Shown here: positions 1-64,000 of the stretch, piece by piece
Position numbering within the stretch: position 1 is the first letter of the stretch
Layout of the letters: every line of letters starts with the position of its first letter
IMG/VR virus record: IMGVR_UViG_3300044956_000431
Location: 45,985 to 109,984 of that record
DNA: 64,000 nucleotides
DNA from: a virus
Reading direction: 5' to 3' (one strand)
The notes under the pieces: model-generated
What the model was told of the DNA's origin: nothing
The model's database searches: none
Seen by the model: only the letters and a program-made list of their open reading frames with translations
Program-made: the position numbers and the translations under genes

Positions 1-408
1 AGGAGTAAATCTTCCAAAAAAGCCCCCAAACATCCTGGCGTTGGGATCTCGAATGCATTTGTCAACCTTAATGTCTCTGAGCGCCTGTGTTAAACTTGTG
101 CTAGGTCTCGTTATCACCGTAGCCCAGGGAGTTTCAAACAGTGGAACATGATCGTAGGTATCCAACACAAGTCTGTGTTTGGGCAGTGACATCGTAGTAG
201 CTACATGTTCTAACACACGATCAAATGCTACCATCCTAAAAGGTTCTGTTTCGTGAGACAAGAATCTCACGGTGCGGGTACTGATAGTGTCGCTGAGCTG
301 ATAGAGAGTCCTATACAGTTCTGGTAAATGATGCACATATCCGTCATGTTTGATATAATCGGTTAGACGTACAATCACTTCATTGTCTGTGACGTTTACA
401 CAATCCAT
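1..408 (-). CDS. Hypothetical phage protein, 3' part outside window
   Basis: This gene enters the window at its 5' end and runs off the left edge, so only the first 136 residues are visible. The ATG lies directly behind the iscU stop codon (TAA then ATG), so it is probably translated from the iscU message. The visible protein starts MDCVNVTDNEV and ends FGGFFGRFTP. The GFFGRFTP stretch is faintly like short motifs in phage glycosyltransferase-like proteins, but that is not enough to assign a function. No signal peptide or membrane segment is seen. Function unknown. Confidence 0.7.
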   Translation of the reverse strand, partial: MDCVNVTDNEVIVRLTDYIKHDGYVHHLPELYRTLYQLSDTISTRTVRFLSHETEPFRMVAFDRVLEHVATTMSLPKHRLVLDTYDHVPLFETPWATVITRPSTSLTQALRDIKVDKCIRDPNARMFGGFFGRFTP

Positions 409-795
409 TTAGGCCTGATGTTTTTTACGATAATCGTCTACTGCGGCCTTGATAGCATCCTCGGCCAGGATTGAACAATGTATCTTTACTGGTGGAAGTG
501 CTAGTTCTTCTGCAATGGCTGAGTTTTTGATTGAACTGGCTTGGTCGAGAGTTTTACCTTTGACCCACTCTGTGACCAGACTTGAGCTTGCGATAGCCGA
601 TCCGCAGCCATACGTTTTAAATTTCGCATCTGTAATAATACCTGTAGCATCATCTACCTTTATCTGTAGTTTCATTACATCCCCGCAAGCAGGTGCTCCA
701 ACCATACCAGTACCAACGGTAGGATCAGACTTATCAAGACTACCAACATTACGGGGGTTTTCATAGTGATCTACGACCATATTGCTGTACGCCAT
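409..795 (-). CDS. iscU: IscU-like iron-sulfur cluster scaffold protein
   Basis: The 128-residue product has the full length of bacterial IscU, the scaffold on which Fe-S clusters are built from cysteine-desulfurase sulfur before transfer to apoproteins. The three ligand cysteines are present (Cys37 in PACGD, Cys64 in YGCGSA, Cys107 in KIHCS), with Asp39, His106 and the HscA-binding LPPVK motif at 100-104. The sequence is of the beta/gamma-proteobacterial type, so recent acquisition from a host is likely (inference). No iscS, hscA or fdx neighbour is visible, so it would have to work with host partners. A strong Shine-Dalgarno (AAAGGAGG) and a consensus sigma70 promoter at 813-841 suggest early expression. 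Two phage radical SAM genes in this window could be clients. Confidence 0.95.
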   Translation of the reverse strand: MAYSNMVVDHYENPRNVGSLDKSDPTVGTGMVGAPACGDVMKLQIKVDDATGIITDAKFKTYGCGSAIASSSLVTEWVKGKTLDQASSIKNSAIAEELALPPVKIHCSILAEDAIKAAVDDYRKKHQA

Positions 796-812
796 AAGAA
801 CCTCCTTTTGTT

Positions 813-841
813 ATTATACTAGATTATTTACTTTAGGTCAA
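813..841 (-). promoter_or_regulatory. Sigma70-type promoter of iscU
   Basis: On the minus strand TTGACC and TATAAT are separated by exactly 17 bp. The site lies 18 bp before the iscU start and overlaps the end of the preceding gene. Probably an early promoter read by host RNA polymerase. Confidence 0.85.
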
Positions 842-1163
842 TGGCACGTTTGGCCATTTGGTTCACGGTTTTACGGGCTTGATCCACACTCATTTTTTGA
901 TTGCTGGCATCTGGAGTTTTAGAACCTTTCCAAATAATCTCGCCGTTTTGAATAGAGTCAATGACATTGTTGAGCGGTGGTTGTACTGCCAAGGTTTCCA
1001 GGCGTTCGGCTGTCATGTTGATACCATTCTCGTGAGCAAGACTGATAAATGCATCCACATTCATGGGTTTGATTGCGTCTGTATCTTGAGCCCGCTTGAG
1101 TAAAAAATGGCCTATGGCGGCCAGTTTTGTTGAGTCTGGATCCCGGAACTCTCGGATCAACAT
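828..1163 (-). CDS. Conserved phage protein of unknown function
   Basis: A protein of about 111 residues starting MLIREFRDPDS. An upstream in-frame ATG at 1235 would overlap the preceding gene by 70 bp; the ATG at 1163 lies one base after that gene's stop and is preferred. The product is mixed alpha-helical, ends in a basic helix (ARKTVNQMAKRAIDLK) and has no recognised motif. It follows the coiled-coil protein at 1165-2163 and is probably cotranscribed with it. The iscU promoter lies over its last codons. Confidence 0.65.
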   Translation of the reverse strand: MLIREFRDPDSTKLAAIGHFLLKRAQDTDAIKPMNVDAFISLAHENGINMTAERLETLAVQPPLNNVIDSIQNGEIIWKGSKTPDASNQKMSVDQARKTVNQMAKRAIDLK

Positions 1164-1164
1164 A

Positions 1165-2163
1165 TTATCTACGCTCTCGGCCCAGGGCCTTGGCAGGGAT
1201 TTCTTCGCTGTCTTCTGGTGGAAGATTAGCATCAAGATCTAAATCTGCACTCATGTCTACTTCGCCAGTGTCAGCACCGGATACATTGCCTCCTGGAAGG
1301 GTAGGTGCGTCGGCATCAGCATCTTGTCCTGGCACCACTGGGGCTTGGCCTGTAAGTACACCTTGTGCGGTTTCCAGCTGGGTTTTGGAACCCTGAAGTC
1401 CCTGGATGAGACCTTGTAGTGCGGTTGTGACGTCATTGTTAAACTGTTGTGCTTGATCCATGCCAACATCGTTGCGGATAGAATCTACAAGAGCAGGAAG
1501 ATCTTTGAACTGCATGGCCGAAACTTGTTCGATCATTTTCTGGATCTGATCAACCATGTCTTGAGCGGCCAGAACAACTTGTGCTTGTTGTAACTCGCTG
1601 GCTTCGCGCAGTCTGCGTCCACGATGTTTTTTGCTTTCTGCGGCAGTGGCTTTTTTCAACATCTGCTGCAGACGTGACGCTGTAGCTGGATCGCTCATGG
1701 CTTTTTGTAACCCACCTAGTTGTGTGCCGAGTGCGGTACGTTGTCTAGGATCTAGTATTTTGCCTGCCACTGCTGTATCAATGGCTTTGCCAAGTAAATT
1801 GGCCTGAGCACCTTGTCCTGTGGCAGCGGCAACTTTTCTAACTCCAGCGGCTGCGGCTGCGGCTTGCTTGGGGTCTTGTTGCGCCATGGCCATGCCTGGT
1901 GCGGCGCCTGGTTGTGATTCTTTTACGCGGCTTTCAAGAGCACGTTCCATTACCACTAGTTTGAGATAAGCTGGATTGCGCTCACTGCGATGAAACTCAG
2001 AAGTTTCGCGATATTCGCGTATCAATCCCCGTACACGTTTGAGCATGGTCTGTGCCTGACCAGGTGTCATAGTATCAATGGCCAAATTCTGACCAAAGTG
2101 GCTTTCAAAGACTTCCAGGCTTTGTTGTGTTTTGGTTTTTGATTCCAATTCTTGCAGTTTCAT
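1165..2163 (-). CDS. Conserved phage protein, helical, Ala/Gln-rich
   Basis: A 332-residue protein starting MKLQELESKT. The ATG at 2163 has a good Shine-Dalgarno (AGAGGA); a longer reading to 2196 starts from an alternative codon and is less likely. The first 80 residues (around GQNLAIDTMTPGQAQTMLKR and EFHRSERNPAYLKL) resemble a domain seen in other environmental T4-like phages. The middle is rich in Ala and Gln and likely coiled coil; the C terminus is acidic (DADADAPTLPGG, DMSADLDLDANLPPED) and ends in a basic tail. Such composition fits a virion or head-assembly protein, but no function can be assigned. A TAAATA late box lies 23 bp upstream. Confidence 0.7.
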   Translation of the reverse strand: MKLQELESKTKTQQSLEVFESHFGQNLAIDTMTPGQAQTMLKRVRGLIREYRETSEFHRSERNPAYLKLVVMERALESRVKESQPGAAPGMAMAQQDPKQAAAAAAGVRKVAAATGQGAQANLLGKAIDTAVAGKILDPRQRTALGTQLGGLQKAMSDPATASRLQQMLKKATAAESKKHRGRRLREASELQQAQVVLAAQDMVDQIQKMIEQVSAMQFKDLPALVDSIRNDVGMDQAQQFNNDVTTALQGLIQGLQGSKTQLETAQGVLTGQAPVVPGQDADADAPTLPGGNVSGADTGEVDMSADLDLDANLPPEDSEEIPAKALGRERR

Positions 2164-2590
2164 CGTTGAATCCTCTTTGTTGCCAGTATTTAGCACGATT
2201 TAAACATTCTTCGAGATGTTTTTGAGCGTATTTTAGGCGTGCCTGGCTTTCCCATAACCTATCGCTGACCACGGATTTTCTTATAGCATCTTCGCTGTGC
2301 TCTAGCGTGTATCTATAATGAGCTATTTCGTTTTGGCGTCGCTCTATTTCCTGGTCCAGCATTAGCAGTTGGTGTGCCAATGTGTCTTTACCATACTTGT
2401 CCGCCACACACCAACTGAGAGCTACCTTGCCGGAGCTGGGTTCAGCAGCCAAAGTAGCACTGCGATATACCTGATATCCAGTGGTATTCTTCGTTATTGT
2501 ATATTTGCCAAACGCTCGTATTGCATCATACAAGCGTATGATAGCGTTGGGATTGTTTAATAGATGATCTCGGGTAAGGCGTTCCAGCAT
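2105..2590 (-). CDS. Conserved phage protein, start uncertain
   Basis: The reading frame is open upstream to 2914, but its first part lies over the convincing membrane-protein gene at 2611-2871 and has out-of-frame composition, so that part is rejected. Coding character begins near RLKVSERQTQLMLERL, just downstream of the membrane gene's stop. The first ATG there is at 2590 (MLERLTRDHLL), giving about 161 residues; a non-ATG start slightly upstream is possible because LKVSERQTQL looks like real protein. The C-terminal half is helical (LDQEIERRQNEIAHYRYTLE) and probably coiled coil. The 3' end overlaps the next gene by 59 bp. Function unknown. Confidence 0.55.
   Translation of the reverse strand: MLERLTRDHLLNNPNAIIRLYDAIRAFGKYTITKNTTGYQVYRSATLAAEPSSGKVALSWCVADKYGKDTLAHQLLMLDQEIERRQNEIAHYRYTLEHSEDAIRKSVVSDRLWESQARLKYAQKHLEECLNRAKYWQQRGFNDETARIGIKNQNTTKPGSL
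2187..2194 (-). promoter_or_regulatory. T4-late-like promoter box (GCTAAATA)
   Basis: The box lies 23 bp before the ATG at 2163, with a Shine-Dalgarno between them. It is assigned by likeness to the T4 late element TATAAATA and by position. Confidence 0.45.
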
Positions 2591-2610
2591 GAGCTGGGTC
2601 TGGCGTTCGC

Positions 2611-2871
2611 TTACTTTAAGACGTAGTGTGTGAGAAACCAGCCTATTATCCCTGCTAGGAACACTATGATCCCGATCCCCCAGTTGATCAGTCGATCCGT
2701 GTGCTTGTCGCTCATTTTTTGCATCATGCCATGGATCTCTTGAATCACTGTGTTGAGATTTATCATGTTTTGTTCTACGTTTTCCAGCTTCTCTTCCAGA
2801 TACTTGTACCTCTGGGCGCATAGTTCCACGTGAGTTTCTAGACTTTTCTTTTCGATGTCCGTTGTTTCCAT
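2611..2871 (-). CDS. Small membrane protein with coiled coil and one C-terminal TM segment
   Basis: An 86-residue protein starting METTDIEKK. Residues 1-58 form a charged coiled coil (ELCAQRYKYLEEKLENVEQN). Residues 63-82 form one strongly hydrophobic segment (INWGIGIIVFLAGIIGWFL), followed by a short tail. This layout occurs in small phage membrane proteins, including some holin-like or spanin-like proteins, but no specific family is recognised. The ATG has a good Shine-Dalgarno (AGGAAAG) and a late box at 2896-2903, which would fit a late membrane function such as lysis. That role is only a guess. Confidence 0.8.
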   Translation of the reverse strand: METTDIEKKSLETHVELCAQRYKYLEEKLENVEQNMINLNTVIQEIHGMMQKMSDKHTDRLINWGIGIIVFLAGIIGWFLTHYVLK

Positions 2872-2894
2872 TGGGGTCTTTCCTGGTTGACTGT

Positions 2895-3371
2895 TTATTT
2901 ATTTGTTTTGGCATAATAAATGATATTAATGTTAGGGCCTTGTGTTTTAATCCAAGGTTCCATTTTTGCTGTTTCTGTTAATCCTAATAGTATAGGAGTA
3001 AGTTCGCTGTCGGCTTTTAAAATACAAAAATTGTCTCCGTCCACAGTCCATTGTGATTGAGGTTCTATTTCAAATGTAAATCTCCATACCCGACTCTCAG
3101 TGCCTGCCCATGCAAACTCTGGTGGTATGTCGGAAGTGATTTCAGATTTAGAGATTTCAAATACTTGTGTTCGCATACCCAATAACTGCAATACAGTATC
3201 TAAGTTGCGTTGTTGATTTCTAGCTTGCGCCAAGTCTCGAGGGTTGTTGATCTCAACCCCACTACGACTGACATAAGGATATTCTACGTTGCGTTGATGT
3301 CCATTTACGGCTGTAGATGTGATATCAAACAAGCACCAACATTCAACCTTTTGCAGGGTACTTGAGTTCAT
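2895..3371 (-). CDS. Conserved phage protein of unknown function
   Basis: A 158-residue protein starting MNSSTLQKVECWCLFDIT. Its ECWCLFDIT and ARNQQRNLDTVLQLLG stretches look conserved and resemble proteins of other T4-like phages, but no catalytic motif or domain is recognised. It is beta-rich in the middle (VWRFTFEIEPQSQW). Its start overlaps the end of the small gene at 3343-3585 by 29 bp, which implies translational coupling. No membrane segment or signal peptide. Confidence 0.7.
   Translation of the reverse strand: MNSSTLQKVECWCLFDITSTAVNGHQRNVEYPYVSRSGVEINNPRDLAQARNQQRNLDTVLQLLGMRTQVFEISKSEITSDIPPEFAWAGTESRVWRFTFEIEPQSQWTVDGDNFCILKADSELTPILLGLTETAKMEPWIKTQGPNINIIYYAKTNK
2896..2903 (-). 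promoter_or_regulatory. T4-late-like promoter box (AATAAATA)
   Basis: The box lies 24 bp before the small membrane protein's ATG and overlaps the last codons of the preceding gene (stop at 2895). A ribosome-binding site lies in between. Confidence 0.55.
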
Positions 3372-3585
3372 AATATACTCGGACCTGATCTAACATTTCT
3401 TTGAGCGCAGGATCATTTAAACTAGCACGACGAATATCACCCCAGAGTTTATCTTCTTTTAACCTGTTGAGTTGGTCTTGAGTTTCTCTATCCACTGAGA
3501 CTAGTTCTCTATCTTGTTTGCCCACGTACCGACGATATACAGTGTGTCCACCATCGGGGCTTTCAAAAACATATTCTCCGCTCAT
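3343..3585 (-). CDS. Small conserved phage protein, leaderless late gene
   Basis: An 80-residue protein (MSGEYVFESPDGGHTVYRR...). It is highly charged, with a beta-like N terminus and a helical C terminus (DPALKEMLDQVRVYYELKY). There is no Shine-Dalgarno. Instead CTTAAATA ends 5 bp before the ATG, so the transcript is predicted to start at or next to the start codon. It lies just downstream of a strong terminator that ends the preceding unit. Function unknown. Confidence 0.7.
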   Translation of the reverse strand: MSGEYVFESPDGGHTVYRRYVGKQDRELVSVDRETQDQLNRLKEDKLWGDIRRASLNDPALKEMLDQVRVYYELKYPAKG

Positions 3586-3590
3586 GCAGG

Positions 3591-3598
3591 TATTTAAG
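3591..3598 (-). promoter_or_regulatory. T4-late-like promoter box (CTTAAATA), leaderless type
   Basis: Only 5 bp separate the box from the ATG at 3585. In T4, late transcription begins about 6 bp after this element, so the mRNA would have little or no leader. Confidence 0.55.
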
Positions 3599-3602
3599 CC
3601 GT

Positions 3603-3636
3603 AAAAAAAACCCTAGTTAAAGAACTAGGGCTTTTT
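3603..3636 (-). terminator. Rho-independent terminator
   Basis: An 8-bp perfect stem (3611-3618 with 3623-3630, AACTAGGG arms) with a 4-base loop is followed on the minus strand by eight T. It lies 20 bp after the stop of the gene at 3656-4039. An A/T-rich flank also gives it a weaker T tract in the plus direction. Confidence 0.9.
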
Positions 3637-3655
3637 AGGTCTGATCTAACTGCTA

Positions 3656-4039
3656 TTAAGCGGCTAGTTTGAAACCGTTTGCTGTTGCGCTGTCCAACTG
3701 GAAACCAGTGTAAGTGATGTTAGCGGCTGCCAAGAAAGCGGCTGCGTCTTCAAATGCTTTGGTTGGGTACACAGCAACAGAAAGTGCTGTGTTGTCAACT
3801 TGGTACATAGCTACTGTAGCTGTTTGCGAGATCGCTTGGATCACGTTTGCAACATACTCTGCAACACCGCCTTCACCGTTGATGCTAGTGTTAGCAACTG
3901 CACGGAAGAAGTCAAGTTTAGGACCTTGTGGTTGTACAGGAACGCCTGCCAACGAAGTTGAAGGTGCAACTGGACCGTTTTGTGTGTCTAGCGCGAATAC
4001 TGGTTGTGAATCACCATTGACTCTTGTAAATTGTGCCAT
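3656..4039 (-). CDS. Probable late virion protein, own promoter and terminator
   Basis: A 127-residue protein starting MAQFTRVNGDSQPV. It is Ala/Val/Thr-rich, with few charges and a beta-rich look, typical of small phage capsid or decoration proteins. It is a stand-alone unit: a perfect TATAAATA late box at 4080-4087, a strong Shine-Dalgarno (AAGGAGAT) and a strong terminator at 3603-3636. That arrangement, shared with the gene at 21983-22378, suggests high late expression. No homologue is named from sequence alone; a structural role is inferred from composition and regulation. Confidence 0.75.
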   Translation of the reverse strand: MAQFTRVNGDSQPVFALDTQNGPVAPSTSLAGVPVQPQGPKLDFFRAVANTSINGEGGVAEYVANVIQAISQTATVAMYQVDNTALSVAVYPTKAFEDAAAFLAAANITYTGFQLDSATANGFKLAA

Positions 4040-4079
4040 TTCAAATCTCCTTGATATGTGACCTCATTGGGTCTACTTT

Positions 4080-4087
4080 TATTTATA
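4080..4087 (-). promoter_or_regulatory. T4-late-type promoter (TATAAATA)
   Basis: A perfect match to the T4 late consensus, 40 bp before the ATG of the small virion-like gene at 3656-4039. Confidence 0.8.
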
Positions 4088-4110
4088 CCAAAATGGAGAA
4101 ATCGGCAGTA

Positions 4111-5976
4111 TCAGTCCAGATCAGGATTATTGCGGACAAAGTTTGCCTGGCTAAAACGCATGCGATCAACGTATTTCATGCCCTGCCCTACATAACCTTC
4201 GTGTCCAGGTTCTCCGTTGATTGATGCTTGTACATCGTGTGCTTGTGCATCTAGTTGACGCACTAACTCATTTTTAAGACTGCTTAGATCTAAGAATGCT
4301 TGAAACACAGCGGCCAGGGCTGCTTTGTTTTCGTTGGCCCATTCAAAAATACGCAGTGCTTTAGTGGATTCCTTGGCTTGTACCCAAGGCCCAAACCCGG
4401 CCAACAAATCATTGAAGTTTCCTTCTCGAACACGGCTATTGATATATGCCTTCATTAACTGTGGAAGGTTGCTGATTTTCCTAGCTCTGAGCTCTTGAGG
4501 GTTAAAGAGCTGGTCAATGGCCGCACCTTGTGCTGTGGCTATCTTTTTTAGATTTGCCACAGTGCTGGCGTTGAGTTTGATATTTCTAGGTTCTTTAAGG
4601 CTGGGGTCAAGAATCAACAAGCCCGGCACTGGTTTGAGCGCGGCTGCTCGTATGGGCTGAGGTTGTGCGCCAGGCGCTTCTAACGAAGTGTGTATTACTA
4701 CAGCGGCTTCGCTCTTGCCAACCTGCTGGCCCAAGGACGAGTCTGCAGGAATAGAATATGTCACAGTGTTGGGTTGGAAAACATAGGAACCGTTGACTAG
4801 CTGTGGTGTTTGACTGTACAACAAATCGCCCTGAATATATCCGCGGAAGTCTGGCGGTACAGCGGCCCTTAGTAGTGGAAATAGCTTTTGGTACAGTGCT
4901 ACAAGTTCACCACGCTCGCCACCACGTTGAGCCATGATCTGTGCGATCTGTTGCGGGCTAGTGGCCAGGCCATCATAGCCTTTGGCTAAAAATCCACTTT
5001 TGTCTGTGAGCACAAAATCACCGTTGGGTTTGCGACCAAATATAATAGCTGGCTTGCCATCCCATTTCACTGTGGCAGTGTTGGGTTCACGTGCTGTGTT
5101 GACAATACCTGTGATGGCTTGTTGTATGCCGCGACTGCCCATGTCAAATACCATGTCTTCAGGATGCTCAATACGCACACCCTCCATGATCATAATCATG
5201 CCTTGGTTCACAATACGATCACGCAGGCGTGCCAAGAAGTGTACGTCATTTTCTGCCACAGGTGCATCAGGATCAGTCAGGCCTTCACGTGCTAGATATT
5301 CTCTGAAGTCAGCCAGTTTGGCATCACGCTGTGGGTCTCGGGCCAGGGCCGCATAAATGCTTTCTACGTTTTTTAAGTTTTCCCGAGTGGACTTTTTGCC
5401 CAACAATGCCTGTGCCACATAATCAGGATCTAAACCGCCGTCGACTAGTTCATTGGTAGTTCTGCTGAACATGCCATTGGCGCCAACTTTGAGTCCTAGA
5501 TACTTGGCTATGGAGCTCATCAATACATTGCGTACCATGACTTTGTATGCACTGTTTTCGCCACCAGCATAAAAGAATGTGCCCCAATCTAAGTTAGGGA
5601 AAAACATAAAGTCTGTTTGAACAAACCCACGTTTTGGGTCGCCAGCAATGGGTGTGCGCAAATGAACTTCGCCACTCTTTTTGACCCATAACTTTGGATC
5701 TTCACCGTGGCTTTGCGCCCACTGAATAAGTTTGGCTGCCAGTTGATCCTTGCTAACTTCATTGACATCAACTGCCATATCTAAATCGCCTGATGTTGTG
5801 TCTCGCCCTGTGGAACCTAGCCAGCGTTCTCGAGGAAAATCTATACCTGTGAGTTGCTCCAGCCACATCACAGTGGCAGGAACATCGCTTTGATTGATAC
5901 GTTGTGTGAGTGGGTTGCCGTCTTTGTCTTTGAAGACGTTGCCACCTTCAAATAGTTGCCGCACCGCTACCACCAA
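4111..5976 (-). CDS. Fusion of Pol-beta-like nucleotidyltransferase and ligase-like domains
   Basis: About 620 residues. The N-terminal part has a Pol-beta-type nucleotidyltransferase signature: Gly54-Ser55 (LGSTGR), Asp64/Asp66 (SGDLDMAVD) and a third Asp at 122 (QTDFMFF). The second half has TVKWDGKPAIIFGR (Lys304, Asp306, Gly307), matching the KxDG motif I of the ATP-dependent DNA/RNA ligase and capping-enzyme superfamily. A possible motif III follows (GYIQGDLLYS, about 380-388). Similar proteins of unknown role occur in other T4-like environmental phages. A function in nucleic-acid end joining or nucleotidyl transfer is inference. The start is uncertain: no ATG, with TTG at 5976 and GTG codons shortly after. 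It overlaps the preceding gene by 29 bp. Confidence 0.8.
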   Translation of the reverse strand: MVVAVRQLFEGGNVFKDKDGNPLTQRINQSDVPATVMWLEQLTGIDFPRERWLGSTGRDTTSGDLDMAVDVNEVSKDQLAAKLIQWAQSHGEDPKLWVKKSGEVHLRTPIAGDPKRGFVQTDFMFFPNLDWGTFFYAGGENSAYKVMVRNVLMSSIAKYLGLKVGANGMFSRTTNELVDGGLDPDYVAQALLGKKSTRENLKNVESIYAALARDPQRDAKLADFREYLAREGLTDPDAPVAENDVHFLARLRDRIVNQGMIMIMEGVRIEHPEDMVFDMGSRGIQQAITGIVNTAREPNTATVKWDGKPAIIFGRKPNGDFVLTDKSGFLAKGYDGLATSPQQIAQIMAQRGGERGELVALYQKLFPLLRAAVPPDFRGYIQGDLLYSQTPQLVNGSYVFQPNTVTYSIPADSSLGQQVGKSEAAVVIHTSLEAPGAQPQPIRAAALKPVPGLLILDPSLKEPRNIKLNASTVANLKKIATAQGAAIDQLFNPQELRARKISNLPQLMKAYINSRVREGNFNDLLAGFGPWVQAKESTKALRIFEWANENKAALAAVFQAFLDLSSLKNELVRQLDAQAHDVQASINGEPGHEGYVGQGMKYVDRMRFSQANFVRNNPDLD

Positions 5977-6619
5977 TGGTTATAGTGCTACCTGACGCGG
6001 CCGCGGCTTGATCCATGGCCTGTTGTACTAGATCAGAATGTAATGCAGTGTAGGTAGGTACCTCTGCGCCACGAGCATCCACGAAACGTCCTTTGGAGCT
6101 ATCCCAGGTATAAGTTACCTTGCTGGTTTTTCTGCCCACAGTGGTTGTGGTATCTATTTTAGTACCATTGGGTATGACAAACACAGGGTTGGTTTGTGCT
6201 TTGAGATATCCTGGGATAAAATGTTGGGTGAAATAGTTTTTTACTGCTTCAATACTCTGCACAGGTATCAATGTTTTTAATGGTGCGTTGTTAACGTTGA
6301 CCTTGGCTGCTTTTTCTAGCCAGGATCTAAAAAGTCCGCGGTATTCATCATCAGTAAAAGGCTTACCTGCGGCAGCTTCTATTCGTTTTAATTCTTTGTC
6401 CCAGGCCGCTGTCCATGCATTGGCCAGCATACCTGCCTGTTGTTTGGCTTTTTCAGCTCCGACCTTGTCAGACAGATCTTTGTACCATTGAGGAGTTATC
6501 TCACCACGAAATACTGAGAGAGCTTGTTTGATTTTTTGTGCGTTCTGTGCTTGACTGGCCTTGCCTATAGCTCTTAGATCATCAAACACACCTTCATTGA
6601 CTATGTCATTGACTTTCAT
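5948..6619 (-). CDS. Conserved phage protein with short capsid-targeting-like N terminus
   Basis: A 223-residue protein starting MKVNDIVNEGVFDDL. The N terminus resembles the short leader MKxxxxxxE seen on T4 internal head proteins, though the -3 residue is Val rather than Leu/Ile. The body is helical (residues 15-90), followed by a Thr-rich beta region (TTTVGRKTSKVTYTWDSSKG) and an Ala/Gly-rich tail. The start overlaps the preceding gene and the end overlaps the nucleotidyltransferase-ligase gene, so they form one operon. Function unknown. Confidence 0.7.
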   Translation of the reverse strand: MKVNDIVNEGVFDDLRAIGKASQAQNAQKIKQALSVFRGEITPQWYKDLSDKVGAEKAKQQAGMLANAWTAAWDKELKRIEAAAGKPFTDDEYRGLFRSWLEKAAKVNVNNAPLKTLIPVQSIEAVKNYFTQHFIPGYLKAQTNPVFVIPNGTKIDTTTTVGRKTSKVTYTWDSSKGRFVDARGAEVPTYTALHSDLVQQAMDQAAAASGSTITIGGSGAATI

Positions 6620-6854
6620 CAGTGCGCCTTACTGTACGGGTAAACTTAGATGCATCGCGCATCTTTATGGCGTTGATCAGTTTGCGCTGTAGATTTTCTG
6701 CTGATTCAGTGTTGTAGGTCTGCTCGATCTGTTCCAAGAGACGGATAGCACTGGCAATGATATTGCTGGCGCGATTTTCTATCACATGACGTCGATCTCT
6801 CTCGATGTACATAGCATCAAGTTCTTCTAATATACTACGGGTCTTTTTTTGCAT
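6606..6854 (-). CDS. Small conserved phage protein, helical
   Basis: An 82-residue protein starting MQKKTRSILEELDAMYIER. A GTG two codons upstream is less likely than this ATG. The protein is basic at both ends and probably all helix; the pattern ENRASNIIASAIRLLEQI suggests a coiled coil or DNA/protein-binding helix. A late box (AATAAATA) lies 21 bp upstream with an AAAGG Shine-Dalgarno between. Its 3' end overlaps the next gene by 14 bp. Function unknown. Confidence 0.7.
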   Translation of the reverse strand: MQKKTRSILEELDAMYIERDRRHVIENRASNIIASAIRLLEQIEQTYNTESAENLQRKLINAIKMRDASKFTRTVRRTDESQ

Positions 6855-6875
6855 GATCACAAAGCCTTTGTTTTA

Positions 6876-6883
6876 TATTTATT
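6876..6883 (-). promoter_or_regulatory. T4-late-like promoter box (AATAAATA)
   Basis: 21 bp before the ATG at 6854, overlapping the last codon of the radical SAM gene. Confidence 0.55.
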
Positions 6884-7886
6884 GGCTTTGTCCACAAACG
6901 TCATTGCAAATAACCAAGCGGCCCTGCTCAAAGGTAGATATTTTCCAGGATTTTTCCACGGTTACGAACCAGTCTATGCAGGATTCCAAATCATTTTCTA
7001 GAGCATTGTTGTTTTTTAATATAGATTTAACTTGTTTATTGGCTGCTTGATGGTAGTTGCCGTGCCCATAAGTGCTGGGATTGAATCCTAAAAAACAACA
7101 AGGGTAAACATCGCCAGTACTGCTGACATAAACTGATTTGTTTTTTTGTATTTGACAAGCGATGGGCTTAGGGGCCCGACTGGGAGTTATATCTTCCAAT
7201 AGCACTTCGTCAGTTTTTCTGCTGTCAAACAATATTTTAAACTCTGTTTGTTTAGGAGTACCAATCACATGAGTTAGTTCACCGCGAGAGTTGTAAACAG
7301 GTGTCTGATCTCTACCGTGATTTACCAACCGAAACTCTTGAAATCCTAGCTCTTGTGCCAACTCACGGGCCTGGCCCCATTGGTGCTGATTATGTTCAAA
7401 CTCAATCATTTTCCACACAGCATGACCTCCTGCCAAAATAAAAGTTTCAGCATTTTTCATCACAGTGGAATACAAGGTGTTTTGTCTATAGAGACTGTGC
7501 GTGTCCTCAAGCCCATCAATACAGAAAATCACTATAACATTTAACTTGGCCAATGCTTGCCAAAATTTACGATCGCGAGCGCCACCATTGGTGCTGACTG
7601 ATATTTTTATGTTGGAATTTTGTGTTCGGAAATAAGTTAAAATATCAACTGTGTCAAGATTCATCACAGCATCGCCAAAGTTACCATTGACGTAGAGTTG
7701 GTCAAGTTGTGCTATGAAATCAGGGTGAAATATCTTTTGTGCTTCCTCCAAGGTCATGTCATGTTCAACATAACCATCATTATAGGGATATCCGTAAAAG
7801 TTCCTGGGGCACAGTGGGCAGGCGGCATTGCACCTACTGGATATTTCTAAATGAACGTGACGTATCTGATTGAAGCTGTATATCAT
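6879..7886 (-). CDS. Radical SAM protein with C-terminal auxiliary-cluster cysteines
   Basis: 335 residues. Cys19, Cys23 and Cys26 (SSRCNAACPLCPR) form the CX3CX2C motif that binds the SAM-cleaving 4Fe-4S cluster; NGNFGD (about 67-72) sits where the SAM-binding GGE motif is expected. The C-terminal half has six more cysteines (244, 263, 264, 303, 327, 331, around GDVYPCCFLGF), as in SPASM or twitch domains that hold further Fe-S clusters. Enzymes of this type modify peptides or carbohydrates; the substrate here is unknown. It overlaps the helicase gene by 4 bp (ATGA). A phage-encoded IscU is close by and could help supply clusters (inference). Confidence 0.85.
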   Translation of the reverse strand: MIYSFNQIRHVHLEISSRCNAACPLCPRNFYGYPYNDGYVEHDMTLEEAQKIFHPDFIAQLDQLYVNGNFGDAVMNLDTVDILTYFRTQNSNIKISVSTNGGARDRKFWQALAKLNVIVIFCIDGLEDTHSLYRQNTLYSTVMKNAETFILAGGHAVWKMIEFEHNQHQWGQARELAQELGFQEFRLVNHGRDQTPVYNSRGELTHVIGTPKQTEFKILFDSRKTDEVLLEDITPSRAPKPIACQIQKNKSVYVSSTGDVYPCCFLGFNPSTYGHGNYHQAANKQVKSILKNNNALENDLESCIDWFVTVEKSWKISTFEQGRLVICNDVCGQSQ

Positions 7887-9289
7887 CCGTTGGCTTTGAT
7901 ATTGCTTAACATCTTTTTCAACGCAGAGCTTTGTACATCTGCGGATACCTTTAATACTTCGCCGGTTTCTTCATCTAGAGATTCACTGCCACTGACTTGA
8001 CTCTTAGCTTTGATAGATTCATAAATGCTGGGTTTCTTTACAAAGCCTGAACTTTGTTGCTGATCTTCCCCTAGGTCTCTGATGCGCAGACTTTCAATGT
8101 CAAACTCTAAGTCTACCTTTTGTCCAACACCGCTGGAACTACGAGTTTTCATCAGCTGAATCTGATAACGTCCACGCTCACGCATAGCGCGGCTAGTAAA
8201 AATACCAAATACGTTATCCGCAGTATTAATCTTTGAAATACCACCTGAAATATGTGAGTGATCAAATTCAATCTCCTCTACAGCCGCACGGTTCAACTGC
8301 GATGCTGTGACAAATAGCACATTGAGTTCTTTGGCCAAGTTACGCAGTTCTTCACTCACGTACTTGTCTTTGACAAACAAGTCATTGGGAGATACTTTTG
8401 CGCTGACAGGCATGATCAAGTCCAAGTAGTCAACACACAAAAAGTCCACACGCTTGCCAGTTTTAACTTGTAGTTCTTTAAGATAAGCACGAATGTCGTT
8501 GACTGTGCTTTGTGCTGGCATGTATTTGATTTGCAGTGCGCCCGACTTCTTCTGCATCATTTTGACTTTCATTTCAACTGTGTCAATATCTCGGAAAATC
8601 TCTTTGGCAGACGTATTGGTCATCATAGAATCAATACGCATTGAACACAAACCTTCTGAAAGTTCTAGTGTGATATAACAACCATTGAGTCCGGCCTGTG
8701 CCCAGTTTACAGCCAAGTTCTGCATGAACAAACTCTTGCCTGACCCTGAACCACCAGCAAAGATCTGTAGTTCGCCACGATTGAATCCGCCATATAGTAG
8801 TTGGTCCAACGCAGGCCAACCTGTGGAGTTTTGTCCGTTGTTGTTTTTAAGTGCCATGAGTCGAGCACGTGGATCGTCGAAGTAATCTGTGCCTAAGTCT
8901 TTGGTCAATGATATCTGCACAGCATCTTTGATCAACTTCTCTACAGGATCAAAGTTTCCTTTTTCCAACAAGTCTGCTGATTTAAGAATAGCACGTTCTA
9001 GTTCTTGGCGTCTAGTAAAGCCTTCAAACTCTTCCATGAACCAGTCAAGATGGCCATCATTGAGTTCAGGTATTTCTTCCAAGCTCACACTGGTCACTGC
9101 TCGCACTTGTTTGCGGTCAGGCAATGTTTTGTGTTTGTCTGCATGTTCTTTGATAAACTTTGCGGCACTGCGTAAGCTACGATCAAAGTTTTCGTCGTTG
9201 TAGATATTTTGCACTCGCACAAAACTCTGCGCATCTTGCATCATGATCTCAAGAAACAATCGCTGTACTTCTACTGGGTAATCTTTCAT
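7883..9289 (-). CDS. 41: Replicative DNA helicase, DnaB-like (T4 gp41 homologue)
   Basis: 468 residues. The N-terminal 140 residues match the helical domain of T4-type gp41. The RecA-like domain carries Walker A at 179-186 (GGSGSGKS) and Walker B near 285-291 (CVDYLDL); conserved DnaB-family stretches follow (TASQLNRAAVEE, HISGGISKINTADNVFGIF). It unwinds the lagging-strand template and works with the primase encoded at 11231-12190. The C-terminal tail (about 410-468) is Ser-rich and less conserved. The ATG at 9289 fits the family N terminus (MKDYPVEVQRLFLEIMM). Confidence 0.95.
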   Translation of the reverse strand: MKDYPVEVQRLFLEIMMQDAQSFVRVQNIYNDENFDRSLRSAAKFIKEHADKHKTLPDRKQVRAVTSVSLEEIPELNDGHLDWFMEEFEGFTRRQELERAILKSADLLEKGNFDPVEKLIKDAVQISLTKDLGTDYFDDPRARLMALKNNNGQNSTGWPALDQLLYGGFNRGELQIFAGGSGSGKSLFMQNLAVNWAQAGLNGCYITLELSEGLCSMRIDSMMTNTSAKEIFRDIDTVEMKVKMMQKKSGALQIKYMPAQSTVNDIRAYLKELQVKTGKRVDFLCVDYLDLIMPVSAKVSPNDLFVKDKYVSEELRNLAKELNVLFVTASQLNRAAVEEIEFDHSHISGGISKINTADNVFGIFTSRAMRERGRYQIQLMKTRSSSGVGQKVDLEFDIESLRIRDLGEDQQQSSGFVKKPSIYESIKAKSQVSGSESLDEETGEVLKVSADVQSSALKKMLSNIKANG

Positions 9290-9302
9290 GGTGTCTTTCG
9301 TA

Positions 9303-9992
9303 TTACGTATCTATGCGTTCTAATATGAGTTTGACAAGTTTTGCATGAGTATCTGGGCCTGGATGTGCATCCATTGGTGCTTTATCCGTTTGCATGTTGG
9401 CAACACTTTGCCAAGGATTGGCCCATGATTTCCAATCAACTAGTTCAAAGTTATTGACCAGTTGTTGCGCAAAGTTTGCTCGTTGTTCTTTTTTTAGATC
9501 GCACAAAAGATTTTCAAACTCAGTACTCATTGGTAGACTACTGTCAGCCATGTCCGGAGTCATATCAATCCTTCCATTGATAAAAACTACCTTTTTGTTT
9601 TTACACTTGGCTATGTCTTGTATTATACGACAAAAATCTATAAGTTGCATTATATTTCCGTAGTCATGATTTCTTTTCTGAAACTCTGCTACAAATCTCG
9701 TGTCATCCCCACTTTCTAGTGGTGTGCCAATAAATAATCCCGAATCAGGTGTAGGATAAAGCCAATGGCGATGTATTGCCGTCCACTGTACTACAAAAAT
9801 TTCACATTGATTATCAATAAGGGCTTTGCAAGTCCGTAAAAATATTTTAAGATTGCTAGAGCCGCCTTCGGCATCGTTAATCACATCCATCTTTAATGCT
9901 TGGGCCAAAAGATTTGGATAGATCCTAGCATCGACTTGCTCTTGTTCAAATCCTGCACCTGTAGATATGCTACAGCCTCCTATATAAATCAT
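9303..9992 (-). CDS. SGNH-hydrolase-like protein 1
   Basis: 229 residues starting MIYIGGCSISTGAGF. GGCSIS matches block I of SGNH/GDSL hydrolases with the nucleophile Ser, and the C-terminal DAHPGPDTHAK matches block V (DxxH). These enzymes usually remove acyl groups from glycans or lipids. Glycan modification by this protein is inference. It is one of four such genes lying around the helicase and primase genes, and is coupled to the next by an ATGA overlap. No signal peptide is seen, so it would act in the cytoplasm or be carried in the virion. Confidence 0.7.
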   Translation of the reverse strand: MIYIGGCSISTGAGFEQEQVDARIYPNLLAQALKMDVINDAEGGSSNLKIFLRTCKALIDNQCEIFVVQWTAIHRHWLYPTPDSGLFIGTPLESGDDTRFVAEFQKRNHDYGNIMQLIDFCRIIQDIAKCKNKKVVFINGRIDMTPDMADSSLPMSTEFENLLCDLKKEQRANFAQQLVNNFELVDWKSWANPWQSVANMQTDKAPMDAHPGPDTHAKLVKLILERIDT

Positions 9993-10534
9993 ACCATACG
10001 CTCCTTGATATATTGATAAATTTTACTGTTGCCCTGTGTATCAAGATGATTGATGTTGCCTGGATTAGTTTGTCTTAGTGTGAAAAATGAATGTATGTGA
10101 GTATTACTAAGATCAAATCCTGTGCAATGTATTGCACTCTGGCACTGCTGGAATAATCTATCTAACAAAAGATCAAAAAGATCATCTTGAAACTGCTGAT
10201 CATAAAAGTTTTTGTAATATCCTTTGACGATATCTGCCCACCCTACTTTGTCTAAACTGTCATTGGCCAGCATATCGCAGTAGGGATGTGTTTGTAAGGT
10301 GCGACTAGGGTGAGTTACATGATCCGGCACAAATACTCGGTCAGGGTTGGTATGAAATACTATGATATGATTGTAGTTTGTTAGATCCCGTTGCTGTATG
10401 CTTTTATAAATGCGGTATTCGCTAACTCCGCGCTGTGCAAAGTTATCAACTTTGAACTCTCTAGCTAACTGCGACGCCCAGGAATCTGCTCTGTCAATGG
10501 TAGCAAAACTATCTCCAAATATTGCTACTCTCAT
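9989..10534 (-). CDS. SGNH-hydrolase-like protein 2
   Basis: About 181 residues starting MRVAIFGDSFATID. The ATG at 10534 overlaps the preceding stop (ATGA) and is chosen over upstream starts. FGDSFA is block I of the SGNH family, and NHLDTQGNSKIYQYI near the C terminus fits block V with Asp in place but the usual His replaced within the DxxH spacing. HTNPDR (middle) may be the block III Asn. Substrate unknown. No export signal. Confidence 0.65.
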   Translation of the reverse strand: MRVAIFGDSFATIDRADSWASQLAREFKVDNFAQRGVSEYRIYKSIQQRDLTNYNHIIVFHTNPDRVFVPDHVTHPSRTLQTHPYCDMLANDSLDKVGWADIVKGYYKNFYDQQFQDDLFDLLLDRLFQQCQSAIHCTGFDLSNTHIHSFFTLRQTNPGNINHLDTQGNSKIYQYIKERMV

Positions 10535-11238
10535 ACCCATCCCAACTGTTGTAGCTTGGGTTCTAACACTTGTTCCCACCAACGCTGATTACCATCGGAT
10601 CCATAATGACCGTGCCAGCCAAACTTGTCAAAGTCTACAGGACAATAGACATCTTTGTTGACACTGTAATAGGTGTCATCAAATATGATGCTGTGTGGAT
10701 CAGCTGAAAATCTTCGTTGGATACTGCCTAATACTGGCCAATCAGTCTTGGGTTGAAACGGTTCTGCTAGATTTACAAACAAGTACTGATCAGTCCATCC
10801 TTTGATGTATCTACTTAACAAAAAAAGTTCTCGCAAAGTTTGTGCTTCTTGCCAACTTCGATTCCAAGCCGTCACATATCCACGACCCAGTTGATGTGTA
10901 GTTACCTGACGTAGACCATCATGCTCCGGCAGTTCTGGCTGATCAATGGGTTGAAGATTTCCAAACATTTTGTGATATCGGGGCGGCCGTGATTCAGTAT
11001 CGTACACTGTAAAACGTTCAATGGGTGGCACACCAACTACAACATAGTCATCTTGAGCAAATCCTGCACCAGCAACAATGAGATGAGATATGCTGTCTAT
11101 ATTGTTGCCTGGCCAGCTGTAGTTTTCTACTGTGTCAACTTGTAGTGCCCAAGCCATCAAACCCCACCAAGAGTCCTGTGGTTCTACACAAAATCTTGGT
11201 GTGCTGTAGCTATCTCCGTAGATAATCAGTCTAGACAT
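10531..11238 (-). CDS. SGNH-hydrolase-like protein 3
   Basis: 235 residues starting MSRLIIYGDSYSTPRF. YGDSYS is a block I motif and ENYSWPGNNIDSI resembles the block II Gly region. GWHGHYGSDGNQRWW near the C terminus resembles block V (HxGxxG, then N). Trp/Tyr-rich surface stretches (SWWGLMAWALQ) are consistent with a carbohydrate substrate. It lies 8 bp into the primase end and is coupled to the next SGNH-like gene by an ATGA overlap. The enzyme activity is predicted only. Confidence 0.65.
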   Translation of the reverse strand: MSRLIIYGDSYSTPRFCVEPQDSWWGLMAWALQVDTVENYSWPGNNIDSISHLIVAGAGFAQDDYVVVGVPPIERFTVYDTESRPPRYHKMFGNLQPIDQPELPEHDGLRQVTTHQLGRGYVTAWNRSWQEAQTLRELFLLSRYIKGWTDQYLFVNLAEPFQPKTDWPVLGSIQRRFSADPHSIIFDDTYYSVNKDVYCPVDFDKFGWHGHYGSDGNQRWWEQVLEPKLQQLGWV

Positions 11239-12190
11239 TGAGTTTCCTTGCTAGATTTTTTTTGGACATTTCTATACGTATGCGATTACTATTTCTAGCT
11301 TCAAAAATACTCAGCAGTGTGGCTGCACGTCCATATTTTCTCACAGCATCATTGACGTCTTTGATATCTAAGCCCCAGTTGGGTATACTTACTGCCCAGC
11401 CCAGTTCCAGGGCACGATCTATCAACCGAATGCCTGCTTCATCTTGATCAGGCACAACTGTTATTTTTTTGCCCAGGCTACAGATCAGACGTACTTGGGC
11501 ATCGTTGATTTCTGCGTGTAACACTGCTAGACCGCTGACGCTGAGTGCATCAAACACTCCTTCCATGATCAGAACATGTTGCCATGAATCTTTCTGCAAG
11601 TCTGTGCCAAATACATAGCCATGCTGGATATCTTGTATGTACTTGGGTGTGCGATCATCTAAAAATCTTGTGGTGTGTCCTACCACTTGGCCATCGTGTG
11701 TGAATGGAATCACTATGCCCGGGCGTGGCATGGTCTTATACAAGAAAGGATAGTCCAACGGTACTGAACGGTTGTTGAGATATGATTGCGCGACATCTGT
11801 AAGTGGTTGAGTATCCGTGGGCAACAGTCGATCTTCAAACTCAATGTTTTGTAGTTTTTGAACTATCTGTTGACGCTCGGCTACCAGGCCTTCTATGTTA
11901 CGATGTCGAAGGCTTTCTAAGTTGATGCGTTCAATCTCATTACGATCTATATTGAGCCACCCCAACAGCTTGCGAGCTTTGAAACTGAGATTCCTACCTA
12001 GCACAAAGCTGGCAGTGAATCCGCAGTTGAAGCAATGATAACTCCATCCTTGAGCAGTGACCTTAATACCACCTCGCTGACGTCGGTCAGCTGACTCTCC
12101 ATTGTGTACACAGCAAGGTGCATTGAAGCTTGTCCAGCCTGAACTGGTGTTTTTGCGCTTTATGGGTAGGTAGGAAAGGACATCGATCAC
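11231..12190 (-). CDS. 61: DNA primase, T4 gp61 homologue (zinc finger plus Toprim)
   Basis: 319 residues. An N-terminal zinc-binding motif is formed by Cys26, His29, Cys53 and Cys56 (PCCVHN ... YHCFNCGF). A central/C-terminal Toprim domain has Glu210 (VLIMEGVFDALS) and Asp248/Asp250 (VVPDQDEAG), the metal-binding residues of DnaG-type primases. It makes the RNA primers for lagging-strand synthesis and pairs with the gp41 helicase. The gene lies between two SGNH-like genes, overlapping each by 4-8 bp. Confidence 0.92.
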   Translation of the reverse strand: MIDVLSYLPIKRKNTSSGWTSFNAPCCVHNGESADRRQRGGIKVTAQGWSYHCFNCGFTASFVLGRNLSFKARKLLGWLNIDRNEIERINLESLRHRNIEGLVAERQQIVQKLQNIEFEDRLLPTDTQPLTDVAQSYLNNRSVPLDYPFLYKTMPRPGIVIPFTHDGQVVGHTTRFLDDRTPKYIQDIQHGYVFGTDLQKDSWQHVLIMEGVFDALSVSGLAVLHAEINDAQVRLICSLGKKITVVPDQDEAGIRLIDRALELGWAVSIPNWGLDIKDVNDAVRKYGRAATLLSIFEARNSNRIRIEMSKKNLARKLNV

Positions 12191-12927
12191 TCTAATATTT
12201 TAGCATGTTTTATGTGTTCAATCAAGTGATCTGCTATGATCTGATGGCCTTTTTCATTGGGATGACCGCCAGATGCAAAAGGCTCTATGCCCAGTTCTTG
12301 TTTTTTTTGGTACAGGATTTCTCGCCAGCTTAGACCTGGATAGATAAGGCTGGGTGCCGTAACTCCATAACGGTTAGGCAACACTGAAAACTGTATGACC
12401 GGAATCTTGTAACGACTAGTGGCCTGATCAAACAAGTTGATTGATGTCTGAAAGTTGTACTCGGCCCAATCTGCGTGAAAACTCATACCTAACCAAAGTT
12501 TCTGTAGACGGAACCAGTTTTCGTCAATGTCAGGATTGGGCTGAGTGAGCCATGTGCCATGCATGTGTCGATTCCATTGTGGATCCTTGCGACTTATTTC
12601 GTGCAAAGGATTGAACCAACTCTGGCGAGTGGCGTCTGTGTGTCCTACCAAAAACAATACATCATCAATGCTTTGTCCGTTGCGCAAATACCACATAAAG
12701 TTCCAGCGCATGCTTTCCAAGCTAGAACCAGGAAAGGCCATGTTGTCCAGTTCGAGACCAAACTTATCGGCTACTAGACCTGCGTAACCGTGTTTCAATC
12801 TGTAACTACGATTTTCATCGTAGTGATCTCTAAACTCAGACGCCGATAACCCTCTAAACTCAGGCGTCACAAGTTCATCGCCATAGGTCCAGCTATCGCC
12901 AAATACTACCAGTTTGCGTATCTTCAT
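12187..12927 (-). CDS. SGNH-hydrolase-like protein 4
   Basis: 246 residues starting MKIRKLVVFGDSWTYGDEL. VFGDSWTYGDE is a clear block I with nucleophile Ser, AFPGSS fits block II (Gly), and GGHPNEKGHQIIADHL fits block V with the catalytic His. Of the four SGNH-like proteins in this region it has the cleanest motifs. Adjacent overlaps (ATGA-type) place it in one operon with the structural-like gene upstream and the primase downstream. Substrate unknown; deacylation of a surface or virion glycan is a reasonable guess. Confidence 0.75.
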   Translation of the reverse strand: MKIRKLVVFGDSWTYGDELVTPEFRGLSASEFRDHYDENRSYRLKHGYAGLVADKFGLELDNMAFPGSSLESMRWNFMWYLRNGQSIDDVLFLVGHTDATRQSWFNPLHEISRKDPQWNRHMHGTWLTQPNPDIDENWFRLQKLWLGMSFHADWAEYNFQTSINLFDQATSRYKIPVIQFSVLPNRYGVTAPSLIYPGLSWREILYQKKQELGIEPFASGGHPNEKGHQIIADHLIEHIKHAKILE

Positions 12928-13919
12928 CTAAATGCTATTGACGTGATAAATCCGTTGTTGATGGCGGCGTTGGGATTGTTGACATAGCCTTCACCACCAG
13001 TGATCACAAAGGCGCCAGTAACATTGCCGCCTGATGCTTCTGCATAGGCAGTGGCTCCTGTGCCCTCGCCGTGGATTTCAATATTGGGCAAAGGTGTAGA
13101 TATCCACTGACTGCCTTGATTGTTCATGGTAATGTTGGTGACTTGACCACCACTGACTATGACATTGCCCACTTTGGCTTTGTAGCCATACTGATTTATT
13201 TCAAACCGTATATAGTTGTGATAGCCTTCAATGTTCCAATGATCGCGAACTTCTTGGTTGATATATTGGCGTTGGCTACCAATGTCATACCAAGGGCCCA
13301 ACTGTGTGTTGGAACCCTGTGGCTTCACATTGCCCGAAAAGTTATCAAAAGTCATTTGAAACGTAACCAGGGGGCGGCCCTGTACATACACAGCAGATGT
13401 GTGATTTCGATTGGGATTGCTTTGGCTGATCTCTGGATTGGCAGGTATGGTCATGATTTCGCTGGGCACGAAATCAGGGTACACTGAATCTACCACATCA
13501 GCTTTGCCACGACCACCGGAATAGGCATCTGTAAACACAGGTTCGTACAGTGTGCTGGTCACTGTGTTGCGTTCAAGACTCCAGCCCACGGGCTGTGCAT
13601 CTATAGAATCCAGTTCAGTTGACAGCAAGGTCACTTTGGCTCTTCCAAAGGTGGCATTTAGGATTTCCAAGTCTTTGCTCAACAGTAATATGTCTCCATT
13701 GGTGCTGATCAGTCTAAATGTGATAGTTGATTCTGTGATATTCACAGGCTTTTCGTCTTGATTGACGAACTGAAACAATATGACGTTGTCTACGCCACGA
13801 TGTATTTTTAGATTTTTTGTGTACACAGGTTGCCACCTCCGGTCAAAGTAAGCACCACTGGTATCAATCAATAATACCTGTTGTTTTTGCTGATATAAAT
13901 AGGCAGTGGTAGAATACAC
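12924..13919 (-). CDS. Probable virion structural protein, beta-rich
   Basis: 331 residues from a GTG start at 13919, preceded by AAGGAA and a CATAAATA late box. The protein is beta-rich. The C-terminal repeat-like stretch (GEGTGATAYAEASGGNVTG, then ITGGEGYVNNP) is the Gly/Thr/Ala-rich pattern common in phage tail and fibre proteins. The middle has a possible jelly-roll-like region. No enzyme motif is visible. It is likely a tail or surface protein, judging from composition and late regulation. Confidence 0.7.
   Translation of the reverse strand: MYSTTAYLYQQKQQVLLIDTSGAYFDRRWQPVYTKNLKIHRGVDNVILFQFVNQDEKPVNITESTITFRLISTNGDILLLSKDLEILNATFGRAKVTLLSTELDSIDAQPVGWSLERNTVTSTLYEPVFTDAYSGGRGKADVVDSVYPDFVPSEIMTIPANPEISQSNPNRNHTSAVYVQGRPLVTFQMTFDNFSGNVKPQGSNTQLGPWYDIGSQRQYINQEVRDHWNIEGYHNYIRFEINQYGYKAKVGNVIVSGGQVTNITMNNQGSQWISTPLPNIEIHGEGTGATAYAEASGGNVTGAFVITGGEGYVNNPNAAINNGFITSIAFR
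13894..13901 (+). promoter_or_regulatory. T4-late-type promoter (TATAAATA), plus strand
   Basis: A perfect TATAAATA 41 bp before the ATG at 13943. It lies within the first codons of the divergent minus-strand gene, so the two transcripts would overlap. Confidence 0.6.
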
Positions 13920-13937
13920 TTTAATAATTCCTTAAGA

Positions 13938-13945
13938 TATTTATG
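13938..13945 (-). promoter_or_regulatory. T4-late-like promoter box (CATAAATA), minus strand
   Basis: 18 bp before the GTG start at 13919; overlaps the ATG of the divergent plus-strand gene. Confidence 0.55.
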
Positions 13946-14320
13946 GGCACAGAGATCTTCGCCAAAATAGCAGAACGCTATCCTTTCATTACATTCTGCA
14001 CCTATGCAGGCAATGAGTACATCGGAGTAGTACAAAACCGCGACGATGCAGTGACCACTATCTATGATTTTGGAAATATTCCACACCCAGAGCTAAAAAA
14101 AGTGTTCTTAGAACTGGCCAATGTATGGTGGTGGGAAAGCAATCGTAGCATACCTATCAACATATTTCTCAAGCAAGATTGGGAAGTGTTCCGTCCGTTC
14201 CTGCGAACGTTTACCAACAAAGATCTTGAAATATTGCACGGGCCTTGTACCAGCCTAACAGACATTGCCCGTAAAAAATCCAAACGTAAATCAATCACCC
14301 TGGTCCGCAGAATGGACTAG
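13943..14320 (+). CDS. Conserved phage protein of unknown function (plus strand)
   Basis: A 125-residue protein starting MGTEIFAKIAERYPF. It looks like a compact alpha/beta protein with a Trp-rich centre (LANVWWWESNRSIPINIFL) and a basic C terminus (RKKSKRKSITLVRRMD). It is a single-gene plus-strand island with a TATAAATA late box upstream. Its last 30 bp overlap the 3' end of the DnaE-like gene on the other strand. No family recognised. Confidence 0.75.
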   Translation: MGTEIFAKIAERYPFITFCTYAGNEYIGVVQNRDDAVTTIYDFGNIPHPELKKVFLELANVWWWESNRSIPINIFLKQDWEVFRPFLRTFTNKDLEILHGPCTSLTDIARKKSKRKSITLVRRMD

Positions 14321-14866
14321 ATTCATGTGCAAGGCTACTAGCTGTGCGTAGCCTACAGCATGGCTTTTCTTGAAAAAATAACTGTCGTCCTGCGGGCGAG
14401 TCCAGATATCTTTGGCTATTGCAGACCACCCGCCCTGTGCTAGATGGCGTTTGGCCGGGCGGATCACTGCCAACAACATGGCCATTCTGGGTATGTTATC
14501 AGGCTGTAGTTGATGTACTAGATCATAGTGGTTACCAATGTGCGCAATCTTTTCACAGAAATCACGCTCCTGCAAACGACACCACGGCGGTTCTTGTGCC
14601 AACATTGAATCATAGTGTGCTTGATCACGCACAAGCTGATATACTGTCATGTTCAACAGGTCTATCTTAAAATAGCCACGCTGTTTGGCTTCTTGGTAGT
14701 CTATGGCCGCACACTGATTAACAGGATCTCTAGGTATGTCTGTGATATAAACACCAGAGTTATGCCGGCGCACACAACCGTCTACAATCTGTCGAGCAGA
14801 CACATGCTGTATCAACTTCAGCACTTGCTCTCTATCTGCTAGATCAATGTCTACATCTGCACTCAT
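14291..14866 (-). CDS. Miniature DnaE-like (C-family polymerase core) protein
   Basis: 191 residues from the ATG at 14866, which overlaps the preceding stop (TAATG). Blocks line up in order with the E. coli Pol III alpha core: ADVDIDLADREQVL (the PDFDVDF active-site motif, Asp4/6/8), CVRRHNSGVYIT (GKHAGGVVIA), FKIDLLNMTVYQL (KFDFLGLRTL, Asp69), LQPDNIPRMAMLLAVIRP (LQPDCFEDMIALVALFRP) and FFKKSHAVGYAQL (FNKSHSAAYAL). The DxD pair and the third catalytic Asp are therefore kept, but most of the palm, fingers and the PHP and C-terminal domains are missing. Whether it polymerises, binds DNA or partners another protein is unknown. It lies among replication genes. Confidence 0.85.
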   Translation of the reverse strand: MSADVDIDLADREQVLKLIQHVSARQIVDGCVRRHNSGVYITDIPRDPVNQCAAIDYQEAKQRGYFKIDLLNMTVYQLVRDQAHYDSMLAQEPPWCRLQERDFCEKIAHIGNHYDLVHQLQPDNIPRMAMLLAVIRPAKRHLAQGGWSAIAKDIWTRPQDDSYFFKKSHAVGYAQLVALHMNLVHSADQGD

Positions 14867-15549
14867 TACCAACCTGCCCGGGCCAATATGTCTTTGACGT
14901 ATTCTTGATCTGCTAGATAGTCTCGAAACTTTTTCTGCCAGAACTCAGGATCAATCCAGGGCCAGATTATGGCCAGTTGTTCCCGGTCTAGATCGTCAAG
15001 GAACTGCTGACCAGACGCACAGTTATACAACACCCAAGCACTGACACGCCCTGTGCTCACAGCATAGACCACTGCATTGGCATTGCCGTACCGTAAGAAA
15101 TCGCTGGCTGGATGCTGGTGTGTTTCACTCCAGACAATCGAATGTTCAATGGCCCGTGCAAGTGCATCTGTAACACTTTCCTTGCGCATGTACTCATTGA
15201 GGTATTCTGTGTATACACTGTCTCTGCACCAATGATCAATCTTTTTGTTTTTTTCAACTACCCAATCAATAAACCGGGATGTGTTCACTGCATTGATAGC
15301 TACACAATACCTTCCAAACTTTACAAAGGCACGATAGTAAGGACTGGTCACAAAATCATCAAAAGTTTTGAGCTTGGCTGATCCTTGAGTCATTTCGTAA
15401 AATCGGAGATATGCCTGTAGACCCAACCTCACTCCTGGATCATCTTTGCTTTGGTAACGTTGTTTTTGCTCGCAGACATGTACAGAAAGACTGGTCTCTC
15501 TTTGAAAGTCTTTTTTGCAATATTGGCATGTATACTTTACTGCTTGCAC
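14866..15549 (-). CDS. Zinc-finger phage protein, likely replication-associated
   Basis: 227 residues from a GTG start at 15549. The N terminus has a zinc-finger-like motif, Cys8, Cys11, His24, Cys26 (YTCQYCKKDF ... SVHVCE). The rest is helical and aromatic (LRFYEMTQGSAKLKTFDDF, YYRAFVKFGRYC), a pattern seen in a conserved protein of environmental T4-like phages. No catalytic motif is recognised. It is coupled to the DnaE-like gene by a TAATG overlap, so the two proteins may act together on DNA (inference). Confidence 0.75.
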   Translation of the reverse strand: MQAVKYTCQYCKKDFQRETSLSVHVCEQKQRYQSKDDPGVRLGLQAYLRFYEMTQGSAKLKTFDDFVTSPYYRAFVKFGRYCVAINAVNTSRFIDWVVEKNKKIDHWCRDSVYTEYLNEYMRKESVTDALARAIEHSIVWSETHQHPASDFLRYGNANAVVYAVSTGRVSAWVLYNCASGQQFLDDLDREQLAIIWPWIDPEFWQKKFRDYLADQEYVKDILARAGW

Positions 15550-15562
15550 GATTTATTGTAGC

Positions 15563-16723
15563 TTACTTGAACCAGTTTTGTACAGAGCCTTGCCGAGAAA
15601 TATCATTGGTCACGCAATGAATACCACAGTCCCAAAAATACTTGTGACGGAATGGCACTACATGAACTTCGATTCCATGTCGAGCACAGGCTTTCTCCAC
15701 TTGATCGTTGTGGGTTGACACAACAATATTTTTTGGATCCATTATCAGTATGTTGACATCAAACACTGTTTCCGACACCTGGCCTACCCACTCATCAAAA
15801 TAATGATCTACCATGTGTATGAGATTGTTGTCTTGTTCAAATCCAGGTATAAACCAACGACCTTTGTTGCGTTTCATTGAAAACTCAAACTCTCGCATGT
15901 GAGCATAGTTTGACGGTGGCAAATATACCACCTCCCAATCTGGGAATGTGTCAGTATAAGTGGGTATATCATTAAGGCTAATGATAAGTCCTGGAGCAAC
16001 AGGGCAGTACACAGCATCACCATGGCCGCCAGAGTTCACTACTTTGTTCACTGTGCGAGGGAACAGTTGATTAACTTGTTTCAGTATAGCCTGTTTATCA
16101 TCGTGATATGTTTGTGTGGCAAAAAACAAGTTCTCACCAATGCGACTAACAAAGCAACCGTTGACAAAGTCTAGGTCGGTATATACAATCTCGTTACCTT
16201 GAGCACGTATTTCATCAAACACGTGATTGTAAAAACTCAACTTGCTGTCCAAATGACGTTGATCTGTTTCGCAAAACTTTGCAAACTTTTCACGAATCTC
16301 TTGAGCATGGTTAGGCCAGGCTTGGTAAAAATCATCTGGGCGTTCATAGTCTGGACAATGTACAGGTTTGTTTTGTCTGTAAAAAACTGACCAAGCATGA
16401 CTGGCATTGGGTACACGTGGTACCCAAAAACGATCTTCAATCATCAAGAAGTAGTCGCGTGGTGCAGTAGGAGGCTGGACCCACTTGCCATCAATATATA
16501 ACTCATTTAGATCGCTAGGAAACTCAGGACGATGTATGCGTACACTAAAGTGTTGGGTCAATAGCTTGATCAGTTCTTGATAATCTTCCTCTGTTTCTTC
16601 TGCCAGCCGTTCAAATCGACTGCGTGTCTCTGCGTCATTGATCCAGCTGTAGAACTCAGGAGGATAGGTAAGTCCCACTAAGCAAACCTTTAACGGATCC
16701 CAATGTTGGTATACTGAGTACAT
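15563..16723 (-). CDS. Amidinotransferase-like (pentein superfamily) protein
   Basis: 386 residues. The C-terminal motif FWDCGIHCVTNDISR (Cys366, His369, Cys370) and SGGHGDAVYC (with the catalytic-type His) match the guanidino-modifying pentein fold of glycine amidinotransferase and arginine deiminase, with PRDYFLMIEDRFW as the N-terminal substrate-binding strand (compare ARD in the family). These enzymes move or hydrolyse an amidino group, usually from arginine, through a cysteine intermediate. Related genes occur in other environmental T4-like phages. The acceptor is unknown. The gene is followed without a gap by gp62 (upstream in transcription). Confidence 0.8.
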   Translation of the reverse strand: MYSVYQHWDPLKVCLVGLTYPPEFYSWINDAETRSRFERLAEETEEDYQELIKLLTQHFSVRIHRPEFPSDLNELYIDGKWVQPPTAPRDYFLMIEDRFWVPRVPNASHAWSVFYRQNKPVHCPDYERPDDFYQAWPNHAQEIREKFAKFCETDQRHLDSKLSFYNHVFDEIRAQGNEIVYTDLDFVNGCFVSRIGENLFFATQTYHDDKQAILKQVNQLFPRTVNKVVNSGGHGDAVYCPVAPGLIISLNDIPTYTDTFPDWEVVYLPPSNYAHMREFEFSMKRNKGRWFIPGFEQDNNLIHMVDHYFDEWVGQVSETVFDVNILIMDPKNIVVSTHNDQVEKACARHGIEVHVVPFRHKYFWDCGIHCVTNDISRQGSVQNWFK

Positions 16724-17163
16724 TATTCTTTGTGTCCTTGATTTTTCAATATTTCTTTAAGTTCAGTCTTGGTCATCATGGCTGCCATGGTGTCAATGTC
16801 ACTCATCTTCATGGCTGGATATAAGTCTACAAGAGATTTCTTTATTTCATTGTTTGCTGTTTCTTTTTTCTTGGGAGCAATCCATTGATGCCTATGTGTG
16901 CCTATGCCAGGACTCACACTTGTGGCCATGAGCCACTGTAGCTTTGGATGTCGGTTTACTGCAAAGAAATGTTTGTTGAGTCGTTCGTTTGTGGCAATAA
17001 CATAGAACTCTTGTAGTTCTTTCGATCCTTGCACACTGGATCCCCAACGTATCATAAGATAGTTAGAGAACTTCTTGCGTTCTTCCTCGGTGAGACTATC
17101 GTAGAACTCTCGATCTTTACGATCAAAGCACGTCATCTCGTTTTGTATTGAGAGTTTTTCCAT
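16723..17163 (-). CDS. 62: Sliding-clamp loader small subunit, T4 gp62 homologue
   Basis: 146 residues starting MEKLSIQNEMTCFDRKDR. The ATG at 17163 overlaps the preceding stop (TAATG). The conserved pattern FDRKDREFYDSLTEEERKKF ... MIRWGSSVQG ... ERLNKHFF ... HPKLQWLMATSVSPG is that of gp62 in environmental T4-like phages. gp62 with gp44 loads the gp45 clamp onto primer-template DNA. No gp44 or gp45 gene lies in this window, so those are expected elsewhere in the genome. The end is basic and helical (ELKEILKNQGHKE). Confidence 0.85.
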   Translation of the reverse strand: MEKLSIQNEMTCFDRKDREFYDSLTEEERKKFSNYLMIRWGSSVQGSKELQEFYVIATNERLNKHFFAVNRHPKLQWLMATSVSPGIGTHRHQWIAPKKKETANNEIKKSLVDLYPAMKMSDIDTMAAMMTKTELKEILKNQGHKE

Positions 17164-17672
17164 TACCAAGCCTTGTTGTAATCTACTATCTCACAGTTAC
17201 GACTGATGTCTTTGACAAAATAAACACAATCGGGTTCTGGATCATTGTTCAGCGGTATGCACAGCATCTGTCCATTTTTTAGCTTAGGTGCAAACCACGC
17301 AACATCATGATACACGTCTACAATCTCAATGTCAAGAAAGCTGGGTCTAAAGCTGGTCAGAGGATTGAACTGAAATGCTTTGAACCCACGGTCATTGATT
17401 GATGTCAGTGGTAGCATTTCTAAATCGCCAAGGTCGGGCTCTCCAATCAGGATTTGCCAGTCAATGGGCATCTTTAAACGATGCTCGCCAATCTGTAAAA
17501 CCAACGCAGGTGAGTTAAAACTCTCTAAAAAGATTAATGGTATGTAGTGGTAGTCTGGGTCAGATGGGTCTGAGTTATCTAAAATAGCAAACCGCATGTC
17601 ATCTACTTCTTCGGGTAGCGTATCTAGATCATAGGCTTTGTTGTCTAGTGTCAATATTTTCATGTTATCCAT
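17163..17672 (-). CDS. Conserved phage protein linked to gp62
   Basis: 169 residues starting MDNMKILTLDNKAYDL. It is acidic, beta-rich and without cysteine motifs. Stretches such as DDMRFAILDNSDPSDPDYHYIPL, split here as DDMRFAILDNSD and DYHYIPLIFLES, and LPLTSINDRGFKAF look strongly conserved and recall a protein next to gp62 in other T4-like phages. TAATG overlaps couple it to both neighbours. The position suggests a replication-linked role, but none is known to me. Confidence 0.75.
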   Translation of the reverse strand: MDNMKILTLDNKAYDLDTLPEEVDDMRFAILDNSDPSDPDYHYIPLIFLESFNSPALVLQIGEHRLKMPIDWQILIGEPDLGDLEMLPLTSINDRGFKAFQFNPLTSFRPSFLDIEIVDVYHDVAWFAPKLKNGQMLCIPLNNDPEPDCVYFVKDISRNCEIVDYNKAW

Positions 17673-18286
17673 TATACAATATTATTACGTATTCCGCGAC
17701 CAAGGATCACTCCGTAATCGCCGGATTTTATAATTTGATAACCATTGATTATCAAATACGGTACCACAGCACCGCCCTTGCCTGTATAAACTGCATTGTG
17801 CTCATAGGTGTCGTCCACACAGATAATACTCTTTGTTGCCATGCTAGGTAACAGGCCCATTATCTGACTGAGATGATTAACTTGGCAGTTGATATTGGTC
17901 ATATCTATACCCATTTTGCAATACCAGGCCTGCTGTTGTCTCATATTATCGCTGGGCTTGTGTGATTCCCAATCCCAATCAAAGTTATCCAGATACAACA
18001 CTTTGATAAGTTGGTGGCGTTGGTCAAACCGCTGACACCATTCAGTGGCATTGGCGCAGGTAAACTCTACTCTTTGCAAGTGGTCTGTATTTACAGTCTT
18101 GATCACACGATGGTAAGCTTCTGGATCTATGTCCACGGTGATCAATCTAGAGTTGTGTGTATTGGCCAGGTCAGCAAAATATGCTGTGCTACCTTCCCAA
18201 CGGTCACTGCCTAGTTCTACAATGACTTCATTACAATCAAACTCACCTAGTAAATATTGCCCAACTTCTCGAAACAGTGTGCCCAT
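17672..18286 (-). CDS. Class I SAM-dependent methyltransferase-like protein
   Basis: 204 residues starting MGTLFREVGQYLLG; the ATG at 18286 overlaps the preceding stop (TAATG), and a GTG further upstream is less likely. VIVELGSDRWEGSTAYFADL is the Gly-rich SAM-binding motif I, LITVDIDPEAY gives the acidic end of strand 2, and LYLDNFDWDW and ICVDDTYEHN follow as later strands. The layout resembles small-molecule or sugar O-methyltransferases of the phage type; the substrate is unknown. It is cotranscribed with UvsW. Confidence 0.75.
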   Translation of the reverse strand: MGTLFREVGQYLLGEFDCNEVIVELGSDRWEGSTAYFADLANTHNSRLITVDIDPEAYHRVIKTVNTDHLQRVEFTCANATEWCQRFDQRHQLIKVLYLDNFDWDWESHKPSDNMRQQQAWYCKMGIDMTNINCQVNHLSQIMGLLPSMATKSIICVDDTYEHNAVYTGKGGAVVPYLIINGYQIIKSGDYGVILGRGIRNNIV

Positions 18287-19752
18287 TATGTGGTCATCCA
18301 CTCAAGTTTTTCGTGCGTGAAAGGATAACGAGCTTCTTTGTAATAGGCTTTACGTTTGGTTAAATGTCTTTTCGCAAACTTGCAGGTGGATGTAATGTCC
18401 CAGATTTGTACATGGTCTTTATCCTTTGCTTTTCTAATACCGCGCCCAATGCTCTGTATAACTCGTACAAAGCTCTTTCCGGGTTCCACAAGCACCAGAT
18501 TGAAAATCCTAGGAATGTTAATACCAACAGCGGCCACACCGTAAGTAGCAACAATAATTTTATCAATAGCTTGAGCCACTTCATCGTATTCATCTTGTCT
18601 ATCCTTTGCCTTGGTTGCACCTGATACAAATACAGCACGTTCGCCCAGCCGTTTGACCAACTCTTGTCCAGCCGTAATACGGTCAACTAGCACAAGAGTG
18701 TTTCCTGTTTCATTAACTTGACGTATAAGGTCTGCCATGGTATCAAGTCTACCAGATTCTTCTAACAGATACTTTAGTTCACTTTGATAGTTGGTATATT
18801 CAACATGATCAACCAGCTGTACAATGTTTACATGGCACTGAGCCAACACACCCTTATCTTGTAGTTCTGCGGCTGCCAATCTGCTGACAACAGGCCCAAG
18901 ACTCACATGAATAGCCTGAAACTCAAAGTCCTCTTTGGGTACTGTTCCTGTGAGGCCCCAGCGAATTGGCACTCGCGACATTACGCCAGTGAGTAGAGTT
19001 TTCAGTGCGTCGGCTTTGGCCATGTGTACTTCGTCTACCATAACGCATACAACATCTTCCAAGAACTCACCAATGGTACAATCTGTAGTTCCTGACTTGG
19101 TATTCTTTAACAGTACGTTAAGACTTTGCCAAGTACAGATGGTATGTGTTTTACTCCATTCTTTTCTGTCGCCAAAGTACACCCCAACGTCTAGCCTTAG
19201 ATTGCGATAGTCTTTTTCTGTTTGTGTAACAAGACTTTTATTGGGCACAATCACCAGGCTACGGCCATAGGGTTCCACAGCATGACTTAGTGTAGCTGTC
19301 ATTAGAGTCTTGCCAGCGCCCGTGGCAATCTCTTGAATACACTGTGGGTTACTTAGAAAGTTGTTGACTATTTCAACTTGATAGTCTCGCAACATAATGG
19401 GTTCACCGGTCTGTGGATGCCCTGTGGGCCAGGTCTTGTTGGCAAAAGTATTTTCTGTGATTGTTGGAAACTCAAAGGTAATAGAATACTCTCTCTGATC
19501 ATCTAGTTCAATGTCATAGTTGTATTCTTCTAATATGGGTATAATTTCAGGTAATAGGTTTACATAACTACTGCCGCCCAGTTGGAAAAAGGATACCTTA
19601 CCGTCCCATCGTCCCAATCTCACTGCTGGTAGATACCTTGCATAAGGAACATCATATTTGAACCGCTTGACCAGAGTTCGTCGAACGTCTAGCTCTAGTC
19701 CTTCTATTTTGACGTTTACTTCGTCTTGTATGATTAGTCGTGCAGTTCTCAT
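18286..19752 (-). CDS. uvsW: RNA-DNA and DNA helicase, T4 UvsW homologue
   Basis: 488 residues. An N-terminal domain (1-110) precedes a superfamily-2 helicase core: Walker A ATGAGKT at 143-149, DEVH at 240-243, LTGTVPKED (motif III region), and QSIGRGIRK (motif VI) near 440. T4 UvsW unwinds R-loops and branched DNA and helps shift phage replication to the recombination-dependent mode. TAATG overlaps couple it to its neighbours. Assignment is firm from the order of motifs and overall length (T4 UvsW 503 residues). Confidence 0.93.
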   Translation of the reverse strand: MRTARLIIQDEVNVKIEGLELDVRRTLVKRFKYDVPYARYLPAVRLGRWDGKVSFFQLGGSSYVNLLPEIIPILEEYNYDIELDDQREYSITFEFPTITENTFANKTWPTGHPQTGEPIMLRDYQVEIVNNFLSNPQCIQEIATGAGKTLMTATLSHAVEPYGRSLVIVPNKSLVTQTEKDYRNLRLDVGVYFGDRKEWSKTHTICTWQSLNVLLKNTKSGTTDCTIGEFLEDVVCVMVDEVHMAKADALKTLLTGVMSRVPIRWGLTGTVPKEDFEFQAIHVSLGPVVSRLAAAELQDKGVLAQCHVNIVQLVDHVEYTNYQSELKYLLEESGRLDTMADLIRQVNETGNTLVLVDRITAGQELVKRLGERAVFVSGATKAKDRQDEYDEVAQAIDKIIVATYGVAAVGINIPRIFNLVLVEPGKSFVRVIQSIGRGIRKAKDKDHVQIWDITSTCKFAKRHLTKRKAYYKEARYPFTHEKLEWMTT

Positions 19753-20570
19753 TAAATGATTGCCAAAGAAAAATAGTTATCTTGTATTGTAACATTTTTT
19801 GTAACTATATTCCTAGCCGAAGGAAGTTGTTTTTGCCACCCTACTAGATTTGCGATTGGTTGAGTATATCCGTGTGGTACTAAGTTTTGTTTCTTGCACC
19901 AGTCAAGAAACTCTGTTGGAGGGTCGACTCGGTATGGTTTTACCAGATTCATACCTAAAAATGCATCTATGTTGTCCCAGTTATTTGAGTCTCTAGAAGC
20001 ATCTGCACTGTCGTCCATCCACTGAAACTGTTCATAGGCATTACGACCGTGCCCAGGATATTCAAGATATAGATGACAAACTTGCCACTGTTGTATTTGA
20101 TTTTGAAAAGGATTCGGCACTCGCCAGTGAGTGTTGTCTCTAAATCGATATTGAAAAGATTGTTCTATTAGATGTATATGGCAGTTCATCTCTTGATAGG
20201 CCTCATAATATTTCTTATCAAGTTTATACAATAGCTCAGTAAAACGTGGTTGGTTGTATCTAGTTTCTGCCCAATCCTTGTGAAGTTTGTTTAGCTGTGC
20301 TTGATCAAACCAGTCTGTAGGCAAATCAAATCTTGGAAGTTTAAGTTTACCCAGTACCTCATTTACTGTGCTAATGTATGCAATCTCTTGCTCAATCAGT
20401 ATCAACGTGTCGCTAGGCTTTGTTATTTCGTCGATTACTTGATCGCCCAGGATGTATCTATTCTGCCCAATCGAGTTACTTTGCTCAACAAACCAAGCAG
20501 TTAGATCTTTGCTGACAACATCAAAAAACAGTTCGTCTTGAGTTGCATTCCAAGTTAGTTTTAATCTCAT
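19752..20570 (-). CDS. Conserved phage protein, paralogue of 33460-34362
   Basis: 272 residues starting MRLKLTWNATQDELFF. It shares with the protein at 33460-34362 the pattern FDQAQLNKLHKDW ... CHIHLIEQSFQ ... AYEQFQWMDD ... FLGMNLVKPY ... DWCKKQNLVPHG, over most of the length. The family has no recognised enzyme motif. It is rich in aromatic residues and probably helical in the middle. A CTTAAATA box lies 25 bp upstream, after the terminator of the AAA ATPase gene. Function unknown. Confidence 0.75.
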   Translation of the reverse strand: MRLKLTWNATQDELFFDVVSKDLTAWFVEQSNSIGQNRYILGDQVIDEITKPSDTLILIEQEIAYISTVNEVLGKLKLPRFDLPTDWFDQAQLNKLHKDWAETRYNQPRFTELLYKLDKKYYEAYQEMNCHIHLIEQSFQYRFRDNTHWRVPNPFQNQIQQWQVCHLYLEYPGHGRNAYEQFQWMDDSADASRDSNNWDNIDAFLGMNLVKPYRVDPPTEFLDWCKKQNLVPHGYTQPIANLVGWQKQLPSARNIVTKNVTIQDNYFSLAII

Positions 20571-20595
20571 AATGATCTTTTACTATAAAGGAATG

Positions 20596-20603
20596 TATTT
20601 AAG
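20596..20603 (-). promoter_or_regulatory. T4-late-like promoter box (CTTAAATA)
   Basis: 25 bp before the ATG at 20570 and just after the terminator at 20605-20640. The Shine-Dalgarno is weak. A moderate call based on position. Confidence 0.4.
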
Positions 20604-20604
20604 A

Positions 20605-20640
20605 AGTCAAAAAAACAGGCACCGTTTTATGGGTGCCTGT
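20605..20640 (-). terminator. Rho-independent terminator
   Basis: A 9-bp stem (20615-20623 with 20632-20640, ACAGGCACC arms) followed on the minus strand by seven T. It lies 55 bp after the stop of the AAA ATPase gene and ends that unit. Confidence 0.9.
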
Positions 20641-20694
20641 GTAAAAGTTGGAATGTCTAGGAGCTAGACTATTGATGACACTCCAACAATACTG

Positions 20695-21717
20695 TTAGTG
20701 TTTCATAACAGTATTTTCTGCCAGTGCTCGCCAGTTGGCGCTCACTTTAGTTAGATCCGCAATCTTCAGCGCCATACGCAGGCTCATTTCGCGGAGTTGA
20801 TCTTTGTTCTCGTCCATGAACTGCAGGATCTCATCACCTTGCTCGGGTGTGAAGTCATAGTCGTTAAACAGTTGACCCTGACGGAAGATTTGCTTGATAC
20901 GCAGGAACTTGTCACGCATGGTGTCCAAGGTCAGATCCAAGAAGTGACAACGACTTTGCAGAGCTTCAAGGTGATCTTGCAGTTTCTTGCTCTTGAGGTG
21001 ATCAAACTTCAAATTGGTAATAAAGATTGCAGAACCTTTGAAGTCAAAAGTGTCAGGCACGCCTTCACGACGCAACATGGCACTGTCTGAGTTCCAGCAG
21101 ATACGACGCTTCTTGCCAGAGTCCAGGGCGGCTTTGAGGATGTTCAGTGCCACATCGTCCTGGAAAACAGAGTCACAGTCGTCAAACACTAGAACGTTGT
21201 TAGGATCACTGTGACGATACAGAGTGCAGTACAGTCCAATGGGAGTCATTGCACCTTTAATCACTGCGTACTTGATCTTGCGACCGCTGAGCTGATCAAA
21301 CAGGCCGGACTTTTGCAGCTGATACTCAACCCCGTAGGATTTACCCACACCAGGAGGGCCAACTACAATCATAGCACGGATGTCGCCAGCAATAGCGGCC
21401 TTGGTCATGTCGTCAAGAATATTGAAACGCTGTTCAATACGAGCCATGACTTCTTCGTCTGTTTCAACCTGGACGGGTTGTTTGAACTCAACTACTTTGT
21501 CTGCTTTGCCCATGGGCTCTCCGTCTACAAACTCGATGTTATTGATGCTATCAACACGAACACGGATTTCGTCGGGGAAACCCGGAAAATAGTCACCATT
21601 GGCCACGGTTACATAGTTACCCTTGGCACTGGTTGTGAAGTCTTTCACCAACGCAAAGGTAGCGTTGACGATGGGTTTGTTGCGGTAAACACCGTCAATG
21701 ATACGAACTGTGCTCAT
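20695..21717 (-). CDS. AAA-type ATPase, early gene
   Basis: 340 residues. Residues 1-75 form a beta-rich N-terminal domain (RIIDGVYRNKPIVNATFALV). The ATPase core has Walker A at 120-127 (GPPGVGKS), Walker B VLVFDDCDSVF near 175-185, sensor-like FITNLKFD, and a C-terminal helical part. It resembles AAA ATPases of environmental T4-like phages rather than the clamp loader gp44 (no SRC or typical gp44 motifs). Three tandem consensus sigma70 promoters, a good Shine-Dalgarno (AGGAG) and a terminator make it a strong stand-alone early gene. Its target is unknown. Confidence 0.85.
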   Translation of the reverse strand: MSTVRIIDGVYRNKPIVNATFALVKDFTTSAKGNYVTVANGDYFPGFPDEIRVRVDSINNIEFVDGEPMGKADKVVEFKQPVQVETDEEVMARIEQRFNILDDMTKAAIAGDIRAMIVVGPPGVGKSYGVEYQLQKSGLFDQLSGRKIKYAVIKGAMTPIGLYCTLYRHSDPNNVLVFDDCDSVFQDDVALNILKAALDSGKKRRICWNSDSAMLRREGVPDTFDFKGSAIFITNLKFDHLKSKKLQDHLEALQSRCHFLDLTLDTMRDKFLRIKQIFRQGQLFNDYDFTPEQGDEILQFMDENKDQLREMSLRMALKIADLTKVSANWRALAENTVMKH

Positions 21718-21749
21718 TTAGTCTGCTCCTAAAATGATTGTGAACTTGT

Positions 21750-21778
21750 ATTGTATGCTAGTGCTCTTTTTGTGTCAA
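21750..21778 (-). promoter_or_regulatory. Sigma70-type promoter of the AAA ATPase gene (proximal)
   Basis: TTGACA - 17 bp - TACAAT on the minus strand, 33 bp before the ATG at 21717. Confidence 0.9.
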
Positions 21779-21816
21779 CGGCGCTGGGCACACAACCTTT
21801 TACTTACTATACCATT

Positions 21817-21845
21817 ATTGTAGCAAAATGGGCATTTCTGGTCAA
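21817..21845 (-). promoter_or_regulatory. Sigma70-type promoter of the AAA ATPase gene (middle)
   Basis: TTGACC - 17 bp - TACAAT on the minus strand; second of three tandem sites sharing flanking sequence with the distal one. Confidence 0.88.
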
Positions 21846-21904
21846 CCTTTTGTTTTTGCTGGATTTTGTGGCTTTTTTTTGCAATATTTTTACTGTGCGC
21901 TTAT

Positions 21905-21933
21905 ATTGTAGCATTAAGCGCATTTTTGGTCAA
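21905..21933 (-). promoter_or_regulatory. Sigma70-type promoter of the AAA ATPase gene (distal)
   Basis: TTGACC - 17 bp - TACAAT on the minus strand, directly below the terminator of the upstream gene. Confidence 0.88.
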
Positions 21934-21961
21934 CCATAAAAAAAGGGCTGTAAACAGCCCT
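21934..21961 (-). terminator. Rho-independent terminator
   Basis: An 8-bp stem (21944-21951 with 21954-21961, AGGGCTGT arms) followed on the minus strand by a run of seven T. It closes the small late gene at 21983-22378, so that the early promoters downstream are insulated. Confidence 0.88.
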
Positions 21962-21982
21962 ATTTTGTTGCTGGTCTGTGGA

Positions 21983-22378
21983 TTACAATATTGTGCCCAC
22001 CGGATGATTTACCATAGTAAATGTAATAGTTTCGCCAGCGCTGACTTCAAAATACCATCCTGCCCAATCTTTTGCTGGCACAAATCCAACATGCGAATCA
22101 GGTTGTTCAGGGAGTTGTCCGTTGATTAATATATTTTTACGCATGTCACACTGAGCATCTCCCAAAGCGGCACCCACGGTAACAATGCCTGAAGTCACTG
22201 CAATACTGACGGATGCAGTATCATTGTCTGCGGCCGCCCAATCAAAAGTCAACAGGTCAATTTCAGAATCCAATGGCAAACCTTGGCCTACAGGTCCGCT
22301 GTGTACTAATGTGCCGTTGCTTAATGCCGTGATAGCTGCCGGTGTAGAGAATATTCTTCCTAATATAGTTACTTGCAT
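21983..22378 (-). CDS. Probable small virion protein, own late promoter and terminator
   Basis: About 131 residues starting MQVTILGRIFSTPAAIT. The ATG at 22378 has an AGGA Shine-Dalgarno; an ATG at 22393 would leave no room after the late box at 22409-22416. The protein is beta-rich and Ala/Thr/Val-rich, with a likely jelly-roll or Ig-like look (SGIVTVGAALGD, GWYFEVSAGETITFTMV). Like the gene at 3656-4039 it forms a single-gene unit with a perfect late promoter and terminator, which suggests abundant expression and a structural role. No homologue named. Confidence 0.75.
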   Translation of the reverse strand: MQVTILGRIFSTPAAITALSNGTLVHSGPVGQGLPLDSEIDLLTFDWAAADNDTASVSIAVTSGIVTVGAALGDAQCDMRKNILINGQLPEQPDSHVGFVPAKDWAGWYFEVSAGETITFTMVNHPVGTIL

Positions 22379-22408
22379 AGTGAATCCTTTCAATAAAATT
22401 CATAGTAA

Positions 22409-22416
22409 TATTTATA
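22409..22416 (-). promoter_or_regulatory. T4-late-type promoter (TATAAATA)
   Basis: A perfect consensus 30 bp before the ATG at 22378; it decides the start against the upstream ATG at 22393. Confidence 0.8.
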
Positions 22417-22422
22417 CCAAAC

Positions 22423-23190
22423 TTATTTCCAATGCTGTAAAATAGTGGTATCATTGACTTGATGCGGCTTTGGATGCCCGTGAAATATCATTACACTAGT
22501 ATCCGGCAACAATGTTGTGCCTGTGCCAGGAGTTCGATGCTTGCGGTGTTGAAAATCATATCCACCATCTAGCAGTTCCCAGCGCCAGCTTTTTACACGA
22601 GTTTGATCAAAATAGCTTACCTGATCAATGGCTATTTTTTCCTGTATATAATCCTGATCGCCGTGCCAGGAAGATCTACGGTGTGCAATATCCCCGGGCT
22701 CAAATTCTCTATAGATATGATTGAAACGTGCTGGGTCAAACCACATCATAGACGAGTTAATAGTAGCTCGTGTTGGGCGAAAAAGATATTTGAAATCTTG
22801 CACTGCCCAGAGTTTGTCTGTTGAAAGCTGCCATATCCAGTCTATGTTGCCTGTAATCACTGTGTCAAGATCAAAATACAACAACGGTCCAGAATGGTAT
22901 CTGTTATCAAATAGCTGTAATTTATACCACCAACTGCGCTTGGGCCCACGTATACCCGACCATTCTTGCAAAGGATGATGTATCATATGCCCAGGAACCA
23001 CTCTATTTTTTTCTGTGTACACATGCATGCGTACAACGGGAGTGAGATTGCGGCATAGGCTGTTGTATAGCCGTTCTACGTAGACCCATTGATACAGCAC
23101 ATCATGAATAAGACATGCGCAATCAATGATTGTAGGCATAGTTGGTTGCAGTCCCAACTTCCTGGCTCTTTTTTCTTCTTTGGTTTCCAT
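22423..23190 (-). CDS. Glycosyltransferase-like protein (DxD type)
   Basis: 255 residues starting METKEEKRARKLGLQ; the ATG overlaps the preceding stop (ATGA). LLYFDLDTVITGNID carries the metal-binding DxD motif of retaining glycosyltransferases (GT8/GT-A-like), with WHGDQDYIQEKI and MIFHGHPKPHQV as later conserved motifs. It would transfer a sugar from a nucleotide sugar to an unknown acceptor. It is the downstream-most gene of an operon with the gene at 23190-24038. The substrate may be virion protein or host surface glycan. Confidence 0.75.
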   Translation of the reverse strand: METKEEKRARKLGLQPTMPTIIDCACLIHDVLYQWVYVERLYNSLCRNLTPVVRMHVYTEKNRVVPGHMIHHPLQEWSGIRGPKRSWWYKLQLFDNRYHSGPLLYFDLDTVITGNIDWIWQLSTDKLWAVQDFKYLFRPTRATINSSMMWFDPARFNHIYREFEPGDIAHRRSSWHGDQDYIQEKIAIDQVSYFDQTRVKSWRWELLDGGYDFQHRKHRTPGTGTTLLPDTSVMIFHGHPKPHQVNDTTILQHWK

Positions 23191-24038
23191 CAGGTGTATA
23201 ATCTTGATTCTAGTCTTTGATACCAGGCGCCTTGAGATATTTCATCAACGGTATATTCTGTGTGGCATATTTCTACCAGCCACTGAGATCGATCTATTTG
23301 ACAAGGACGTTCGATATCTTGTAATGCTGTACTTACCGGCCATGCCAAACTGGTTTGATCTACTATTGTTTTAGTTCCTGCCAGCGCCGCCTGTATTCCT
23401 GGTCCAGCATTATAGTTTACCATGGCATAGCAATCAAATGCAAGATCGTAACTGTCGTAAGTGTTGATGATTTTTTTTGGAAGTTCTATATATACTTTGT
23501 TTGTCAATCTTAGCTTTGAAAAATTCAACGGAGACCTAGGATGCGGACGAACAGCAATGGGTCTATCTGTGACCGATTTCAGTTGGGAAATATTTTGATT
23601 TATCCATTGTTCGATGCTGTCTAAGGAGGCTGTTTGTAAACTTTTGGCATGCTGTGCGGCTATAACGATCTTGGGATTCCTAGAAGTATTGTTGAGTAAG
23701 TCAATGCCCAGTTTACCTGGGCGAGTCCAATCGAGATTTTGTTGATGCCCATAAAAACCCAATGCTGTGATAGAATCAACTGCTATCTTCCAAGTGATGT
23801 TTCGTCGGAGAGTACCTACATCTAGAATGATGACTGGCTTGTTGTGTTTTTTATAATGGTTCCAAATATGTTGATTTGGTTGCATACGACCATTCCAAAG
23901 CACAGACCAAATCACTGCCACATCAGCGTCTAAGGAGTTTTTGATCAGAGAAAAATATCGCCCGGCGCTGTTGAGAAATGCGGCAAGCACGGGCCCAGAG
24001 TTAAGAGCAGTATAATCTGGAAAGTAGGCCAGTTTCAT
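23190..24038 (-). CDS. Glycosyltransferase-like protein, paralogue of 24819-25748
   Basis: 282 residues starting MKLAYFPDYTALNSG at the ATG 24038. An upstream ATG at 24101 is rejected because it crosses a divergent promoter. RPIAVRPHPRSPLNF and MVNYNAGPGIQAALAGTKT match the C-terminal nucleotide-sugar-binding region of capsule-type glycosyltransferases, and the protein at 24819-25748 has the same pattern (RPIVIRMHPGDG, VGYNSTPNVVAVIEG). A palindromic TAAATA element immediately precedes the start, so the mRNA is predicted to be nearly leaderless. Acceptor unknown. Confidence 0.7.
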   Translation of the reverse strand: MKLAYFPDYTALNSGPVLAAFLNSAGRYFSLIKNSLDADVAVIWSVLWNGRMQPNQHIWNHYKKHNKPVIILDVGTLRRNITWKIAVDSITALGFYGHQQNLDWTRPGKLGIDLLNNTSRNPKIVIAAQHAKSLQTASLDSIEQWINQNISQLKSVTDRPIAVRPHPRSPLNFSKLRLTNKVYIELPKKIINTYDSYDLAFDCYAMVNYNAGPGIQAALAGTKTIVDQTSLAWPVSTALQDIERPCQIDRSQWLVEICHTEYTVDEISQGAWYQRLESRLYT

Positions 24039-24039
24039 T

Positions 24040-24055
24040 GGGTAAATATTTACCC
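24040..24055. promoter_or_regulatory. Palindromic divergent late promoter (TAAATA on both strands)
   Basis: A perfect 16-bp palindrome (GGGTAAAT/ATTTACCC) fills the entire gap between two divergent start codons. On each strand TAAATA ends 7 or 8 bp before an ATG (24056 plus, 24038 minus). It is read as one element driving two leaderless genes. Confidence 0.6.
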
Positions 24056-24850
24056 ATGCAACTACCCAACATACTTGGAACTTGTGACCAAGACGAAACA
24101 TTTGTTTACACTGCCTGCGATCTAGGTTATTTTGATGAGTTTGGATCTGTGTTGATCAACAGCATCCGACAAAATACTGATCTAGGAATACATGTACATC
24201 TTTTCAATCCAGTCAAAAATCAGCTAAAATGGTGCAGTGCGCAACAAAGAGTTTCATGCACTTACGAATATGTCGAACCTGCACAGTTTGCCGCATCAAG
24301 CCAAAGATGGTGCAATGTTCCCATAACCGAACCTGAAAAAAGTTTTCACCAACGCACACTCACTGCCATGACCAAAGGTCGAGATCAAAGTATACAAGAA
24401 CGCATGATGAAAACATATTTTGCCTGTGCTAGATTTATACGGCTAGCAGAGATATTTTCCAATTGCCCAGTTATTGCCATTGATGTGGATGCTGTAGTGC
24501 GGTCTACTTTTCCTCTTTTATCTGTAGACAAAGATTTTTACATACATCATATATCAGGAAAGAAAGCACGATTTCTTGCTGGAGGATTGATGTTATATCC
24601 CACAGTTGGCTCTAAAAGATTTCTTGCCCAGTACTCGGCCAAACTAAAAGAATATTTTGAAAGAGATTATGTGTACTGGGGACTAGATCAAGATCTACTG
24701 GATCAACTAGTTCCCCAGTACAACCACGGGCAACTACCTATGTCAATGATTGACTGGAACATGTCCAATGACAGCGCTGTATGGACGGCCAAAGGCACTC
24801 GCAAAGAAGACCAACGATTTATCGATGAGAAGAAGAAATATATCGTCTGA
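24056..24850 (+). CDS. Glycosyltransferase-like protein, leaderless (plus strand)
   Basis: 264 residues starting MQLPNILGTCDQDETF. An ATG at 24038 lies inside the palindromic promoter and is rejected. The N-terminal VYTACDLGYFDEFG, the DxD motif in VIAIDVDAVVRS, the acidic WGLDQDLLDQLV and a C-terminal WNMSNDSAVW fit a GT8-like (GT-A, metal-dependent) glycosyltransferase. It is encoded on the strand opposite to the rest of the sugar island, and its last 32 bp overlap the 3' end of the next gene. Substrate unknown. Confidence 0.75.
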   Translation: MQLPNILGTCDQDETFVYTACDLGYFDEFGSVLINSIRQNTDLGIHVHLFNPVKNQLKWCSAQQRVSCTYEYVEPAQFAASSQRWCNVPITEPEKSFHQRTLTAMTKGRDQSIQERMMKTYFACARFIRLAEIFSNCPVIAIDVDAVVRSTFPLLSVDKDFYIHHISGKKARFLAGGLMLYPTVGSKRFLAQYSAKLKEYFERDYVYWGLDQDLLDQLVPQYNHGQLPMSMIDWNMSNDSAVWTAKGTRKEDQRFIDEKKKYIV

Positions 24851-25748
24851 TTGCTGACCAAAGCTGGCCGGTGCGTACTTCGTCATTGCTCCAGTGTATG
24901 TTAGCAATCTCATGTATCCATTGAGATCTGTCAGGCATGGGTGGATCTACTATCAATGATATATCATAAAATGCTACATCTGCCGCCCAACTGTGCCTAG
25001 GATCTTCTACATAGCATGGCACACCTTCGATCACTGCTACCACATTGGGAGTAGAGTTATACCCAACAGCACACCAACAGTTGACTAAGTCATCTCGGAT
25101 GTTGTCGTTGACGCTGACGATTACTTTGTCCTTGGCTGTGTATCTTTTTTGTATTCTGTCCACTTGTTTGTGTCTTGACCCATCCCCTGGGTGCATGCGA
25201 ATCACGATAGGTCGCTTGAGATCTATTTTTCTAATCTTGCTGATAGTTTTTTCCAACCAGTGATCCTGATTGTTACCAAACATATTCCAACCCTTGGGGC
25301 GTTGGCACAAGATCAATATGTGCTGTCCGTTGGCTCCTTGCCTCCACGGTTTCATCATTGTGTTATGCCAAGACGCATAGCGATCCCACTTGGTTTCATC
25401 TAACTGATCAAAAAGGTAAATGCCATTATTGGGATACACAGAGTTAAGGCTGTAACGGTGCCATTCGTGTTCTTTGCAAGCATAATGAAGAATATTACTG
25501 TCAACAAAAATCTGCGGTGTTTTTTGTGCCCGCAGGCAGTTGATTATTTTTTTACGGAAGTTATCTTCCAGTGTATAACCCAGAACAAATCCTGCGTCCA
25601 AGAACTGATTGGGCAGGGCATTGTCTCGGTACTCAATGACTTCGTCACCATGGACTTTGACTCCGGCTTTGAAGTTGTCCATCAGCATCACTTTGTTGGA
25701 AAACTTAGCAGGATTGCTGATCGAGTTATAAAATATTCCTACTTTCAT
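24819..25748 (-). CDS. Glycosyltransferase-like protein, paralogue of 23190-24038
   Basis: 309 residues starting MKVGIFYNSISNPAKF, coupled to the next gene upstream by an ATGA overlap. C-terminal motifs RPIVIRMHPGDGSRH, VNCWCAVGYNSTPN and VIEGVPCYVEDP match those of the gene at 23190-24038 and of capsule-polysaccharide transferases. PDRSQWIHEIANIHWSNDE is a further shared block. It is probably a cytoplasmic GT-B-type enzyme acting on an unknown glycan. It converges with the plus-strand glycosyltransferase, overlapping it by 32 bp. Confidence 0.7.
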   Translation of the reverse strand: MKVGIFYNSISNPAKFSNKVMLMDNFKAGVKVHGDEVIEYRDNALPNQFLDAGFVLGYTLEDNFRKKIINCLRAQKTPQIFVDSNILHYACKEHEWHRYSLNSVYPNNGIYLFDQLDETKWDRYASWHNTMMKPWRQGANGQHILILCQRPKGWNMFGNNQDHWLEKTISKIRKIDLKRPIVIRMHPGDGSRHKQVDRIQKRYTAKDKVIVSVNDNIRDDLVNCWCAVGYNSTPNVVAVIEGVPCYVEDPRHSWAADVAFYDISLIVDPPMPDRSQWIHEIANIHWSNDEVRTGQLWSAIRRYISSSHR

Positions 25749-26500
25749 TGCCAATCTTTAGTCTTGGTCATACTAATGTTGCCTTCCTCAGGCAAGGTAT
25801 TGCGTCCCATGATATAAGTGTTGATATGCATGAGTACCACAAACTGATTGATCGCATTGTCGGCTGGGTACCAGTAAGGTCTATAGAACTTGGTCAATGC
25901 TTGCGCCGCATCAGGTGTAATGGCATATCCGCTGGCGCCTGGCATGCTGAAGTTTTGCCAGTGACGAGCTTGCGGTATTCCTGAGGGATTTTCTAGATAA
26001 CTTTTTTGAGGTTCGCTCATAAAAGAACTTTTACCAAGACTCAATATAAGAACTCCGTCAAAGGCCACAGGATGGTATCCTCTGTAGAATTTGACATCAT
26101 CCTCGAATATCATTATGGGTTCATCTAACTTGGTACACAGTTTCCATAAGTTGTAATGACTGTAAAAGCAACCAATCACACCTGGCCGGCTCATTTTGGC
26201 CCGCTCGGACTCGCTGATCAACTGGCGTTCCACTATCTCGTATCGGTGTTTCTTTTTGAACTCTTCGTAAAGTTCTGGACGGATCAACTGTTCAATGTCG
26301 CGGTCGTCCAGCAAACGATTTTTTATGCTATAGGGGTAGAGAGTTTTTTTTGCTCGTTCGGCCAAGTCAATAGCTTTGTTACCAGGAGTACCTTCAAACA
26401 ACTTAGCATCGATACCATATTCCTTGAGTTGTTGTATCATCTCCGCAGATGAATTCACGCTGTGGGGACGTTCTGGAAGATAGATTACAAATGCTTTCAT
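25745..26500 (-). CDS. GT25-family-like glycosyltransferase
   Basis: 251 residues. MKAFVIYLPERPHS resembles the start of GT25 (LPS biosynthesis, LgtB-type) proteins. GVIGCFYSHYNLWKLC and IMIFEDDVKFY are the family's conserved blocks (the EDD motif binds metal), and MPGASGYAITPDAAQAL is the block that follows. The family adds galactose or glucose to outer-membrane glycans in bacteria; here the acceptor could be a host glycan or a virion protein. ATGA overlaps couple it to both neighbours. Confidence 0.85.
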   Translation of the reverse strand: MKAFVIYLPERPHSVNSSAEMIQQLKEYGIDAKLFEGTPGNKAIDLAERAKKTLYPYSIKNRLLDDRDIEQLIRPELYEEFKKKHRYEIVERQLISESERAKMSRPGVIGCFYSHYNLWKLCTKLDEPIMIFEDDVKFYRGYHPVAFDGVLILSLGKSSFMSEPQKSYLENPSGIPQARHWQNFSMPGASGYAITPDAAQALTKFYRPYWYPADNAINQFVVLMHINTYIMGRNTLPEEGNISMTKTKDWQ

Positions 26501-27150
26501 ACAGAAAAAACTGCTTCGTGGCGATAACGATCTATGATTTTGTACCCAAACTGTGCAAGATACTTTTCAACTTCAGGAAAAGGTTTATCGTATCGCAAAC
26601 CGTGACCGGCTTCTTCCACTGCAATGATTGGCAAATATCGTTTGATAGTTTGTTCTGCTCCGTTAAGTGCAAACCATTCAAAGCCTTCTATGTCCAAATG
26701 TATGTAAGAACACACATCAAGATTCAAATCATCGATCATTAGTGTAGGTATCTTGTCGTGGCGTACATTCTTTTTGGCCCTCTTTACTAAATCTTGTCCG
26801 CCAGCTATATGGTTTTTGCCGCGGTTGTCCTCGCGCCAGGTTACACTAACTAGGTTTCTTTCATTACCGATACAGGCTTGATACTTCATGACATGCCTCT
26901 CAGGATTGTTTAGTGTCAGACAAAGAAAGTTGACATTATCAGGCTCAAACACATAAACTCTTTCAAACTGTCGGGCATAGATCTGTGTAAACCAACCCAT
27001 GTTTCCGCCGGCCTGAATCATGACTTTTTTGTCAGGCACATGGGTCATTAAGTGCTCGGGCAGATCTGATTCTTTCTTGGTCCAGTCGAAGCATCGGACT
27101 TCGTTCTTTGGCCACCAAAGGCCTTCTCTCATTTCCAGTTGGTCTATCAT
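26497..27150 (-). CDS. FkbM-family methyltransferase
   Basis: 217 residues. KVMIQAGGNMGWFTQIYAR is a Gly-rich SAM-binding motif of the FkbM type, VYVFEPDNVNFLCL gives the acidic strand-2 end, and YIHLDIEGFEWFALNGAEQT is the diagnostic FkbM block. Such enzymes O-methylate sugars or small molecules. It lies in the sugar island between two glycosyltransferase genes, so methylation of a sugar on a glycan is the simplest reading. Substrate unproven. Confidence 0.85.
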   Translation of the reverse strand: MIDQLEMREGLWWPKNEVRCFDWTKKESDLPEHLMTHVPDKKVMIQAGGNMGWFTQIYARQFERVYVFEPDNVNFLCLTLNNPERHVMKYQACIGNERNLVSVTWREDNRGKNHIAGGQDLVKRAKKNVRHDKIPTLMIDDLNLDVCSYIHLDIEGFEWFALNGAEQTIKRYLPIIAVEEAGHGLRYDKPFPEVEKYLAQFGYKIIDRYRHEAVFSV

Positions 27151-27151
27151 T

Positions 27152-27838
27152 TTATATGTTCCTTTGTTGGCAATATTCAGTTAATATGCGTTCTCTGTGC
27201 CACTCTTCGCTTTGTGGTGTATCTGCAAACTCATGAAAGCAGGGAGTACCCAAGGTATAGTGTAACAGCTTGGCGTTGGTGTTTGGCCCGTATTCATCAG
27301 GCAACCAGTTCCACTCTGGAGGTAGTTCGCCTATATGTTCGTCGTCTAACCAAGAGAAACGGTGAAGAAAACTACCGGTTGAACCTTGGATGAACTCAGG
27401 GGTAAGACGCCTGTTAGGAAAGCTACTACAGTTCCAGAGAATAACACTACTCCAATTTTTCCTAGGATAATCTTCATTCTTTGCTCCAAGATATTTCACA
27501 GGCATGCAAGTTTTGTAATCATGTTTAACAACCATGACATCTTTGTTGGGTTGTTTAAGATTCCAAAGATTCGTGATGTCATCGCGCACAATCATGTCGC
27601 CATCGATAAAGATAGCCCATCCCGACCAATGCATGAGATAAGGTACAAGAAATCTAGTATAGATAAAATGATTGGATCCATCAGTATGCGTTTCATCGTA
27701 ATCTTTAAACAGATTCAACGCAACAGGATGTATGGCCACAGGTTGTGTGGCATGTCTGATAATCGAGTTTGCACAGGTATGGAAGGCTATGGCCTCTCTT
27801 GGATCATACCCTACAAATACAGGAATGATATCACTCAT
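27152..27838 (-). CDS. GT8-like glycosyltransferase
   Basis: 228 residues starting MSDIIPVFVGYDPREAIAFH. FIDGDMIVRDDITNLW contains the DxD motif, KNWSSVILWNCSSF is a conserved active-site stretch, and the C terminus has LLHYTLGTPCFHEF. The motifs match small GT8-like proteins of other environmental T4-like phages. It is coupled to the adenylyltransferase-cupin gene by an ATGA overlap. Acceptor unknown. Confidence 0.8.
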   Translation of the reverse strand: MSDIIPVFVGYDPREAIAFHTCANSIIRHATQPVAIHPVALNLFKDYDETHTDGSNHFIYTRFLVPYLMHWSGWAIFIDGDMIVRDDITNLWNLKQPNKDVMVVKHDYKTCMPVKYLGAKNEDYPRKNWSSVILWNCSSFPNRRLTPEFIQGSTGSFLHRFSWLDDEHIGELPPEWNWLPDEYGPNTNAKLLHYTLGTPCFHEFADTPQSEEWHRERILTEYCQQRNI

Positions 27839-28611
27839 TTTCTTTGTATATCCGTTTCCTCACAACGATCACCATATTGTATTTCAATGATCTTGAGTGG
27901 TTCTGTGCCTTCATTGGCCAGCTGATGCCATTCACGTCGATTAATTACCAACATCTGATGTTCTGTGTATCGACCATGCAGTTCCGCATCTGATGACCTG
28001 TTCAGAGTGTACAGCGTGGCTTCGCCTTGGCTGACAAACCAAACTTCGCCACGATCTTCGTGACGTTGCATACTCAATGTTTGACCTGGGTCCACTGTTA
28101 GTTCTTTGAGTTTGACTCTTTCATTGGGCTCGTGTAACACACGGTAGTATCCCCAGGTGCGTTCAGTCTTGGGTGCTTTCCATTGTTCCAATATCCAAGA
28201 GCTCGAATTATCTTTGTTGAAACCGCCCACTCCAAACACAAACTTGATATTGTTATCGTTGACATCCATCTCTGGAATATTTTCGTTGGTACGATCACCA
28301 CCGTTGGCGAATATTATTTCATCTTGTGGGTACATGGCCCTGACATTGTGTATGGCTTGCTTACTTGACCCGTCACTGTCATCATACACAACACAATGAT
28401 CTACCATTCGTAAACTTTGCACGATGTTGACTCGTTCCTGCATTGGCAGGAAAGGTCGACCTTTTTTGCGTGTGAGCCAGGCGTCAGAGTTGACTCCTAC
28501 TACTAAAATGTCACCCAGTTGTCGAGCAGCCTGGAAGTAGGCGAGATGTCCAGAATGAACAGGGTCAAATCCGCCAGTTACAAGTACGATTTTTTTCATA
28601 TGGGTATTCAT
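27835..28611 (-). CDS. Cytidylyltransferase/adenylyltransferase fused to a cupin domain
   Basis: 258 residues. Residues 5-150 are a nucleotidyltransferase of the HxGH class (GGFDPVHSGHLAYF, then KKGRPFLPMQERVNIV), as in glycerol-phosphate cytidylyltransferase and the heptose adenylyltransferase domain of HldE. Residues about 165-245 form a cupin (QRHEDRGEVWFVSQGEATLY, HQMLVINRREWHQLAN) of the mannose-6-phosphate isomerase C-terminal type. The combination suggests one polypeptide that activates a sugar or polyol phosphate and supports its isomerisation (inference). The start could instead be the ATG at 28599 (MKKIVLVTGG). It heads this part of the sugar island. Confidence 0.8.
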   Translation of the reverse strand: MNTHMKKIVLVTGGFDPVHSGHLAYFQAARQLGDILVVGVNSDAWLTRKKGRPFLPMQERVNIVQSLRMVDHCVVYDDSDGSSKQAIHNVRAMYPQDEIIFANGGDRTNENIPEMDVNDNNIKFVFGVGGFNKDNSSSWILEQWKAPKTERTWGYYRVLHEPNERVKLKELTVDPGQTLSMQRHEDRGEVWFVSQGEATLYTLNRSSDAELHGRYTEHQMLVINRREWHQLANEGTEPLKIIEIQYGDRCEETDIQRK

Positions 28612-28633
28612 AATAGGCCCATATTATGATACT

Positions 28634-29392
28634 TTATTGATGTCCCATCCAACTGAGACTCTTGTCAATCCAGGGCAACACAAGATTATGCTGCCGTAGA
28701 TATCCATATCGGTTCACGCATTCCACCGCCGAAGCAGGCAACAGACCTTTTTCTGCCAGGTGATACCAAGAAGTGGTTCTAGGCTCAATGGGTTCCTGAT
28801 TGCTGTTATATACTATGGCATGTAGCCAAGGATCGTTAGGCTGCTTCAGGAAGAATCCTGAACTGCAATCCCACCCTGTGACAGCCAACATGTGGATCAA
28901 ACTTACCATAGTATGATTGTAGTAACAACCCGATGGTTGGTCAAAGGCCTGGCGCGAAAATTCAATGTTAGTGGTTTGTGGTACTACCAACACCAGCATA
29001 CCATCTTTGGCACACAGTCGACGCCAGTTGGCAAGACATTGCATGGGATTGATCATGTATTGAAACACATCGTGGCACCATAAGATGTCTTGACCGTGCT
29101 TGATCTGTTGTAGGCTTTCGAGATCATTTTGTAGGTAAGTGATATTGGCTATTATGGCCTCTGAACTCAAACTGTCAACTAAATCGACTCCAGTGCATCG
29201 AATGTTCAACGGTGTAGGGTCATCGTCTCTGGTGGTACGAGTAGCCCACCATTGCAAATCCAATGCTTCATGGCCACACCCCAAATCTATCACACTGTCC
29301 ACACTTTCCATAAAATCGTCGTGTTCGTATAGATCGTTTAACACTCGCAAACTATGGGCATGGCTTTCTTGTGCGTTTTTAAAAGTTGTCAT
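28634..29392 (-). CDS. Class I SAM-dependent methyltransferase
   Basis: 252 residues. SVIDLGCGHEALDLQWW is motif I for SAM binding, CTGVDLVDSLS supplies the strand-2 Asp, and DILWCHDVFQYMINPMQCL with GMLVLVVPQ gives later motifs of the UbiE/small-molecule type. It lies between the glycosyltransferase-like gene (29379-30446) and the sugar nucleotidyltransferase, which suggests a glycan or sugar substrate. It overlaps the preceding gene by 14 bp. Confidence 0.8.
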   Translation of the reverse strand: MTTFKNAQESHAHSLRVLNDLYEHDDFMESVDSVIDLGCGHEALDLQWWATRTTRDDDPTPLNIRCTGVDLVDSLSSEAIIANITYLQNDLESLQQIKHGQDILWCHDVFQYMINPMQCLANWRRLCAKDGMLVLVVPQTTNIEFSRQAFDQPSGCYYNHTMVSLIHMLAVTGWDCSSGFFLKQPNDPWLHAIVYNSNQEPIEPRTTSWYHLAEKGLLPASAVECVNRYGYLRQHNLVLPWIDKSLSWMGHQ

Positions 29393-30446
29393 GTATTAAC
29401 CTATGTATTGCGTCGTTATGTTTTTCTAAAGCAGTTGTATGTATGTGTTTGATCAACTCAGCATTTTTAATCAATCGACTCCAATGTTGCTGTCGTAGTT
29501 CGTTGAGGTTGAGCTGACAAACGCAAGATACCAGTTGTACTACTTGAGTCATACGCACCCACGGATCTTGAATTTGATCGTACTGGTGGTTATCAAACAA
29601 ATCATCAAATACATCAACCCCCATTTGTCTTACACTATCTACCAGTCCAGGTACAGCATACCATATAGGAAACTGATGCCATGCCAAGGCTTTGAATGTT
29701 TTTTCTGTTATAAACACACTGGTCCATGTATTGGGATCCAGTTGACTAGAACTTTCTACAACAAGGTTGACCGGTGCCTGATAAAACTTTTGATGATCAA
29801 TCCTATGTTGAAATACTTCATCAGCTATGGGTCGATCCACAATCATTGGAAACGGCTGCGGATATATCAACTTTTTAACTTCAGCACTGGCATCGACTCC
29901 GTTGGTACCAAATGTCATAATCATGTCGTTGACGTTGATTTTGGCCAACAATCGTTTGGCAAGATTTCCACGATCAACACTGGCGCGGCGCATTAGGCAC
30001 GTCAGTTTGTGGGTCATGGGTATTGCAGTCCAGTCTATGTGATATTGCTCGAGATGCATGTACCAGTTGCCATTGTAGATCAGTCTATCAGGCAACGACA
30101 CAGCAGGATATGGCAGTTGAGATACGTCTTCCACTGCGCTAAAAACAACTCTAATATTATGCGACGGTACTTCTAGTTTGTGTGTCAGATACTTGTAAAA
30201 GTTTGCAAAATCCGCCGAGGAGATACCTTCGGGCTTGAGATCAAACACCCATATAAAGTTTTTTTCTTTTTGAGGAAAAATGTTTTTCTTTGCACAGTCC
30301 TGCTCAAACATTCTTTGTAACTCTACTTTACATTCTCGTAACACATCTGCAGATATTTCTTTCCAGAGAGCATAGTAAACTATGCTTTCTTTTTTGACCA
30401 ATCTCTCCGGAGGCGCTTTTACTCCCGGCAACAATTCTTCACTCAT
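29379..30446 (-). CDS. Glycosyltransferase-like protein, paralogue of 40105-41130
   Basis: 355 residues starting MSEELLPGVKAPPERL at the ATG 30446, which overlaps the uvsY stop (ATGA); the longer reading to 30542 lies over uvsY and is rejected. The C-terminal half has SVFITEKTFKALAWHQFPI, VPGLVDSVRQMG and FDDLFDNHQYDQIQDP, which match in order the protein at 40105-41130. The TEKT pattern resembles the C-terminal donor-binding region of GT10-like (fucosyltransferase-type) enzymes. Function is predicted weakly. Confidence 0.65.
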   Translation of the reverse strand: MSEELLPGVKAPPERLVKKESIVYYALWKEISADVLRECKVELQRMFEQDCAKKNIFPQKEKNFIWVFDLKPEGISSADFANFYKYLTHKLEVPSHNIRVVFSAVEDVSQLPYPAVSLPDRLIYNGNWYMHLEQYHIDWTAIPMTHKLTCLMRRASVDRGNLAKRLLAKINVNDMIMTFGTNGVDASAEVKKLIYPQPFPMIVDRPIADEVFQHRIDHQKFYQAPVNLVVESSSQLDPNTWTSVFITEKTFKALAWHQFPIWYAVPGLVDSVRQMGVDVFDDLFDNHQYDQIQDPWVRMTQVVQLVSCVCQLNLNELRQQHWSRLIKNAELIKHIHTTALEKHNDAIHRLIHDNF

Positions 30447-30895
30447 ACCTGTATATCTTCCATTCCTGCTGTTCGCAATCGCACAATGTGACCCATTTGC
30501 CATTGCTTGGTGTCTAGGCCTTTCATGATGCCCAGCCAGCAATTGCGTAACAGAGCCACTTCGTTGATGATAGTCTCAAAATCTATTACTTCGTCTTCAC
30601 CGTCTACATATTTTTCAGCGTCGCGGCTGGTCAATGCACGAGCATAACCCTCAAGATATTTTTGAAAGTGCCTACGGCGTATCTTTCGTAGTTGTATGTT
30701 GAGATAGTTAAGCACTGCTTCAATCTCTTGCAGTTGGTTGAAACGATGTTCAGTAATACCTGGCAAAGCTGAAATATTTTTTTCTACGACTCCGCCAATG
30801 CGGCATTCTTTTTTAGCTTCGTCAAGCTCGCGTTCATAGTGCTGAATAAAATCAGGTATATTGGCAAGACTGGCAGTGACTTTACTGTACCACAT
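30443..30895 (-). CDS. uvsY: Recombination mediator, T4 UvsY homologue
   Basis: 150 residues starting MWYSKVTASLANIPDFI. The conserved stretches VEKNISALPGITEHRFNQLQ, EAVLNYLNIQLRKIRR and ALTSRDAEKYVDGE match UvsY of environmental T4-like phages. UvsY loads the UvsX recombinase onto gp32-covered single-stranded DNA. Its gene lies next to uvsX (separated by a radical SAM gene and a small acidic gene), as expected for the recombination module. Length close to T4 UvsY (137). Confidence 0.9.
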   Translation of the reverse strand: MWYSKVTASLANIPDFIQHYERELDEAKKECRIGGVVEKNISALPGITEHRFNQLQEIEAVLNYLNIQLRKIRRRHFQKYLEGYARALTSRDAEKYVDGEDEVIDFETIINEVALLRNCWLGIMKGLDTKQWQMGHIVRLRTAGMEDIQV

Positions 30896-32141
30896 TTTTA
30901 ATCTCCTCGACTAGCCAGGGAAATGTTTGCTTCCAGTTGAGTTGCCTACGTCGATCTATCTCATCAAGAAATATTGATAGTTGATAGATTTTGTGTTCAT
31001 CTTGGTCGCAAGATTCCACTTGTAGTTTGATACCAGTCATATATTCTTTGGCCTGTTTTTGTTGCCAAGTGTTTGTAGGCATAACATCTAGTATAGCATC
31101 AAAATCTTTAGAAAAAAACTTTGTACCAAAAATACCTGGATGTAAAAAGTCATGAGTCATGACTGTGGTAGAGAAATAGTGCCCAACTTCTCTTTGCTTT
31201 CTGATGCAGTTAATAAACTCAATCAACTCTGGCACTGTTTTTATTGTCAACACCGACAGTGTCTGATTTACATTGAGAGTGATCCAGGGTTGATCTGCTA
31301 CCAATTTGAAGTTTTGCTTCCACTGTTCTATGTCAATGCCATATCGTACATATTCTTGTTCTTTGCCAAAACAGTCAATGCTGGCAGTAAGATCAAATCG
31401 TTTGATCATTTGATTGTTGATAAGATGTTTTATGCGTTCTAACAAAGTGGCCAAACGATCTGGAGAAATCTTGAGATTACTAATGACGTTGAACTCTAGA
31501 CCTGGGCTTGGGTGTTGATCAAAAAAATCCAAACAACAATCAAACTGCTCTTGATAAAATGGTTCCCCGCCTAGTACGTGAAATCTTTTGATTGCGCCAT
31601 GATGTTGTTGCATCCATTTCCAAAAACTTTGAGTCAACTCTTTTTTGTTTGAAACCTGCTGACTTTGATTGTCAATGATCACTCCATATTTTTCAAAACG
31701 ACCAAACTTTTTGTTTTCAGCTTGTATCTTGCTGGAAAACCCGTCCCAACAATACAAACAAGACATATTGCAGACATTGTCAAAATAAACTTCCACTATA
31801 CGAGGTGTAACTTTAATGCTAGTTTGATCAATATCTAACTCAGGTGGATGCATGTCAGGAATAGACAGGTGAAACATTCGATCACTGGATCCACCAGCAT
31901 CTTCAATATTTTTACAATATTCACACCCGCCCGTGGGCCACTGCCCGTTGAGCATGAGAGATCTATCAGCTAGTTTTTTTGGTGTATTGTGAAAAGTATC
32001 AAACGTAGATGGTGTAAGCACATCTGCATTGACTCTATGGCAAGAACTGGTAGTACCATCATAGAGACGAATGGTACTCCAGTTCCACTTGAGTTGACAC
32101 GCAGTTGTGCTTTTGATTGGAAAATATTTTTTTGATTCCAT
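30882..32141 (-). CDS. Radical SAM protein with N-terminal auxiliary cysteines
   Basis: 419 residues starting MESKKYFPIKSTTACQ; the ATG overlaps the preceding stop (ATGA). Cys124, Cys128 and Cys131 (DNVCNMSCLYCWDGF) form the CX3CX2C radical SAM motif, and HVLGGEPFYQ is the SAM-binding GGE motif. Unusually the extra cysteines lie ahead of the core: Cys15, Cys34, Cys73 and Cys76 (TACQ, SSCHR, GGCEYCK), as in a family of twitch-domain proteins seen in environmental phages. Substrate unknown. It is the second radical SAM gene in the window. Confidence 0.85.
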   Translation of the reverse strand: MESKKYFPIKSTTACQLKWNWSTIRLYDGTTSSCHRVNADVLTPSTFDTFHNTPKKLADRSLMLNGQWPTGGCEYCKNIEDAGGSSDRMFHLSIPDMHPPELDIDQTSIKVTPRIVEVYFDNVCNMSCLYCWDGFSSKIQAENKKFGRFEKYGVIIDNQSQQVSNKKELTQSFWKWMQQHHGAIKRFHVLGGEPFYQEQFDCCLDFFDQHPSPGLEFNVISNLKISPDRLATLLERIKHLINNQMIKRFDLTASIDCFGKEQEYVRYGIDIEQWKQNFKLVADQPWITLNVNQTLSVLTIKTVPELIEFINCIRKQREVGHYFSTTVMTHDFLHPGIFGTKFFSKDFDAILDVMPTNTWQQKQAKEYMTGIKLQVESCDQDEHKIYQLSIFLDEIDRRRQLNWKQTFPWLVEEIKNVVQ

Positions 32142-32386
32142 CAATAGTCATCGTCGTTATAGGAATTCTCGTCCTCTTCTTCTTCGAGCTCTTCCTCTTC
32201 TTTGAGATAATCTGCTAAGGCACGTTTGATATCCTCGTCGCCCTTGAATGTGGCTTTGATATCTTCAGCATCTATGTCATTGTCAATCAGAATACTAACC
32301 ATGGTTTCGGCAGCTTCTCTACGGTCTACCGAGTTGATATATCTTTTTACTTCTGACCAAATTTCGTTTGTTAGTTCCACTGACAT
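32141..32386 (-). CDS. Small acidic conserved phage protein
   Basis: 81 residues starting MSVELTNEIWSEVKRY. The first 60 residues form a compact helical domain (RREAAETMVSILIDND, FKGDEDIKRALADYL). The tail is almost entirely Glu, Asp, Asn and Tyr (KEEEELEEEEDENSYN), which suggests a DNA-mimic or protein-interaction tail. It lies between uvsX and the radical SAM gene. Function unknown. Confidence 0.75.
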   Translation of the reverse strand: MSVELTNEIWSEVKRYINSVDRREAAETMVSILIDNDIDAEDIKATFKGDEDIKRALADYLKEEEELEEEEDENSYNDDDY

Positions 32387-32390
32387 CAGT

Positions 32391-33449
32391 TTATTCCTCC
32401 CTATCTGATTCAGCTGTACTTACCTCAGTCTTTTGATTTTTAAAATCAGACATGACTTTGTCCAAACACCCGTCCTCGTTGCTTTCCCAGCCCTTGCGGA
32501 AATATTTAATAATCTCACGGTCGCTGGTCACAAACATCAAGCGATTGCCATCCTTCTTTAAAAGACCTTTCTTTTCAGCCAGATCAGTCAATCCTGAGTA
32601 AGGATTCATACCTGTCTCGTAAGGAATCTTAACTTGCACGCCTTCAAACGGCTTGGCATAGCGAGTTTTCATAACTTTACAAGCGGCACGAATACCCATA
32701 ACATCTGACACTTTGTTGCCGTCCTCGTCCTCTTTGAGTTTGAGTTTCTTCATAGCCACAACAATACTTGACGCATAGATAAAGCCTTGACCGCCTGAAA
32801 TCTTGTCATCCGGATCAAACATGTCCTGACTTGCGTATGTGTGGTTTGTAACAACCATGCCTACGTTATAGCTACCAAACATGTTTACACAGTTACGAAC
32901 TAGTGCTGTCAGCGCCTTGGGTTTGCGACCAAGATCGCCTTTCATTTCGCCTGCGTCAAACTGATTAACGTCTGTGGGTGTCAACAACATACCCAACGAG
33001 TCAATCACAAACATAACTTTGGGACGCTCGCCATCTGGCAGAGCCTTGTAGTCGCTCATGAATGTGGAAATAGTTTTTGCTACATCGTCAATCATGGCCA
33101 TAGAAAGTTTTAACAGTTTGCTTTCTGAGGTATCAACCCCCAAGGCCCTGAGCCAATCCTCGTCAAGTGCATTTTCTGAATCAATCAGCACTACAAAGAT
33201 ACCTTGAGCTTGTGCGTTCTTGATGATATTACCTGAGCAGATATAACTCTTACCAGCGCCAGATTCGCCGGCAAACACAGTAACCTTGCCCAAAGGAATG
33301 CCACGGTGAAAGTCACCGGATATGAGATAATTTAACGCATAGTTACCTGTTGAAATCCAGTCAGTGGGGTCGTTAAACCCAATTGACAATCCGTCAATTG
33401 ATTTAGTAATTTCTTTTCGAAACTTTGATACATCAAAGGGCTTGGACAT
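32391..33449 (-). CDS. uvsX: RecA-like recombinase, T4 UvsX homologue
   Basis: 352 residues. Walker A is GESGAGKS at 61-68, the Walker B region is VMFVIDSLGMLLTP, and ISGGQGFIYASSIVVAM is the L2-type stretch. The length and motifs match T4-type UvsX (T4 391 residues). It forms filaments on single-stranded DNA and catalyses strand exchange with gp32 and UvsY, both encoded nearby. It is followed by the small acidic gene 4 bp downstream. Confidence 0.95.
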   Translation of the reverse strand: MSKPFDVSKFRKEITKSIDGLSIGFNDPTDWISTGNYALNYLISGDFHRGIPLGKVTVFAGESGAGKSYICSGNIIKNAQAQGIFVVLIDSENALDEDWLRALGVDTSESKLLKLSMAMIDDVAKTISTFMSDYKALPDGERPKVMFVIDSLGMLLTPTDVNQFDAGEMKGDLGRKPKALTALVRNCVNMFGSYNVGMVVTNHTYASQDMFDPDDKISGGQGFIYASSIVVAMKKLKLKEDEDGNKVSDVMGIRAACKVMKTRYAKPFEGVQVKIPYETGMNPYSGLTDLAEKKGLLKKDGNRLMFVTSDREIIKYFRKGWESNEDGCLDKVMSDFKNQKTEVSTAESDREE

Positions 33450-33459
33450 TATTGTTTCC

Positions 33460-34362
33460 TTAAGTTATGTGTATAGAAAAGTTGTTGTTGCTTTTGAGAT
33501 TTTTAAAAATCAACAGTCGATAGTAAGTCAATCGATCACAAAGATTAGGTATATTACCTAGATTTAAGTTCTTTCCGATAGGAACTCTGCCATGTGATTG
33601 ACACCATGCTTGATATTCTTTACTTAGCGGAATAGTTTGTGATGGACTCAAACTCAATGAAACAAATCCAAGAAACTCATTAAATGAGTTTTCATCATTG
33701 TGTTCAAGATTTCGATCAAAGTATAAAAATTTATTATACAAAGTTCTGCCACAATGATTAAAAGTTAAACTGAAATTTGCTATGTCATTGGTTAAGATAG
33801 ATTTGTCAAACATATTTGGGAATGGGTGCAATAACCCACCTGCCACTGTTTCAAAGCTGATAGTATCGAACATCTCCTCTACCATATGTGCATTAAGATT
33901 GATGTCATCGTACAACTGAGTTCGATTTAATTTTGATAATAAGTTTCCAATTTTGACAAATCTCTCTGAATCAGGAAACATGTCATGTATGAGTTCAGCG
34001 GTGCCTGAAAAATTGCTTTGCTTTCTCTTAGCCTCTATGTCATACAACTGATTGAGACTGTTTACCCAATCCGAATGCAGTTTATTTAAATTATATTGAT
34101 CTAGATAATCCTCGGTGTTAAAAACATCATACTGCCAATCTGTTAATTCATGTATCCAAGAATTAACTTCAGATAAAGTTGAATGTAGTTGATTGATTCG
34201 CTGGGCAACAACGTTGGGCCACGGTTGAGATTTTTTTAAAACCGAAAATAAATTTATATTTCGTTGATTTAGCTGATCCACATAATACTCAAGCACTTGG
34301 GGGTAAACAGATTCAAATTCAATGGAATCACCCGAGTTTTCGAACACAATTTGAAATTTCAT
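33460..34362 (-). CDS. Conserved phage protein, paralogue of 19752-20570
   Basis: About 300 residues starting MKFQIVFENSGDSIEF. It shares the ordered pattern YNLNKLHSDW ... NAHMVEEMFD ... LYNKFLYFDR ... FLGFVSLSLS ... AWCQSHGRVPIG with the protein at 19752-20570. A/T-richer than its neighbours. A hairpin lies just upstream, behind gp32. No enzyme motif is recognised; function unknown. Confidence 0.72.
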   Translation of the reverse strand: MKFQIVFENSGDSIEFESVYPQVLEYYVDQLNQRNINLFSVLKKSQPWPNVVAQRINQLHSTLSEVNSWIHELTDWQYDVFNTEDYLDQYNLNKLHSDWVNSLNQLYDIEAKRKQSNFSGTAELIHDMFPDSERFVKIGNLLSKLNRTQLYDDINLNAHMVEEMFDTISFETVAGGLLHPFPNMFDKSILTNDIANFSLTFNHCGRTLYNKFLYFDRNLEHNDENSFNEFLGFVSLSLSPSQTIPLSKEYQAWCQSHGRVPIGKNLNLGNIPNLCDRLTYYRLLIFKNLKSNNNFSIHIT

Positions 34363-34369
34363 ATAAATT

Positions 34370-34392
34370 GTGCAAGGTCTAGAACCTTGCAC
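34370..34392 (-). other. Stem-loop between gp32 and the following gene
   Basis: A perfect 9-bp inverted repeat (34370-34378 with 34384-34392, GTGCAAGGT arms, 5-base loop) lies 12 bp after the gp32 stop. The minus-strand side is followed by AATTTATA rather than a T run, so it is a weak terminator at best; mRNA stabilisation or attenuation is as likely. Confidence 0.6.
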
Positions 34393-34404
34393 TTTCTTAA
34401 AAAA

Positions 34405-35400
34405 CTACTTTTGTTGCCTAGCGCGAATCATAGCCAGGATGTCCTCGGCTTTTTGTGCAGACTTAGTTGCGACAACAGGTGCTGCCGCAATTGCCAAATT
34501 CTCTCCCTTGTCATCAAACGCACTAGAAGAAGCAGGTGCAGGCTTGGCCTGTGCTACTGGTACTGCCGCTTCTTCAGTGTGTTCAGAGCCACTTGACGAA
34601 GAACCTTGCGGAGCGGCAAGACCAGCAGGACGGAAGTATGCACCCCAACGGTCGGGATCGTAAGGTTTGCCATCTACCGAAGCCTCAAACATTTCTTTTA
34701 TGACTTTGAGTTCAGCCTCTGATGGTTTCTTAGGAAGGAAGTCGGAGAGCGTAAACAAACCGTAAGCTTCGATTGCGGCCTGTTCTGCCTCAGTCAATGC
34801 GCTTTCCTTACGAGCCCATTTACTGGTTGAGTAGTCTGCGTAACCACCTTTGGATATCTTGGTGATACGGAAATCCAGACCACGCATCAAGTCTGTTGGC
34901 AACTCTTCCAGTTCAGAATCCATGAGTGCTGACTTGATTGTTTGGAAAATCTGAGGACCGATGATAAATCGACGAATTGGATTTTCAGGATTCTTGTCAT
35001 CAGACAGTGGGTTTTCGCGAACAAAACCTTGCATGATGTAACTGCGCTTTTTCCAATACTTACGGCCCATGTCTTCAAGAGCTTTGTCTTTGAACCACGT
35101 GCGTACTTCTGCCAAGATTGGACAAGCTTCGCCCCACATCTCAACACAAGGTACTTGTACCTGAACCTGTTTGGATTCCATTTCCCCTTTGATGCCGTTA
35201 AACAGTAGTTTGATCATTGCACGTTCAGCCCAAAAGAAAGTGTTCTTTGAGTTACCGTCAGGAAGGAAACGCACTACTGCGCTTGCGCCTTCGTCGATGT
35301 TCCAGTGGGGATAGATTGCGTTGTCGCCGCCTTGTGATTGACCGCCTTTGTTTGACTCTGCGGCTTGGAGTCGTGCGCGGATTTCTGCTAAAGATGCCAT
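34405..35400 (-). CDS. 32: Single-stranded DNA-binding protein, T4 gp32 homologue
   Basis: 331 residues. The N terminus (MASLAEIRARLQAAESNK) is the cooperativity region, the core has the OB-fold pattern YPHWNIDEGASAVVRFLPDG and KYWKKRSYIMQGFVRENP, and the C-terminal tail is Ser/Ala-rich and ends AEDILAMIRARQQK, a conserved tail in gp32 of environmental phages. gp32 coats single-stranded DNA in replication and recombination. A perfect TATAAATA lies 75 bp upstream, so at least part of its expression may be late. Confidence 0.95.
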   Translation of the reverse strand: MASLAEIRARLQAAESNKGGQSQGGDNAIYPHWNIDEGASAVVRFLPDGNSKNTFFWAERAMIKLLFNGIKGEMESKQVQVQVPCVEMWGEACPILAEVRTWFKDKALEDMGRKYWKKRSYIMQGFVRENPLSDDKNPENPIRRFIIGPQIFQTIKSALMDSELEELPTDLMRGLDFRITKISKGGYADYSTSKWARKESALTEAEQAAIEAYGLFTLSDFLPKKPSEAELKVIKEMFEASVDGKPYDPDRWGAYFRPAGLAAPQGSSSSGSEHTEEAAVPVAQAKPAPASSSAFDDKGENLAIAAAPVVATKSAQKAEDILAMIRARQQK

Positions 35401-35474
35401 AATAGAAATTGTCCTTTCAAGAAGTTTATGTGCCTATATATGCCTTGCATACACCCAACTGAGTGGGGCATAGA

Positions 35475-35482
35475 TATTTATA
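35475..35482 (-). promoter_or_regulatory. T4-late-type promoter (TATAAATA) upstream of gp32
   Basis: A perfect consensus 74 bp before the gp32 ATG, in the divergent gap between gp32 and the plus-strand gene at 35545. Confidence 0.6.
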
Positions 35483-35529
35483 CTGTCATTGTCAACAGGT
35501 TGAATTTTTTCAGACCTTTGAACGTTGTG

Positions 35530-35537
35530 TTTAAATA
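35530..35537 (+). promoter_or_regulatory. T4-late-like promoter box (TTTAAATA), leaderless type
   Basis: Ends 7 bp before the ATG at 35545 on the plus strand. Confidence 0.5.
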
Positions 35538-35544
35538 TCAGCAT

Positions 35545-36174
35545 ATGCCACAGTATAACACACAATTGCAACAAGTCAAGATTTATGACAAAATCAGTTT
35601 GGTAGATCCAGTGGCGTCAAACCTCTGGGAAGTTGATCAATGTTTTGATCTGCCTACCTATCAGCAGTTGAGAAATATGGTCAGCACCCACGGCAATGAG
35701 TTTGGCTGTAGTTATCTAAACAAAAGATTAGAACTAACTGCTTCTAGTCCTGGATTTGAATTTTTAACCCAACTAGGCCAGAACATGACTGCCAGTCTGA
35801 GTCACATAGTTGGACATGCTCTAACGTTCATGACTCCAAAGTACTGGCTAGACTTGCCAGCTTTTGGTTGTCAAACACATTCTGATTCACAAGAGATTTT
35901 TGTTTCTTACCAAGTATATTTAGGATCATCATTTGTCGATGAAATACGATCTTTACAGCACAGAGATAGCAATGCCAATGTTATTGAATATCTAGATCTT
36001 CCTAACAATCTAATGGCGCGAGGAGCAACATTCCTGCATGTTGAACCACCTGTACAGATCACGTTCAAGCCAAACCATGGCTATATTAGCCTAAACAGTG
36101 ATCTCAAGCCACATCGAGTTGACGGTACCTGGGATACTAGGATCAGTGTGATGTTTCAGTATTCACGAGTATAA
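35545..36174 (+). CDS. 2OG-Fe(II) oxygenase-like protein (plus strand)
   Basis: 209 residues starting MPQYNTQLQQVKIYDK. The ATG at 35545 follows a TAAATA box by 7 bp; an earlier ATG at 35428 would place that box inside the gene. CQTHSDSQEIFVSYQVYLG supplies a possible HxD facial-triad pair, and the C-terminal HRVDGTWDTRISVMFQYS the distal His and the Arg that binds 2-oxoglutarate. Such proteins hydroxylate proteins or small molecules. It converges with another oxygenase-like gene, overlapping it by 19 bp. Activity is inferred from motifs. Confidence 0.65.
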   Translation: MPQYNTQLQQVKIYDKISLVDPVASNLWEVDQCFDLPTYQQLRNMVSTHGNEFGCSYLNKRLELTASSPGFEFLTQLGQNMTASLSHIVGHALTFMTPKYWLDLPAFGCQTHSDSQEIFVSYQVYLGSSFVDEIRSLQHRDSNANVIEYLDLPNNLMARGATFLHVEPPVQITFKPNHGYISLNSDLKPHRVDGTWDTRISVMFQYSRV

Positions 36175-36719
36175 CTCAACACCAAGACTTCGCGTATCGA
36201 GTTGTTAGGGACTCGGCCTATCATTCCATTGAAGCCTCTTGGATTGTTGACATAGATGCTGGCCATGTTTGGTTGATACTGAACAATATCTACATCGTGT
36301 CGTGTGAGTTTGCGTTTTGTCTGATAGTCTAGTTCGGATGTTTTGTTGACTTCTCTATCGTGACAGAAAGCAAAATCCATTCTATAATCTGAATCTTCAG
36401 ACATTGCTATTTGCACTTGTACGTAGATGTCTGGGTGCAAGCGGTGCATCATGATTGAACTGCCTGGCAAGTCAATGCTTACATAAGCAACCTGCGGTGC
36501 AATATTTTGTTGTATGATATCGCCAATACGTTGTTTTTCTTGGCGTACGATATCTTGTAGTTCTGGAGAATCGCTCCAAGGAGTCAACAACCTATCATCG
36601 TACTGCATTGTAAATGGCATACGACTCTTACGATAGAGCTGTTTTATTTCTTGGAATCGCTGTGCATCAAAATAAGACTGCACTTGCCAAAGCTGTTGAT
36701 TGACTCGATACAGGCTCAT
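36156..36719 (-). CDS. Possible 2OG-Fe(II) oxygenase-like protein
   Basis: 187 residues starting MSLYRVNQQLWQVQSYF, coupled to the preceding gene by ATGA. MMHRLHPDIYVQVQIAM and the C-terminal NNPRGFNGMIGRVPNNSIREVLVLSYT resemble the strands of the double-stranded beta-helix fold used by 2OG oxygenases, but the iron ligands are not clear-cut. It could be a diverged or inactive member. Similar in length and C-terminal pattern to the convergent gene at 35545-36174. Confidence 0.5.
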   Translation of the reverse strand: MSLYRVNQQLWQVQSYFDAQRFQEIKQLYRKSRMPFTMQYDDRLLTPWSDSPELQDIVRQEKQRIGDIIQQNIAPQVAYVSIDLPGSSIMMHRLHPDIYVQVQIAMSEDSDYRMDFAFCHDREVNKTSELDYQTKRKLTRHDVDIVQYQPNMASIYVNNPRGFNGMIGRVPNNSIREVLVLSYTREY

Positions 36720-37990
36720 TGGTGTGCAGGTGCGGCTTGAGTGTCTAACTCAGTATCAACTTTGGCCTGTGCTTGATCAGCTGGTATGCCTAGTGCTATC
36801 AAACGTTCTATCACGCGAGAATCTTCCCAACAGTTGGCGTCAGGATTTTTATCTGCAATATCATATAATATGTCAAACAAATGGTCGTCACCAACAAGGT
36901 CATAGAGCTGTTCGGTGGCATTGGTGGCGTCTGGACCAACTATCAGTGGTTTTCCTAGAAGGTCTTGCATTTTTTTGGCGGCTTTAGGAGTGTCAGGCAA
37001 TGCCCATGTGCCTTCCATCACACGGTTAGCCCAGGTTTCAAAAACGTCGGCCTCTTTGAGTGGAGTTTCTTGTAGCTTGGCCAACACAGGCAGAGCTTGT
37101 TCTATTCGAGGATCAAGACTCTGTTGTACAAAAAGTTCGCGAATGGTTTCCACAGCTTCATCTACAGAAGTGATCTGCGCAGGATCAAAAGCAGATTTTT
37201 CTTCGTGATAACCTCTACGACTGATCAATCGCTTGGCCTTGGCCTTGAGATCAGTGTAATGACGTACTGCCGCTTCAACCATGTGTGCCGCATTGCCGTC
37301 ATAGTTTTTGTGCTTGGATGCTCTTACAAAGTTTGCCAGGGTGCGCATTTCATCAACGATTTCGTTGATATGCTGTCCAAATGAGTCGTACGGGTTGCCG
37401 CCTTCGGCCACATGCCGTGCCAACATACGACCATGCATGAGACTGCGACTGGGTACTTTGAAACGTTCACCTTGGACTGTTTCAACATAGATGCTTTCTA
37501 TGTTGCGGTATCTTGCTTCGCCTTCTTCAAGATCTCTGCTGTGCTTGATACGTAGGCGAGTTTTCTGTGGTTGATCAGTGTAGCTGATTTTACGGCTGCC
37601 ATAGTAGCTTTCAAAGATACTCTCTTTGATTGCAGCCATGGTTTTCATGTTGTATTTGAGTCTTGATAGATTTTTTAGGCTAAAAGTCAACAAGTTACGC
37701 TTGGCAAACATCCGAACAAGATACAAGAAATCATACCAATCCTTGCGATCGTCGCCTTCCATGGCACGACCCATATTGTCCCCAAAATAAATGTCTAGGT
37801 TATTTTTACCATCTAGTGCTATGACCACAGCACCATAGTCCTGTTGATCTGTGCGATAATCAAAGCTGATGATTTCGGCTTTGGCAGGATCATCAGCAGG
37901 CTTGCCCATGCTATCCAGAGCTTCGGGCTCAAAATCTCTGGAAACCAGCAGATCGTATAGTTGTTGGGCAGCAGTGTTGGATTGACTCAT
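36716..37990 (-). CDS. Conserved phage protein, probable virion-associated
   Basis: 424 residues starting MSQSNTAAQQLYDLLV. Stretches such as YGAVVIALDGKNNLDIYFGD, DWYDFLYLVRMFAKRNLLTF and GEARYRNIESIYVETVQGER recall a large conserved protein of other T4-like phages, of unknown role. The middle is helical (YHEEKSAFDPAQITSVDEAV) and the C terminus is acidic with a putative UBA-like part (RVIERLIALGIPADQAQAK). AATAAATA lies 7 bp before the ATG and predicts a leaderless mRNA. Confidence 0.7.
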   Translation of the reverse strand: MSQSNTAAQQLYDLLVSRDFEPEALDSMGKPADDPAKAEIISFDYRTDQQDYGAVVIALDGKNNLDIYFGDNMGRAMEGDDRKDWYDFLYLVRMFAKRNLLTFSLKNLSRLKYNMKTMAAIKESIFESYYGSRKISYTDQPQKTRLRIKHSRDLEEGEARYRNIESIYVETVQGERFKVPSRSLMHGRMLARHVAEGGNPYDSFGQHINEIVDEMRTLANFVRASKHKNYDGNAAHMVEAAVRHYTDLKAKAKRLISRRGYHEEKSAFDPAQITSVDEAVETIRELFVQQSLDPRIEQALPVLAKLQETPLKEADVFETWANRVMEGTWALPDTPKAAKKMQDLLGKPLIVGPDATNATEQLYDLVGDDHLFDILYDIADKNPDANCWEDSRVIERLIALGIPADQAQAKVDTELDTQAAPAHQ

Positions 37991-37997
37991 AGTAGTG

Positions 37998-38005
37998 TAT
38001 TTATT
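37998..38005 (-). promoter_or_regulatory. T4-late-like promoter box (AATAAATA), leaderless type
   Basis: Ends 7 bp before the ATG at 37990 and overlaps the last codon of the terminase gene. Confidence 0.55.
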
Positions 38006-39569
38006 AGAAGGCAGCTATGAAGGGCATGGGTTCTATGATCGTGTCTGTGTGATCGCGCAGTTGTGTATCTAACTCAGTGTGATAGCTCTGTAATACCTGC
38101 ATCATGCGCACAGCCAACACCGTGGCCATGATGAGATCGTCTGTTTCTCCCACTTTGGCCGCGTAACTGGCACCAGCCGCTATGAAAGTTTTGAGTTCAG
38201 AAACCAGCCCCGACGAGTGTATTTGCATGCGTCCAGTTTCGATAAGATTTTTCAGTTTGGCACAGGCTGCAAGTTTGGGCTTGTGGCTGGTGTTAAACCC
38301 TTTGCGATATCGGCGGCCGGACCCACCGCTGTTTTCGCTAAGAAAGTAACCCTGTATGTTTTCTTCACCGTACTCTGCAATAGAGATCAACGCCGCTTCG
38401 CCAATGGTATTGTTTTCAATGCTGAAGTAAATGTTTTTAGAATCTTTCACTGTTTCGTTGATGTGCCGGCATATATTTGATAGAATGCGCACTTGTTCAG
38501 GGATGGTGGTTCTGTTGTGTCGCCACTCGGCCACTTGCTCTGTGGTGTTGGCGTCAAAAACCTGTATGGCCGCAGGATCGCCGCCAGTGCCCAAGCTGGG
38601 ATCTAGGGCCACTACGTAAAATCGATCTTTCAAAAGTTTACGGAACCAACGCACTTGTCCGGTCTTGTACAATACATCACTGCTTTTGAGATCCAACAGC
38701 TTGACGGGTGATATCAAAGTTTCGTCATCAATGATAAACTCACAGTCCATCTCCCTACGAAAACGTTCATCGCCCAGAATGGCTCGCTGTTGATTGGCCC
38801 AGGCATCATCTCGATCCGGGTGTTCGCGCCAGAAAGCCCGGAATGCCTTGAACCCATTTTGTCCTATGCTTGTTTGGTTACCGTAGTCATCTTCTAGCTT
38901 GTTAGCCATCTTCCAGATCATGGCAAACTGATCTTCGTCTGAGTTAGGAGTTGATGTAATAATGGCTTTACCACCAGTTGACAGTGTGGGGGTGATAGAA
39001 GTCCAAAACTCTTTGGCTATGGTAGGTCGGACGAATGCAAACTCATCACAGTACAGCAAGGTTATACTCATACCACGACCTGTGTTTTCTGTAGTGGTTT
39101 GTGCTACAATACGACTACCGTTGTCAAACTCCAAACTGCCTTTGTTATAACTGGTCACGCCCGCTCGGATATGGTCTGGGCAAGCTTCGTAAGCATAACG
39201 TACACGTTGCATGATTTCCTGCGCACCCAAATACTTGTGTGCCGCGACCAAGATGGTACTATCTGGAACAAACATAGCGTACCATAAAAGATAGCCAGCA
39301 GCCGAGGTTGATTTGCCCGTTTGCCTAGGCATCATGCTGATAGAGAATCTATAACTGTGGTATATCTCTATCAGCCGACCTTGGAACTCATAGGGCTGAT
39401 ACAACATTTTTCCATGTAAGGGATGTTGGATGTAAAAGAAATGACTCATGAAGTAGGCTGGCCCTGTGACAGGATCTGCACAGTTCATGAACTCTTCAAT
39501 CTGCTGTTCGTTGTAATGATGACGCCGATGTGGAGCCTTGATCAGTACGCCTTCTAAACTCTTACTCAT
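38004..39569 (-). CDS. 17: Terminase large subunit, T4 gp17 homologue
   Basis: 521 residues (T4 gp17 is 610). The ATPase domain has Walker A PRQTGKST at 81-88 and Walker B LLYCDEFAF with Asp175 and Glu176; a coupling motif follows (STPNS). The nuclease domain begins around residue 318 with VVALDPSLGTGGD (Asp323) and has further acidic residues (SIENNTIGEAAL, GETDDLIMA). It cuts concatemeric DNA and pumps it into the prohead. Its partner gp16 is encoded at 45854-46336. Confidence 0.96.
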   Translation of the reverse strand: MSKSLEGVLIKAPHRRHHYNEQQIEEFMNCADPVTGPAYFMSHFFYIQHPLHGKMLYQPYEFQGRLIEIYHSYRFSISMMPRQTGKSTSAAGYLLWYAMFVPDSTILVAAHKYLGAQEIMQRVRYAYEACPDHIRAGVTSYNKGSLEFDNGSRIVAQTTTENTGRGMSITLLYCDEFAFVRPTIAKEFWTSITPTLSTGGKAIITSTPNSDEDQFAMIWKMANKLEDDYGNQTSIGQNGFKAFRAFWREHPDRDDAWANQQRAILGDERFRREMDCEFIIDDETLISPVKLLDLKSSDVLYKTGQVRWFRKLLKDRFYVVALDPSLGTGGDPAAIQVFDANTTEQVAEWRHNRTTIPEQVRILSNICRHINETVKDSKNIYFSIENNTIGEAALISIAEYGEENIQGYFLSENSGGSGRRYRKGFNTSHKPKLAACAKLKNLIETGRMQIHSSGLVSELKTFIAAGASYAAKVGETDDLIMATVLAVRMMQVLQSYHTELDTQLRDHTDTIIEPMPFIAAF

Positions 39570-39594
39570 GCTATTACTTACCTAAATATGCACA

Positions 39595-39602
39595 TATAAA
39601 TA
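39595..39602 (+). promoter_or_regulatory. T4-late-type promoter (TATAAATA), leaderless type
   Basis: A perfect consensus ending 5 bp before the ATG at 39608. A second plus-strand CTAAATA lies 7 bp upstream of it (39582-39588). Confidence 0.75.
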
Positions 39603-39607
39603 TTCTT

Positions 39608-40153
39608 ATGAGCGATACACTAATACTAGCACCGGACTATCAGCCGGTCAACTACTTGCCACTATCAACCATAGACTGGCAAACTGCTATTAAGCTGTTC
39701 TTCTTGGACAAAATCCAAGTGCTAGAATGTTATGATGATTGGATCGTACGAAGCGCCAAGCTGGAGATGCAAGTACCTGCTGTGGCCGTGACCAAAAAGG
39801 GCTTTGGCAAAAATGGCGGCATGCGTTTCAGTAGACAAAATCTATATCTGCGTGACCTGTTTACATGCCAGTACTGTGGCGATACATTCAACAGTAAACA
39901 ACTGACCATCGATCACGTGTTACCACGTGCTCAAGGCGGTACCACTTCATGGCAAAACTGTGTAGCTGCCTGCAAAGAATGTAACAGTAAAAAGAGCAAC
40001 AAGATCTGGCGCCCAAACAAAACCCCAGTAAAGCCCAACTACTGGGCCTTGGTTAACTCAGTGAAAAGTACCTACACTGGTATACGACACCCAAGCTGGA
40101 ATCTTTATCTTGGTCTCAAAGACAACGATTCTAGTATTGCCAAAAATCGCTGA
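39608..40153 (+). CDS. HNH endonuclease (plus strand, leaderless late gene)
   Basis: 181 residues. The HNH core is CQYCGDTFNSKQLTIDHVLP, then TSWQNCVAACKECNSKKSNK: two CxxC zinc pairs around a His/Asn metal site. An N-terminal domain (DYQPVNYLPLSTIDW) precedes it, a form common in phages near terminase. Such proteins may act in DNA packaging or as free-standing endonucleases. A perfect TATAAATA ends 5 bp before the ATG, with no Shine-Dalgarno. The 3' end overlaps the convergent gene by 49 bp. Confidence 0.88.
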   Translation: MSDTLILAPDYQPVNYLPLSTIDWQTAIKLFFLDKIQVLECYDDWIVRSAKLEMQVPAVAVTKKGFGKNGGMRFSRQNLYLRDLFTCQYCGDTFNSKQLTIDHVLPRAQGGTTSWQNCVAACKECNSKKSNKIWRPNKTPVKPNYWALVNSVKSTYTGIRHPSWNLYLGLKDNDSSIAKNR

Positions 40154-41130
40154 TCTTTATTAATCTGGAATCTGCCTTTGAGTTCAATAAGGCGATTCCA
40201 GTTATGTTCTGTGATGTCTGTTACAGCGTTGGCAAAATCAGCAGATCCAGATTTTACAATATCTTTGACAGTGGCTACTACGCTTAGAACACGATCTTGT
40301 TCGTTGCTGATGTTGTCGTAACTCTCGTCAATATAATCACCAAATGTACGGAAACCTAGATTTTGTAGTTCTTTAAGGGCCCCAGGAACGCTCATCAATA
40401 TCAATGGCATCTTGGCTGCAATAGGGCGCAGGGTTTTTTCTGTGAACCAAGATCCTTCAGAAGTCAAAGATTCAGCCCCAACTTCAAATGCACATTGATT
40501 ATACAAATCAAGGCTTGGAACCAGGCTCTTCTGCCACATCGTAGGTGCTGAATCTTCTCCTACATAATGTATTGGGCTCGTTGTCTGACTCCAGTCCCAG
40601 TTGCCATCTCTGTGATAAATCATAACAGAGTTAGAACCAATGTTTTCCAGTTCGTTCCAAATAACGTCTCTCACATGAGCTTGTCGTCCCATAGTAATCA
40701 AGAAGTCTTTGGTTATTTGTTTTTTTGCTTTCAGTGTGACACGGCATTCAACTAGTTCAACAAATCTAGATTCTGGATCGTAAGATACTTGAATATTTTT
40801 TAACCCGTGATCAAACCAGGCCGATTCAATGATGCAAGTTATATTTTTTGATTCTGGCTCTTGGTCAAGTTCTCTCAACCATGACAGTTCGAGTTTGAGT
40901 ATCACTGGAGAATCAACATTTTCTACCAACAACACATGATTGTTTTCTAAAAGATTATAAAGTGCTGACCGTTGAGTACGCCAAGCATTTCCTAACCATA
41001 CACAGTCAGTGATAAAAATAGTATCAGTGACTTCTAAACTTTCTATTTCTGTGTAGGGGATAGCAAAGTGATTGCAGAAAAATTTCCAATGCTGTGTTTC
41101 TATAATAGGGATGATATTTATTGACTTCAT
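40105..41130 (-). CDS. Glycosyltransferase-like protein, paralogue of 29379-30446
   Basis: 341 residues starting MKSINIIPIIETQHWKF. The C-terminal block GSWFTEKTLRPIAAKMPLI, VPGALKELQNLGFRTFGDY, ESYDNISNEQDR matches that of 29379-30446 and resembles the donor-binding end of GT10-like transferases. The N-terminal half differs (DTIFITDCVWLGNAWR, HYVGEDSAP). Function is a weak prediction. It converges with the HNH gene. Confidence 0.65.
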   Translation of the reverse strand: MKSINIIPIIETQHWKFFCNHFAIPYTEIESLEVTDTIFITDCVWLGNAWRTQRSALYNLLENNHVLLVENVDSPVILKLELSWLRELDQEPESKNITCIIESAWFDHGLKNIQVSYDPESRFVELVECRVTLKAKKQITKDFLITMGRQAHVRDVIWNELENIGSNSVMIYHRDGNWDWSQTTSPIHYVGEDSAPTMWQKSLVPSLDLYNQCAFEVGAESLTSEGSWFTEKTLRPIAAKMPLILMSVPGALKELQNLGFRTFGDYIDESYDNISNEQDRVLSVVATVKDIVKSGSADFANAVTDITEHNWNRLIELKGRFQINKDQRFLAILESLSLRPR

Positions 41131-41170
41131 CCTGTATATAGCAACAGGATTGTTCTTGAGTTAGATTAAC

Positions 41171-41608
41171 TTACTGACACCAACTTTGTTTTGCATCACC
41201 GTAGTATTCTCTAGCAAAACCGTTGCGGATCAGTTCACTACGTAGGCTAACACCATCCAGAACAATGTCACCCAGCACACGTCCGCCAAACTTGTCCCAT
41301 GAGTAAAGAACTACTTGATGTTTCTTTGTAGACTGCACTGCCTTCTTGGTAAACTCTGTGGCAGCTAGGCCAAGCTGATTTTCACTGTCACACTGTGCTC
41401 TGTGTCCTTTTTCGGGAGTGTCTACACCGTAGATTCTCACAGCCAGTTCGGGTTTGAGTGGTGGCGGCAAGAATGTGGCCGCAATCACAACGGTGTCACC
41501 ATCCGTGACACGAACAATTTGTGCGTCGTAGGTGGCTGAATTTTTGGGAGTTTTTTGTGCCCAGACCAGAGCTGGCAAAAGCAACAAGGTGATTAGGATT
41601 TTTTTCAT
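41171..41608 (-). CDS. Secreted thermonuclease-like (SNase) protein
   Basis: 145 residues. Residues 1-17 (MKKILITLLLLPALVWA) are a clear signal peptide with a likely cut after Ala17. The mature part is an SNase fold: VTDGDTVVI (metal-binding Asp), VRIYGVDTPEKG (catalytic Arg and Glu) and KFGGRVLGDIVLDG (second Arg). The enzyme cuts DNA and RNA with calcium. Export to the periplasm suggests action on extracellular or periplasmic nucleic acid, perhaps to degrade host or rival phage DNA (inference). Confidence 0.9.
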   Translation of the reverse strand: MKKILITLLLLPALVWAQKTPKNSATYDAQIVRVTDGDTVVIAATFLPPPLKPELAVRIYGVDTPEKGHRAQCDSENQLGLAATEFTKKAVQSTKKHQVVLYSWDKFGGRVLGDIVLDGVSLRSELIRNGFAREYYGDAKQSWCQ

Positions 41609-41755
41609 TTGTATTCCGTTAAGTTTGTGATTCTTCCCAGCCTAGCTTATACAACAAGTCACTGTTGGCACCAGTGTAGCTCACAGCCAGGGTCAGGGTA
41701 TATTACGCAGATACCACGGTACAACTTTGAAGGATCTGGACCGCCATGTCTTATC

Positions 41756-42055
41756 TCAAGGTTGGTAGTACACTATTTCGCCTGTGGCAGGGTCAAAATA
41801 CAAGGACTGTAAACCAGTGGTGTCATTGACCACACGCACATTGCCAAGAAAAACATTTGCTCCTGTTGCCTGTATGACTTTGGTCAACTTCCCTGTGGCA
41901 TTGCCAATGTATATTTCGTTGGTATTGATATTTACCGTCATCTCTGCAGGACGAGCGTTGCCAGTGTAGTTGGCTATGCTTTCCTGAGCATTGTCCTTCA
42001 TTACTGTACGACTGATACCAGTCAAGTTATCATATGGTGGTGGAGGATTGGCCAT
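41756..42055 (-). CDS. Small probable virion protein
   Basis: 99 residues starting MANPPPPYDNLTGISR. The protein is beta-rich with polar turns (EMTVNINTNEIYIGNATGKLT, split here at ATG; then FLGNVRVVNDTTGLQ and YFDPATGEIVYYQ). This is typical of small tail or fibre modules. Coupled to the preceding gene by TAATG. The 147 bp between its stop and the SNase start hold no recognisable gene. Function unknown. Confidence 0.65.
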   Translation of the reverse strand: MANPPPPYDNLTGISRTVMKDNAQESIANYTGNARPAEMTVNINTNEIYIGNATGKLTKVIQATGANVFLGNVRVVNDTTGLQSLYFDPATGEIVYYQP

Positions 42056-42429
42056 TATTGTGGATATCCTTTAAAACCTTTGATTGGACTGACTTTGTTA
42101 CCGCCAGGCGGTTCTTCACTGCGCATATCGCCATCATTGAGATCGTCCCAGACGGCGCCAGCGGCTTTGTAGGCCATCTTAAGCATGTCTTGTTCTTCTC
42201 GTGTGTATGGTTGTGCTGTTTTTTCTTTACCAAACCAACTTTTCTTATCCATGTCAGGAACAAATGTTCCATCTGTACAGGCCGCGGCCATCATTACACG
42301 ATTAAGAGTATAGTCAGTGTTCCACTTTTCATTATCGGCAAAGGTATTCAATCCACGTGTTGGGAAACGCTTTCTTTTAGAAAGTTTTGCGTTGCCATCA
42401 GACTCTGACAAAAACTCCCATGCTCTCAC
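42055..42429 (-). CDS. Conserved head-region protein with capsid-targeting-like N terminus
   Basis: About 124 residues. The GTG at 42429 is preferred because an AAGGAG sits 5 bp before it; another GTG is 3 bp upstream. The start MRAWEFLSESDGN has the FLSE|S pattern of a T4 capsid-targeting sequence with a gp21-type cut site. Later stretches (NRVMMAAACTDGTFVPDMD, AQPYTREEQDMLKMAYKAAG) are conserved in other T4-like phages. Likely packaged in or linked to the head (inference). Confidence 0.7.
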   Translation of the reverse strand: MRAWEFLSESDGNAKLSKRKRFPTRGLNTFADNEKWNTDYTLNRVMMAAACTDGTFVPDMDKKSWFGKEKTAQPYTREEQDMLKMAYKAAGAVWDDLNDGDMRSEEPPGGNKVSPIKGFKGYPQ

Positions 42430-42438
42430 CACTACTCC

Positions 42439-42717
42439 TTAGGTCACGCTTTCTTGAGCAGAACTTGCTGTTCCTAACTCAAGTGCAGTAAACGGCGTCC
42501 CTGTCACAGTAACTTTGTTACCTGCTCCAGCATAAACTTCAAACACTGTGTTGGCTGGAATATTGATTGGCGCAGAATAGACATTGCCTAAGGCTGCCGC
42601 TCCACCTAAACTAGTAGCATAGGCTTGATATGTCACAGCATTGGCCCCGGTAGAGATTTGCAGTTTGTCTGTGTAAACTGTAGCATTAGCTAAACTTGTA
42701 TATACATTTGCAGCCAT
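42439..42717 (-). CDS. Small probable virion protein
   Basis: 92 residues starting MAANVYTSLANATVYTDK. Ala/Thr/Val-rich with almost no Lys or Arg, no Cys; beta-rich (NTVFEVYAGAGNKVTVTG). Composition resembles the small late proteins at 3656-4039 and 21983-22378. It lies between two head-region genes. Function unknown; structural by composition. Confidence 0.65.
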   Translation of the reverse strand: MAANVYTSLANATVYTDKLQISTGANAVTYQAYATSLGGAAALGNVYSAPINIPANTVFEVYAGAGNKVTVTGTPFTALELGTASSAQESVT

Positions 42718-42732
42718 TTTTATTCTCTTTCT

Positions 42733-43362
42733 TTACCACGCACGGCAAGACCAATATCTTGCCTTTGTTCTTGGTCCTGGATTATCGCAGTTGTGTCTAG
42801 CACGGAAACTACGACGACGTGCAGGATTTGATTTTTTAATCTTCATTGTTTTCTGGCCAGCACGCTTGGCTGACGTACCACCATGACCAAAGTTTACTTT
42901 TTTGATGTTGCCTGAGCTGGGATCGCGCACGTACACTTTGAACTTTTTGACATCACCTCTGGTAGGCTTGCCCAGTGCAACCTTGCGCCCGTGATATTCT
43001 GCTTCTCCCATGGGATCTTGCGGACCGCTGCCTTGAGATGCAAGGTTGCCTACGTCACTGCTAGGTTCCTCCTCTGTAGGATCCTCACTGACCAACACAT
43101 CGTCCACACTCATTTCCTCATCCACACAGCTACAGGCTGCTTGCATACACACTGAACATAGGTCTTCTACATGATAGCCATAACTTTCCAGTATGGCAAT
43201 CAACTTGTCATCTGCTTCGATGCACAGTCTGTCTTCTTCCACAGCAATGATATGACTTTCCAACAAGCAATCTTCCTTGATATTGATAGCAAAGTCATCT
43301 CCCACTGCTGGATTTTCCATCCACTGCTCTGATTCAACGATGTAATCTTTTAGAGATTTCAT
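42733..43362 (-). CDS. Head-region protein with capsid-targeting-like N terminus and Cys motif
   Basis: 209 residues starting MKSLKDYIVESEQWME, with the DYIVE|S pattern of a capsid-targeting leader. Residues about 50-75 carry KLIAILESYGYHVEDLCSVC followed by MQAACSC, giving CxxCx4CxC; the neighbour at 43359-45218 has two copies of a like unit. The C-terminal half is basic (GDVKKFKVYVRDPSSGNIKK, NPARRRSFRARHNCDNPGPR) and conserved in T4-like phages. It probably binds DNA or is carried inside the capsid (inference). ATGA coupling to the preceding gene. Confidence 0.75.
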   Translation of the reverse strand: MKSLKDYIVESEQWMENPAVGDDFAINIKEDCLLESHIIAVEEDRLCIEADDKLIAILESYGYHVEDLCSVCMQAACSCVDEEMSVDDVLVSEDPTEEEPSSDVGNLASQGSGPQDPMGEAEYHGRKVALGKPTRGDVKKFKVYVRDPSSGNIKKVNFGHGGTSAKRAGQKTMKIKKSNPARRRSFRARHNCDNPGPRTKARYWSCRAW

Positions 43363-45218
43363 GACGATTTGTACTGTTTGTAAAGACTCATCAAGTTAGA
43401 TTCCATTTCTGATTCTGAAACCTGTTGAGTTGGTACCACTGGTATGGTTGTCATGCCAGTGACTTTGTTCTTGTTCAACCCGCCTGCTATGGTCTTGGTC
43501 ATGTAGTCAGTGCTTTGCATTTCTGGCTTAGGTGCATTGGCTGCATCTTCTTCCATTTGTTCACAGCAACAATCTTGTTGTCCACACGCAGGGCATGCTT
43601 CTTTGTGTCCAGCGCCCGACCCCATGCCTGCCAGTTTCAGTATTTGTGCAAGTTTGATAGCATCTTCTTCCATTTGTTCACAGCCACAATCTTGTTGTCC
43701 ACACGCAGGGCATGCTTCTTTGTATCCAGCACCCGACCCCATGCCTGCCAGTTTCAGTATTTGTGCAAGTTTGATAGCATCTTCATCTGTGGCGTTAACT
43801 GACAGACTCTTCTTACCGTTTTCACCCATGCTCATGTTGATGCTCATGCCTTCTGACAACACTGTCTTGAGCTTGTTGTCAAAACTTTCTAAGATTTGGC
43901 CTTCGTACACGCCTTTCCCAAACACCATACCTTTTTTGCCTTTGCTGCCTGTGGGGGCAGATGCTACTGATCCGGCTACTGTGCTTTCTTCAGTTTCTTC
44001 TTTGCCTTTTTTCTTAGCCATCTTGGTAGCTGTGGCATACATGACTTCTTCGCCGCGCTCGCCATAGCGTTTTTCAAAATCGCCTTTGGATTTCTTCATT
44101 GACTTTACAAACTTTTCGCGCTTGGCCATTTCAGGCTTAGAGAGTTTGCGCTCGGGCATCATGCCTTCTTCGTCTTTTTCAACTTTCTGGCTGGCCATAT
44201 AGTCACGTGCTGTGTCAATGTAGTCCATGGCCTTGGTGATCTTGCTCTGTACCCACTCAGGTAGATTTTGGTCATCACTTAGGATGCGATGTAGTTCTTT
44301 GGCGGCTGCTTCGATTGTATGTAGTTGCTCTTTGGCCATGTCGCCTTCGCGATCATATTCGCCACGATCTACTAACTGTGTTTCATCTTCCTTCATGCGA
44401 AGTAGTTTGCTACGACCAGTTGGGCCTTTGGCGCCAAGTTTACGGCCTGAACCTTTGGGACGGCCTTTTTTCTTGTCTTTGAGATTACCGTGTTCGTCGT
44501 AGTCGTCATCAGTGGTTTCATCACGATTGGTACGATAGCCATACTTTTTGTGTATGTTGCGTTCGCTTTCAGGATCCTTTTGATTTTTAGTCATTGCGCC
44601 TTGTAGGCCTTTGAGCAATCGCATGTCTAGTTCGTCAAGACTTTCTTCACGCACTGTTTCCATATCGCCATCACCGTCAAGATCGGCTTTCTTTAATCCA
44701 GCGGCACGGGCCTTGGCCAGATTGCCTGTGAACTTGTTGCCTTCTTCCATGTCAGCTTCGTCCATCTTGTCATGTTTGGCACGAATCCGGGCCATAGTTT
44801 CTTTGCTGGCGCCTTCACGTCCGGCCTTTTGTAGGGCCCTCATGCCTGTCTCACCATATTTTTTCTTGCCTAGATAAGCCTGTAATGCACTCTCATCCAT
44901 GTCTGATTCTTCTATGCTTTCCTTGGCGCGAAGTTTTTTCAATACAGCACCAGCAACTTTTTCGCCGCGCTCGGCTGACCCATAGGCCTTACCAGCTTTG
45001 GCTGCGATAGTGGCAAAGGCTTTGCCTGGCTTGCCAATGTCTTTGCCGGCACGTGCCTTTTTAGCAGAATAGTCTCTGGTTGATTCGTCAACTTCTCCGG
45101 CAGCTTTTTTCATAGATTCTTTTTTGTTGCCGTCTTTGTCCAGATCAAGGAAGTCAGGTTTACTACCTCGACCTTCCAACAGGTTCATCTTACCTAGTAT
45201 TTCGTACATGTTGTTCAT
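43359..45218 (-). CDS. Large charged internal-head-protein candidate with tandem Cys repeat
   Basis: 619 residues starting MNNMYEILGKMNLLEGRGS; very rich in Lys, Glu and Gly, low in aromatic residues. It contains many LxE-like sites fit for the gp21 prohead protease (NLLE|G, QILE|S, VLSE|G). Two EF-hand-like calcium loops are suggested (DLDKDGNKKE, DLDGDGDME). Around residues 480-560 a 39-residue unit is repeated twice in tandem (DAIKLAQILKLAGMGSGAG, then CPACGQQDCGCEQMEE). PEWVQSKITKAMDYIDTARD is a conserved block of head-region proteins. Role in the head or ejected with DNA is inferred. Confidence 0.7.
   Translation of the reverse strand: MNNMYEILGKMNLLEGRGSKPDFLDLDKDGNKKESMKKAAGEVDESTRDYSAKKARAGKDIGKPGKAFATIAAKAGKAYGSAERGEKVAGAVLKKLRAKESIEESDMDESALQAYLGKKKYGETGMRALQKAGREGASKETMARIRAKHDKMDEADMEEGNKFTGNLAKARAAGLKKADLDGDGDMETVREESLDELDMRLLKGLQGAMTKNQKDPESERNIHKKYGYRTNRDETTDDDYDEHGNLKDKKKGRPKGSGRKLGAKGPTGRSKLLRMKEDETQLVDRGEYDREGDMAKEQLHTIEAAAKELHRILSDDQNLPEWVQSKITKAMDYIDTARDYMASQKVEKDEEGMMPERKLSKPEMAKREKFVKSMKKSKGDFEKRYGERGEEVMYATATKMAKKKGKEETEESTVAGSVASAPTGSKGKKGMVFGKGVYEGQILESFDNKLKTVLSEGMSINMSMGENGKKSLSVNATDEDAIKLAQILKLAGMGSGAGYKEACPACGQQDCGCEQMEEDAIKLAQILKLAGMGSGAGHKEACPACGQQDCCCEQMEEDAANAPKPEMQSTDYMTKTIAGGLNKNKVTGMTTIPVVPTQQVSESEMESNLMSLYKQYKSS
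43544..43777 (-). repeat. Tandem duplication of a 117-bp unit
   Basis: Two nearly identical 117-bp copies (43544-43660 and 43661-43777) encode 39 residues each with the motif CxxCx4CxC. Differences are few: one residue near the middle (Tyr/His) and Gly/Cys in the last motif. This points to a recent in-frame duplication. Confidence 0.9.
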
Positions 45219-45229
45219 TTTTGTTTTCC

Positions 45230-45829
45230 TTATCTGGCTGCGCTGTGTACAGCTGGTATTTTGTTGGTACCACCAATGGGACTCTTCTGTCCCATTGGGA
45301 AGTCGTCTGTGGTCACTGCTGGTGGTGTCTTGCCACCAGCCACTGTGAACGAACTCTTGTATGCGTTCTTGACCACTGCATGTTCTTTGGGTGCCGCAGA
45401 ATAATCTTTCTTGAGATCACGTTGCTGTTTATCTGGGGCAGGATAATCAGTATCTGTGAGAAGATTTTTGTTTTCATCATCTTGTTTAATAACTTCTGCG
45501 TCAACGCTGTCAGCATATTTTTTATCAGTCATTGCAATACGATTTGGATCTAATCCCAACAGTTGAGCTATTTGGGTGATCTGTGGAGGTGTTGCTGGAT
45601 AGTTAAAAATAACATCAACAAAAGTCATGCTCTCGTTTGGAAACTTAGGAAAATCAGGCAGGCTTTTTTGCACTGGTGTTTTCTTGGTATCGCTCATCGA
45701 CACTACATCAAACTGCTTGAGTTTTTCTTTGAATCCACTCATAAAACCTGCGGGCAAATCTCCGGCGATTTTGATGCGATAATCGTATGTGTGTTTAGAT
45801 TCTGTTAGGTATTCTGCAAAAGTTTTCAT
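45230..45829 (-). CDS. Head-region protein with strong capsid-targeting-like N terminus
   Basis: 199 residues starting MKTFAEYLTESKHTYDY. The first ten residues are the closest in this window to the T4 internal-protein leader (MKTYQEFIAE), with LTE|S as the likely cut. A conserved block follows (IKIAGDLPAGFMSGFKEKLK, FVDVIFNYPATPPQITQIAQ), seen in other T4-like phages; the C-terminal half is polar and low complexity (LLTDTDYPAPDKQQRD). It may be ejected with phage DNA (inference). A late box lies at 45847-45854. Confidence 0.75.
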   Translation of the reverse strand: MKTFAEYLTESKHTYDYRIKIAGDLPAGFMSGFKEKLKQFDVVSMSDTKKTPVQKSLPDFPKFPNESMTFVDVIFNYPATPPQITQIAQLLGLDPNRIAMTDKKYADSVDAEVIKQDDENKNLLTDTDYPAPDKQQRDLKKDYSAAPKEHAVVKNAYKSSFTVAGGKTPPAVTTDDFPMGQKSPIGGTNKIPAVHSAAR

Positions 45830-45846
45830 ATTTAACCCCTATATCA

Positions 45847-45854
45847 TATTTACC
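45847..45854 (-). promoter_or_regulatory. T4-late-like promoter box (GGTAAATA)
   Basis: 17 bp before the ATG at 45829, with TAGGGG as a possible ribosome-binding site; touches the stop of the terminase small subunit gene. Confidence 0.5.
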
Positions 45855-46336
45855 TATGCTGGCTTCTTTGGTTGTTCGCGACGCAACAAGCGTTCCAATA
45901 GTTCGTTACGATCCAAGATATGCCCTGTGCCTGTTGTAACTTGAGGATTGTCTGAATCTTGATCCATCTTGGCTTTTTGTAGTTGAAGTTGTATCATTTT
46001 TAACTTCTTATTCATCTTGGCTGTTTTGGCAGTGATAGCATGTCCCAGCATGGCACCGGCCACAGCAAAGATTTCACTGGCATAGCGACTGTCTACCTGC
46101 ATGCCCAAGTCCATGAGACTGTCATAGCTTTCCGTGGCTTTTTTGGCCAGCTCGTCCATTTCGGTATCTGATGCTTCAAGGCCGCGCACTGCCGGTAGTG
46201 CAGATTCGATCTTGTCTAAGGTAGCCAAGGATTCGGGCAGTATGGGTAGATTTCCCTCTACGTCGTTACCAGGGTGCGCAGGATCAGTATCATCTTGCCC
46301 TGGCAAATCAAAAAGTTCTTCAAGTTTGCGTGTCAT
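45854..46336 (-). CDS. 16: Terminase small subunit, T4 gp16-like
   Basis: 160 residues starting MTRKLEELFDLPGQDD. The short N-terminal LFDLP motif, the central helices (ESYDSLMDLGMQVDSRYASE, FAVAGAMLGHAITAKTAKMN) and a long basic coiled coil (KMIQLQLQKAKMDQ) fit T4-type gp16, which forms rings that present DNA to gp17. Length is close to T4 gp16 (164). GGTAAATA ends 5 bp before the ATG, so the mRNA is predicted to be leaderless. gp17 is encoded 6 kb away rather than next door. Confidence 0.8.
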   Translation of the reverse strand: MTRKLEELFDLPGQDDTDPAHPGNDVEGNLPILPESLATLDKIESALPAVRGLEASDTEMDELAKKATESYDSLMDLGMQVDSRYASEIFAVAGAMLGHAITAKTAKMNKKLKMIQLQLQKAKMDQDSDNPQVTTGTGHILDRNELLERLLRREQPKKPA

Positions 46337-46341
46337 GTGGG

Positions 46342-46349
46342 TATTTACC
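46342..46349 (-). promoter_or_regulatory. T4-late-like promoter box (GGTAAATA), leaderless type
   Basis: Ends 5 bp before the ATG at 46336; no Shine-Dalgarno. Confidence 0.55.
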
Positions 46350-46352
46350 GCA

Positions 46353-46787
46353 TTATTTCTTGCCGTTGCGGAAGATATCGTCTTCGGTTATCACACGAAA
46401 CTGAAGCCCTTGCCTGCGGCACCATTTGGTTGCCGCATCCCACTTGGCATAGTTTACAGCAACGATAGCACGATCTCGAACAGATGCTTTGCTTTCTAAT
46501 ACACTTTGTTTTTTGGGCTTGATTTCGATTAGCTCAGTTTTTACAGTATTATCTTTGGTGCGATACTGGATGAGAAAGTCAGGAATATAGTTGGTCATCT
46601 TGCCTGTCAGCGGATTGCGGTAGGGTATCGATATTGACTCACTGGCCCAACCCACAATGCTGTCATTGTTGTCACAGAAACGCATAAAGGCCTGTTCCCA
46701 ACCTGAACGATATTTGGGCTTGCCTTTGCCTAAATACTTTTGTGAGTTGCGTACTTCAAAGAAACCCTGTGTGTAGTTCCTGCTCAT
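46353..46787 (-). CDS. 4: Head-completion nuclease-like protein, T4 gp4-like
   Basis: 144 residues. KYRSGWEQAFMRFCDNN, VGWASESISIPYRNPL, NYIPDFLIQYR and TELIEIKPKKQS form, in order, a TnsA/restriction-endonuclease-like fold: Glu of WEQ, the Asp of PDF, and the Glu-x-Lys of EIKP. This pattern is that of the T4 head-completion protein gp4. It would trim or seal packaged DNA ends before tail joining. It is coupled to the next gene by ATGA. Confidence 0.75.
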   Translation of the reverse strand: MSRNYTQGFFEVRNSQKYLGKGKPKYRSGWEQAFMRFCDNNDSIVGWASESISIPYRNPLTGKMTNYIPDFLIQYRTKDNTVKTELIEIKPKKQSVLESKASVRDRAIVAVNYAKWDAATKWCRRQGLQFRVITEDDIFRNGKK

Positions 46788-47143
46788 GGTAGAACATTAC
46801 GGGCCGCATAGAAGTTTGGAGTGACCAAAGCATTTATACCCAACAAGGTGGCATTGCTACGCTGATTGTTGAGATAGTAACACAGAGTGGCTGTTAGTTG
46901 TAGTTGATCCTTTCCTTGTATTTCTGCCAGAAGCTCCATTATTGGACGTTTGGAATACTCAGCCACTTGGAACAGGCTAACCGTAAAGTTCTGCGCGGCT
47001 AGCTTATTTTTGAAAACACGATTGAAATAGCTGAGCACAGCATCGTATTGGTCCACTGGTACGTCTGATTCAAACACATAGAATCGATCAAATACCTTGA
47101 CCGTGGTATCAATTTTTGGATCACTGTAGTTTACTGATGTCAT
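46784..47143 (-). CDS. Conserved probable tail or baseplate protein
   Basis: 119 residues starting MTSVNYSDPKIDTTVKVF. The blocks YDAVLSYFNRVFKNKLAAQN, AEIQGKDQLQLTATLCYYLN and NATLLGINALVTPNFYAARN are strongly conserved in environmental T4-like phages. Its place between a gp4-like and a gp54-like gene suggests a structural or assembly role. The T4 counterpart is not identified. Confidence 0.7.
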   Translation of the reverse strand: MTSVNYSDPKIDTTVKVFDRFYVFESDVPVDQYDAVLSYFNRVFKNKLAAQNFTVSLFQVAEYSKRPIMELLAEIQGKDQLQLTATLCYYLNNQRSNATLLGINALVTPNFYAARNVLP

Positions 47144-48345
47144 CTAGGCACAACCTGTGTGGAAGGGCTTGTCAATGTAGGTGTGGCCGAACGAGGTGTG
47201 GCCGGCGATGCGGTAGTAGTGTTTACCTGCGCAGGTACTTTAGGAAAGAAAAATCCATCGGCCTTGTTGGCAGCCTGACGCACTGCACCTGGCAGCTCGG
47301 CTCTGATCACGTCTTTGACCACAGCATTGGCTTCGTTACGAACGATGCTGGCAAGATTTTTTCCTTTGAATGTTTGATAAGCAGTTCCAGCTTTTTGTAC
47401 AGCACCAATGATACCCAAAACTGATCCACTCTGTAGGTCGTTGACAATGCCGCCCACTGTGTCAATCAAGCCGCCCTGTCCCAATATGGTTGCACTGTTG
47501 CCCAATCTATTCAAAGGACTGCGTTTGGTATCATAGTTGGCAGGGTCAGCAAAACCTTTGATATTTGCGCTGGGTCTTGATGTATCAATCTTACCTTGAT
47601 AGTATTTCACAGTTTCATAGCGCACAACCATTTGATGTTCCATAAGACCATTGCCTTGGCTGTAATCATAGGTATCATGTCGCCAGTCAGCGATCATTGG
47701 GTTAATCAACACATAAGCACAGAAGTCATGTTGACTCATGCCATAAATCGTAATATCTTTGAAGAATGGTGCTTTGCCACCAACACCGGCTGCTCCGTCA
47801 CTGTAACTTTCGCCAATGTATCCCCAATCGTTGACTGTACGATCATCTTTATAGATGTCTCGACCGTTGTAACTGAGTTTGGGATCTCCACCGTTGCCGC
47901 TCTGTCCCAAGCTGCCTTGTGTAACAGGCACGCCCCAATACTGTTGAGTAGGATCTTTGTAGTAATAAGCAAAGTAGTTGTACCACATGTTACGGATCAA
48001 GTCGTTACCGTCATCGTGGAAAGTAAACTGACAGGGATTGTAGTTGATTTTTTTCTGCACCAACCGCTTGCGGTTGTACTGGTTCATCGTCTCTACGTCA
48101 ATGTCGTAGTTGGGCAACTGCACGGTCTTGACCAAGAGACCAAGATTTTGTTGATCAGCCCTGTTGAAAACTTCTTTGAGTTTGGGTATTTCTACTGTGT
48201 TGAGATTGAAGTAGACGTGGAATAAAAACTTGTAGCGAGGCGCTAGCTGATATCCGTTGGCACGAAAAGTCTTGCTGGCGTGTGTGTAGTCCTTTAGATA
48301 GTCACTTCCAAAGAACCCCTTTAGGAAGTCCTGTCCAAAGGCCAT
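47140..48345 (-). CDS. Tail-tube-like protein, probable baseplate-tail tube initiator (gp54-like)
   Basis: 401 residues starting MAFGQDFLKGFFGSDYLKDY. The core has tail-tube character (LAPRYKFLFHVYFNL, VKTVQLPNYDIDVETMNQYN, TFHDDGNDLIRNMWYNYFAY). The second half is longer and polar with a helical stretch (RNEANAVVKDVIRAELPGAV) and a Thr/Pro/Ser tail. T4 gp54 (320 residues) is a tube-like protein that starts tube assembly on the baseplate, and the gene lies next to gp19, so gp54 is the best reading, but another tube-family role is possible. Confidence 0.6.
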   Translation of the reverse strand: MAFGQDFLKGFFGSDYLKDYTHASKTFRANGYQLAPRYKFLFHVYFNLNTVEIPKLKEVFNRADQQNLGLLVKTVQLPNYDIDVETMNQYNRKRLVQKKINYNPCQFTFHDDGNDLIRNMWYNYFAYYYKDPTQQYWGVPVTQGSLGQSGNGGDPKLSYNGRDIYKDDRTVNDWGYIGESYSDGAAGVGGKAPFFKDITIYGMSQHDFCAYVLINPMIADWRHDTYDYSQGNGLMEHQMVVRYETVKYYQGKIDTSRPSANIKGFADPANYDTKRSPLNRLGNSATILGQGGLIDTVGGIVNDLQSGSVLGIIGAVQKAGTAYQTFKGKNLASIVRNEANAVVKDVIRAELPGAVRQAANKADGFFFPKVPAQVNTTTASPATPRSATPTLTSPSTQVVPR

Positions 48346-48349
48346 GTCG

Positions 48350-48967
48350 TTAACCTGTTACTACGTCGCCCAGTGTTCGGCCCACTAACGCGCCAACACC
48401 AGAACCAATAGGAGTTTGGGTAGCGTTGTCAAAGCGGATGTTCATGGTAATAGTAACTGGTAAGCTCTCTGCGTAGTTGAGATCGTTGTAGTTCACTGAG
48501 GCCAAGTAGCAACCATAGATCTCCCAAGTTTCAAGAACCACAGGAGTTGACGCACCGTTGCCACCATCGAGGATTTCACAACGTGTGGTAAACTTATAGT
48601 CAATGCCTGAACTGGCGGATGCCTGCTCCATAAAGTCCAACTGCTTTTGCAGTTGTTCGCCGACTAACTTGGCCACGTTACCACCTGCATCATCTCGCAA
48701 GTTAACTGTGAGAGCTTCCCAGCTGTATTTGCCAGCCAAATAAATGGTGGAGTTATAAACCGGTACTTGCATTTCTTCAAAGGTCACTGATGGACGTGTG
48801 AAGTCAATGACTTGTTTGGTCAACTCGGTTCTTGGTGTGCTGACTCCAAGATTCTCAAATACCACACGGAAGCGATACTTGAGCTTTGGCATGAGCAAGC
48901 CTTGTGTTGGACTTGACTGATCACTGGCCAAAGGCACGGTCATTCTAGTTAATGATGCGATGGACAT
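48350..48967 (-). CDS. 19: Tail tube protein, T4 gp19 homologue
   Basis: 205 residues. PKLKYRFRVVFENLG, QVIDFTRPSVTFEEMQVPVY and YLAGKYSWEALTVNLRDDAG are typical gp19 strands of the tube hexamer; T4 gp19 is 163 residues. It lies behind the sheath gene, as in T4. Upstream are an AGGAGA Shine-Dalgarno and CATAAATA late box, and the sheath's terminator ends 15 bp before that box. Confidence 0.9.
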   Translation of the reverse strand: MSIASLTRMTVPLASDQSSPTQGLLMPKLKYRFRVVFENLGVSTPRTELTKQVIDFTRPSVTFEEMQVPVYNSTIYLAGKYSWEALTVNLRDDAGGNVAKLVGEQLQKQLDFMEQASASSGIDYKFTTRCEILDGGNGASTPVVLETWEIYGCYLASVNYNDLNYAESLPVTITMNIRFDNATQTPIGSGVGALVGRTLGDVVTG

Positions 48968-48988
48968 GTTTGTCTCCTATTATGTAAT

Positions 48989-48996
48989 TATTTATG
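48989..48996 (-). promoter_or_regulatory. T4-late-like promoter box (CATAAATA)
   Basis: 21 bp before the gp19 ATG, just after the terminator of gp18. Confidence 0.65.
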
Positions 48997-49008
48997 GCAG
49001 ATGAGATC

Positions 49009-49035
49009 AAAAAAAATGGGGCCAAAGCCCCATTT
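49009..49035 (-). terminator. Rho-independent terminator after gp18
   Basis: A 7-bp GC-rich stem (49016-49022 with 49027-49033, ATGGGGC arms, 4-base loop) is followed on the minus strand by a run of about eight T. Confidence 0.9.
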
Positions 49036-49054
49036 TTCTGCATTTGCGATACCG

Positions 49055-52000
49055 TTAGACGGTACTTGATGTTGCAATCTGGCCTGCAGATATCTCACCT
49101 GTGTTCTTGATTCGCACAGGAATGTAGATAAACTCAACAGACTTGACAGGTTCAATAGCGATGTCAACATACAGTTCATTTCTGTCGATACGAGCTGGTG
49201 TGTTGTTTGATTCATCGCAAACTACCAAGTAGTCGTAGATACCACGTTTAGCGACCAAATCATTGAGTAGATTTTGAATGGAGCTAGAAATCTCATCGCG
49301 AGTGATTTGATCGTTGGGTTCAAACACAAAGTTCTTGCCAATGCTGTCTAAACGTGCTCTCAAGAATGCAACCAAACGTGCTACGTTGATACGATCCAGT
49401 GCGCTTGGTGCTGTAGCCTCTGTCTTGTTACCATAGTTCAAGATACCTGATCCAGGCAAGAACGTGATTGGGTTGATAGAGTTTTCATACAACACATCAC
49501 GGATACCTTGACGGGTAGCTGTTGATACAAACTCTCCTGTCTGTGCGTTTACATATCCTAATGCAAATGCATTGTCAACAATACCACGGCGTGTACCAGC
49601 TGGTGCCAACCATGGATAACTGACTTCGTCGCTACGCAAGATAGTACGGATCATCATATGGCTAGGTGGTTGTACCACTGTGGCACCTAAAAGATCTGTG
49701 GTCTGACATGAAGGATAAAAAGTGCCTAGAAATGCATCTGCTGTGACCAGGCCGTCTTCGCTGTCTAACCCCATACCTGCGGCATTGGTAGCCCAGGCAG
49801 TGATAGCATCAGCGCTGTCATCTAGTCGCATTGGTGTGTCACCAATCACAAACGCTGTTTGACCGCGTTCGTTGTTGAGTGCTACCATGTTAGGAATCAG
49901 CTCAGGGTAGTTTGGTGTAGCTATCAAGTTAAACTGGCGTTGTTCTTCGCGCAGTTCCTGATTGCTGTCAATGCTGGACTTCATGGCCATTACCACCATG
50001 GCACGCACTGCTTTACGGCCCATGTAAGGAGCACCGTTGTCTTGCAATCCGCTGGCAGTGACCCATGCATCTGTTACAGTGCCTGTGAATGTAGGATAGT
50101 CAGTGGTGTTGAAATAATCAACTTTGAAGCTTTTGACATTAAATCCTGAACGACGCAAGTTGAATCCCAACATGCCTTCTGGATAGAGACTGTAATCTGG
50201 TGCATCTGGATCCAGATATGAGCTAGACAACAAGCTAGTTATAGTTGGCTTAGGTGCGGTGATAGGGTCTGTGTCTCCATTGGTAGCCCAACGGAAATCT
50301 GCAAACTCCACGCCATTGGGTGTGGTTTGATCTGTATTGTCAAGCAGTACCCATTGATCTGTGCCGTCCAAAGGTTCCCAACGCTTGATTATAGGATACT
50401 GTTCTAAATCACTGATGTCAATCCACAGATCACCGTACACTAGATCAGTGCCGTCAGTCTGTAGAGTAGGAGCAGTCACAGACACAATAGGACCTGTCGG
50501 ATTGGTCAGTGTCAAGTTGAACCCACGTGAATCGTTGTCCACTGTTTTGTAACCTTTCCAGTTGGTTCCATCATTGATCATGATGTCAACTTGGTCAGTG
50601 GCAGAATAGTACCACAAACGACCATCAGCAGGATCTTGATCAGGTGCTGAATCTGATGCTGTATAGGTGAGTGACACCCAGTTGCTCAAGGTCAGTCCAT
50701 TGGCAACATCATCAGGAGTGGTATATTTGACTCCTTCTACTTGGATGTTGAATCCAGCATCAGCAGTTGGTGTACCAACTGTGTCAACTAACACAATACT
50801 ACCGCCCTGTGTATGCTGTATTTGTACAGCACCATCACTGGTAACTCCGGCTGTGGTATTTGCCACATTAGCAGCCAAGAATGCAGTGACAAAGTCTGCG
50901 GCTGTGGTACCGCCCAGAGTGGCAGTCACGGTTGAAGTTAGATTGTTACTGTTCTTGACACTGGCTTGAATAGTGAAAGTATCACCAGGTGTGAATGTGG
51001 GCAATGTGTCATCGCCTGTGACAATAGTTGAACCACTTTGCAGGCGTTCAAAAATCTTCAGCGTAAAAGTATCATCGTCGTTGACGTCATATTGAGCATA
51101 GGTACTGCCAGCAGCGATATTGCGGCCGCCACCAGCTGGATCAAGAGCTTTGTTTGCATACTGATCGTTTTCATAGATAGGACATGTTTGTTGGATGAAC
51201 AAGCTCAGCGTAGAGCTGAACTTCTTGACCACCAGGTTTGCACCCTGATTTACATTGTTAGTCTTGTTCCAAACTGATCCAGATGGGTGAGGCTCAGAAC
51301 TGCTGGATCTCCACTGTGGAACAGTATAGTTTGGACTGGCCTGTAACACAGGTGCCCAGTAGATTTTTGGCGTGATGCCCACGGCAGCCAAAACATCGCC
51401 TGAACCGTCGCGCACATCAAGAATACCGTTACCGTTGTCAGTAGAACTATCGTCTGTGCCTCGGCCATCGATATACAACACCAGTTTGCCACTGACGTTT
51501 TGAGCACTGATACCCGAATCGCTAGGCATATCACTGTTTATAGTTGTAGCTAGCTGTGTAACGTTGGTTCCTGAGAAGTTAATCAGTGTGTCATTGAGGA
51601 AGAATGTACCGGCAGTCAGGGTTGGATTGGTAGCTGTACCAATCACTGATGGCCATGAATTTTTCCAATCATTGCTGCCAACCAGCACCCAAGTGTTGGC
51701 TGCCACAGTGGGATTGCTTTCTGTGTTACCGCCAGTTTTATAATAAACTGGGTTGCTAGAGTTGGTTGCAACCACAGCGTAGTCGCCAATGTTGCCAATG
51801 CTGTCTTTGGGAATACCGCTGTCAAGATCATCAGTGCTGACAAGCACAATAGGTGTTTTCAGTGTGAATGCAGAGTTAGTGAAGCTCCACTCAAAAATGC
51901 CCCATGCTGATTCCAGAGTATCTAGCCAGTAAGTGCCATTGTCTGGACTACCAGTAGGACGTGTTAGACTGGCTGTAAGTTCGCTGAGATCAATGTCGGA

Positions 52001-52333
52001 ACGCTGTACATAGCAACGATTTGATATGCCCAGTGCTGAATAAGCCGCAAGCAATCCATATTCGTTGAGTTCGTAGCCGTTGATGGGCGTGCCTGCTGTG
52101 GTTTGATAAAAGAATGGATTACCAAACGTATTGACCAAATCTCTCTGTGAAGAGATTAAATAAACCTTGCCAGCATTGGCCGCTGTGGTGCCGGCAGCAA
52201 TGCCTACACCGCTACCGCTGATCTTGTTCTGCGCTGTGGCGATCAAGACGAACGGTATTGAATTAGTTGGGGCTGGTAAGTAGTTACTTTCGTCAATGAT
52301 TGTAACTTCTACGCCTGGGGAAACTAGTGCCAT
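49055..52333 (-). CDS. 18: Tail sheath protein, T4 gp18 homologue, unusually long
   Basis: 1092 residues from the ATG at 52333 (MALVSPGVEVTIIDESNYLP); the longer reading to 52450 is rejected as it crosses a promoter. SPGVEVTI and the C-terminal PGSGILNYGNKTEATAP, ARLVAFLRARLDSIGKNFVF and ARIDRNELYVDIAIEPVKSV are conserved sheath blocks. T4 gp18 is 659 residues, so about 430 extra residues lie in the middle; this part is beta-rich with Thr/Asp-rich repeats (TSTVTATLGGTTAADFVTAF). They are likely surface domains on the contractile sheath. A late box and strong Shine-Dalgarno precede it. Confidence 0.93.
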   Translation of the reverse strand: MALVSPGVEVTIIDESNYLPAPTNSIPFVLIATAQNKISGSGVGIAAGTTAANAGKVYLISSQRDLVNTFGNPFFYQTTAGTPINGYELNEYGLLAAYSALGISNRCYVQRSDIDLSELTASLTRPTGSPDNGTYWLDTLESAWGIFEWSFTNSAFTLKTPIVLVSTDDLDSGIPKDSIGNIGDYAVVATNSSNPVYYKTGGNTESNPTVAANTWVLVGSNDWKNSWPSVIGTATNPTLTAGTFFLNDTLINFSGTNVTQLATTINSDMPSDSGISAQNVSGKLVLYIDGRGTDDSSTDNGNGILDVRDGSGDVLAAVGITPKIYWAPVLQASPNYTVPQWRSSSSEPHPSGSVWNKTNNVNQGANLVVKKFSSTLSLFIQQTCPIYENDQYANKALDPAGGGRNIAAGSTYAQYDVNDDDTFTLKIFERLQSGSTIVTGDDTLPTFTPGDTFTIQASVKNSNNLTSTVTATLGGTTAADFVTAFLAANVANTTAGVTSDGAVQIQHTQGGSIVLVDTVGTPTADAGFNIQVEGVKYTTPDDVANGLTLSNWVSLTYTASDSAPDQDPADGRLWYYSATDQVDIMINDGTNWKGYKTVDNDSRGFNLTLTNPTGPIVSVTAPTLQTDGTDLVYGDLWIDISDLEQYPIIKRWEPLDGTDQWVLLDNTDQTTPNGVEFADFRWATNGDTDPITAPKPTITSLLSSSYLDPDAPDYSLYPEGMLGFNLRRSGFNVKSFKVDYFNTTDYPTFTGTVTDAWVTASGLQDNGAPYMGRKAVRAMVVMAMKSSIDSNQELREEQRQFNLIATPNYPELIPNMVALNNERGQTAFVIGDTPMRLDDSADAITAWATNAAGMGLDSEDGLVTADAFLGTFYPSCQTTDLLGATVVQPPSHMMIRTILRSDEVSYPWLAPAGTRRGIVDNAFALGYVNAQTGEFVSTATRQGIRDVLYENSINPITFLPGSGILNYGNKTEATAPSALDRINVARLVAFLRARLDSIGKNFVFEPNDQITRDEISSSIQNLLNDLVAKRGIYDYLVVCDESNNTPARIDRNELYVDIAIEPVKSVEFIYIPVRIKNTGEISAGQIATSSTV

Positions 52334-52365
52334 GTGTCTGTTCCTTCTATAAAAAGTGCTATTCA

Positions 52366-52373
52366 TATTTAGC
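52366..52373 (-). promoter_or_regulatory. T4-late-like promoter box (GCTAAATA) of gp18
   Basis: 32 bp before the gp18 ATG, with AGAAGGAA between as ribosome-binding site. Confidence 0.6.
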
Positions 52374-52425
52374 GGCAGGCACCAAAACCGCTGTCTAACC
52401 TTGCCCTTACCTAAGGTTTTGTAGG

Positions 52426-52433
52426 CGTAAATA
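52426..52433 (+). promoter_or_regulatory. T4-late-like promoter box (CGTAAATA), leaderless type
   Basis: Ends 4 bp before the ATG at 52438 on the plus strand. Confidence 0.55.
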
Positions 52434-52437
52434 CAAC

Positions 52438-52785
52438 ATGACTCGCCCAATGTGCAAGGCCTGTGCCAAGAATCCCACTGCTATCAACTGCTACAGAGAT
52501 GATAAAATCTATTATCGCAGTCGATGTGATGCTTGTATACGCAAAGGACGCAAACAAAAACCAGCTATACCTCGTTGGCAATCAGCTGGTTATAAGAAAA
52601 AAATGATTTGTGATCGTTGTGGATTTAGAGCCAAGAGCACTGCACAAATCCTAGTTTATCACATGGATGGAAATCTCAATAACTCTGATCTACGCAATCT
52701 TAAAAGTATTTGTTTGAACTGCACTGTGGAAGTTACTCGAAGCGATTTGCCTTGGCGTCACGGAGACCTTGAAGAAGATCGTTGA
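52438..52785 (+). CDS. Zinc-ribbon protein beside gp18 (plus strand, leaderless)
   Basis: 115 residues. Four CxxC pairs are visible (CKAC, CDAC, CDRC, CLNC) with His in YHMDGNLNN, the layout of a double zinc ribbon, possibly HNH-like. Similar proteins lie next to gp18 in other T4-like phages. The C terminus is acidic (DLPWRHGDLEEDR). TAAATA ends 4 bp before the ATG. Its last 53 bp overlap the decayed dNMP kinase gene on the other strand. Role unknown. Confidence 0.8.
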   Translation: MTRPMCKACAKNPTAINCYRDDKIYYRSRCDACIRKGRKQKPAIPRWQSAGYKKKMICDRCGFRAKSTAQILVYHMDGNLNNSDLRNLKSICLNCTVEVTRSDLPWRHGDLEEDR

Positions 52786-53379
52786 CCTGGGTATATAGTT
52801 GATCTAATGTGCTGTTGTTATCTAGCACAGCATCAAACTTAGTGTCTACCCAAGCAGTTTTGCTGGCATGGACTTTTTGCTTGATCAACTCCCACTTGGC
52901 TGTTTCTTAACCCTTGAGATTATCTTCTAGCGCAAAATCGTACCATTCGGGCTCGGGTCCTGGCACCACTCTCGGCACAATACCATCTTGATTCCTGATA
53001 ACTTTGATTTTGTTAGGAAACCTGCAGTCCAAAATAACCACGTCATCTTGACTATTACGCAGTTTGTTTTCCAGGCTGGCAATCGAGATATTGTCATGAA
53101 TCCTTTGCGGCATACTTCTGTGCCCCAGTATTGCAGAATCCAGCGAGGAGTTATAGCTTGATTTAAACGCTGTCTCCACCACGTATCTACTTGTTCGCGC
53201 CATTCACGGGCTTGTTTTGTGCGCCCTTCCAGCATGGTTTAATCCCAATCAAACACAGATCTCACAGCATTTTTCAGTGTGTTGACACAGCTTTCACGCC
53301 TAAACTGATATATATTAACCAGGTAGTCTGCAATGGTGTCTTTGCCAGATCCAATGAATCCACAGATTCCAATGATCAT
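52733..53379 (-). pseudogene. 1: Decayed dNMP kinase gene (T4 gp1-like), two stops and a frameshift
   Basis: The start is intact: ATG at 53379, coupled to the exonuclease stop (ATGA), with AAGGAA ahead, and GICGFIGSGKDTIADYL is the P-loop of phage dNMP kinases. The frame then meets an in-frame TAA at 53239-53241 (FDWD stop TMLEGRTKQAREW). It continues to VCRKGF, where one base is missing near 53100 and the frame moves (then HDNISIASLENKLRNS, VVILDCRFPNKIKVI). A second TAA follows at 52907-52909, after LEDNLKG; beyond it the homologous frame stays open to 52733 (ETAKWELIKQKVHASKTAWV). Together these make a gp1-length protein broken three times. Sequencing error or recoding are alternatives. 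Confidence 0.85.
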
Positions 53380-53897
53380 ACCAGTTCCTTTATTTTTAAC
53401 ATTTCTAGAGAGTCGTGTAACAGATCAATCTGCCTACGGCAGTCTTCCAAGGCATGATGACTGGCATGATATTTGTTTAGACCTGGGCAAAGTCCGTATA
53501 CTGTGCGAGCATCACGCACCACATAGTATTTCCAGGGAAGTGCCAACCCAAAGCTCTTGTAAGCATGTTCAAGGATATTCATGTCAAAGGTAGGTCCGTT
53601 GGCCCAGATACGTTTGGAGTGCCAGACAATGCGCCCCAGTTCTTCTAGTGCTTGCGACAGCGGAATACGTCCTTCTGGGTTGAATGCTTCGTCCTTGGCT
53701 GCTAGCGGCTGGGTGGCCCACCAATCAATGGTACCTTTCTCGATGTTGCGACCTGGCTGACTTTCTATATCAACACGAGCATAGTATTGTTGATCAAAAT
53801 ATCCGCGAGAAAATGGGTCAAACGCCTGTGCGGCAATGGTAAGAATACAGGCTTCAGGGCCTGTACCCACAGTTTCAATGTCAATCATTAGGTCCAT
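53376..53897 (-). CDS. dexA: 3'-5' exonuclease, DexA-like
   Basis: 173 residues. MIDIETVG supplies the DxE pair, WANGPTFDMNILEHA the second Asp, and HASHHALEDCRRQID the His and last Asp of the DEDDh exonuclease fold. The match is closest to T4 DexA (227 residues), which degrades single-stranded DNA from 3' ends. A consensus sigma70 promoter 6 bp upstream of the start region drives it, with the broken dNMP kinase gene as second gene of the unit, so this was an early nucleotide-metabolism pair. Confidence 0.85.
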   Translation of the reverse strand: MDLMIDIETVGTGPEACILTIAAQAFDPFSRGYFDQQYYARVDIESQPGRNIEKGTIDWWATQPLAAKDEAFNPEGRIPLSQALEELGRIVWHSKRIWANGPTFDMNILEHAYKSFGLALPWKYYVVRDARTVYGLCPGLNKYHASHHALEDCRRQIDLLHDSLEMLKIKELV

Positions 53898-53902
53898 GCT
53901 GT

Positions 53903-53931
53903 ATTATAGCATGAGCCGACTATGAAGTCAA
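53903..53931 (-). promoter_or_regulatory. Sigma70-type promoter of the exonuclease gene
   Basis: TTGACT - 17 bp - TATAAT on the minus strand. The -10 box ends 5 bp before the annotated ATG at 53897, so the message would be nearly leaderless. Confidence 0.85.
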
Positions 53932-53940
53932 ACAGGAGAT

Positions 53941-54711
53941 TTAACCAATAACAAAGGTCAAAGGCTCGGATCCGTCTACGTATTGTTTGAGCTCTTCCAC
54001 CTTGAGGTCCATTTGCGCCTGTGCTTCGCCTTTGAGTGCGGCACCATTCAGGGTGCTCCCGCCTTGTGGTCCGGCAATCTGGGCAAACTTTTCACGGGCC
54101 TCGCCAATGATCATCTTGCAAGCGGCTACCATGTAATCTCTGATCCATTGATTGATTTGATAGGTGCTGAGCAGAGAAATCTCTGGTTTGAGTTGATAAA
54201 CCCAGAGCAAAATAACTTCGCCTGTGCCTTTGGGATCGCGCATGAACTGTATCTGCTTGGTCACTGGATTGAAGGTATAGTTCAAAAATCCACCAAACAT
54301 ACGGGCAGCCAGTTCCACATACTGTGTGTAAAAATCATATGTGGCTAGGCCACCGGCTGTACTGTAGTTCAACAGATAGGTGTTGAGAGTGTTCGAACTA
54401 AACGGATCAAAACTGGATGAATACGGACCTTGAGAGTTACCTATGGTGCGGCGAAAGGCCTGTCTCACACTATTGACTTCCTGTGGCAAGGTATAGATAT
54501 TGACGTCTTCAATCAGCGTTAAAAAAATATAGCACTCTTCATAGGCATTCTGCGCACGTTGGCGATAAGTGCCTATGGTACGTTGATATGCGGCTTCATA
54601 GTGTGCAGGGTCCAGCTCGAGATCAATGATATTATCGCCCAGAGTCAAGCGCACATATTCAATGAGATTTTGTTTGAGCGTATCTAGTGTTGATTCATTT
54701 TGATCCGGCAT
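53941..54711 (-). CDS. 13: Neck protein, T4 gp13 homologue
   Basis: 256 residues starting MPDQNESTLDTLKQNLIE. The blocks GTYRQRAQNAYEECYIFLTL, EVNSVRQAFRRTIG, YDFYTQYVELAARMFGGFLN and IAGPQGGSTLNGAALKGEAQ are those of gp13 in environmental T4-like phages (T4 gp13 309 residues). gp13 with gp14 forms the neck that joins head and tail. A GGTAAATA box and a GGAG Shine-Dalgarno precede it. Confidence 0.88.
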   Translation of the reverse strand: MPDQNESTLDTLKQNLIEYVRLTLGDNIIDLELDPAHYEAAYQRTIGTYRQRAQNAYEECYIFLTLIEDVNIYTLPQEVNSVRQAFRRTIGNSQGPYSSSFDPFSSNTLNTYLLNYSTAGGLATYDFYTQYVELAARMFGGFLNYTFNPVTKQIQFMRDPKGTGEVILLWVYQLKPEISLLSTYQINQWIRDYMVAACKMIIGEAREKFAQIAGPQGGSTLNGAALKGEAQAQMDLKVEELKQYVDGSEPLTFVIG

Positions 54712-54730
54712 TGGGGACTCCTGTTCCCTG

Positions 54731-54738
54731 TATTTACC
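54731..54738 (-). promoter_or_regulatory. T4-late-like promoter box (GGTAAATA) of gp13
   Basis: 19 bp before the gp13 ATG, overlapping the stop of the preceding early gene. Confidence 0.55.
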
Positions 54739-55909
54739 AGGCTTTGAGTATGATCAAGCTCTCATTACCACGCCCATTGTACTTGACTTCTGTGGCTTTG
54801 ATATCTTTGAAATACTTGCGCTGGGCAGGCTTTCCTCCGGCCAGTAGAGCTTTGAGCTGTTCTGCTGGCTTGCGCAGAGTCTTTTGATTGGTTGTGCCTG
54901 TGTCAAAGCCCACGATGCTGGACCCTTTAACTGAAAAACTGCCAGCGTGTTGATCTGCAACCACATGGATCAGTTTACGTTTTTTGGTGTTGTACAGCCA
55001 GGCTTCTGATGCACCTACCAGTTTGGCCGGAGATTCTGATACGAGCTTAAGCTCGGCGAAATTCTTTAGGAACTTGAATTTGCTGGCTTGCTTTTCCGGG
55101 CTCACTGCTTTCTTGGCACGAGGTTTGCGTTCTACTTTCTTGATTTGTACATAGTTGCCGCAATCCGCGATCACTTGCTCGCTGAACTTTAGAAAGTTCT
55201 TGAGCTGTGTTCTGGTCCATGAGCTGTAACCTTCTACCAACTGAGCATCTTTGCCAGCAATGACTTGTTTAATCTCGGTCGCTCGTTTTTTCCAATGATC
55301 AACGATGGTGCTCACCATTTGCGGCGCAACATTCATACCACGCATCAAAGTGATGGGTTTGTAATCTGCACTCATTCTAGCGCCGGCCAAAATAAAGTCG
55401 TCAAACATACCTTCAAGTTCGCCGGCACATTCTAATACTTTTTCACGCAAGCGATCCTGGATTGTGATGCGGGCAGTTTCTGCTTGTTTTTCGGCCTTGT
55501 CATCAGTTGATGCTTGTTCTTGAGCCGATAGTTTTATAGCTGGTTTGTGTTTTTCAAGCAGGGCACTGACAGAGTTTTTGACAAACAACAGTTCATGTTC
55601 TGTGAGCTCTAATCCCATGATGTTCATGCGGCAGAGCCAACCCAGAGTGCTGGGAACACCCTGTTCTGGCACACTGCGAAATGCTTTGGTGTTTTTATCT
55701 TCGTGACGATTCAACCAATCTGCCACAAACTCCTTGGCTTCTTTCTTGTCCAAATAATAGTTGTACCAGTTAAATGCTCGACCCAGAGTACTGGCTCGGC
55801 ACTCGCCATCGGGTTGAAACTTCCATGCAGGTTCTTCGCCCATGTATTTGGTATCTGCGGCGCGGATATGCAAAGGTTTGGCAGGTTTGAGTGCAGTGGT
55901 AGATTTCAA
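54734..55909 (-). CDS. Early phage protein of unknown function, basic
   Basis: 391 residues. No ATG fits; the TTG at 55909 (then KSTTALKPAKP) has a GGAG Shine-Dalgarno 6-7 bp ahead. The protein is Lys/Ala-rich and helical with a basic centre (KKVERKPRAKKAVSPEKQAS). Stretches such as TLGRAFNWYNYYLDKKEAKE and VEGYSSWTRTQLKNFLKF look conserved in other environmental phages. It is a single early gene with a consensus sigma70 promoter at 55935-55963, placed between late genes gp13 and gp14. It could be a host-takeover or DNA-binding protein; nothing proves this. Confidence 0.7.
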   Translation of the reverse strand: MKSTTALKPAKPLHIRAADTKYMGEEPAWKFQPDGECRASTLGRAFNWYNYYLDKKEAKEFVADWLNRHEDKNTKAFRSVPEQGVPSTLGWLCRMNIMGLELTEHELLFVKNSVSALLEKHKPAIKLSAQEQASTDDKAEKQAETARITIQDRLREKVLECAGELEGMFDDFILAGARMSADYKPITLMRGMNVAPQMVSTIVDHWKKRATEIKQVIAGKDAQLVEGYSSWTRTQLKNFLKFSEQVIADCGNYVQIKKVERKPRAKKAVSPEKQASKFKFLKNFAELKLVSESPAKLVGASEAWLYNTKKRKLIHVVADQHAGSFSVKGSSIVGFDTGTTNQKTLRKPAEQLKALLAGGKPAQRKYFKDIKATEVKYNGRGNESLIILKAW

Positions 55910-55934
55910 AGCGGCTCCATGTTGATAATGTAGT

Positions 55935-55963
55935 ATTTTAGCACATTTGGATTTTCAGGTCAA
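55935..55963 (-). promoter_or_regulatory. Sigma70-type promoter of the unknown early gene
   Basis: TTGACC - 17 bp - TAAAAT on the minus strand, 25 bp before the TTG start at 55909. Confidence 0.8.
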
Positions 55964-55969
55964 CCTACC

Positions 55970-55977
55970 CATAAATA
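55970..55977 (+). promoter_or_regulatory. T4-late-like promoter box (CATAAATA) of gp14, leaderless type
   Basis: Ends 6 bp before the gp14 ATG at 55984. It lies back to back with an early sigma70 promoter on the other strand. Confidence 0.6.
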
Positions 55978-55983
55978 CTAACT

Positions 55984-57309
55984 ATGCCCAGACTCAGTCT
56001 TTATCGCCCAAATCGCCAGAATGATTATAAGTTTTTGGACCGCACCATATCAGAAATGTACACTGTGGGCGGGTTAGACATCTATGTCCACAAGTATCTG
56101 GGATCAAAACCCCACGGTGATGACTCAAGTTCGCAGACTGGTGGTACACAGGATGCCACCCAACCAGCATATAGTTATGAAAATCCACTGTTTGTCGAAG
56201 ATCTATTACTGATTGAAAACAGAGATAGGGTCTACAGCACAGATGTGTACGTCATGCGAGGTATTTACAATCAACAGGACATTGACTTTGACCTTACCCA
56301 GTTTGGCTTGTTCTTAAACAACGATACCTTGTTTATCACCTTCCACTACAACGACATGATAGACACGCTGGGTCGCAAACTGATGTCAGGTGATGTACTG
56401 GAGTTTCCCAATCTCAAAGATTACAATCCTTTGAACGAAGCCTTGCCCAAGGCCTTGCCCAAATACTATGTGATACAAGACACTGCATTTGCCAGCGAGG
56501 GTTTTAGTGCCACGTGGCTGCCGCACCTTTGGCGTGTAAAAGCCACACCATTGGTTGGCGCACAAGAATACAACGACATCCTCAGCAAGCCTTTTGCACA
56601 GGATAACATTTGGGATCCAGGTAACTACTACCCTCGAGCTAGCATAGTGCTAGATGGCAATACCTATTACAAAGCCAAAGATCCTGTGCCAGTGGGCACG
56701 CCTATCACTGATCCACTTTGGGAAGTATACACTCCTGCTACCATACAAGAAAGCATTGGAACACGCAAAAAAGATTATGAACTCAATGATGCTATTTTGG
56801 CACAGGCCGAGTTTGAAGTTCCAAAATCAGGCTACGATGCTGTAAAGTTTTATATAGTACCCACAAACATTGATGGCACACCAGCAGATCCAGCCTCCAA
56901 TCCCACAGTGGACTATACTTTGGTATCTGTAGATAGTACCAATGTCAACTCAGACGCCACTGCTGTGACTCCGCGTGGCGATGGATACACTGCTGGCTAT
57001 TTGTCAGGAGACGGTGTTGCACCCAATGGTTTCACAGTTACACCGGGCATTAACTTTCCTCTCAACGCACAAGAAGGTGACTATTTACTGCGGTTGGATT
57101 ATTTTCCCAATAGACTGTTTCGTTTTTCTGGACGTCGTTGGGTCAAGATTGAAGATGCCGTACGTACCAACCTTACACCCGGGCCAGAAAACACAACTCT
57201 GCGTAGCAGTTTTGTCAACAACACTGCCACAACACCAACAGCAGATCGTGGACCAATACCACAGCGACAAGGTCTTAGCAATATTCTCAAACCTGAGGCG
57301 GATAACTAA
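55984..57309 (+). CDS. 14: Neck protein, T4 gp14 homologue, with extra domain
   Basis: 441 residues (T4 gp14 is 256). The conserved first 210 residues (MPRLSLYRPNRQNDYKF, VGGLDIYVHKYLG, NPLFVEDLLLIENRDR, GLFLNNDTLFITFHYND, TWLPHLWRVKATPL) are typical gp14. After this comes an added part of about 200 residues. Its PGNYYPRASIVLDGNTYYKA ... DPLWEVYT resembles chitin-binding-like (CBM5/12) modules, and the end is Thr/Pro-rich. The addition may be exposed at the neck. gp15 follows by a TAATG overlap. Confidence 0.88.
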   Translation: MPRLSLYRPNRQNDYKFLDRTISEMYTVGGLDIYVHKYLGSKPHGDDSSSQTGGTQDATQPAYSYENPLFVEDLLLIENRDRVYSTDVYVMRGIYNQQDIDFDLTQFGLFLNNDTLFITFHYNDMIDTLGRKLMSGDVLEFPNLKDYNPLNEALPKALPKYYVIQDTAFASEGFSATWLPHLWRVKATPLVGAQEYNDILSKPFAQDNIWDPGNYYPRASIVLDGNTYYKAKDPVPVGTPITDPLWEVYTPATIQESIGTRKKDYELNDAILAQAEFEVPKSGYDAVKFYIVPTNIDGTPADPASNPTVDYTLVSVDSTNVNSDATAVTPRGDGYTAGYLSGDGVAPNGFTVTPGINFPLNAQEGDYLLRLDYFPNRLFRFSGRRWVKIEDAVRTNLTPGPENTTLRSSFVNNTATTPTADRGPIPQRQGLSNILKPEADN

Positions 57310-58694
57310 TGCAACAGTTTTTTTATGATGAGCAGATAAGACGTTTCCTGCTTCAGTTTACTAGAATATTTTCAAACTTTCAGGTAGAGTATGGACGTAA
57401 TGATCAAGGAGTAAAAGGTTTGTTGCGTGTGCCTATTCGCTATGGTGATGCCAGTCGTCAGGCACAGACTGTGTTGCAGAACAACTCAGCCAACACATTG
57501 CCATCAACACCGTTGATGACTTTTTATATCACTGAACTACAATATGCTAGAGATCGAGTGCAAGAGCCTTACTTTGTTGACAAAACCAATGTGCGCCAAC
57601 GCTATTGGGACACAGACACACAAACCTACGAAACCACTCAGGGCAACGCTTTTACTATAGAACGCTTGATGCCTGTGCCTTTCAATCTTGGTATCAAACT
57701 AGATATATGGACTTCAAACACCAATCAGAAGTTCCAGATCTTGGAACAGATTGTTACCTTGTTTAATCCTGCGCTGGAAATACAAAGCACAGACAACTAT
57801 CTAGATTGGACTAGCTTGAGTGTGTGCGAGTTAGAAGCAGTGACCTGGTCATCGCGCACCATTCCACAGGGCACTGAAGACCCCATTGACATAGCGTCAT
57901 TGCAGTTTACTCTGCCAATATGGATATCACCACCTGCTAAAGTCAAAAAACTGGGCGTGGTGCAAAAGATCATTGCCAGTATGTATGACTCAGCTGGTGA
58001 TCTCACTGAAGCAGTGTATGGAGACCTGTTGTTGGGTACCAGACAAAAGTTTACTCCTTACAACTATCAAGTGTTGCTTATAGGCAATCAACTGCAGGTG
58101 CTGGAGCCATCAGCTGTGGTACCAGGCAAGGGCACTATCAACCCTGATACTTCTCCACCCAGCAACGTGATGTGGCATACAGTGGTCAACATGTTTGGTG
58201 ATTTGCAGAACGGCATCAGCCAGATCAGACTTGACAATCCCTATGATGATACTGTAATAGTAGGTACAGTGGCCTATCATCCCGCAGACGACAGATTCTT
58301 GCTGTTCACTGTGGACGAAGATACCATACCTCAAAACACACTGATGCCTGTGAATGCTATCGTAGATCCCCAACGCAACGGTCCTGATTCAGGACTACCT
58401 GCTGCCGCGGCAGGACAACGATATCTATTAGTTGGCGACATAGGTACACCTGACTACACAGCCGTTGCTCCTGCCTGGACTGGTATCAACGGAGAAGTGC
58501 TGTATGCTACTACCAATGACATCATCGAATACGACGGCGAAAAATGGAACATTGTATTTTTGCATACCAATCTCAGCGATGTGCAGTATGTGACCAATCT
58601 GACCACTGGTATACAGTATCGTTGGGCTGATGGCGTGTGGCTCAAGAGCTATGAAGGTTTGTATCCCGAAGGCGAGTGGAGTTTGGTTCTATGA
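57309..58694 (+). CDS. 15: Tail terminator/sheath stabiliser, T4 gp15 homologue, extended
   Basis: 461 residues (T4 gp15 is 272). FFYDEQIRRFLLQFTRIFSN, RVPIRYGDASRQAQT, VQEPYFVDKTNVRQRYWDTD, GNAFTIERLMPVPFNLGIKL and WSSRTIPQGTEDPIDIASLQ are conserved gp15 blocks. The C-terminal 190 residues are extra, with an Ala/Gly-rich linker (SGLPAAAAGQRYLL) and a beta module (NDIIEYDGEKWNIVF). gp15 caps the tail tube and sheath below the neck. It overlaps gp14 (TAATG) and the Nudix gene (ATGA). Confidence 0.88.
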   Translation: MQQFFYDEQIRRFLLQFTRIFSNFQVEYGRNDQGVKGLLRVPIRYGDASRQAQTVLQNNSANTLPSTPLMTFYITELQYARDRVQEPYFVDKTNVRQRYWDTDTQTYETTQGNAFTIERLMPVPFNLGIKLDIWTSNTNQKFQILEQIVTLFNPALEIQSTDNYLDWTSLSVCELEAVTWSSRTIPQGTEDPIDIASLQFTLPIWISPPAKVKKLGVVQKIIASMYDSAGDLTEAVYGDLLLGTRQKFTPYNYQVLLIGNQLQVLEPSAVVPGKGTINPDTSPPSNVMWHTVVNMFGDLQNGISQIRLDNPYDDTVIVGTVAYHPADDRFLLFTVDEDTIPQNTLMPVNAIVDPQRNGPDSGLPAAAAGQRYLLVGDIGTPDYTAVAPAWTGINGEVLYATTNDIIEYDGEKWNIVFLHTNLSDVQYVTNLTTGIQYRWADGVWLKSYEGLYPEGEWSLVL

Positions 58695-59116
58695 ATGCAG
58701 TGGGTGTATGGTTTTATTCAGTGTCCACTGATCGTTATCTTTATCTATTGCGCAACGATGACAGACATCCTGGCACATGGGGCTTGCCAGGAGGAAAAAG
58801 TCAAAAGTCCGAAACTTTAATGGATACCATACGCAGAGAGTGTATAGAAGAACTGGGCTTTTGGCCCAAAGAAATCAAACTTGTACCTATTGAAAAGTTT
58901 ACCAGCCCTGACGGTAACTTCTATTATCACACGTTTTTGTGCAGTGTGGCTGGAGAGTTTACACCTATCTTAAATGACGAGCACCATGGCTGGGCGTGGA
59001 TTGATTCGAACGCTTGGCCCAAACCTTTGCATCCTGGTCTGTGGTCAACTGTGAACTTTGATGAAATCAAACAAAAAATGTCTACTGTGCAACAACAGTA
59101 TCAGACATCGCAGTGA
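58691..59116 (+). CDS. Nudix hydrolase
   Basis: 141 residues starting MNAVGVWFYSVSTDRYL; the ATG overlaps the gp15 stop (ATGA). The Nudix box Gx5Ex7REUxEExGU is complete as GGKSQKSETLMDTIRRECIE followed by ELGF. Nudix enzymes cleave nucleoside diphosphates linked to other groups, such as ADP-ribose, dinucleoside polyphosphates, damaged dNTPs or RNA caps; the substrate is not readable. Late placement behind neck genes is unusual for a metabolic enzyme. It converges with the next gene, overlapping by 16 bp. Confidence 0.92.
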   Translation: MNAVGVWFYSVSTDRYLYLLRNDDRHPGTWGLPGGKSQKSETLMDTIRRECIEELGFWPKEIKLVPIEKFTSPDGNFYYHTFLCSVAGEFTPILNDEHHGWAWIDSNAWPKPLHPGLWSTVNFDEIKQKMSTVQQQYQTSQ

Positions 59117-59775
59117 AGAATAAACTGTGCGTAATCTATCACTTCTGTATTTTTAAATACACGCCATTCATCATGTGGATAGGCTCCATCTGTGACAAAG
59201 TAGAATTTTGTGTTGGGGTAGGCTTCTAATACCTGTTTGATATCAATGATGTGCTTGTGATCAATGTGATACTCGTTGGTAGTGCCATCAATTCCCAACA
59301 AGAAAATTTCTTTGTGTCCGTCAAAGGCTGCCAAATATGCGGCAGCGGCTGGTGCAGCCAATCTCACGCAATACGGAATCAAATAGAACTCACCAGGCAT
59401 TTTTAAGCAGTTTGTGGTCAGTGTATATACCACTGAACGCTCGGCATAACCGGACGATACCAACTCATTCAGCACTGGAATGTCATATTCAATACAGAAA
59501 TCCAAGCGCATCTGCTTCCACAAACCTTCACAGCCATAGGTCTGTAGTTTTTTCTTTCCCAACAGGCCGCCACCGTGATTGGCCACAGCAGTGACTACAT
59601 CCTGACGTAGGCTATGACCATTGGCCACAACCACAGCACGCCCAGATATGTGTTGATTGATAATGGGATTAGCAATATATTCTCGTTCGGTGATTTTTTG
59701 ACCGTTTCTGTATGTTACCTTGGTTATAACATACTCTCCATTGTAGTCTGCTCGATACCGTTGTTTGTTTATCAT
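59101..59775 (-). CDS. Conserved phage Rossmann-like protein (DUF115/MptE-like or sugar-related)
   Basis: 224 residues. RAVVVANGHSLRQDVVTAV and AYLAAFDGHKEIFLLGIDGT resemble the nucleotide-binding strands of DUF115/MptE-like and sialyltransferase-like proteins, where NGxSL binds a phosphate. The conserved C terminus has TKFYFVTDGAYPHDEWRV. Similar proteins occur near neck genes in other T4-like phages. Enzyme activity and substrate are unknown. The protein has no membrane segment or signal peptide. Confidence 0.65.
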   Translation of the reverse strand: MINKQRYRADYNGEYVITKVTYRNGQKITEREYIANPIINQHISGRAVVVANGHSLRQDVVTAVANHGGGLLGKKKLQTYGCEGLWKQMRLDFCIEYDIPVLNELVSSGYAERSVVYTLTTNCLKMPGEFYLIPYCVRLAAPAAAAYLAAFDGHKEIFLLGIDGTTNEYHIDHKHIIDIKQVLEAYPNTKFYFVTDGAYPHDEWRVFKNTEVIDYAQFILHCDV

Positions 59776-59895
59776 AGTCTTCCTGCTACCACTTCTATTA
59801 TACCCGCTGTTTCGCTGTCATAGCTTTCTAATGCTTTGCCTATGCGCGAGGTCTAGTTAATCCCATTTGTTACTTAAGTCTAACTAATATTTATT

Positions 59896-59926
59896 GAAAA
59901 AAATAGGGCCAAGAATAGCCCTATTT
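59896..59926 (-). terminator. Rho-independent terminator after the tail-fibre gene
   Basis: A 9-bp stem (59901-59909 with 59918-59926, AAATAGGGC arms, 8-base loop) followed on the minus strand by further T. It lies 20 bp after the fibre-gene stop. The rest of the gap 59776-59945 holds nothing recognised. Confidence 0.88.
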
Positions 59927-59945
59927 TTCTGCGTGAGCACGAGGG

Positions 59946-62900
59946 TTAAACTCGTCCTACAACGACCTCAATCACTCCGTCTTGACCATCAAAGTCTGCT
60001 AAAGCTTTGCCAATGATAGTACCTGCGCGAGCATTATTGTTGGCTCGGGCACGTCCGTCACCGGCAGCAACCATCAAATCACCTTTGCGAATTTGTCCAG
60101 TGACCTTGGTTGGTACACGGCCTTGTAACGCCACAGCAGCAACATAAGCTCCAGTTTGCCCAGAGTTCATTAAGTAGCTAGGGTTGGTAGAAATCACGCC
60201 TGCCACGCTGGTACAATCTGCTTCATTACAGAAAGTAATTTCTTTGGCTCCACCAAAACATACCACAGTGCCGGATTCATAGGCAGCATCTGATTCATAG
60301 TTTTCTGCCAAGTCAGCGTACTGTGCAGATGTAGCTTTGGCAAATATGGTATTGAAGGTATTGATTGATGTACCAATATTGCCCACGCCGTTGGCCTGTC
60401 CGTTTAGTATATCTGCTTTGACTGTCACAGATCCGTTGGCCACTGACACTACATTAGCATTGCCTCCAGCACTGATATTCACTGTTCCAGAGCTCAGTGT
60501 CTGTACATTAGAAGTCCCGTTGGCAATGGCCGTGACGTTGTTGGAGATCAATGTGCCTGGTGTGGTGCCATCTGGACCAAAAAATGCCAATGTATTTCCA
60601 GTGGTATTCTTCAGTACGATGTTACCTAACGTGATTGAGTTACCACCAAAATATCCATCTTTCCAACGCAGACTTGAACTTCCCAGATCGTAGGTCACAT
60701 TGGCAGTGGGCAACAGATTACCGGTAGCTTGGATATAATTGTCGCTGTCAGTTACTTCAATCATAGCCGAACCGTTGGCATTGGTAAGAACTCTTACTGT
60801 AGTTGTAGTTGTAATTTCACGAACTTCAATCAAGTCACCTATAGCAGGAGCTTCTGTAAATGTTAATGTTGTACCTTCTATCGCATAGGCTGTAGCAGGA
60901 ACCTGCACAATACCGTTGATAGAAACCAAACAGCTGAGGGTAGTATAGCCCGAGTTGATCGTAAACTCTGTTGTGCTTCCATCACCATTGAATGTCTCAC
61001 TTTGAATTAATGTAAAGACAGTATCTGTGGACCTCCACTGGTCACCATTATAGAACTCTAGAGATGATGTTGAGGTATTGAAACGCACCATACCACTAAC
61101 AGGTGTGTTCGGACGTTGTGCAGTATTACCAGCTGGTGCTAATATAGAAGTGTTAGAGTTAAATGATACAAGAGCACCTGTGGTTTGAGTTGAACTGCCA
61201 AAACTGATTGTTCCAGTTCCAGCATCAACGTACATTAAGTTAGCAGTGGTATCGCCGTTAACTGCAAAATCAGTATCTGAATTATCGCTGTTAACTGTAA
61301 CACGACCAGTGACGCTGATAATATTTGACGTTGTTAAATTACCAACATCGACTTGTAATCCTTGTTCAGTTACCTGTGCTATCACATCCGCAGCATCAGT
61401 GCCACCAACCATAAGCTGTATGGTCTTGCCTGCAGTTTCTGGGTTAAGAATCAAATTTCCGCCATGATTATGAACGTATGAATCATTTGGTCCATAGCCT
61501 GCATAGCTTGGGTCATTGAATGTACTGGAGTTGATACCTAAGTTTACATAAAAGTTTGAATCGTCTCCGTTGTCTGCTGTGGCAATATAGTCTGTTGATG
61601 CGGCTGTTCCGTTGTTAATATTTTGAAAGTTAAGTTGGCTGTATGAATTAACGTTACCAGCAAACTGCATGACAACGTTTGATCCCAACTGTGTAAATCC
61701 TTGAATACCTGCAAACGCCGCATTATTACCTGTGATTGTATTACCCAAGAATATAGCAGAGTTCGCATTCACTACACCAGTTGTGGCATTCAAGTTACCT
61801 AGTACATCTACGTTGCCTGTAAAGTTACCAGTTGCGGCTGCTACTTGACTGACGGTGTTTAAGTTTCCACCAGTGATATTGCCAGTGGCAAAAATTTGGC
61901 CCGAAGCGGAAATGTTTGCTAATGTGACGTTGCCTACAAGAGTTGTTGTGCCATTGACTGTTAAGTTACCACCAGTGATATTGCCAATGGCATCGATAGT
62001 GGTTGCAGCCGAAATAGCTGCATTGGATATTAAGTTTCCACCAGTAATATTGCCAGTGGCATTGATAGTGGTTGCAGCCGAAATAGCCGCATTGGATACT
62101 AAGTTTCCACCAGTGATGTCACCAGTGGCAAAGATAGCAGTAGCTGCAGAAATATTAGCGTTGGATACTAAGTTTCCACCAGTGATGTCACCAGTGGCAT
62201 TGATAGTGGTTGCAGCCGAAATAGCCGCATCGGATACTAAGTTTCCACCAGTGATGTCACCAACTACTGTCAGTGCATCTGTTGTGGCATTGTAGGTCAT
62301 ACCAGCATCGCCAGCAATGAGACCGTTGTCGTTGTACATGACCTGGGTGTTAGATCCAGGTGCTACAAAGTTGCCAGCTATATTTGCAGTAGCTGTTATG
62401 TTGCCTGTTGCAAAAACATTACCTGCTTGCAGTGTTCCAAAGCCGTTGACTGTGATCACATCATTGGCTATGCCAACACTATCTGCAATGATCATGTTAC
62501 CGGTTGAGTTGTCAAAACCCACGAATGCGTTGCCTGGACCAGTGGTGAAGTACGTCAATAACGTACCACGGTCTTTACCGTCGTTGCTGACTAGTGCATT
62601 ACCGTTGGCGCCGCCACCTAGTTGGATGATGGGATCTTCAACACGCAAGTCGTCAACGTTGATGTAGGTCAAATTGCCTTGAACTGCTAAGTTGCCGGCA
62701 ATCAAAGCATCACCGTTGATACTTAGGTTCCCGCCTTGAATCAGGCTGTTTGATATGATATTACCGCCAGTGATGTTTCCTGTAGCGGAAACTGTGGTTC
62801 CAAAACTACCAAGTCCTGTGGCAACAACGTTGGTTACGTTAATGTCGCCGCTTACTTGAAGATTGTCAAACACACCATCATTGGCTATGATATTGCCGCC

Positions 62901-64000
62901 ACTAATATTGCCAACAGCGTCAATTCTTCCGTTGGTTGAAATGTTGCCACCAGCTATGTTACCTGTTACATTTAATGCACTGGTTATATTACCACTGAGA
63001 CTAGATGTTCCTGTTACCTCTAGTGTACCAATGTCTGCTTTACCAGCAGTGGTTACGTTACCACCAGTGATATTGCCAGTGGCATTGATAGTGGTTGCAG
63101 CCGAAATAGCCGCATTGGATACTAAGTTTCCACCAGTGATGTCACCAGTGGCAAAGATAGCAGTGGCTGCAGAAATATTAGCGTTGGATACTAAGTTTCC
63201 ACCAGTGATGTCACCAGTGGCAAAAATTTGGCCCGAAGCGGAAATGTTTGCTAATGTGACGTTGCCTACAAGATTTGTTGTGCCATTGACTGTTAAGTTA
63301 CCACCAGTGATATTGCCAATGGCATCGATAGTGGTTGCAGCCGAAATAGCTGCATTGGATATTAAGTTTCCACCAGTAATATTGCCAGTGGCATTGATAG
63401 TGGTTGCAGCCGAAATAGCCGCATTGGATACTAAGTTTCCACCAGTGATGTCACCAGTGGCATTGATAGTGGTTGCAGCCGAAATAGCCGCATTGGATAC
63501 TAAGTTTCCACCAGTGATGTCACCAGTGGCAAAAATAGCAGTGGCTGCAGAAATGTTAGCGTTGGATACTAAGTTTCCACCAGTGATGTTACCAGTAGCA
63601 AAAATTTGGCCCGAAGCGGAAATGTTTGCTAATGTGACGTTGCCTACAAGATTTGTTGTGCCATTGACTGTTAAGTTACCACCAATATTGGCATTGTTGG
63701 TATGGAAGTCAGCATAGCTGGCAATGGTAACTGTGCTGGCATTTGTTGTATCGTTGGTGAAAACTGTGACAAATTCACCTACTGATTCGTCCCACACAAA
63801 AGCAATATTTTGGCTGGCGCCACGTTCGCCAATGAAGCCAATGTCTACACTTGGAGCGCCTGTTTGGTCAGCTGCCAAATAAAGAATAGGATCTTCAATA
63901 ACAACACTGACAGTGTCTATGGTTGTGGTTTGACCATTGACTGTAAGGTTGCCTGTAACAGTAAGGTCTGATCCGTAGACCAGGCTGTTAGCAATCTTTC
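59946..64000 (-). CDS. Tail-fibre-like protein with 22-residue repeats, 5' end outside window
   Basis: At least 1351 residues; the frame is open to the right edge (VYGSDLTVTGNLTVNGQTTT), so the true start lies beyond 64000. Two VEDPI modules (VVIEDPILYLAADQTG near 63880, DDLRVEDPIIQLGGG near 62640) are common in phage fibres. Two blocks of 22-residue repeats (DITGGNLVSNAAISAATTIN type) follow. The C terminus (AQYADLAENYESDAAYESGT, TNPSYLMNSGQTG, GTIIGKALADFDGQDGVIEV) matches the end domain of fibre-like proteins of environmental T4-like phages. It probably takes part in host recognition. Confidence 0.85.
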   Translation of the reverse strand, partial: KIANSLVYGSDLTVTGNLTVNGQTTTIDTVSVVIEDPILYLAADQTGAPSVDIGFIGERGASQNIAFVWDESVGEFVTVFTNDTTNASTVTIASYADFHTNNANIGGNLTVNGTTNLVGNVTLANISASGQIFATGNITGGNLVSNANISAATAIFATGDITGGNLVSNAAISAATTINATGDITGGNLVSNAAISAATTINATGNITGGNLISNAAISAATTIDAIGNITGGNLTVNGTTNLVGNVTLANISASGQIFATGDITGGNLVSNANISAATAIFATGDITGGNLVSNAAISAATTINATGNITGGNVTTAGKADIGTLEVTGTSSLSGNITSALNVTGNIAGGNISTNGRIDAVGNISGGNIIANDGVFDNLQVSGDINVTNVVATGLGSFGTTVSATGNITGGNIISNSLIQGGNLSINGDALIAGNLAVQGNLTYINVDDLRVEDPIIQLGGGANGNALVSNDGKDRGTLLTYFTTGPGNAFVGFDNSTGNMIIADSVGIANDVITVNGFGTLQAGNVFATGNITATANIAGNFVAPGSNTQVMYNDNGLIAGDAGMTYNATTDALTVVGDITGGNLVSDAAISAATTINATGDITGGNLVSNANISAATAIFATGDITGGNLVSNAAISAATTINATGNITGGNLISNAAISAATTIDAIGNITGGNLTVNGTTTLVGNVTLANISASGQIFATGNITGGNLNTVSQVAAATGNFTGNVDVLGNLNATTGVVNANSAIFLGNTITGNNAAFAGIQGFTQLGSNVVMQFAGNVNSYSQLNFQNINNGTAASTDYIATADNGDDSNFYVNLGINSSTFNDPSYAGYGPNDSYVHNHGGNLILNPETAGKTIQLMVGGTDAADVIAQVTEQGLQVDVGNLTTSNIISVTGRVTVNSDNSDTDFAVNGDTTANLMYVDAGTGTISFGSSTQTTGALVSFNSNTSILAPAGNTAQRPNTPVSGMVRFNTSTSSLEFYNGDQWRSTDTVFTLIQSETFNGDGSTTEFTINSGYTTLSCLVSINGIVQVPATAYAIEGTTLTFTEAPAIGDLIEVREITTTTTVRVLTNANGSAMIEVTDSDNYIQATGNLLPTANVTYDLGSSSLRWKDGYFGGNSITLGNIVLKNTTGNTLAFFGPDGTTPGTLISNNVTAIANGTSNVQTLSSGTVNISAGGNANVVSVANGSVTVKADILNGQANGVGNIGTSINTFNTIFAKATSAQYADLAENYESDAAYESGTVVCFGGAKEITFCNEADCTSVAGVISTNPSYLMNSGQTGAYVAAVALQGRVPTKVTGQIRKGDLMVAAGDGRARANNNARAGTIIGKALADFDGQDGVIEVVVGRV
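61855..62260 (-). repeat. Coding repeat block 2 (66-bp units) in the tail-fibre gene
   Basis: About six 66-bp units of the GNLVSNAAISAATTINATGD type lie between the second and third fibre modules. They are near-identical in DNA to units in block 1 at 63055-63690, including a long copied run around the LVGNVTLANISASGQIFATG part. Confidence 0.85.
63055..63690 (-). repeat. Coding repeat block 1 (66-bp units) in the tail-fibre gene
   Basis: About nine 66-bp units in tandem, encoding the same 22-residue motif with two inserted LVGNVTLANISASGQIFATG segments. Near identity between units and with block 2 implies recent duplication or gene conversion. Confidence 0.88.

What the first reader, a model, noticed from the sequence alone, without database searches (positions are those of the whole stretch)
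4111..5976. Pol-beta-type nucleotidyltransferase fused to a ligase-like domain
Seen: GS...DLD...TDF near residues 54-122 and KWDG at 304-307 in one chain. Known: the first set is the Pol-beta superfamily metal site, and KxDG is motif I of ATP-dependent ligases and capping enzymes. Inference: one protein may both add nucleotides and join ends, fitting a repair or RNA-modification system carried by this phage group.
Basis: partly seen in the sequence, partly recalled or inferred. Interest (0 to 1): 0.66.

Follow-up and report, generated by a model that had tools for sequence, protein, structure and literature searches.

The report
Phage protein fusing nucleotide-adder to ligase
One phage gene encodes a single protein that joins a DNA-polymerase-X-like nucleotide-adding domain to an RNA-ligase-like domain, and its tip looks like the removable tag that T4-type phages use to load proteins into the virus head, so it may be an end-repair enzyme delivered with the phage DNA.

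Summary
ORF 4111-5976(-), most likely starting at GTG 5964 (617 aa), carries both motif sets exactly as described, in one chain. The full fusion recurs in many viral contigs. AlphaFold models are confident (pLDDT 91.7 whole, 95.5 for the C-half alone). The N-half superposes on family X DNA polymerases (Z 10.2), with an invariant DxD...D triad. The C-half is Pfam DUF6267, a family of unknown function. Its 50 best structural matches shown are all RNA or DNA ligases (best Z 7.7), and KxDG, GD, EG and the motif-V lysine are invariant.

New here: the partner of DUF6267 is either this Pol-X-like domain or an NMNAT/cytidylyltransferase-like HxGH enzyme, never both at one locus. Jumbo phages pair the Pol-X-like domain with a divergent RNA-ligase-like gene. 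150 of 159 Pol-X-like proteins carry a short leader ending in [LI]xE directly before the conserved GG start, like the capsid-targeting leader of T4 internal proteins. Virion presence is reported for relatives, not for this protein.

Likely role: end repair (add nucleotides, then seal), possibly injected from the head. Activity, substrate and packaging are untested. New variant of the known ligase plus Pol-beta repair theme.

The parts
4111..5964 (-). CDS of the fusion protein, 617 aa, GTG start (TTG at 5976 is less likely)
   Evidence: homologues align from this start
5947..5964 (-). Leader MRQLFE, residues 1-6; possible prohead-protease site after E6
   Evidence: 150/159 relatives have [LI]xE here, 5 VxE, 4 start directly before GG; residues 1-5 pLDDT <50
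5215..5946 (-). Pol-beta/family-X-like nucleotidyltransferase domain, residues 7-250
   Evidence: AF2 and VIA Z 10.2 on residues 12-201; invariant residues
5779..5787 (-). D60-L-D62, first two catalytic aspartates
   Evidence: invariant in 19 diverse sequences
5611..5613 (-). D118 of QTDFM, third catalytic aspartate
   Evidence: invariant
5179..5214 (-). Low-confidence inter-domain linker, residues 251-262
   Evidence: pLDDT <50
4114..5178 (-). DUF6267 (PF19782), ligase-fold domain, residues 263-617
   Evidence: Pfam E 1.2e-41; AF2 pLDDT 95.5 pTM 0.90; ligases are the best structural matches
5056..5067 (-). K300-W-D-G303, ligase motif I with the putative adenylated lysine
   Evidence: invariant in 41 diverse sequences
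4825..4827 (-). D380 of QGDLLY, motif III-like
   Evidence: invariant; most ligases have Glu here
4174..4200 (-). E589-G-Y-V ... K597, motif IV-like and V-like
   Evidence: E589, G590, K597 and R601 invariant
5948..6619 (-). Upstream overlapping gene, 223 aa, unknown; N-terminus MKVNDIVNE|G resembles the leader
   Evidence: not homologous to the genes upstream of the jumbo-phage pairs

Best explanation
The protein is a two-domain nucleic-acid end-repair enzyme of a T4-like contractile-tailed phage. The N-half, a family-X-like Pol-beta nucleotidyltransferase, adds one or a few nucleotides to a damaged 3' end. The C-half, the DUF6267 ligase-fold domain, is adenylated on Lys300 by ATP and seals the end through 5'-adenylate. 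The short N-terminal leader probably directs the chain into the prohead core and is cut after Glu6, so that mature GGNVF... protein enters the cell with the DNA. Shown here: one chain, both folds by prediction, conserved active-site residues, widespread coupling, conserved leader pattern. Inferred: the activities, their order, the substrate (RNA, such as nuclease-cleaved tRNA, slightly favoured over DNA) and the packaging.
For: Fusion in 98 ORFs, reversed order in 1, and adjacent genes in most others. N-half: VIA Z 10.2, rmsd 3.4, 156-164 residues on Pol beta 139-335. C-half: the 50 best rows are all RNA or DNA ligases, led by Naegleria RNA ligase (Z 7.7, rmsd 4.0, 180 aligned), then T4 Rnl1, TbREL1, Trl1, T4 Rnl2. 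Jumbo phages Phosso, Atu_ph07 and PA5oct place the N-domain next to, or in PA5oct three genes downstream of, a KxDG protein; the Atu_ph07 one hits RNA_ligase PF09414 at E 0.002. The profile of those three matches DUF6267 from motif I to V (E 8e-6 with 5 vs 3 sequences). The phage has its own ATP-dependent DNA ligase, which argues for a special role. Leader: 150/159 N-domain proteins with [LI]xE directly before GG, 59/73 stand-alone DUF6267 proteins with [LI]xE directly before xKNTH. T4 IPII and IPIII begin MKTYQEFIAE|A; residues 4 and 7 target and 8 and 10 process (PMC9026906). Homologues without leader begin at the same point (M|GG, M|AKNTH). gp21-type protease PF03420 occurs in 11 of 15 related or reference records, T4 included. 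The PA5oct N-domain protein is annotated as structural by ESI-MS/MS.
Against: No enzymatic test. Z for the C-half is below 8, which the tool calls middling, and Foldseek finds no PDB match for it below E 0.05. No Pfam Pol X, NTP_transf_2 or ligase profile hits the window protein. The larger DUF6267 profile matched the jumbo-phage KxDG family only over motifs IV-V. Exchange of the N-half for an HxGH enzyme, a class not known to extend nucleic acids, is hard to fit with simple nucleotide replacement. The leader here is 6 residues, against 10-19 for T4 IPs. No prohead protease was found in the partial own record. In S-SZBM1 the leader did not predict MS detection genome-wide.
Confidence: 0.5

Rival explanations
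1. The two halves act on a small molecule or nucleotide cofactor: the N-half transfers NMP to a metabolite, as NMNAT or cytidylyltransferases do, and DUF6267 uses or consumes the product, for example NAD-linked chemistry.
For: DUF6267 is paired or fused with an HxGH enzyme (PF01467; nearest NCBIfam nicotinate nucleotide adenylyltransferase, E 2.9e-6) in cyanophage-type loci, and no locus has both partner types. Pol-beta-fold enzymes can modify small molecules (general knowledge).
Against: The N-half superposes on palm and thumb of DNA polymerases beta and lambda, more than a minimal nucleotidyltransferase. The C-half resembles polynucleotide ligases. The HxGH function is itself unproven.
Confidence: 0.2
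2. It is a DNA gap-filling and nick-sealing enzyme (short-patch repair of damaged or incoming phage DNA) rather than an RNA repair enzyme.
For: Best structural matches of the N-half are DNA polymerases beta, lambda, mu and TdT; DNA ligases are also among the C-half matches.
Against: Best C-half matches are RNA ligases. The phage already has an ATP-dependent DNA ligase. No 8-kDa lyase or OB-fold domain is visible in the 617 residues.
Confidence: 0.2
3. A host-takeover modifier: the Pol-beta-like half nucleotidylates host proteins or tRNAs (as AMPylators or MenT-like toxins do) and the ligase-like half has lost ligation.
For: Possible virion delivery, and T4 Alt as precedent for injected modifying enzymes (PMC5512222). 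Asp instead of Glu in the motif III position.
Against: Full conservation of motif I lysine, EG and motif V lysine argues for active covalent chemistry.
Confidence: 0.1
4. The leader is not a capsid-targeting sequence but a conserved N-terminal element of the fold or of translation coupling; the enzyme works in the cytoplasm only.
For: No protease in the partial record. S-SZBM1 leader-bearing proteins were not enriched among MS-detected ones (1 of 4 strict-pattern proteins detected, Fisher p 1.0). Sequences share descent: the N-domain set falls in only 11 clusters.
Against: The same [LI]xE pattern sits exactly at the domain start of two unrelated families, is modelled as disordered, and is replaced by a bare Met in several homologues. 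The S-SZBM1 cytidylyltransferase with leader MRFRQFIIE|A is in the virion, while its neighbour DUF6267, without leader, was not detected.
Confidence: 0.35

Closest known systems
[quoted passage not shown]
   Same: Same logic: a Pol-beta enzyme thought to restore lost nucleotides beside an RNA ligase (PMC7824862).
   Different: The window N-half has no RlaP profile hit or profile similarity. Atu_ph07 carries a true RlaP as well as the N-domain gene. Here the pair is one chain, and the ligase is DUF6267.
DNA polymerase family X (Pol beta, lambda, mu, TdT)
   Same: Palm and thumb arrangement; DxD...D triad.
   Different: About 11-15% identity over the aligned part, no lyase or HhH domain, no Pfam Pol X profile hit.
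RNA ligases Rnl1, Rnl2, Naegleria Rnl, Trl1
   Same: Nucleotidyltransferase core with motifs I, IV and V.
   Different: About 10-15% identity, Asp in motif III, a large helical insertion between the IIIa-like strands and motif IV, no Rnl profile hit.
DUF6267 of cyanophages (S-PM2, P-RSM6, S-SZBM1)
   Same: Same domain family.
   Different: There the partner is an HxGH cytidylyltransferase/NMNAT-like enzyme, not a Pol-beta one.
T4 internal proteins IPII/IPIII and Alt
   Same: Short N-terminal leader ending in [LI]xE for IPII and IPIII.
   Different: Mature parts unrelated; packaging unproven here; leader of 6 rather than 10 residues.

Membership tests
Pol-beta nucleotidyltransferase superfamily, family X | GS...DxD and a third Asp at the metal site | tested here: met
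   G50, D60, D62, D118 invariant in 19 diverse sequences; S51 is S or T
Pol-beta nucleotidyltransferase superfamily, family X | Palm-thumb fold | tested here: met
   VIA Z 10.2, rmsd 3.4, about 160 residues on Pol beta
Pol-beta nucleotidyltransferase superfamily, family X | Match to Pfam Pol X / NTP_transf_2 profiles | tested here: not met
   none for the window protein; so it is called X-like, not a family X member
RlaP (PF10127) | Profile match | tested here: not met
   no hit; hhalign E 0.6
Covalent nucleotidyltransferase / polynucleotide ligase superfamily | Motif I KxDG | tested here: met
   K300-W-D-G invariant in 41
Covalent nucleotidyltransferase / polynucleotide ligase superfamily | Motifs IV (EG) and V (K) | tested here: met
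   E589, G590, K597 invariant; assignment by order and models, not by residue-level superposition
Covalent nucleotidyltransferase / polynucleotide ligase superfamily | Motif III Glu | tested here: inconclusive
   Asp380 invariant instead
Covalent nucleotidyltransferase / polynucleotide ligase superfamily | Ligase nucleotidyltransferase fold | tested here: met
   the 50 best rows are all ligases, Z 5.4-7.7; Z is below 8, so supportive rather than conclusive
Rnl1 / Rnl2 RNA ligases | Match to their Pfam profiles | tested here: not met
   no hit for the window protein
DUF6267 (PF19782) | Score over gathering cut-off | tested here: met
   143.8 bits against 27
T4-type capsid-targeted internal protein | N-terminal [LI]xE leader | tested here: met
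T4-type capsid-targeted internal protein | gp21-type protease in the same phage | tested here: inconclusive
   absent from the partial own record, present in relatives
T4-type capsid-targeted internal protein | Processed protein inside virions | not testable with these tools
   only indirect: PA5oct annotation and the HxGH partner in S-SZBM1 and S-CREM2 virions
Polymerase / ligase activity | Nucleotide addition and self-adenylation | not testable with these tools
   needs purified protein

The most novel reading that the evidence does not exclude
Many T4-like and jumbo phages carry, in the virion, an enzyme pair made of a ligase-fold domain (DUF6267 or a relative) and an exchangeable nucleotidyltransferase (Pol-X-like or NMNAT-like), put into the head by a cleavable leader, so that end repair or end modification begins as the DNA enters. 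In this phage group both halves are one chain.
Probability: 0.35. Interest if true: 0.78.

Novelty: new variant of a known kind. Interest (0 to 1): 0.62.

Why it matters
It gives a concrete hypothesis for a Pfam family of unknown function present in well over a hundred sequenced phage records: DUF6267 is a ligase-fold protein that works with a nucleotidyltransferase. If the leader works as in T4, it also suggests how phages deliver repair or modifying enzymes with their DNA, and offers an easy sequence signature for finding more such cargo. The role of the NMNAT-like enzyme repeatedly found in cyanophage virions would become testable together with its ligase-like partner.

Tried and rejected
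RlaP membership: rejected. Replicative DNA ligase of this phage: unlikely, because a canonical one is present. Homology of the upstream gene 5948-6619 with the genes upstream of the jumbo-phage pairs: none. T4-like late promoters TATAAATA: 5 against 2.2 expected, not significant, dropped. Bacterial genome relatives of the fusion: none found with the two patterns used. PDB sequence matches: none meaningful. HMM link from DUF6267 to the jumbo-phage KxDG family: the hits fell in the helical region and are probably spurious. Leader versus virion MS detection across S-SZBM1: no enrichment. Literature on DUF6267: no paper held.

Full report
Observation. The ORF 4111-5976(-) is real and holds every motif reported, in one chain. 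Homologues begin at the GTG at 5964 (M-RQLFE-GGNVFKD), giving 617 residues; this numbering is used below. 422 stretches in the viral collection encode relatives; the 80 best were kept and all carry the fusion.

N-half. The sequence has no useful Pfam, PHROG or NCBIfam hit outside DUF6267. An alignment of 46 relatives gave an AlphaFold model with mean pLDDT 91.7, below 50 only at residues 1-5 and the linker 251-262. Foldseek and VIA place residues 12-201 on the palm and thumb of DNA polymerases beta, lambda and mu (VIA Z 10.2, rmsd 3.4). D60, D62 and D118 are invariant in 19 diverse members. pTM of the whole chain is only 0.62, so the relative placement of the two domains is not reliable.

C-half. 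Residues 269-614 are Pfam DUF6267 (E 1.2e-41). Modelled alone with 40 diverse relatives it gives pLDDT 95.5 and pTM 0.90. Foldseek finds ligases as its top but weak hits (best E 0.05). VIA ranks only RNA and DNA ligases in its 50 best rows, Naegleria RNA ligase first (Z 7.7, rmsd 4.0, 180 aligned). Single Z values below 8 are middling by the tool's own note; the uniformity of the list together with invariant K300-W-D-G303, D380, E589-G590 and K597 makes the ligase fold the best reading. Motif III has Asp where most ligases have Glu, and a long helical segment lies between the IIIa-like strands and motif IV.

Partnering. Across 249 loci, 98 ORFs are N-domain plus DUF6267 fusions, one is the reverse order (L138), and most remaining N-domain genes stand beside a DUF6267 gene. 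In cyanophage-type loci DUF6267 instead stands next to, or is fused with (S-PM2), an HxGH enzyme (PF01467; nearest NCBIfam model nicotinate nucleotide adenylyltransferase). No locus held both partner types. The loci were sampled by similarity to chosen queries, so these counts are not frequencies in nature. In jumbo phages Phosso, Atu_ph07 and PA5oct the N-domain lies next to, or three genes downstream of, a divergent KxDG protein with motifs IV and V; the Atu_ph07 one matches RNA_ligase at E 0.002. Nine N-domain loci show no DUF6267 within the fetched flanks.

Leader. 150 of 159 N-domain proteins carry [LI]xE directly before GG, 5 carry VxE, and 4 begin with Met directly before GG. Of 73 stand-alone DUF6267 proteins, 59 carry [LI]xE directly before xKNTH, most others have [LI]xEA a little upstream, and P-RSM6 begins M|AKNTH. 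Weighted by cluster (11 and 10 clusters) the pattern persists: P1 is Glu in every leader-bearing N-domain cluster. T4 IPII and IPIII begin MKTYQEFIAE|A; residues 4 and 7 carry targeting and 8 and 10 processing (PMC9026906). Leaders such as MENFADFITE|S keep the same register. Other window genes have similar N-termini: 45230-45829 MKTFAEYLTE|S, 42055-42429 MRAWEFLSE|S, 43359-45218 ...NLLE|G. A gp21-type protease is present in 11 of 15 related or reference records, T4 included, but was not found in the partial own record.

Virion evidence from relatives. PA5oct EST35_0231 (N-domain) is annotated as structural by ESI-MS/MS. The HxGH partner was detected in virions of S-SZBM1 and S-CREM2, and others are cited (PMC9146016, PMC10665884, PMC9602691); authors of two of these papers note that carry-over was not excluded. 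In S-SZBM1 the detected HxGH protein begins MRFRQFIIE|A, while its neighbour DUF6267 begins M|AKNTH and is not in the table. A genome-wide test in S-SZBM1 gave no enrichment (1 of 4 strict-pattern proteins detected), so this contrast is a single case.

Function. The closest described logic is RlaP plus RNA ligase, where the Pol-beta enzyme is predicted to restore lost nucleotides before ligation (PMC7824862). The N-half is not RlaP, and Atu_ph07 has both. The phage has a separate ATP-dependent DNA ligase, so the fusion is not needed for ordinary nick sealing. I therefore favour special end repair, RNA slightly over DNA, with a small-molecule role as the main rival because of the HxGH exchange. 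Activity and packaging are not shown.

Verdict. The broader system is a new variant of a known kind; interest 0.62.

Noticed in passing
L138:2759-4666 (+): Reverse-order fusion, DUF6267 then Pol-X-like domain, with the site-like LTE|GGNVF at the domain junction.
   Followed up: partly
L147 and L163:4702-5658; L096:4657-5685: A second Pol-beta-like gene directly after the N-domain gene; the L147/L163 copy starts MRAKEFILE|GG, the L096 one is weakly NTP_transf_2-like.
   Followed up: partly
window:42055-42429, 43359-45218, 45230-45829: Genes in the virion region with T4-IP-like leaders (MRAWEFLSE, NLLE|G, MKTFAEYLTE); functions unknown.
   Followed up: partly
L086:7558-12393 (Agrobacterium phage Atu_ph07): After the N-domain gene come several similar-sized ORFs; the two I translated start with LLE|T and LIE|N and look related to each other; function not identified by Pfam.
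   Followed up: no
window:9303-12927 and L251:3792-4523: Several nearby genes beginning with GDS-type motifs (GGCSIST, FGDSFA, YGDSYS, FGDSWT), perhaps SGNH-hydrolase-like, in a phage.
   Followed up: no
window:409-795; L253:6074-6403; L251:3206-3799; L252:9203-10402: The phage record appears to carry IscU- and IscA-like, ClpP-like and ClpX-like genes, judged by eye from sequence.
   Followed up: no
window:6879-7886: Radical-SAM-like protein (CNAACPLCP) between the helicase gene and the fusion operon, judged by eye.
   Followed up: no
phages S-PM2, P-RSM6, S-SZBM1: These DUF6267-bearing cyanophages show no PF01068 DNA ligase, unlike the window phage.
   Followed up: no

Follow-up and report, generated by a model that had tools for sequence, protein, structure and literature searches.

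A palindromic late-type element as a probable bidirectional promoter between divergent glycosyltransferase genes of uncultured jumbo phages

The closest described counterparts of the locus reported here are the prokaryotic bidirectional promoters of Warman and Grainger, which are sigma70-type and pseudo-symmetric, and whose transcription starts most often lie 18, or 10 or 23, bp apart (PMC12825309, PMC10268837). In E. coli, binding at these promoters in one orientation excludes the other, yet RNA output is unaffected at basal activity and competition is seen only once one direction is strongly activated (PMC12825309). Late promoters of the T4 type have a TATAAATA-like −10 element and no −35 element (PMC2988020), as does the ATAAATA late motif of phages CBB and GAP32, the jumbo phage CBB combining this motif with a gp55-like sigma factor without a recognisable gp45 or gp33 (PMC5259590). 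A search of an open-licence library found neither a phage late promoter that is palindromic nor a bidirectional promoter made of phage late elements.

The window analysed is a stretch of 64,000 nucleotides corresponding to positions 45985–109984 of a probably fragmentary virus record of 110 kb. The locus belongs to a group of uncultured aquatic giant (jumbo) phages, and the nearest cultured-phage homologs of the UvsW helicase of the record are found in the jumbo phages Phosso (55%) and Atu_ph07 (52%). The features of the locus are as follows.

24039–24056, unstranded: 18-bp perfect palindrome TGGGTAAATATTTACCCA, touching both divergent start codons
24043–24048, plus strand: TAAATA late-type hexamer of the plus gene, ending 7 bp before its ATG
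24047–24052, minus strand: TAAATA late-type hexamer of the minus gene, ending 8 bp before its ATG
24053–24056, plus strand: region in which transcription of the plus gene is predicted to start, near-leaderless and about 6 bp past the hexamer, judged by the TAAATA-N4/5/7-ATG peak across the genome and by T4-type geometry
24039–24042, minus strand: predicted, near-leaderless transcription start region of the minus gene, from the same peak and geometry
24056–24850, plus strand: predicted 264-aa GT-A fold glycosyltransferase, closest folds LgtC/glycogenin/GT8, with a conserved D143-x-D145
23190–24038, minus strand: predicted 282-aa GT-B fold glycosyltransferase, closest folds the retaining beta-Kdo transferases KpsC and WbbB

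The 16-mer GGGTAAATATTTACCC sits exactly at 24040–24055, where the original prediction had placed a perfect palindrome. It is the inner part of TGGGTAAATATTTACCCA, which is 2 bp longer, remains perfectly symmetric and includes the A of the plus ATG. The minus ATG (24038–24036) and the plus ATG (24056–24058) are separated by a gap of 17 bp (24039–24055), so that the 16-mer, said to fill the whole gap, covers 16 of the 17 bp and leaves base 24039 over. The TAAATA expected 7–8 bp before each ATG is found at 7 bp on the plus side and at 8 bp on the minus side. As in bidirectional promoters, the −10-type elements overlap on the two strands: the hexamers share 2 bp and together form the core TAAATATTTA. 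Alternative upstream starts are open in both frames (TTG 24038 for the plus gene, ATG 24101 for the minus gene), but homologs of both proteins align from ATG 24056 and ATG 24038, respectively.

That both flanking genes encode glycosyltransferases, as originally predicted, is supported by fold matches of AlphaFold models, which were built from alignments of relatives. The model of the plus protein (pLDDT 93.9) matches LgtC (1g9r, E 3.7e-8, TM 0.52), and D143 and D145 are invariant in the homolog alignment; the GT-A fold and the DxD motif together give a structure-supported assignment as a GT8-like glycosyltransferase. The model of the minus protein (pLDDT 93.2) matches KpsC (8fux, E 4.1e-9) and WbbB (8csb, E 5.2e-8) with TM-scores of about 0.5, and its product is likewise predicted, with structural support, to be a glycosyltransferase of the KpsC/WbbB-like GT-B group. 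Because the TM-scores are near 0.5, the family of both proteins is read at fold level only. Sequence searches against Pfam, PHROGs and the PDB returned nothing convincing for either protein; among cultured phages the plus protein has no match and the minus protein has distant ones only. Neighbouring genes carry Glyco_transf_25, Glyco_transf_8 and FkbM methyltransferase domains, and the region therefore appears to be a sugar-modification cluster. A cytidylyltransferase-like and a mannose-6-phosphate isomerase/cupin domain are fused in a single ORF at 27835–28611 on the minus strand.

A search for close relatives with the plus protein yielded only one near-identical record. For a test that is not biased towards the palindrome, loci were picked by the plus protein alone through an alignment-based search, and the minus homolog is the divergent neighbour in 80/80 of them. 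The gap could be measured in 75 of these loci, giving 32 distinct gap sequences. A palindrome that was not conserved in relatives would have counted against the original prediction, but it is conserved at the corresponding divergent starts: the overlapping core TAAATATTTA is present in 20/32 gap sequences, compared with an average of 0.05 and a maximum of 2 overlapping cores in 2000 rounds of shuffled gaps. The TAAATA of the plus gene lies 5–7 bp before its ATG in 30/32. Two separate back-to-back hexamers, one per gene, are found in the 5/32 gap sequences of one clade, in which the minus gene has its own hexamer 6–9 bp from its ATG. A further 5/32 retain the plus hexamer only, and 2/32 have neither hexamer close by. 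In one lineage (L006, L024 and L033), a central TA insertion gives TAAATATATTTA, in which both hexamers are kept and the overlap is gone. The hexamer-to-ATG distances, 7 and 8 bp here, are 7 and 9 bp in most relatives, and the commonest distance genome-wide is 5 bp.

On a tree of the 32 gap types, the overlapping state is found on both sides of the midpoint root, and there are several isolated losses of the minus-gene hexamer. The outer arms vary and are no longer symmetric in, for example, AGTAAATATTTAACC (L064) and ATTAAATATTTAACC (L023). The palindromic element is not obligatory, given the five gap sequences without a minus hexamer and the two with neither hexamer nearby. Selection seems to act on each hexamer and not on the inverted repeat itself, since separate, TA-inserted and asymmetric gaps still keep TAAATA. 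Of the proposed symmetric late promoter for both genes, the late-type hexamer for each gene is supported, and obligatory symmetry is not. Among loci L255–L334, the loss is asymmetric, several lineages having lost the hexamer of the minus gene and hardly any that of the plus gene.

Homologs of the minus protein split into two groups by their divergent partner. Nearly all loci with the GT8-like partner conform to CAT-[GA]GTTAAATATTTAACC-NN-ATG. In L052 the same gene pair has a long gap and no palindrome, and L065 has a different partner gene and the right half of the palindrome only. About 45 loci (L007, L012, L020–L022, L025–L028 and others) pair the minus-gene homolog with another divergent partner (MKYTVITTF...) across a gap of 11–12 bp, in which one TAAATA serves the partner gene; the second gene is often GTG-started and has no obvious hexamer. 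In the apparently unrelated phages of L121, L122, L123, L136, L143 and L177, CATCCCTAAATATTTAATAAAATG lies between small divergent ORFs (57–58 and 68 aa), a possible independent case. In another group (L124, L165), the divergent ORFs on either side of TAAATATTTA are 72 and 83 aa long. A pattern scan for CAT-N3-TAAATATTTA-N5-ATG preselects the palindrome and was kept out of all frequency claims.

The hexamer is part of a wider arrangement in these genomes. In the record and two relatives, the distance from TAAATA to ATG peaks at 4–5 and 7 bp. Across 11 related genomes (G000, G002–G005 and G007–G012), TAAATA-N5-ATG occurs 129 times compared with 23 for the reversed pattern, while TAAATA-N12-ATG occurs 19 times compared with 35 for its reversed control. 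A comparable excess is absent in T4, GAP32, PA5oct and Phosso, and is at most slight in Atu_ph07. Shine-Dalgarno sequences are absent from 70/72 TAAATA-led ORFs; in the other genes of three genomes, counted with a simple ORF caller, they are present in 35/110, 97/307 and 129/337, about a third. The 25 bp upstream of TAAATA contain no strongly conserved block, and hence no −35 element, and the TA preceding TAAATA is not conserved at N4/N5 sites. The genes led by TAAATA include portal (phrog_213) and virion structural proteins in relatives G002 and G003, along with endonucleases and radical-SAM proteins. Genes of the form TATAAT-N6-ATG, often with TTGAC upstream, include a UvsW-type helicase and exonucleases. 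Late-type TAAATA and early-type TATAAT both appear spaced to put the start on the ATG, for example at 39595–39610 and 46336–46347 of the window. Judged from spacing, a clade-wide leaderless promoter grammar would put transcription starts at or beside the start codon.

A gp55-like late sigma factor is encoded in four relatives (G002, G003, G004 and G005; phrog_12791, E down to 3e-65). No sigma gene was detected in the probably fragmentary 110-kb record, and a search of five records, run without a positive control, found no gp45-type sliding clamp (phrog_223). From the motif, the genes it leads and the sigma gene, we infer that TAAATA is of the late class.

These observations are best explained if the palindrome acts as a bidirectional phage late promoter, from which two divergent and near-leaderless mRNAs would arise, a reading to which we assign a probability of about 0.78. 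The two overlapping TAAATA would be the −10 equivalents, which a gp55-like late sigma factor probably recognises together with the host RNA polymerase; the polymerase could open the site in either orientation. Transcription would begin about 6 bp beyond the hexamer that is read, within 0–4 nt of each ATG. If the genome-wide N5 spacing means that transcription begins on the A of the start codon, the plus gene would start at about 24054 and the minus gene at about 24041; these positions are 13 bp apart and leave leaders of 2–3 nt. One mRNA would encode the LgtC/GT8-like and the other the KpsC/WbbB-like glycosyltransferase. Transcription itself, the start sites, sigma usage and the lack of a leader are what we infer from motif and spacing.

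With 2 bp shared between the hexamers, a template opened in one orientation should not be open in the other as well, and steric mutual exclusion at a single template is likely. The exclusive expression that the original prediction drew from this geometry is therefore likely as a steric fact and, as regulation, no more than a possibility. Late promoters can be strong and infection provides many templates, so that competition may or may not have an effect. It is conceivable, though rather doubtful, that the relative amounts of two surface-sugar glycosyltransferases are set by polymerases competing for this one 18-bp site, and that the lineage repeatedly relaxes this coupling, either through loss of the minus hexamer or by moving the hexamers apart.

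Other explanations of the palindrome were weighed against these data. In first-order Markov sequences of the window, 0.95 perfect 16-bp and 0.23 perfect 18-bp palindromes are expected per 64 kb, and with about one 16-bp palindrome expected in any such stretch, length alone is weak evidence and would allow a chance palindrome without function. The position and conservation of the palindrome, unlike its length, are not near chance: the core TAAATATTTA occurs once in each of three genomes, every time at this junction, and the palindrome persists there although the flanking proteins have diverged to about 40% identity, which contradicts the chance explanation and makes it hardly credible. A role in RNA, as a start-site hairpin or a terminator within a longer transcript, could draw on the folding of 24030–24070 at −11.7 kcal/mol (z −3.5 compared with shuffles). 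However, no terminator was called at the palindrome, the pairing of its arms is not maintained in relatives, and both of the genes' own transcripts, diverging from within it, would begin past its centre; such a role is very improbable.

A perfect inverted repeat between divergent genes occupies the classic position of an operator, and could be bound by a dimeric regulator of both genes instead of, or in addition to, serving as two promoters. The core TAAATATTTA is present as a single copy, always at this divergent junction, in the 110-kb record and in two related records of 337 and 344 kb, and the 16-mer has no second copy in the 110-kb record even with up to 2 mismatches, a uniqueness that would suit such a site. 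In relatives, however, the outer arms lose their symmetry and only one TAAATA per side stays, the TA insertion displaces the half-sites by 2 bp, and in one clade the two hexamers stand apart; moreover, TAAATA stands alone before many late genes, and no linked regulator candidate was found. A regulator-bound operator is consequently unlikely. It is also quite unlikely that TAAATA is a promoter for the plus gene only, with the minus hexamer a by-product of self-complementarity and the minus gene transcribed from further upstream, although the near-constancy of the plus hexamer and the loss of the minus hexamer in several unrelated lineages fit this. A second hexamer does not arise automatically, since among 108 ATG-proximal TAAATA sites in the three genomes TTTA follows in only 6/108, the number expected from this one locus on both strands in three genomes, and the separate-hexamer clade supplies the minus gene with a hexamer of its own. 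The terminator, RNA hairpin, chance and dimer-operator explanations were all rejected. Since both TAAATA are kept in the separate-hexamer and TA-inserted gaps, two promoters are the better explanation, ahead of an RNA hairpin and of a dimer operator.

The series of overlapping, inserted, separated and half-lost hexamers amounts to a natural mutagenesis set, in which one could ask whether selection acts on the competition of polymerases for a shared promoter. The locus also points to an uncultured jumbo phage clade in which early- and late-type promoters lie directly at the start codon, so that transcription starts would be predictable from sequence.

Compared with T4-type, CBB and GAP32 late promoters, the element shares its placement upstream of structural genes and the presence of a gp55-type sigma gene, here in relatives. 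The T4-type octamer lies about one helical turn upstream of the transcription start; here TAAATA is the common part and the leading TA is not conserved. The element abuts the ATG (N4–N7) in this clade, and by the same counts does not do so in T4, GAP32, PA5oct or Phosso. As in leaderless mRNAs, the distance between promoter and ATG would have transcription begin on the start codon or beside it, with no Shine-Dalgarno sequence; the differences are that leaderlessness is here deduced from spacing only and that a single 18-bp site would give rise to two such mRNAs in opposite directions. The promoters of Warman and Grainger resemble the locus in their overlapping −10-type elements on opposite strands, the symmetry of a short AT-rich sequence, divergent starts (here predicted) and sterically exclusive orientations (here deduced from the 2-bp overlap). 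In contrast to those promoters, the symmetry here is perfect, the predicted start spacing of about 13 bp differs from 18, 10 or 23 bp, and the whole intergenic region would be the promoter. Bidirectional promoters have so far been described for sigma70-type bacterial promoters, and the present locus would extend them to phage late elements.

Follow-up and report, generated by a model that had tools for sequence, protein, structure and literature searches.

The window, a stretch of 64,000 nucleotides that comprises bases 45985-109984 of the 109,984-base IMG/VR virus record IMGVR_UViG_3300044956_000431, very probably harbors a lineage-specific pseudogene of the only recognised dNMP kinase of this phage, which belongs to the T4 gp1 family. 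The gene is regarded as a pseudogene because the same lesions are present in a second contig, because the gene is open in nearly all readable related loci, and because the constraint on the protein has been lost.

The kinase relict and its family

The T4 gp1-type dNMP kinase relict is located on the minus strand (52733..53379) and was delineated by stops, loss of frame, family matches and comparison with relatives. It starts with an ATG at 53379-53377, and an open N-terminal piece of 46 codons follows (53242..53379, minus strand; reading frame and profile match), in which the P-loop is intact and reads GFIGSGKDT, in agreement with the pattern GxxxxGKDT. In-frame reading revealed a first premature stop, TAA, at 53239..53241 (minus strand). 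Further downstream, reading and alignment uncovered a one-base contraction (53093..53100, minus strand), with which the frame is lost just past the residues RKGF (53100-53098), and from 53095 the homology continues in a frame shifted by one. A second in-frame premature TAA is found at 52907..52909 (minus strand), and the final part is open down to a TAA at 52735-52733. With two stops and a loss of frame, the window copy lacks an uninterrupted reading frame of about 200-240 codons. This minus-strand reading from 53379 to 52733 reproduced the original prediction, which had described a P-loop followed by a TAA at 53239, a one-base loss near 53100 at RKGF, and a second TAA at 52907 with an open homologous frame to 52733. 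The decay extends beyond what had been described, as it includes private changes at invariant positions and a 12-nt deletion at approximately 52890..52906 (minus strand), which was detected by alignment with L003 and L004, the two closest relatives shown, and the placement of which near 52900 is alignment-dependent.

Gp1-type kinases convert dNMPs to dNDPs. Four pieces of the relict each matched the profile phrog_139 (deoxynucleoside monophosphate kinase) separately, with E-values of 9.8e-12, 0.0012, 0.00051 and 0.0066 at profile positions 84-129, 136-166, 167-217 and 225-264, and because the four matches are independent and collinear, they are not due to chance. When an intact relative encoded on a 344-kb contig was used as tblastn query, it matched the window at 53379-53098 with 76% and at 53101-52736 with 61%, in two frames and with two stops. 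The intact relative L003 matched phrog_139 at 1.8e-54; its match to PF21448, at 7.5e-14, exceeded the cut-off of this family, whereas the window pieces alone stayed below it. A profile of 14 intact relatives matched the T4 dNMP kinase 1DEK with an E-value of 1e-7, and 1DEK/1DEL were the only PDB matches of this profile at E up to 0.01. Both the phrog_139 pieces and the match to 1DEK agree with the gp1-type identity that had been proposed, and, judged from homology, the relict is a T4 gp1-family dNMP kinase with a predicted activity on dNMPs. The window was also scanned for Rfam families and tRNAs, and no matches were obtained.

Related loci and a second assembly

For a survey of the gene in related viruses, 152 IMG/VR loci were collected with two scans, which used the exonuclease encoded next to the kinase and a kinase piece as queries. 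Loci from the kinase-piece scan were confirmed by tblastn, which did not need an open frame, and since this query began in a wrong-frame stretch, the sensitivity was uneven. A kinase was counted as open when it had at least 180 codons. The gene was open in 133 loci and broken in 2, ran off the contig in 9, and had no match to its start in 8. The last group consists of L109 and L124, which are cut on the 5' side, L013 and L018, which contain a different kinase, and L015, L031, L069 and L070. L098 and L146, in which a codon other than a start codon aligns with the gene start, were nevertheless counted as open, and three contigs had been fetched twice (L002/L082, L026/L083 and L019/L095). The number of distinct open kinase sequences was 103, after the broken sequence and L001, the clip of the window itself, had been subtracted from 105 listed sequences. 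The comparison with intact gp1 genes of sister phages, which the original prediction had called for, thus showed that 133 of the 135 loci with a fully readable gene have it open and that it is broken in the window lineage.

Both broken loci represent a second contig, IMGVR_UViG_3300044957_000713, in which the broken kinase is identical to that of the window (1501/1501 bases match across the locus). The two contigs have 3 mismatches in the 40,000 bases compared. The disabling lesions are therefore common to separate assemblies, which may derive from related samples. In addition, the window was compared with ORFs from the end of the 344-kb relative that encode 100 aa or more; 56 of 100 ORFs matched the window, which was covered above about 22,500. 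Antisense shadow ORFs aside, the kinase was the only gene among the matching ORFs in which internal stops or a change of frame occurred. Ten further ORFs were flagged, which by our reading of the flags are antisense to longer matching ORFs, and three of the ten lie in the repetitive tail-protein region. The large tail-protein ORF at 59946-63998 has internal repeats at about 61800-63700, visible as many partial self-matches. An alternative genetic code was ruled out, because the window genes that match the 344-kb relative do not have internal stops (antisense shadow ORFs aside).

These results bear on two explanations in which the gene would be functional. One-base contractions in short runs are a common error type, and the contraction at RKGF is of this kind, so that an intact gene might merely look broken due to sequencing or assembly errors. 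This is very improbable: a base-calling slip was set aside because the second contig has the identical broken gene, the kinase alone is broken among the compared ORFs, and errors could not produce changes at 16 invariant sites plus a 12-nt deletion. Recoding could also be envisaged, as the relict frame is largely readable past each lesion, and read-through of the stops together with a frameshift would yield a full-length kinase. However, two TAA read-throughs and a frameshift would be required within one gene of 645 nt, none of the lesions occurs in any complete-gene relative outside the second contig, no other stop read-through was seen among the genes compared with the 344-kb relative, and the protein constraint at invariant sites is gone, so that the chance of recoding is close to negligible.

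Loss of protein constraint

To quantify the constraint, a codon alignment of ten sequences was used, which comprised the window and nine intact loci that had been picked for completeness and close exonucleases (L003, L004, L005, L007, L008, L009, L022, L024 and L032). The window kinase has private amino-acid changes at 16 of 143 columns that are invariant in the nine intact relatives. The respective numbers for the intact relatives are 0, 0, 3, 0, 0, 0, 4, 1 and 5 of 127-132 invariant columns, whereby close pairs such as L003/L004 push their own counts to zero. The window's own neighbouring genes are a fairer control, as they are on the same branch; they have private changes at 3/108 (exonuclease), 5/186 (head-tail protein), 11/206 (391-aa protein, seven sequences only) and 2/72 columns (HNH-like protein). 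Fisher tests gave p = 0.001 for the kinase versus the pooled neighbours (16/143 vs 21/572) and p = 4e-9 versus the pooled relatives, and these values are only a guide, because the relatives do not represent independent data points and the branch of the window is long. Differences at codon position 2 amounted to 0.13-0.17 for the kinase vs 0.05-0.08 for the exonuclease. The constraint is thus relaxed in comparison with both the intact relatives and the neighbouring genes. The pairwise dN/dS values of the window kinase versus its relatives (0.12-0.23) were hardly above those of intact-relative pairs (0.08-0.19), presumably because the sequences had mostly diverged before the gene was lost.

Read from this alignment, the kinase appears to have died on the branch of the window well after the split from the relatives, and yet its drift began some time ago, because the 12-nt deletion and the 16/143 private changes have accumulated besides the three lesions. 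It had been described as a recent pseudogene. The status as a pseudogene is upheld by the lesions in the second contig, the 133/135 open loci and the lost constraint, while its age had been understated, as the relict is still alignable but has drifted.

Upstream exonuclease and promoter

The kinase start is overlapped by 4 nt by an intact exonuclease gene on the same strand (53376..53897, minus strand; reading frame and profile match, PF16473 and phrog_255), and the kinase ATG still overlaps the exonuclease stop in the motif ATGA. The exonuclease-kinase pair is preceded by a sigma-70-like promoter (53903..53931, minus strand; 11/12 matches), which consists of TTGACT, a spacer of 17 nt and TATAAT with a TG before the -10 element, and which ends 5 bases from the exonuclease ATG (53897). 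Among 20 relatives inspected, TATAAT is present at equal distance in L003, L004, L005, L007, L008 and L009 and is weaker in several others. The promoter position predicts that an early transcript would be leaderless or nearly leaderless. The ATGA overlap and the promoter are in line with the earlier statement that the operon start is intact. At the exonuclease-kinase junction, L003, L005 and L008 have an extra gene of 231-233 aa and L009 one of 361 aa exactly between the two genes, and the window, L004 and L007 are devoid of it; the junction looks like an insertion spot.

The retained start, overlap and promoter might indicate that the 46-codon P-loop piece is still made and is useful as a short peptide, and the first 23 residues (P-loop region) have no private changes, with few sites involved. 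Nevertheless, five private changes affect invariant sites at residues 24 to 44, and 46 residues would not form the kinase fold, so that a selected peptide is hardly credible.

Convergent gene at the 3' end

An intact convergent gene on the plus strand (52438..52785; reading frame, profile match and alignment) encodes a weakly HNH-like protein of 115 aa and overlaps the 3' end of the kinase by 53 nt (52733..52785, as seen from reading frames and alignment). This gene is conserved between the kinase and the tail sheath genes. The 3' overlap was found in 129 of 130 loci, had a length of at least 30 nt in 118 and a median of 53; the lone non-overlapping locus belongs to the broken contig, for which the premature stop was taken as the gene end. 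The 53 overlapping bases of the window are 92-94% identical to those of four relatives, in contrast to 70-74% for the rest of the dead kinase. When intact relatives are compared with each other, the contrast is less marked (0.75-0.83 for the rest vs 0.81-0.92 for the overlap; 0.96 vs 0.98 in a close pair), and therefore the kinase tail is held by the convergent gene. The persistence of the whole relict may at least partly be due to the double use of its 3' end as the 3' end of this intact gene.

Possible compensation of the lost function

The minus-strand transcript has the kinase as its final gene ahead of the convergent gene, so that the loss of the kinase would be tolerated without a polar effect. 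A takeover of its function by the host or by another phage gene, as suggested originally, is plausible. Host nucleoside-monophosphate kinases could carry dTMP and other dNMPs on to the diphosphates, and host nucleotide kinases are the most likely compensation for the lost phage kinase. In the window lineage the host would then have to perform the dTMP-to-dTDP step, provided that no substitute is encoded in the unseen part of the genome. About two thirds of the genome may be unseen, because the record has 110 kb and four large relatives have 342-353 kb. The relict aside, searches of the 110-kb record for a further dNMP kinase, a thymidylate kinase or a kinase of the 168-aa type yielded nothing, and ThyX (PF02511) had no match there. 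ThyX is present in the four large relatives and would make their dTMP; neither PF02223 (thymidylate kinase) nor PF00303 (thymidylate synthase) matched the record or these relatives.

A variant of the pseudogene reading is that the loss followed a replacement by a phage kinase encoded in the unsequenced part of the genome. L013 (4516-5022) and L018 (4139-4642), the adjoining exonuclease of which is 84% identical to that of the window, have a divergent kinase of 168 aa in the slot between the exonuclease and the HNH-like gene (phrog_38514, E 7.1e-53; phrog_139, E 4.6e-14), and therefore kinase exchange happens in this group. Together with the size of the possibly unseen part, this makes a replacement conceivable, but it is an unlikely course of events, since the 110-kb record lacks any such kinase and each of the four large relatives has only one full phrog_139 match, the gp1 gene. 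Three of these four have a further weak phrog_139 match, which is confined to the P-loop. As dNMP kinases, the extra matches in G002 and G004 were ruled out, because they lie in ORFs of 264-267 aa that appear unlike dNMP kinases, and which, judged from their motifs, presumably resemble a kinase/nucleotidyltransferase fusion. It is doubtful that the locus is a kinase-turnover slot, in which gp1 was lost after a different kinase had been gained elsewhere and the relict was kept only for its tail in the HNH-like gene.

Taken together, the pseudogene is a real but ordinary case of a lost phage gene, and it does not indicate a new mechanism. Phage genomes are compact and nearly all relatives keep the gene, and a natural knock-out in decay is therefore a hint that, with at least one kind of host, the phage can do without the kinase. 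On a small scale, it allows one to test when phages depend on the nucleotide kinases of the host.

Comparison with known systems

No report of a broken phage dNMP kinase was found in the literature searched, for which partial texts were available, and this is not proof that such a case is unreported. A megablast search with 50000-58000 against named phages gave no matches. When the intact gene of L032 was used as query, the nearest named relative was that of Sinorhizobium phage Phosso (53% identity), and dNMP kinases of jumbo phages of the 121Q/RaK2/GAP32/CBB type had 44-48% identity. In the Phosso and jumbo-phage records one place covers 90-95% of the query, in contrast to the broken copy of the window. 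Gp1 of bacteriophage T4 (1DEK/1DEL) is of the same family by profile and has the P-loop with GKDT in common with the relict; it has 241 aa and the intact relatives 202-232 aa, whereas the window copy is broken. According to PMC2993671, gp1 of T4 and the T-even phages also serves hydroxymethyl-dCTP synthesis. The closest parallel is offered by Pseudomonas putida KT2440, in which, as stated in PMC10653934, the T4-like dNMP kinase PP_1964 covers for a disrupted tmk. As may also hold for the window lineage, a nucleotide-kinase gene is dead where another kinase carries its reaction. The roles are reversed, however: in P. putida it is the host that has the broken gene, with a phage-type kinase as the replacement, whereas in the window the phage gene is broken and its replacement is only presumed.
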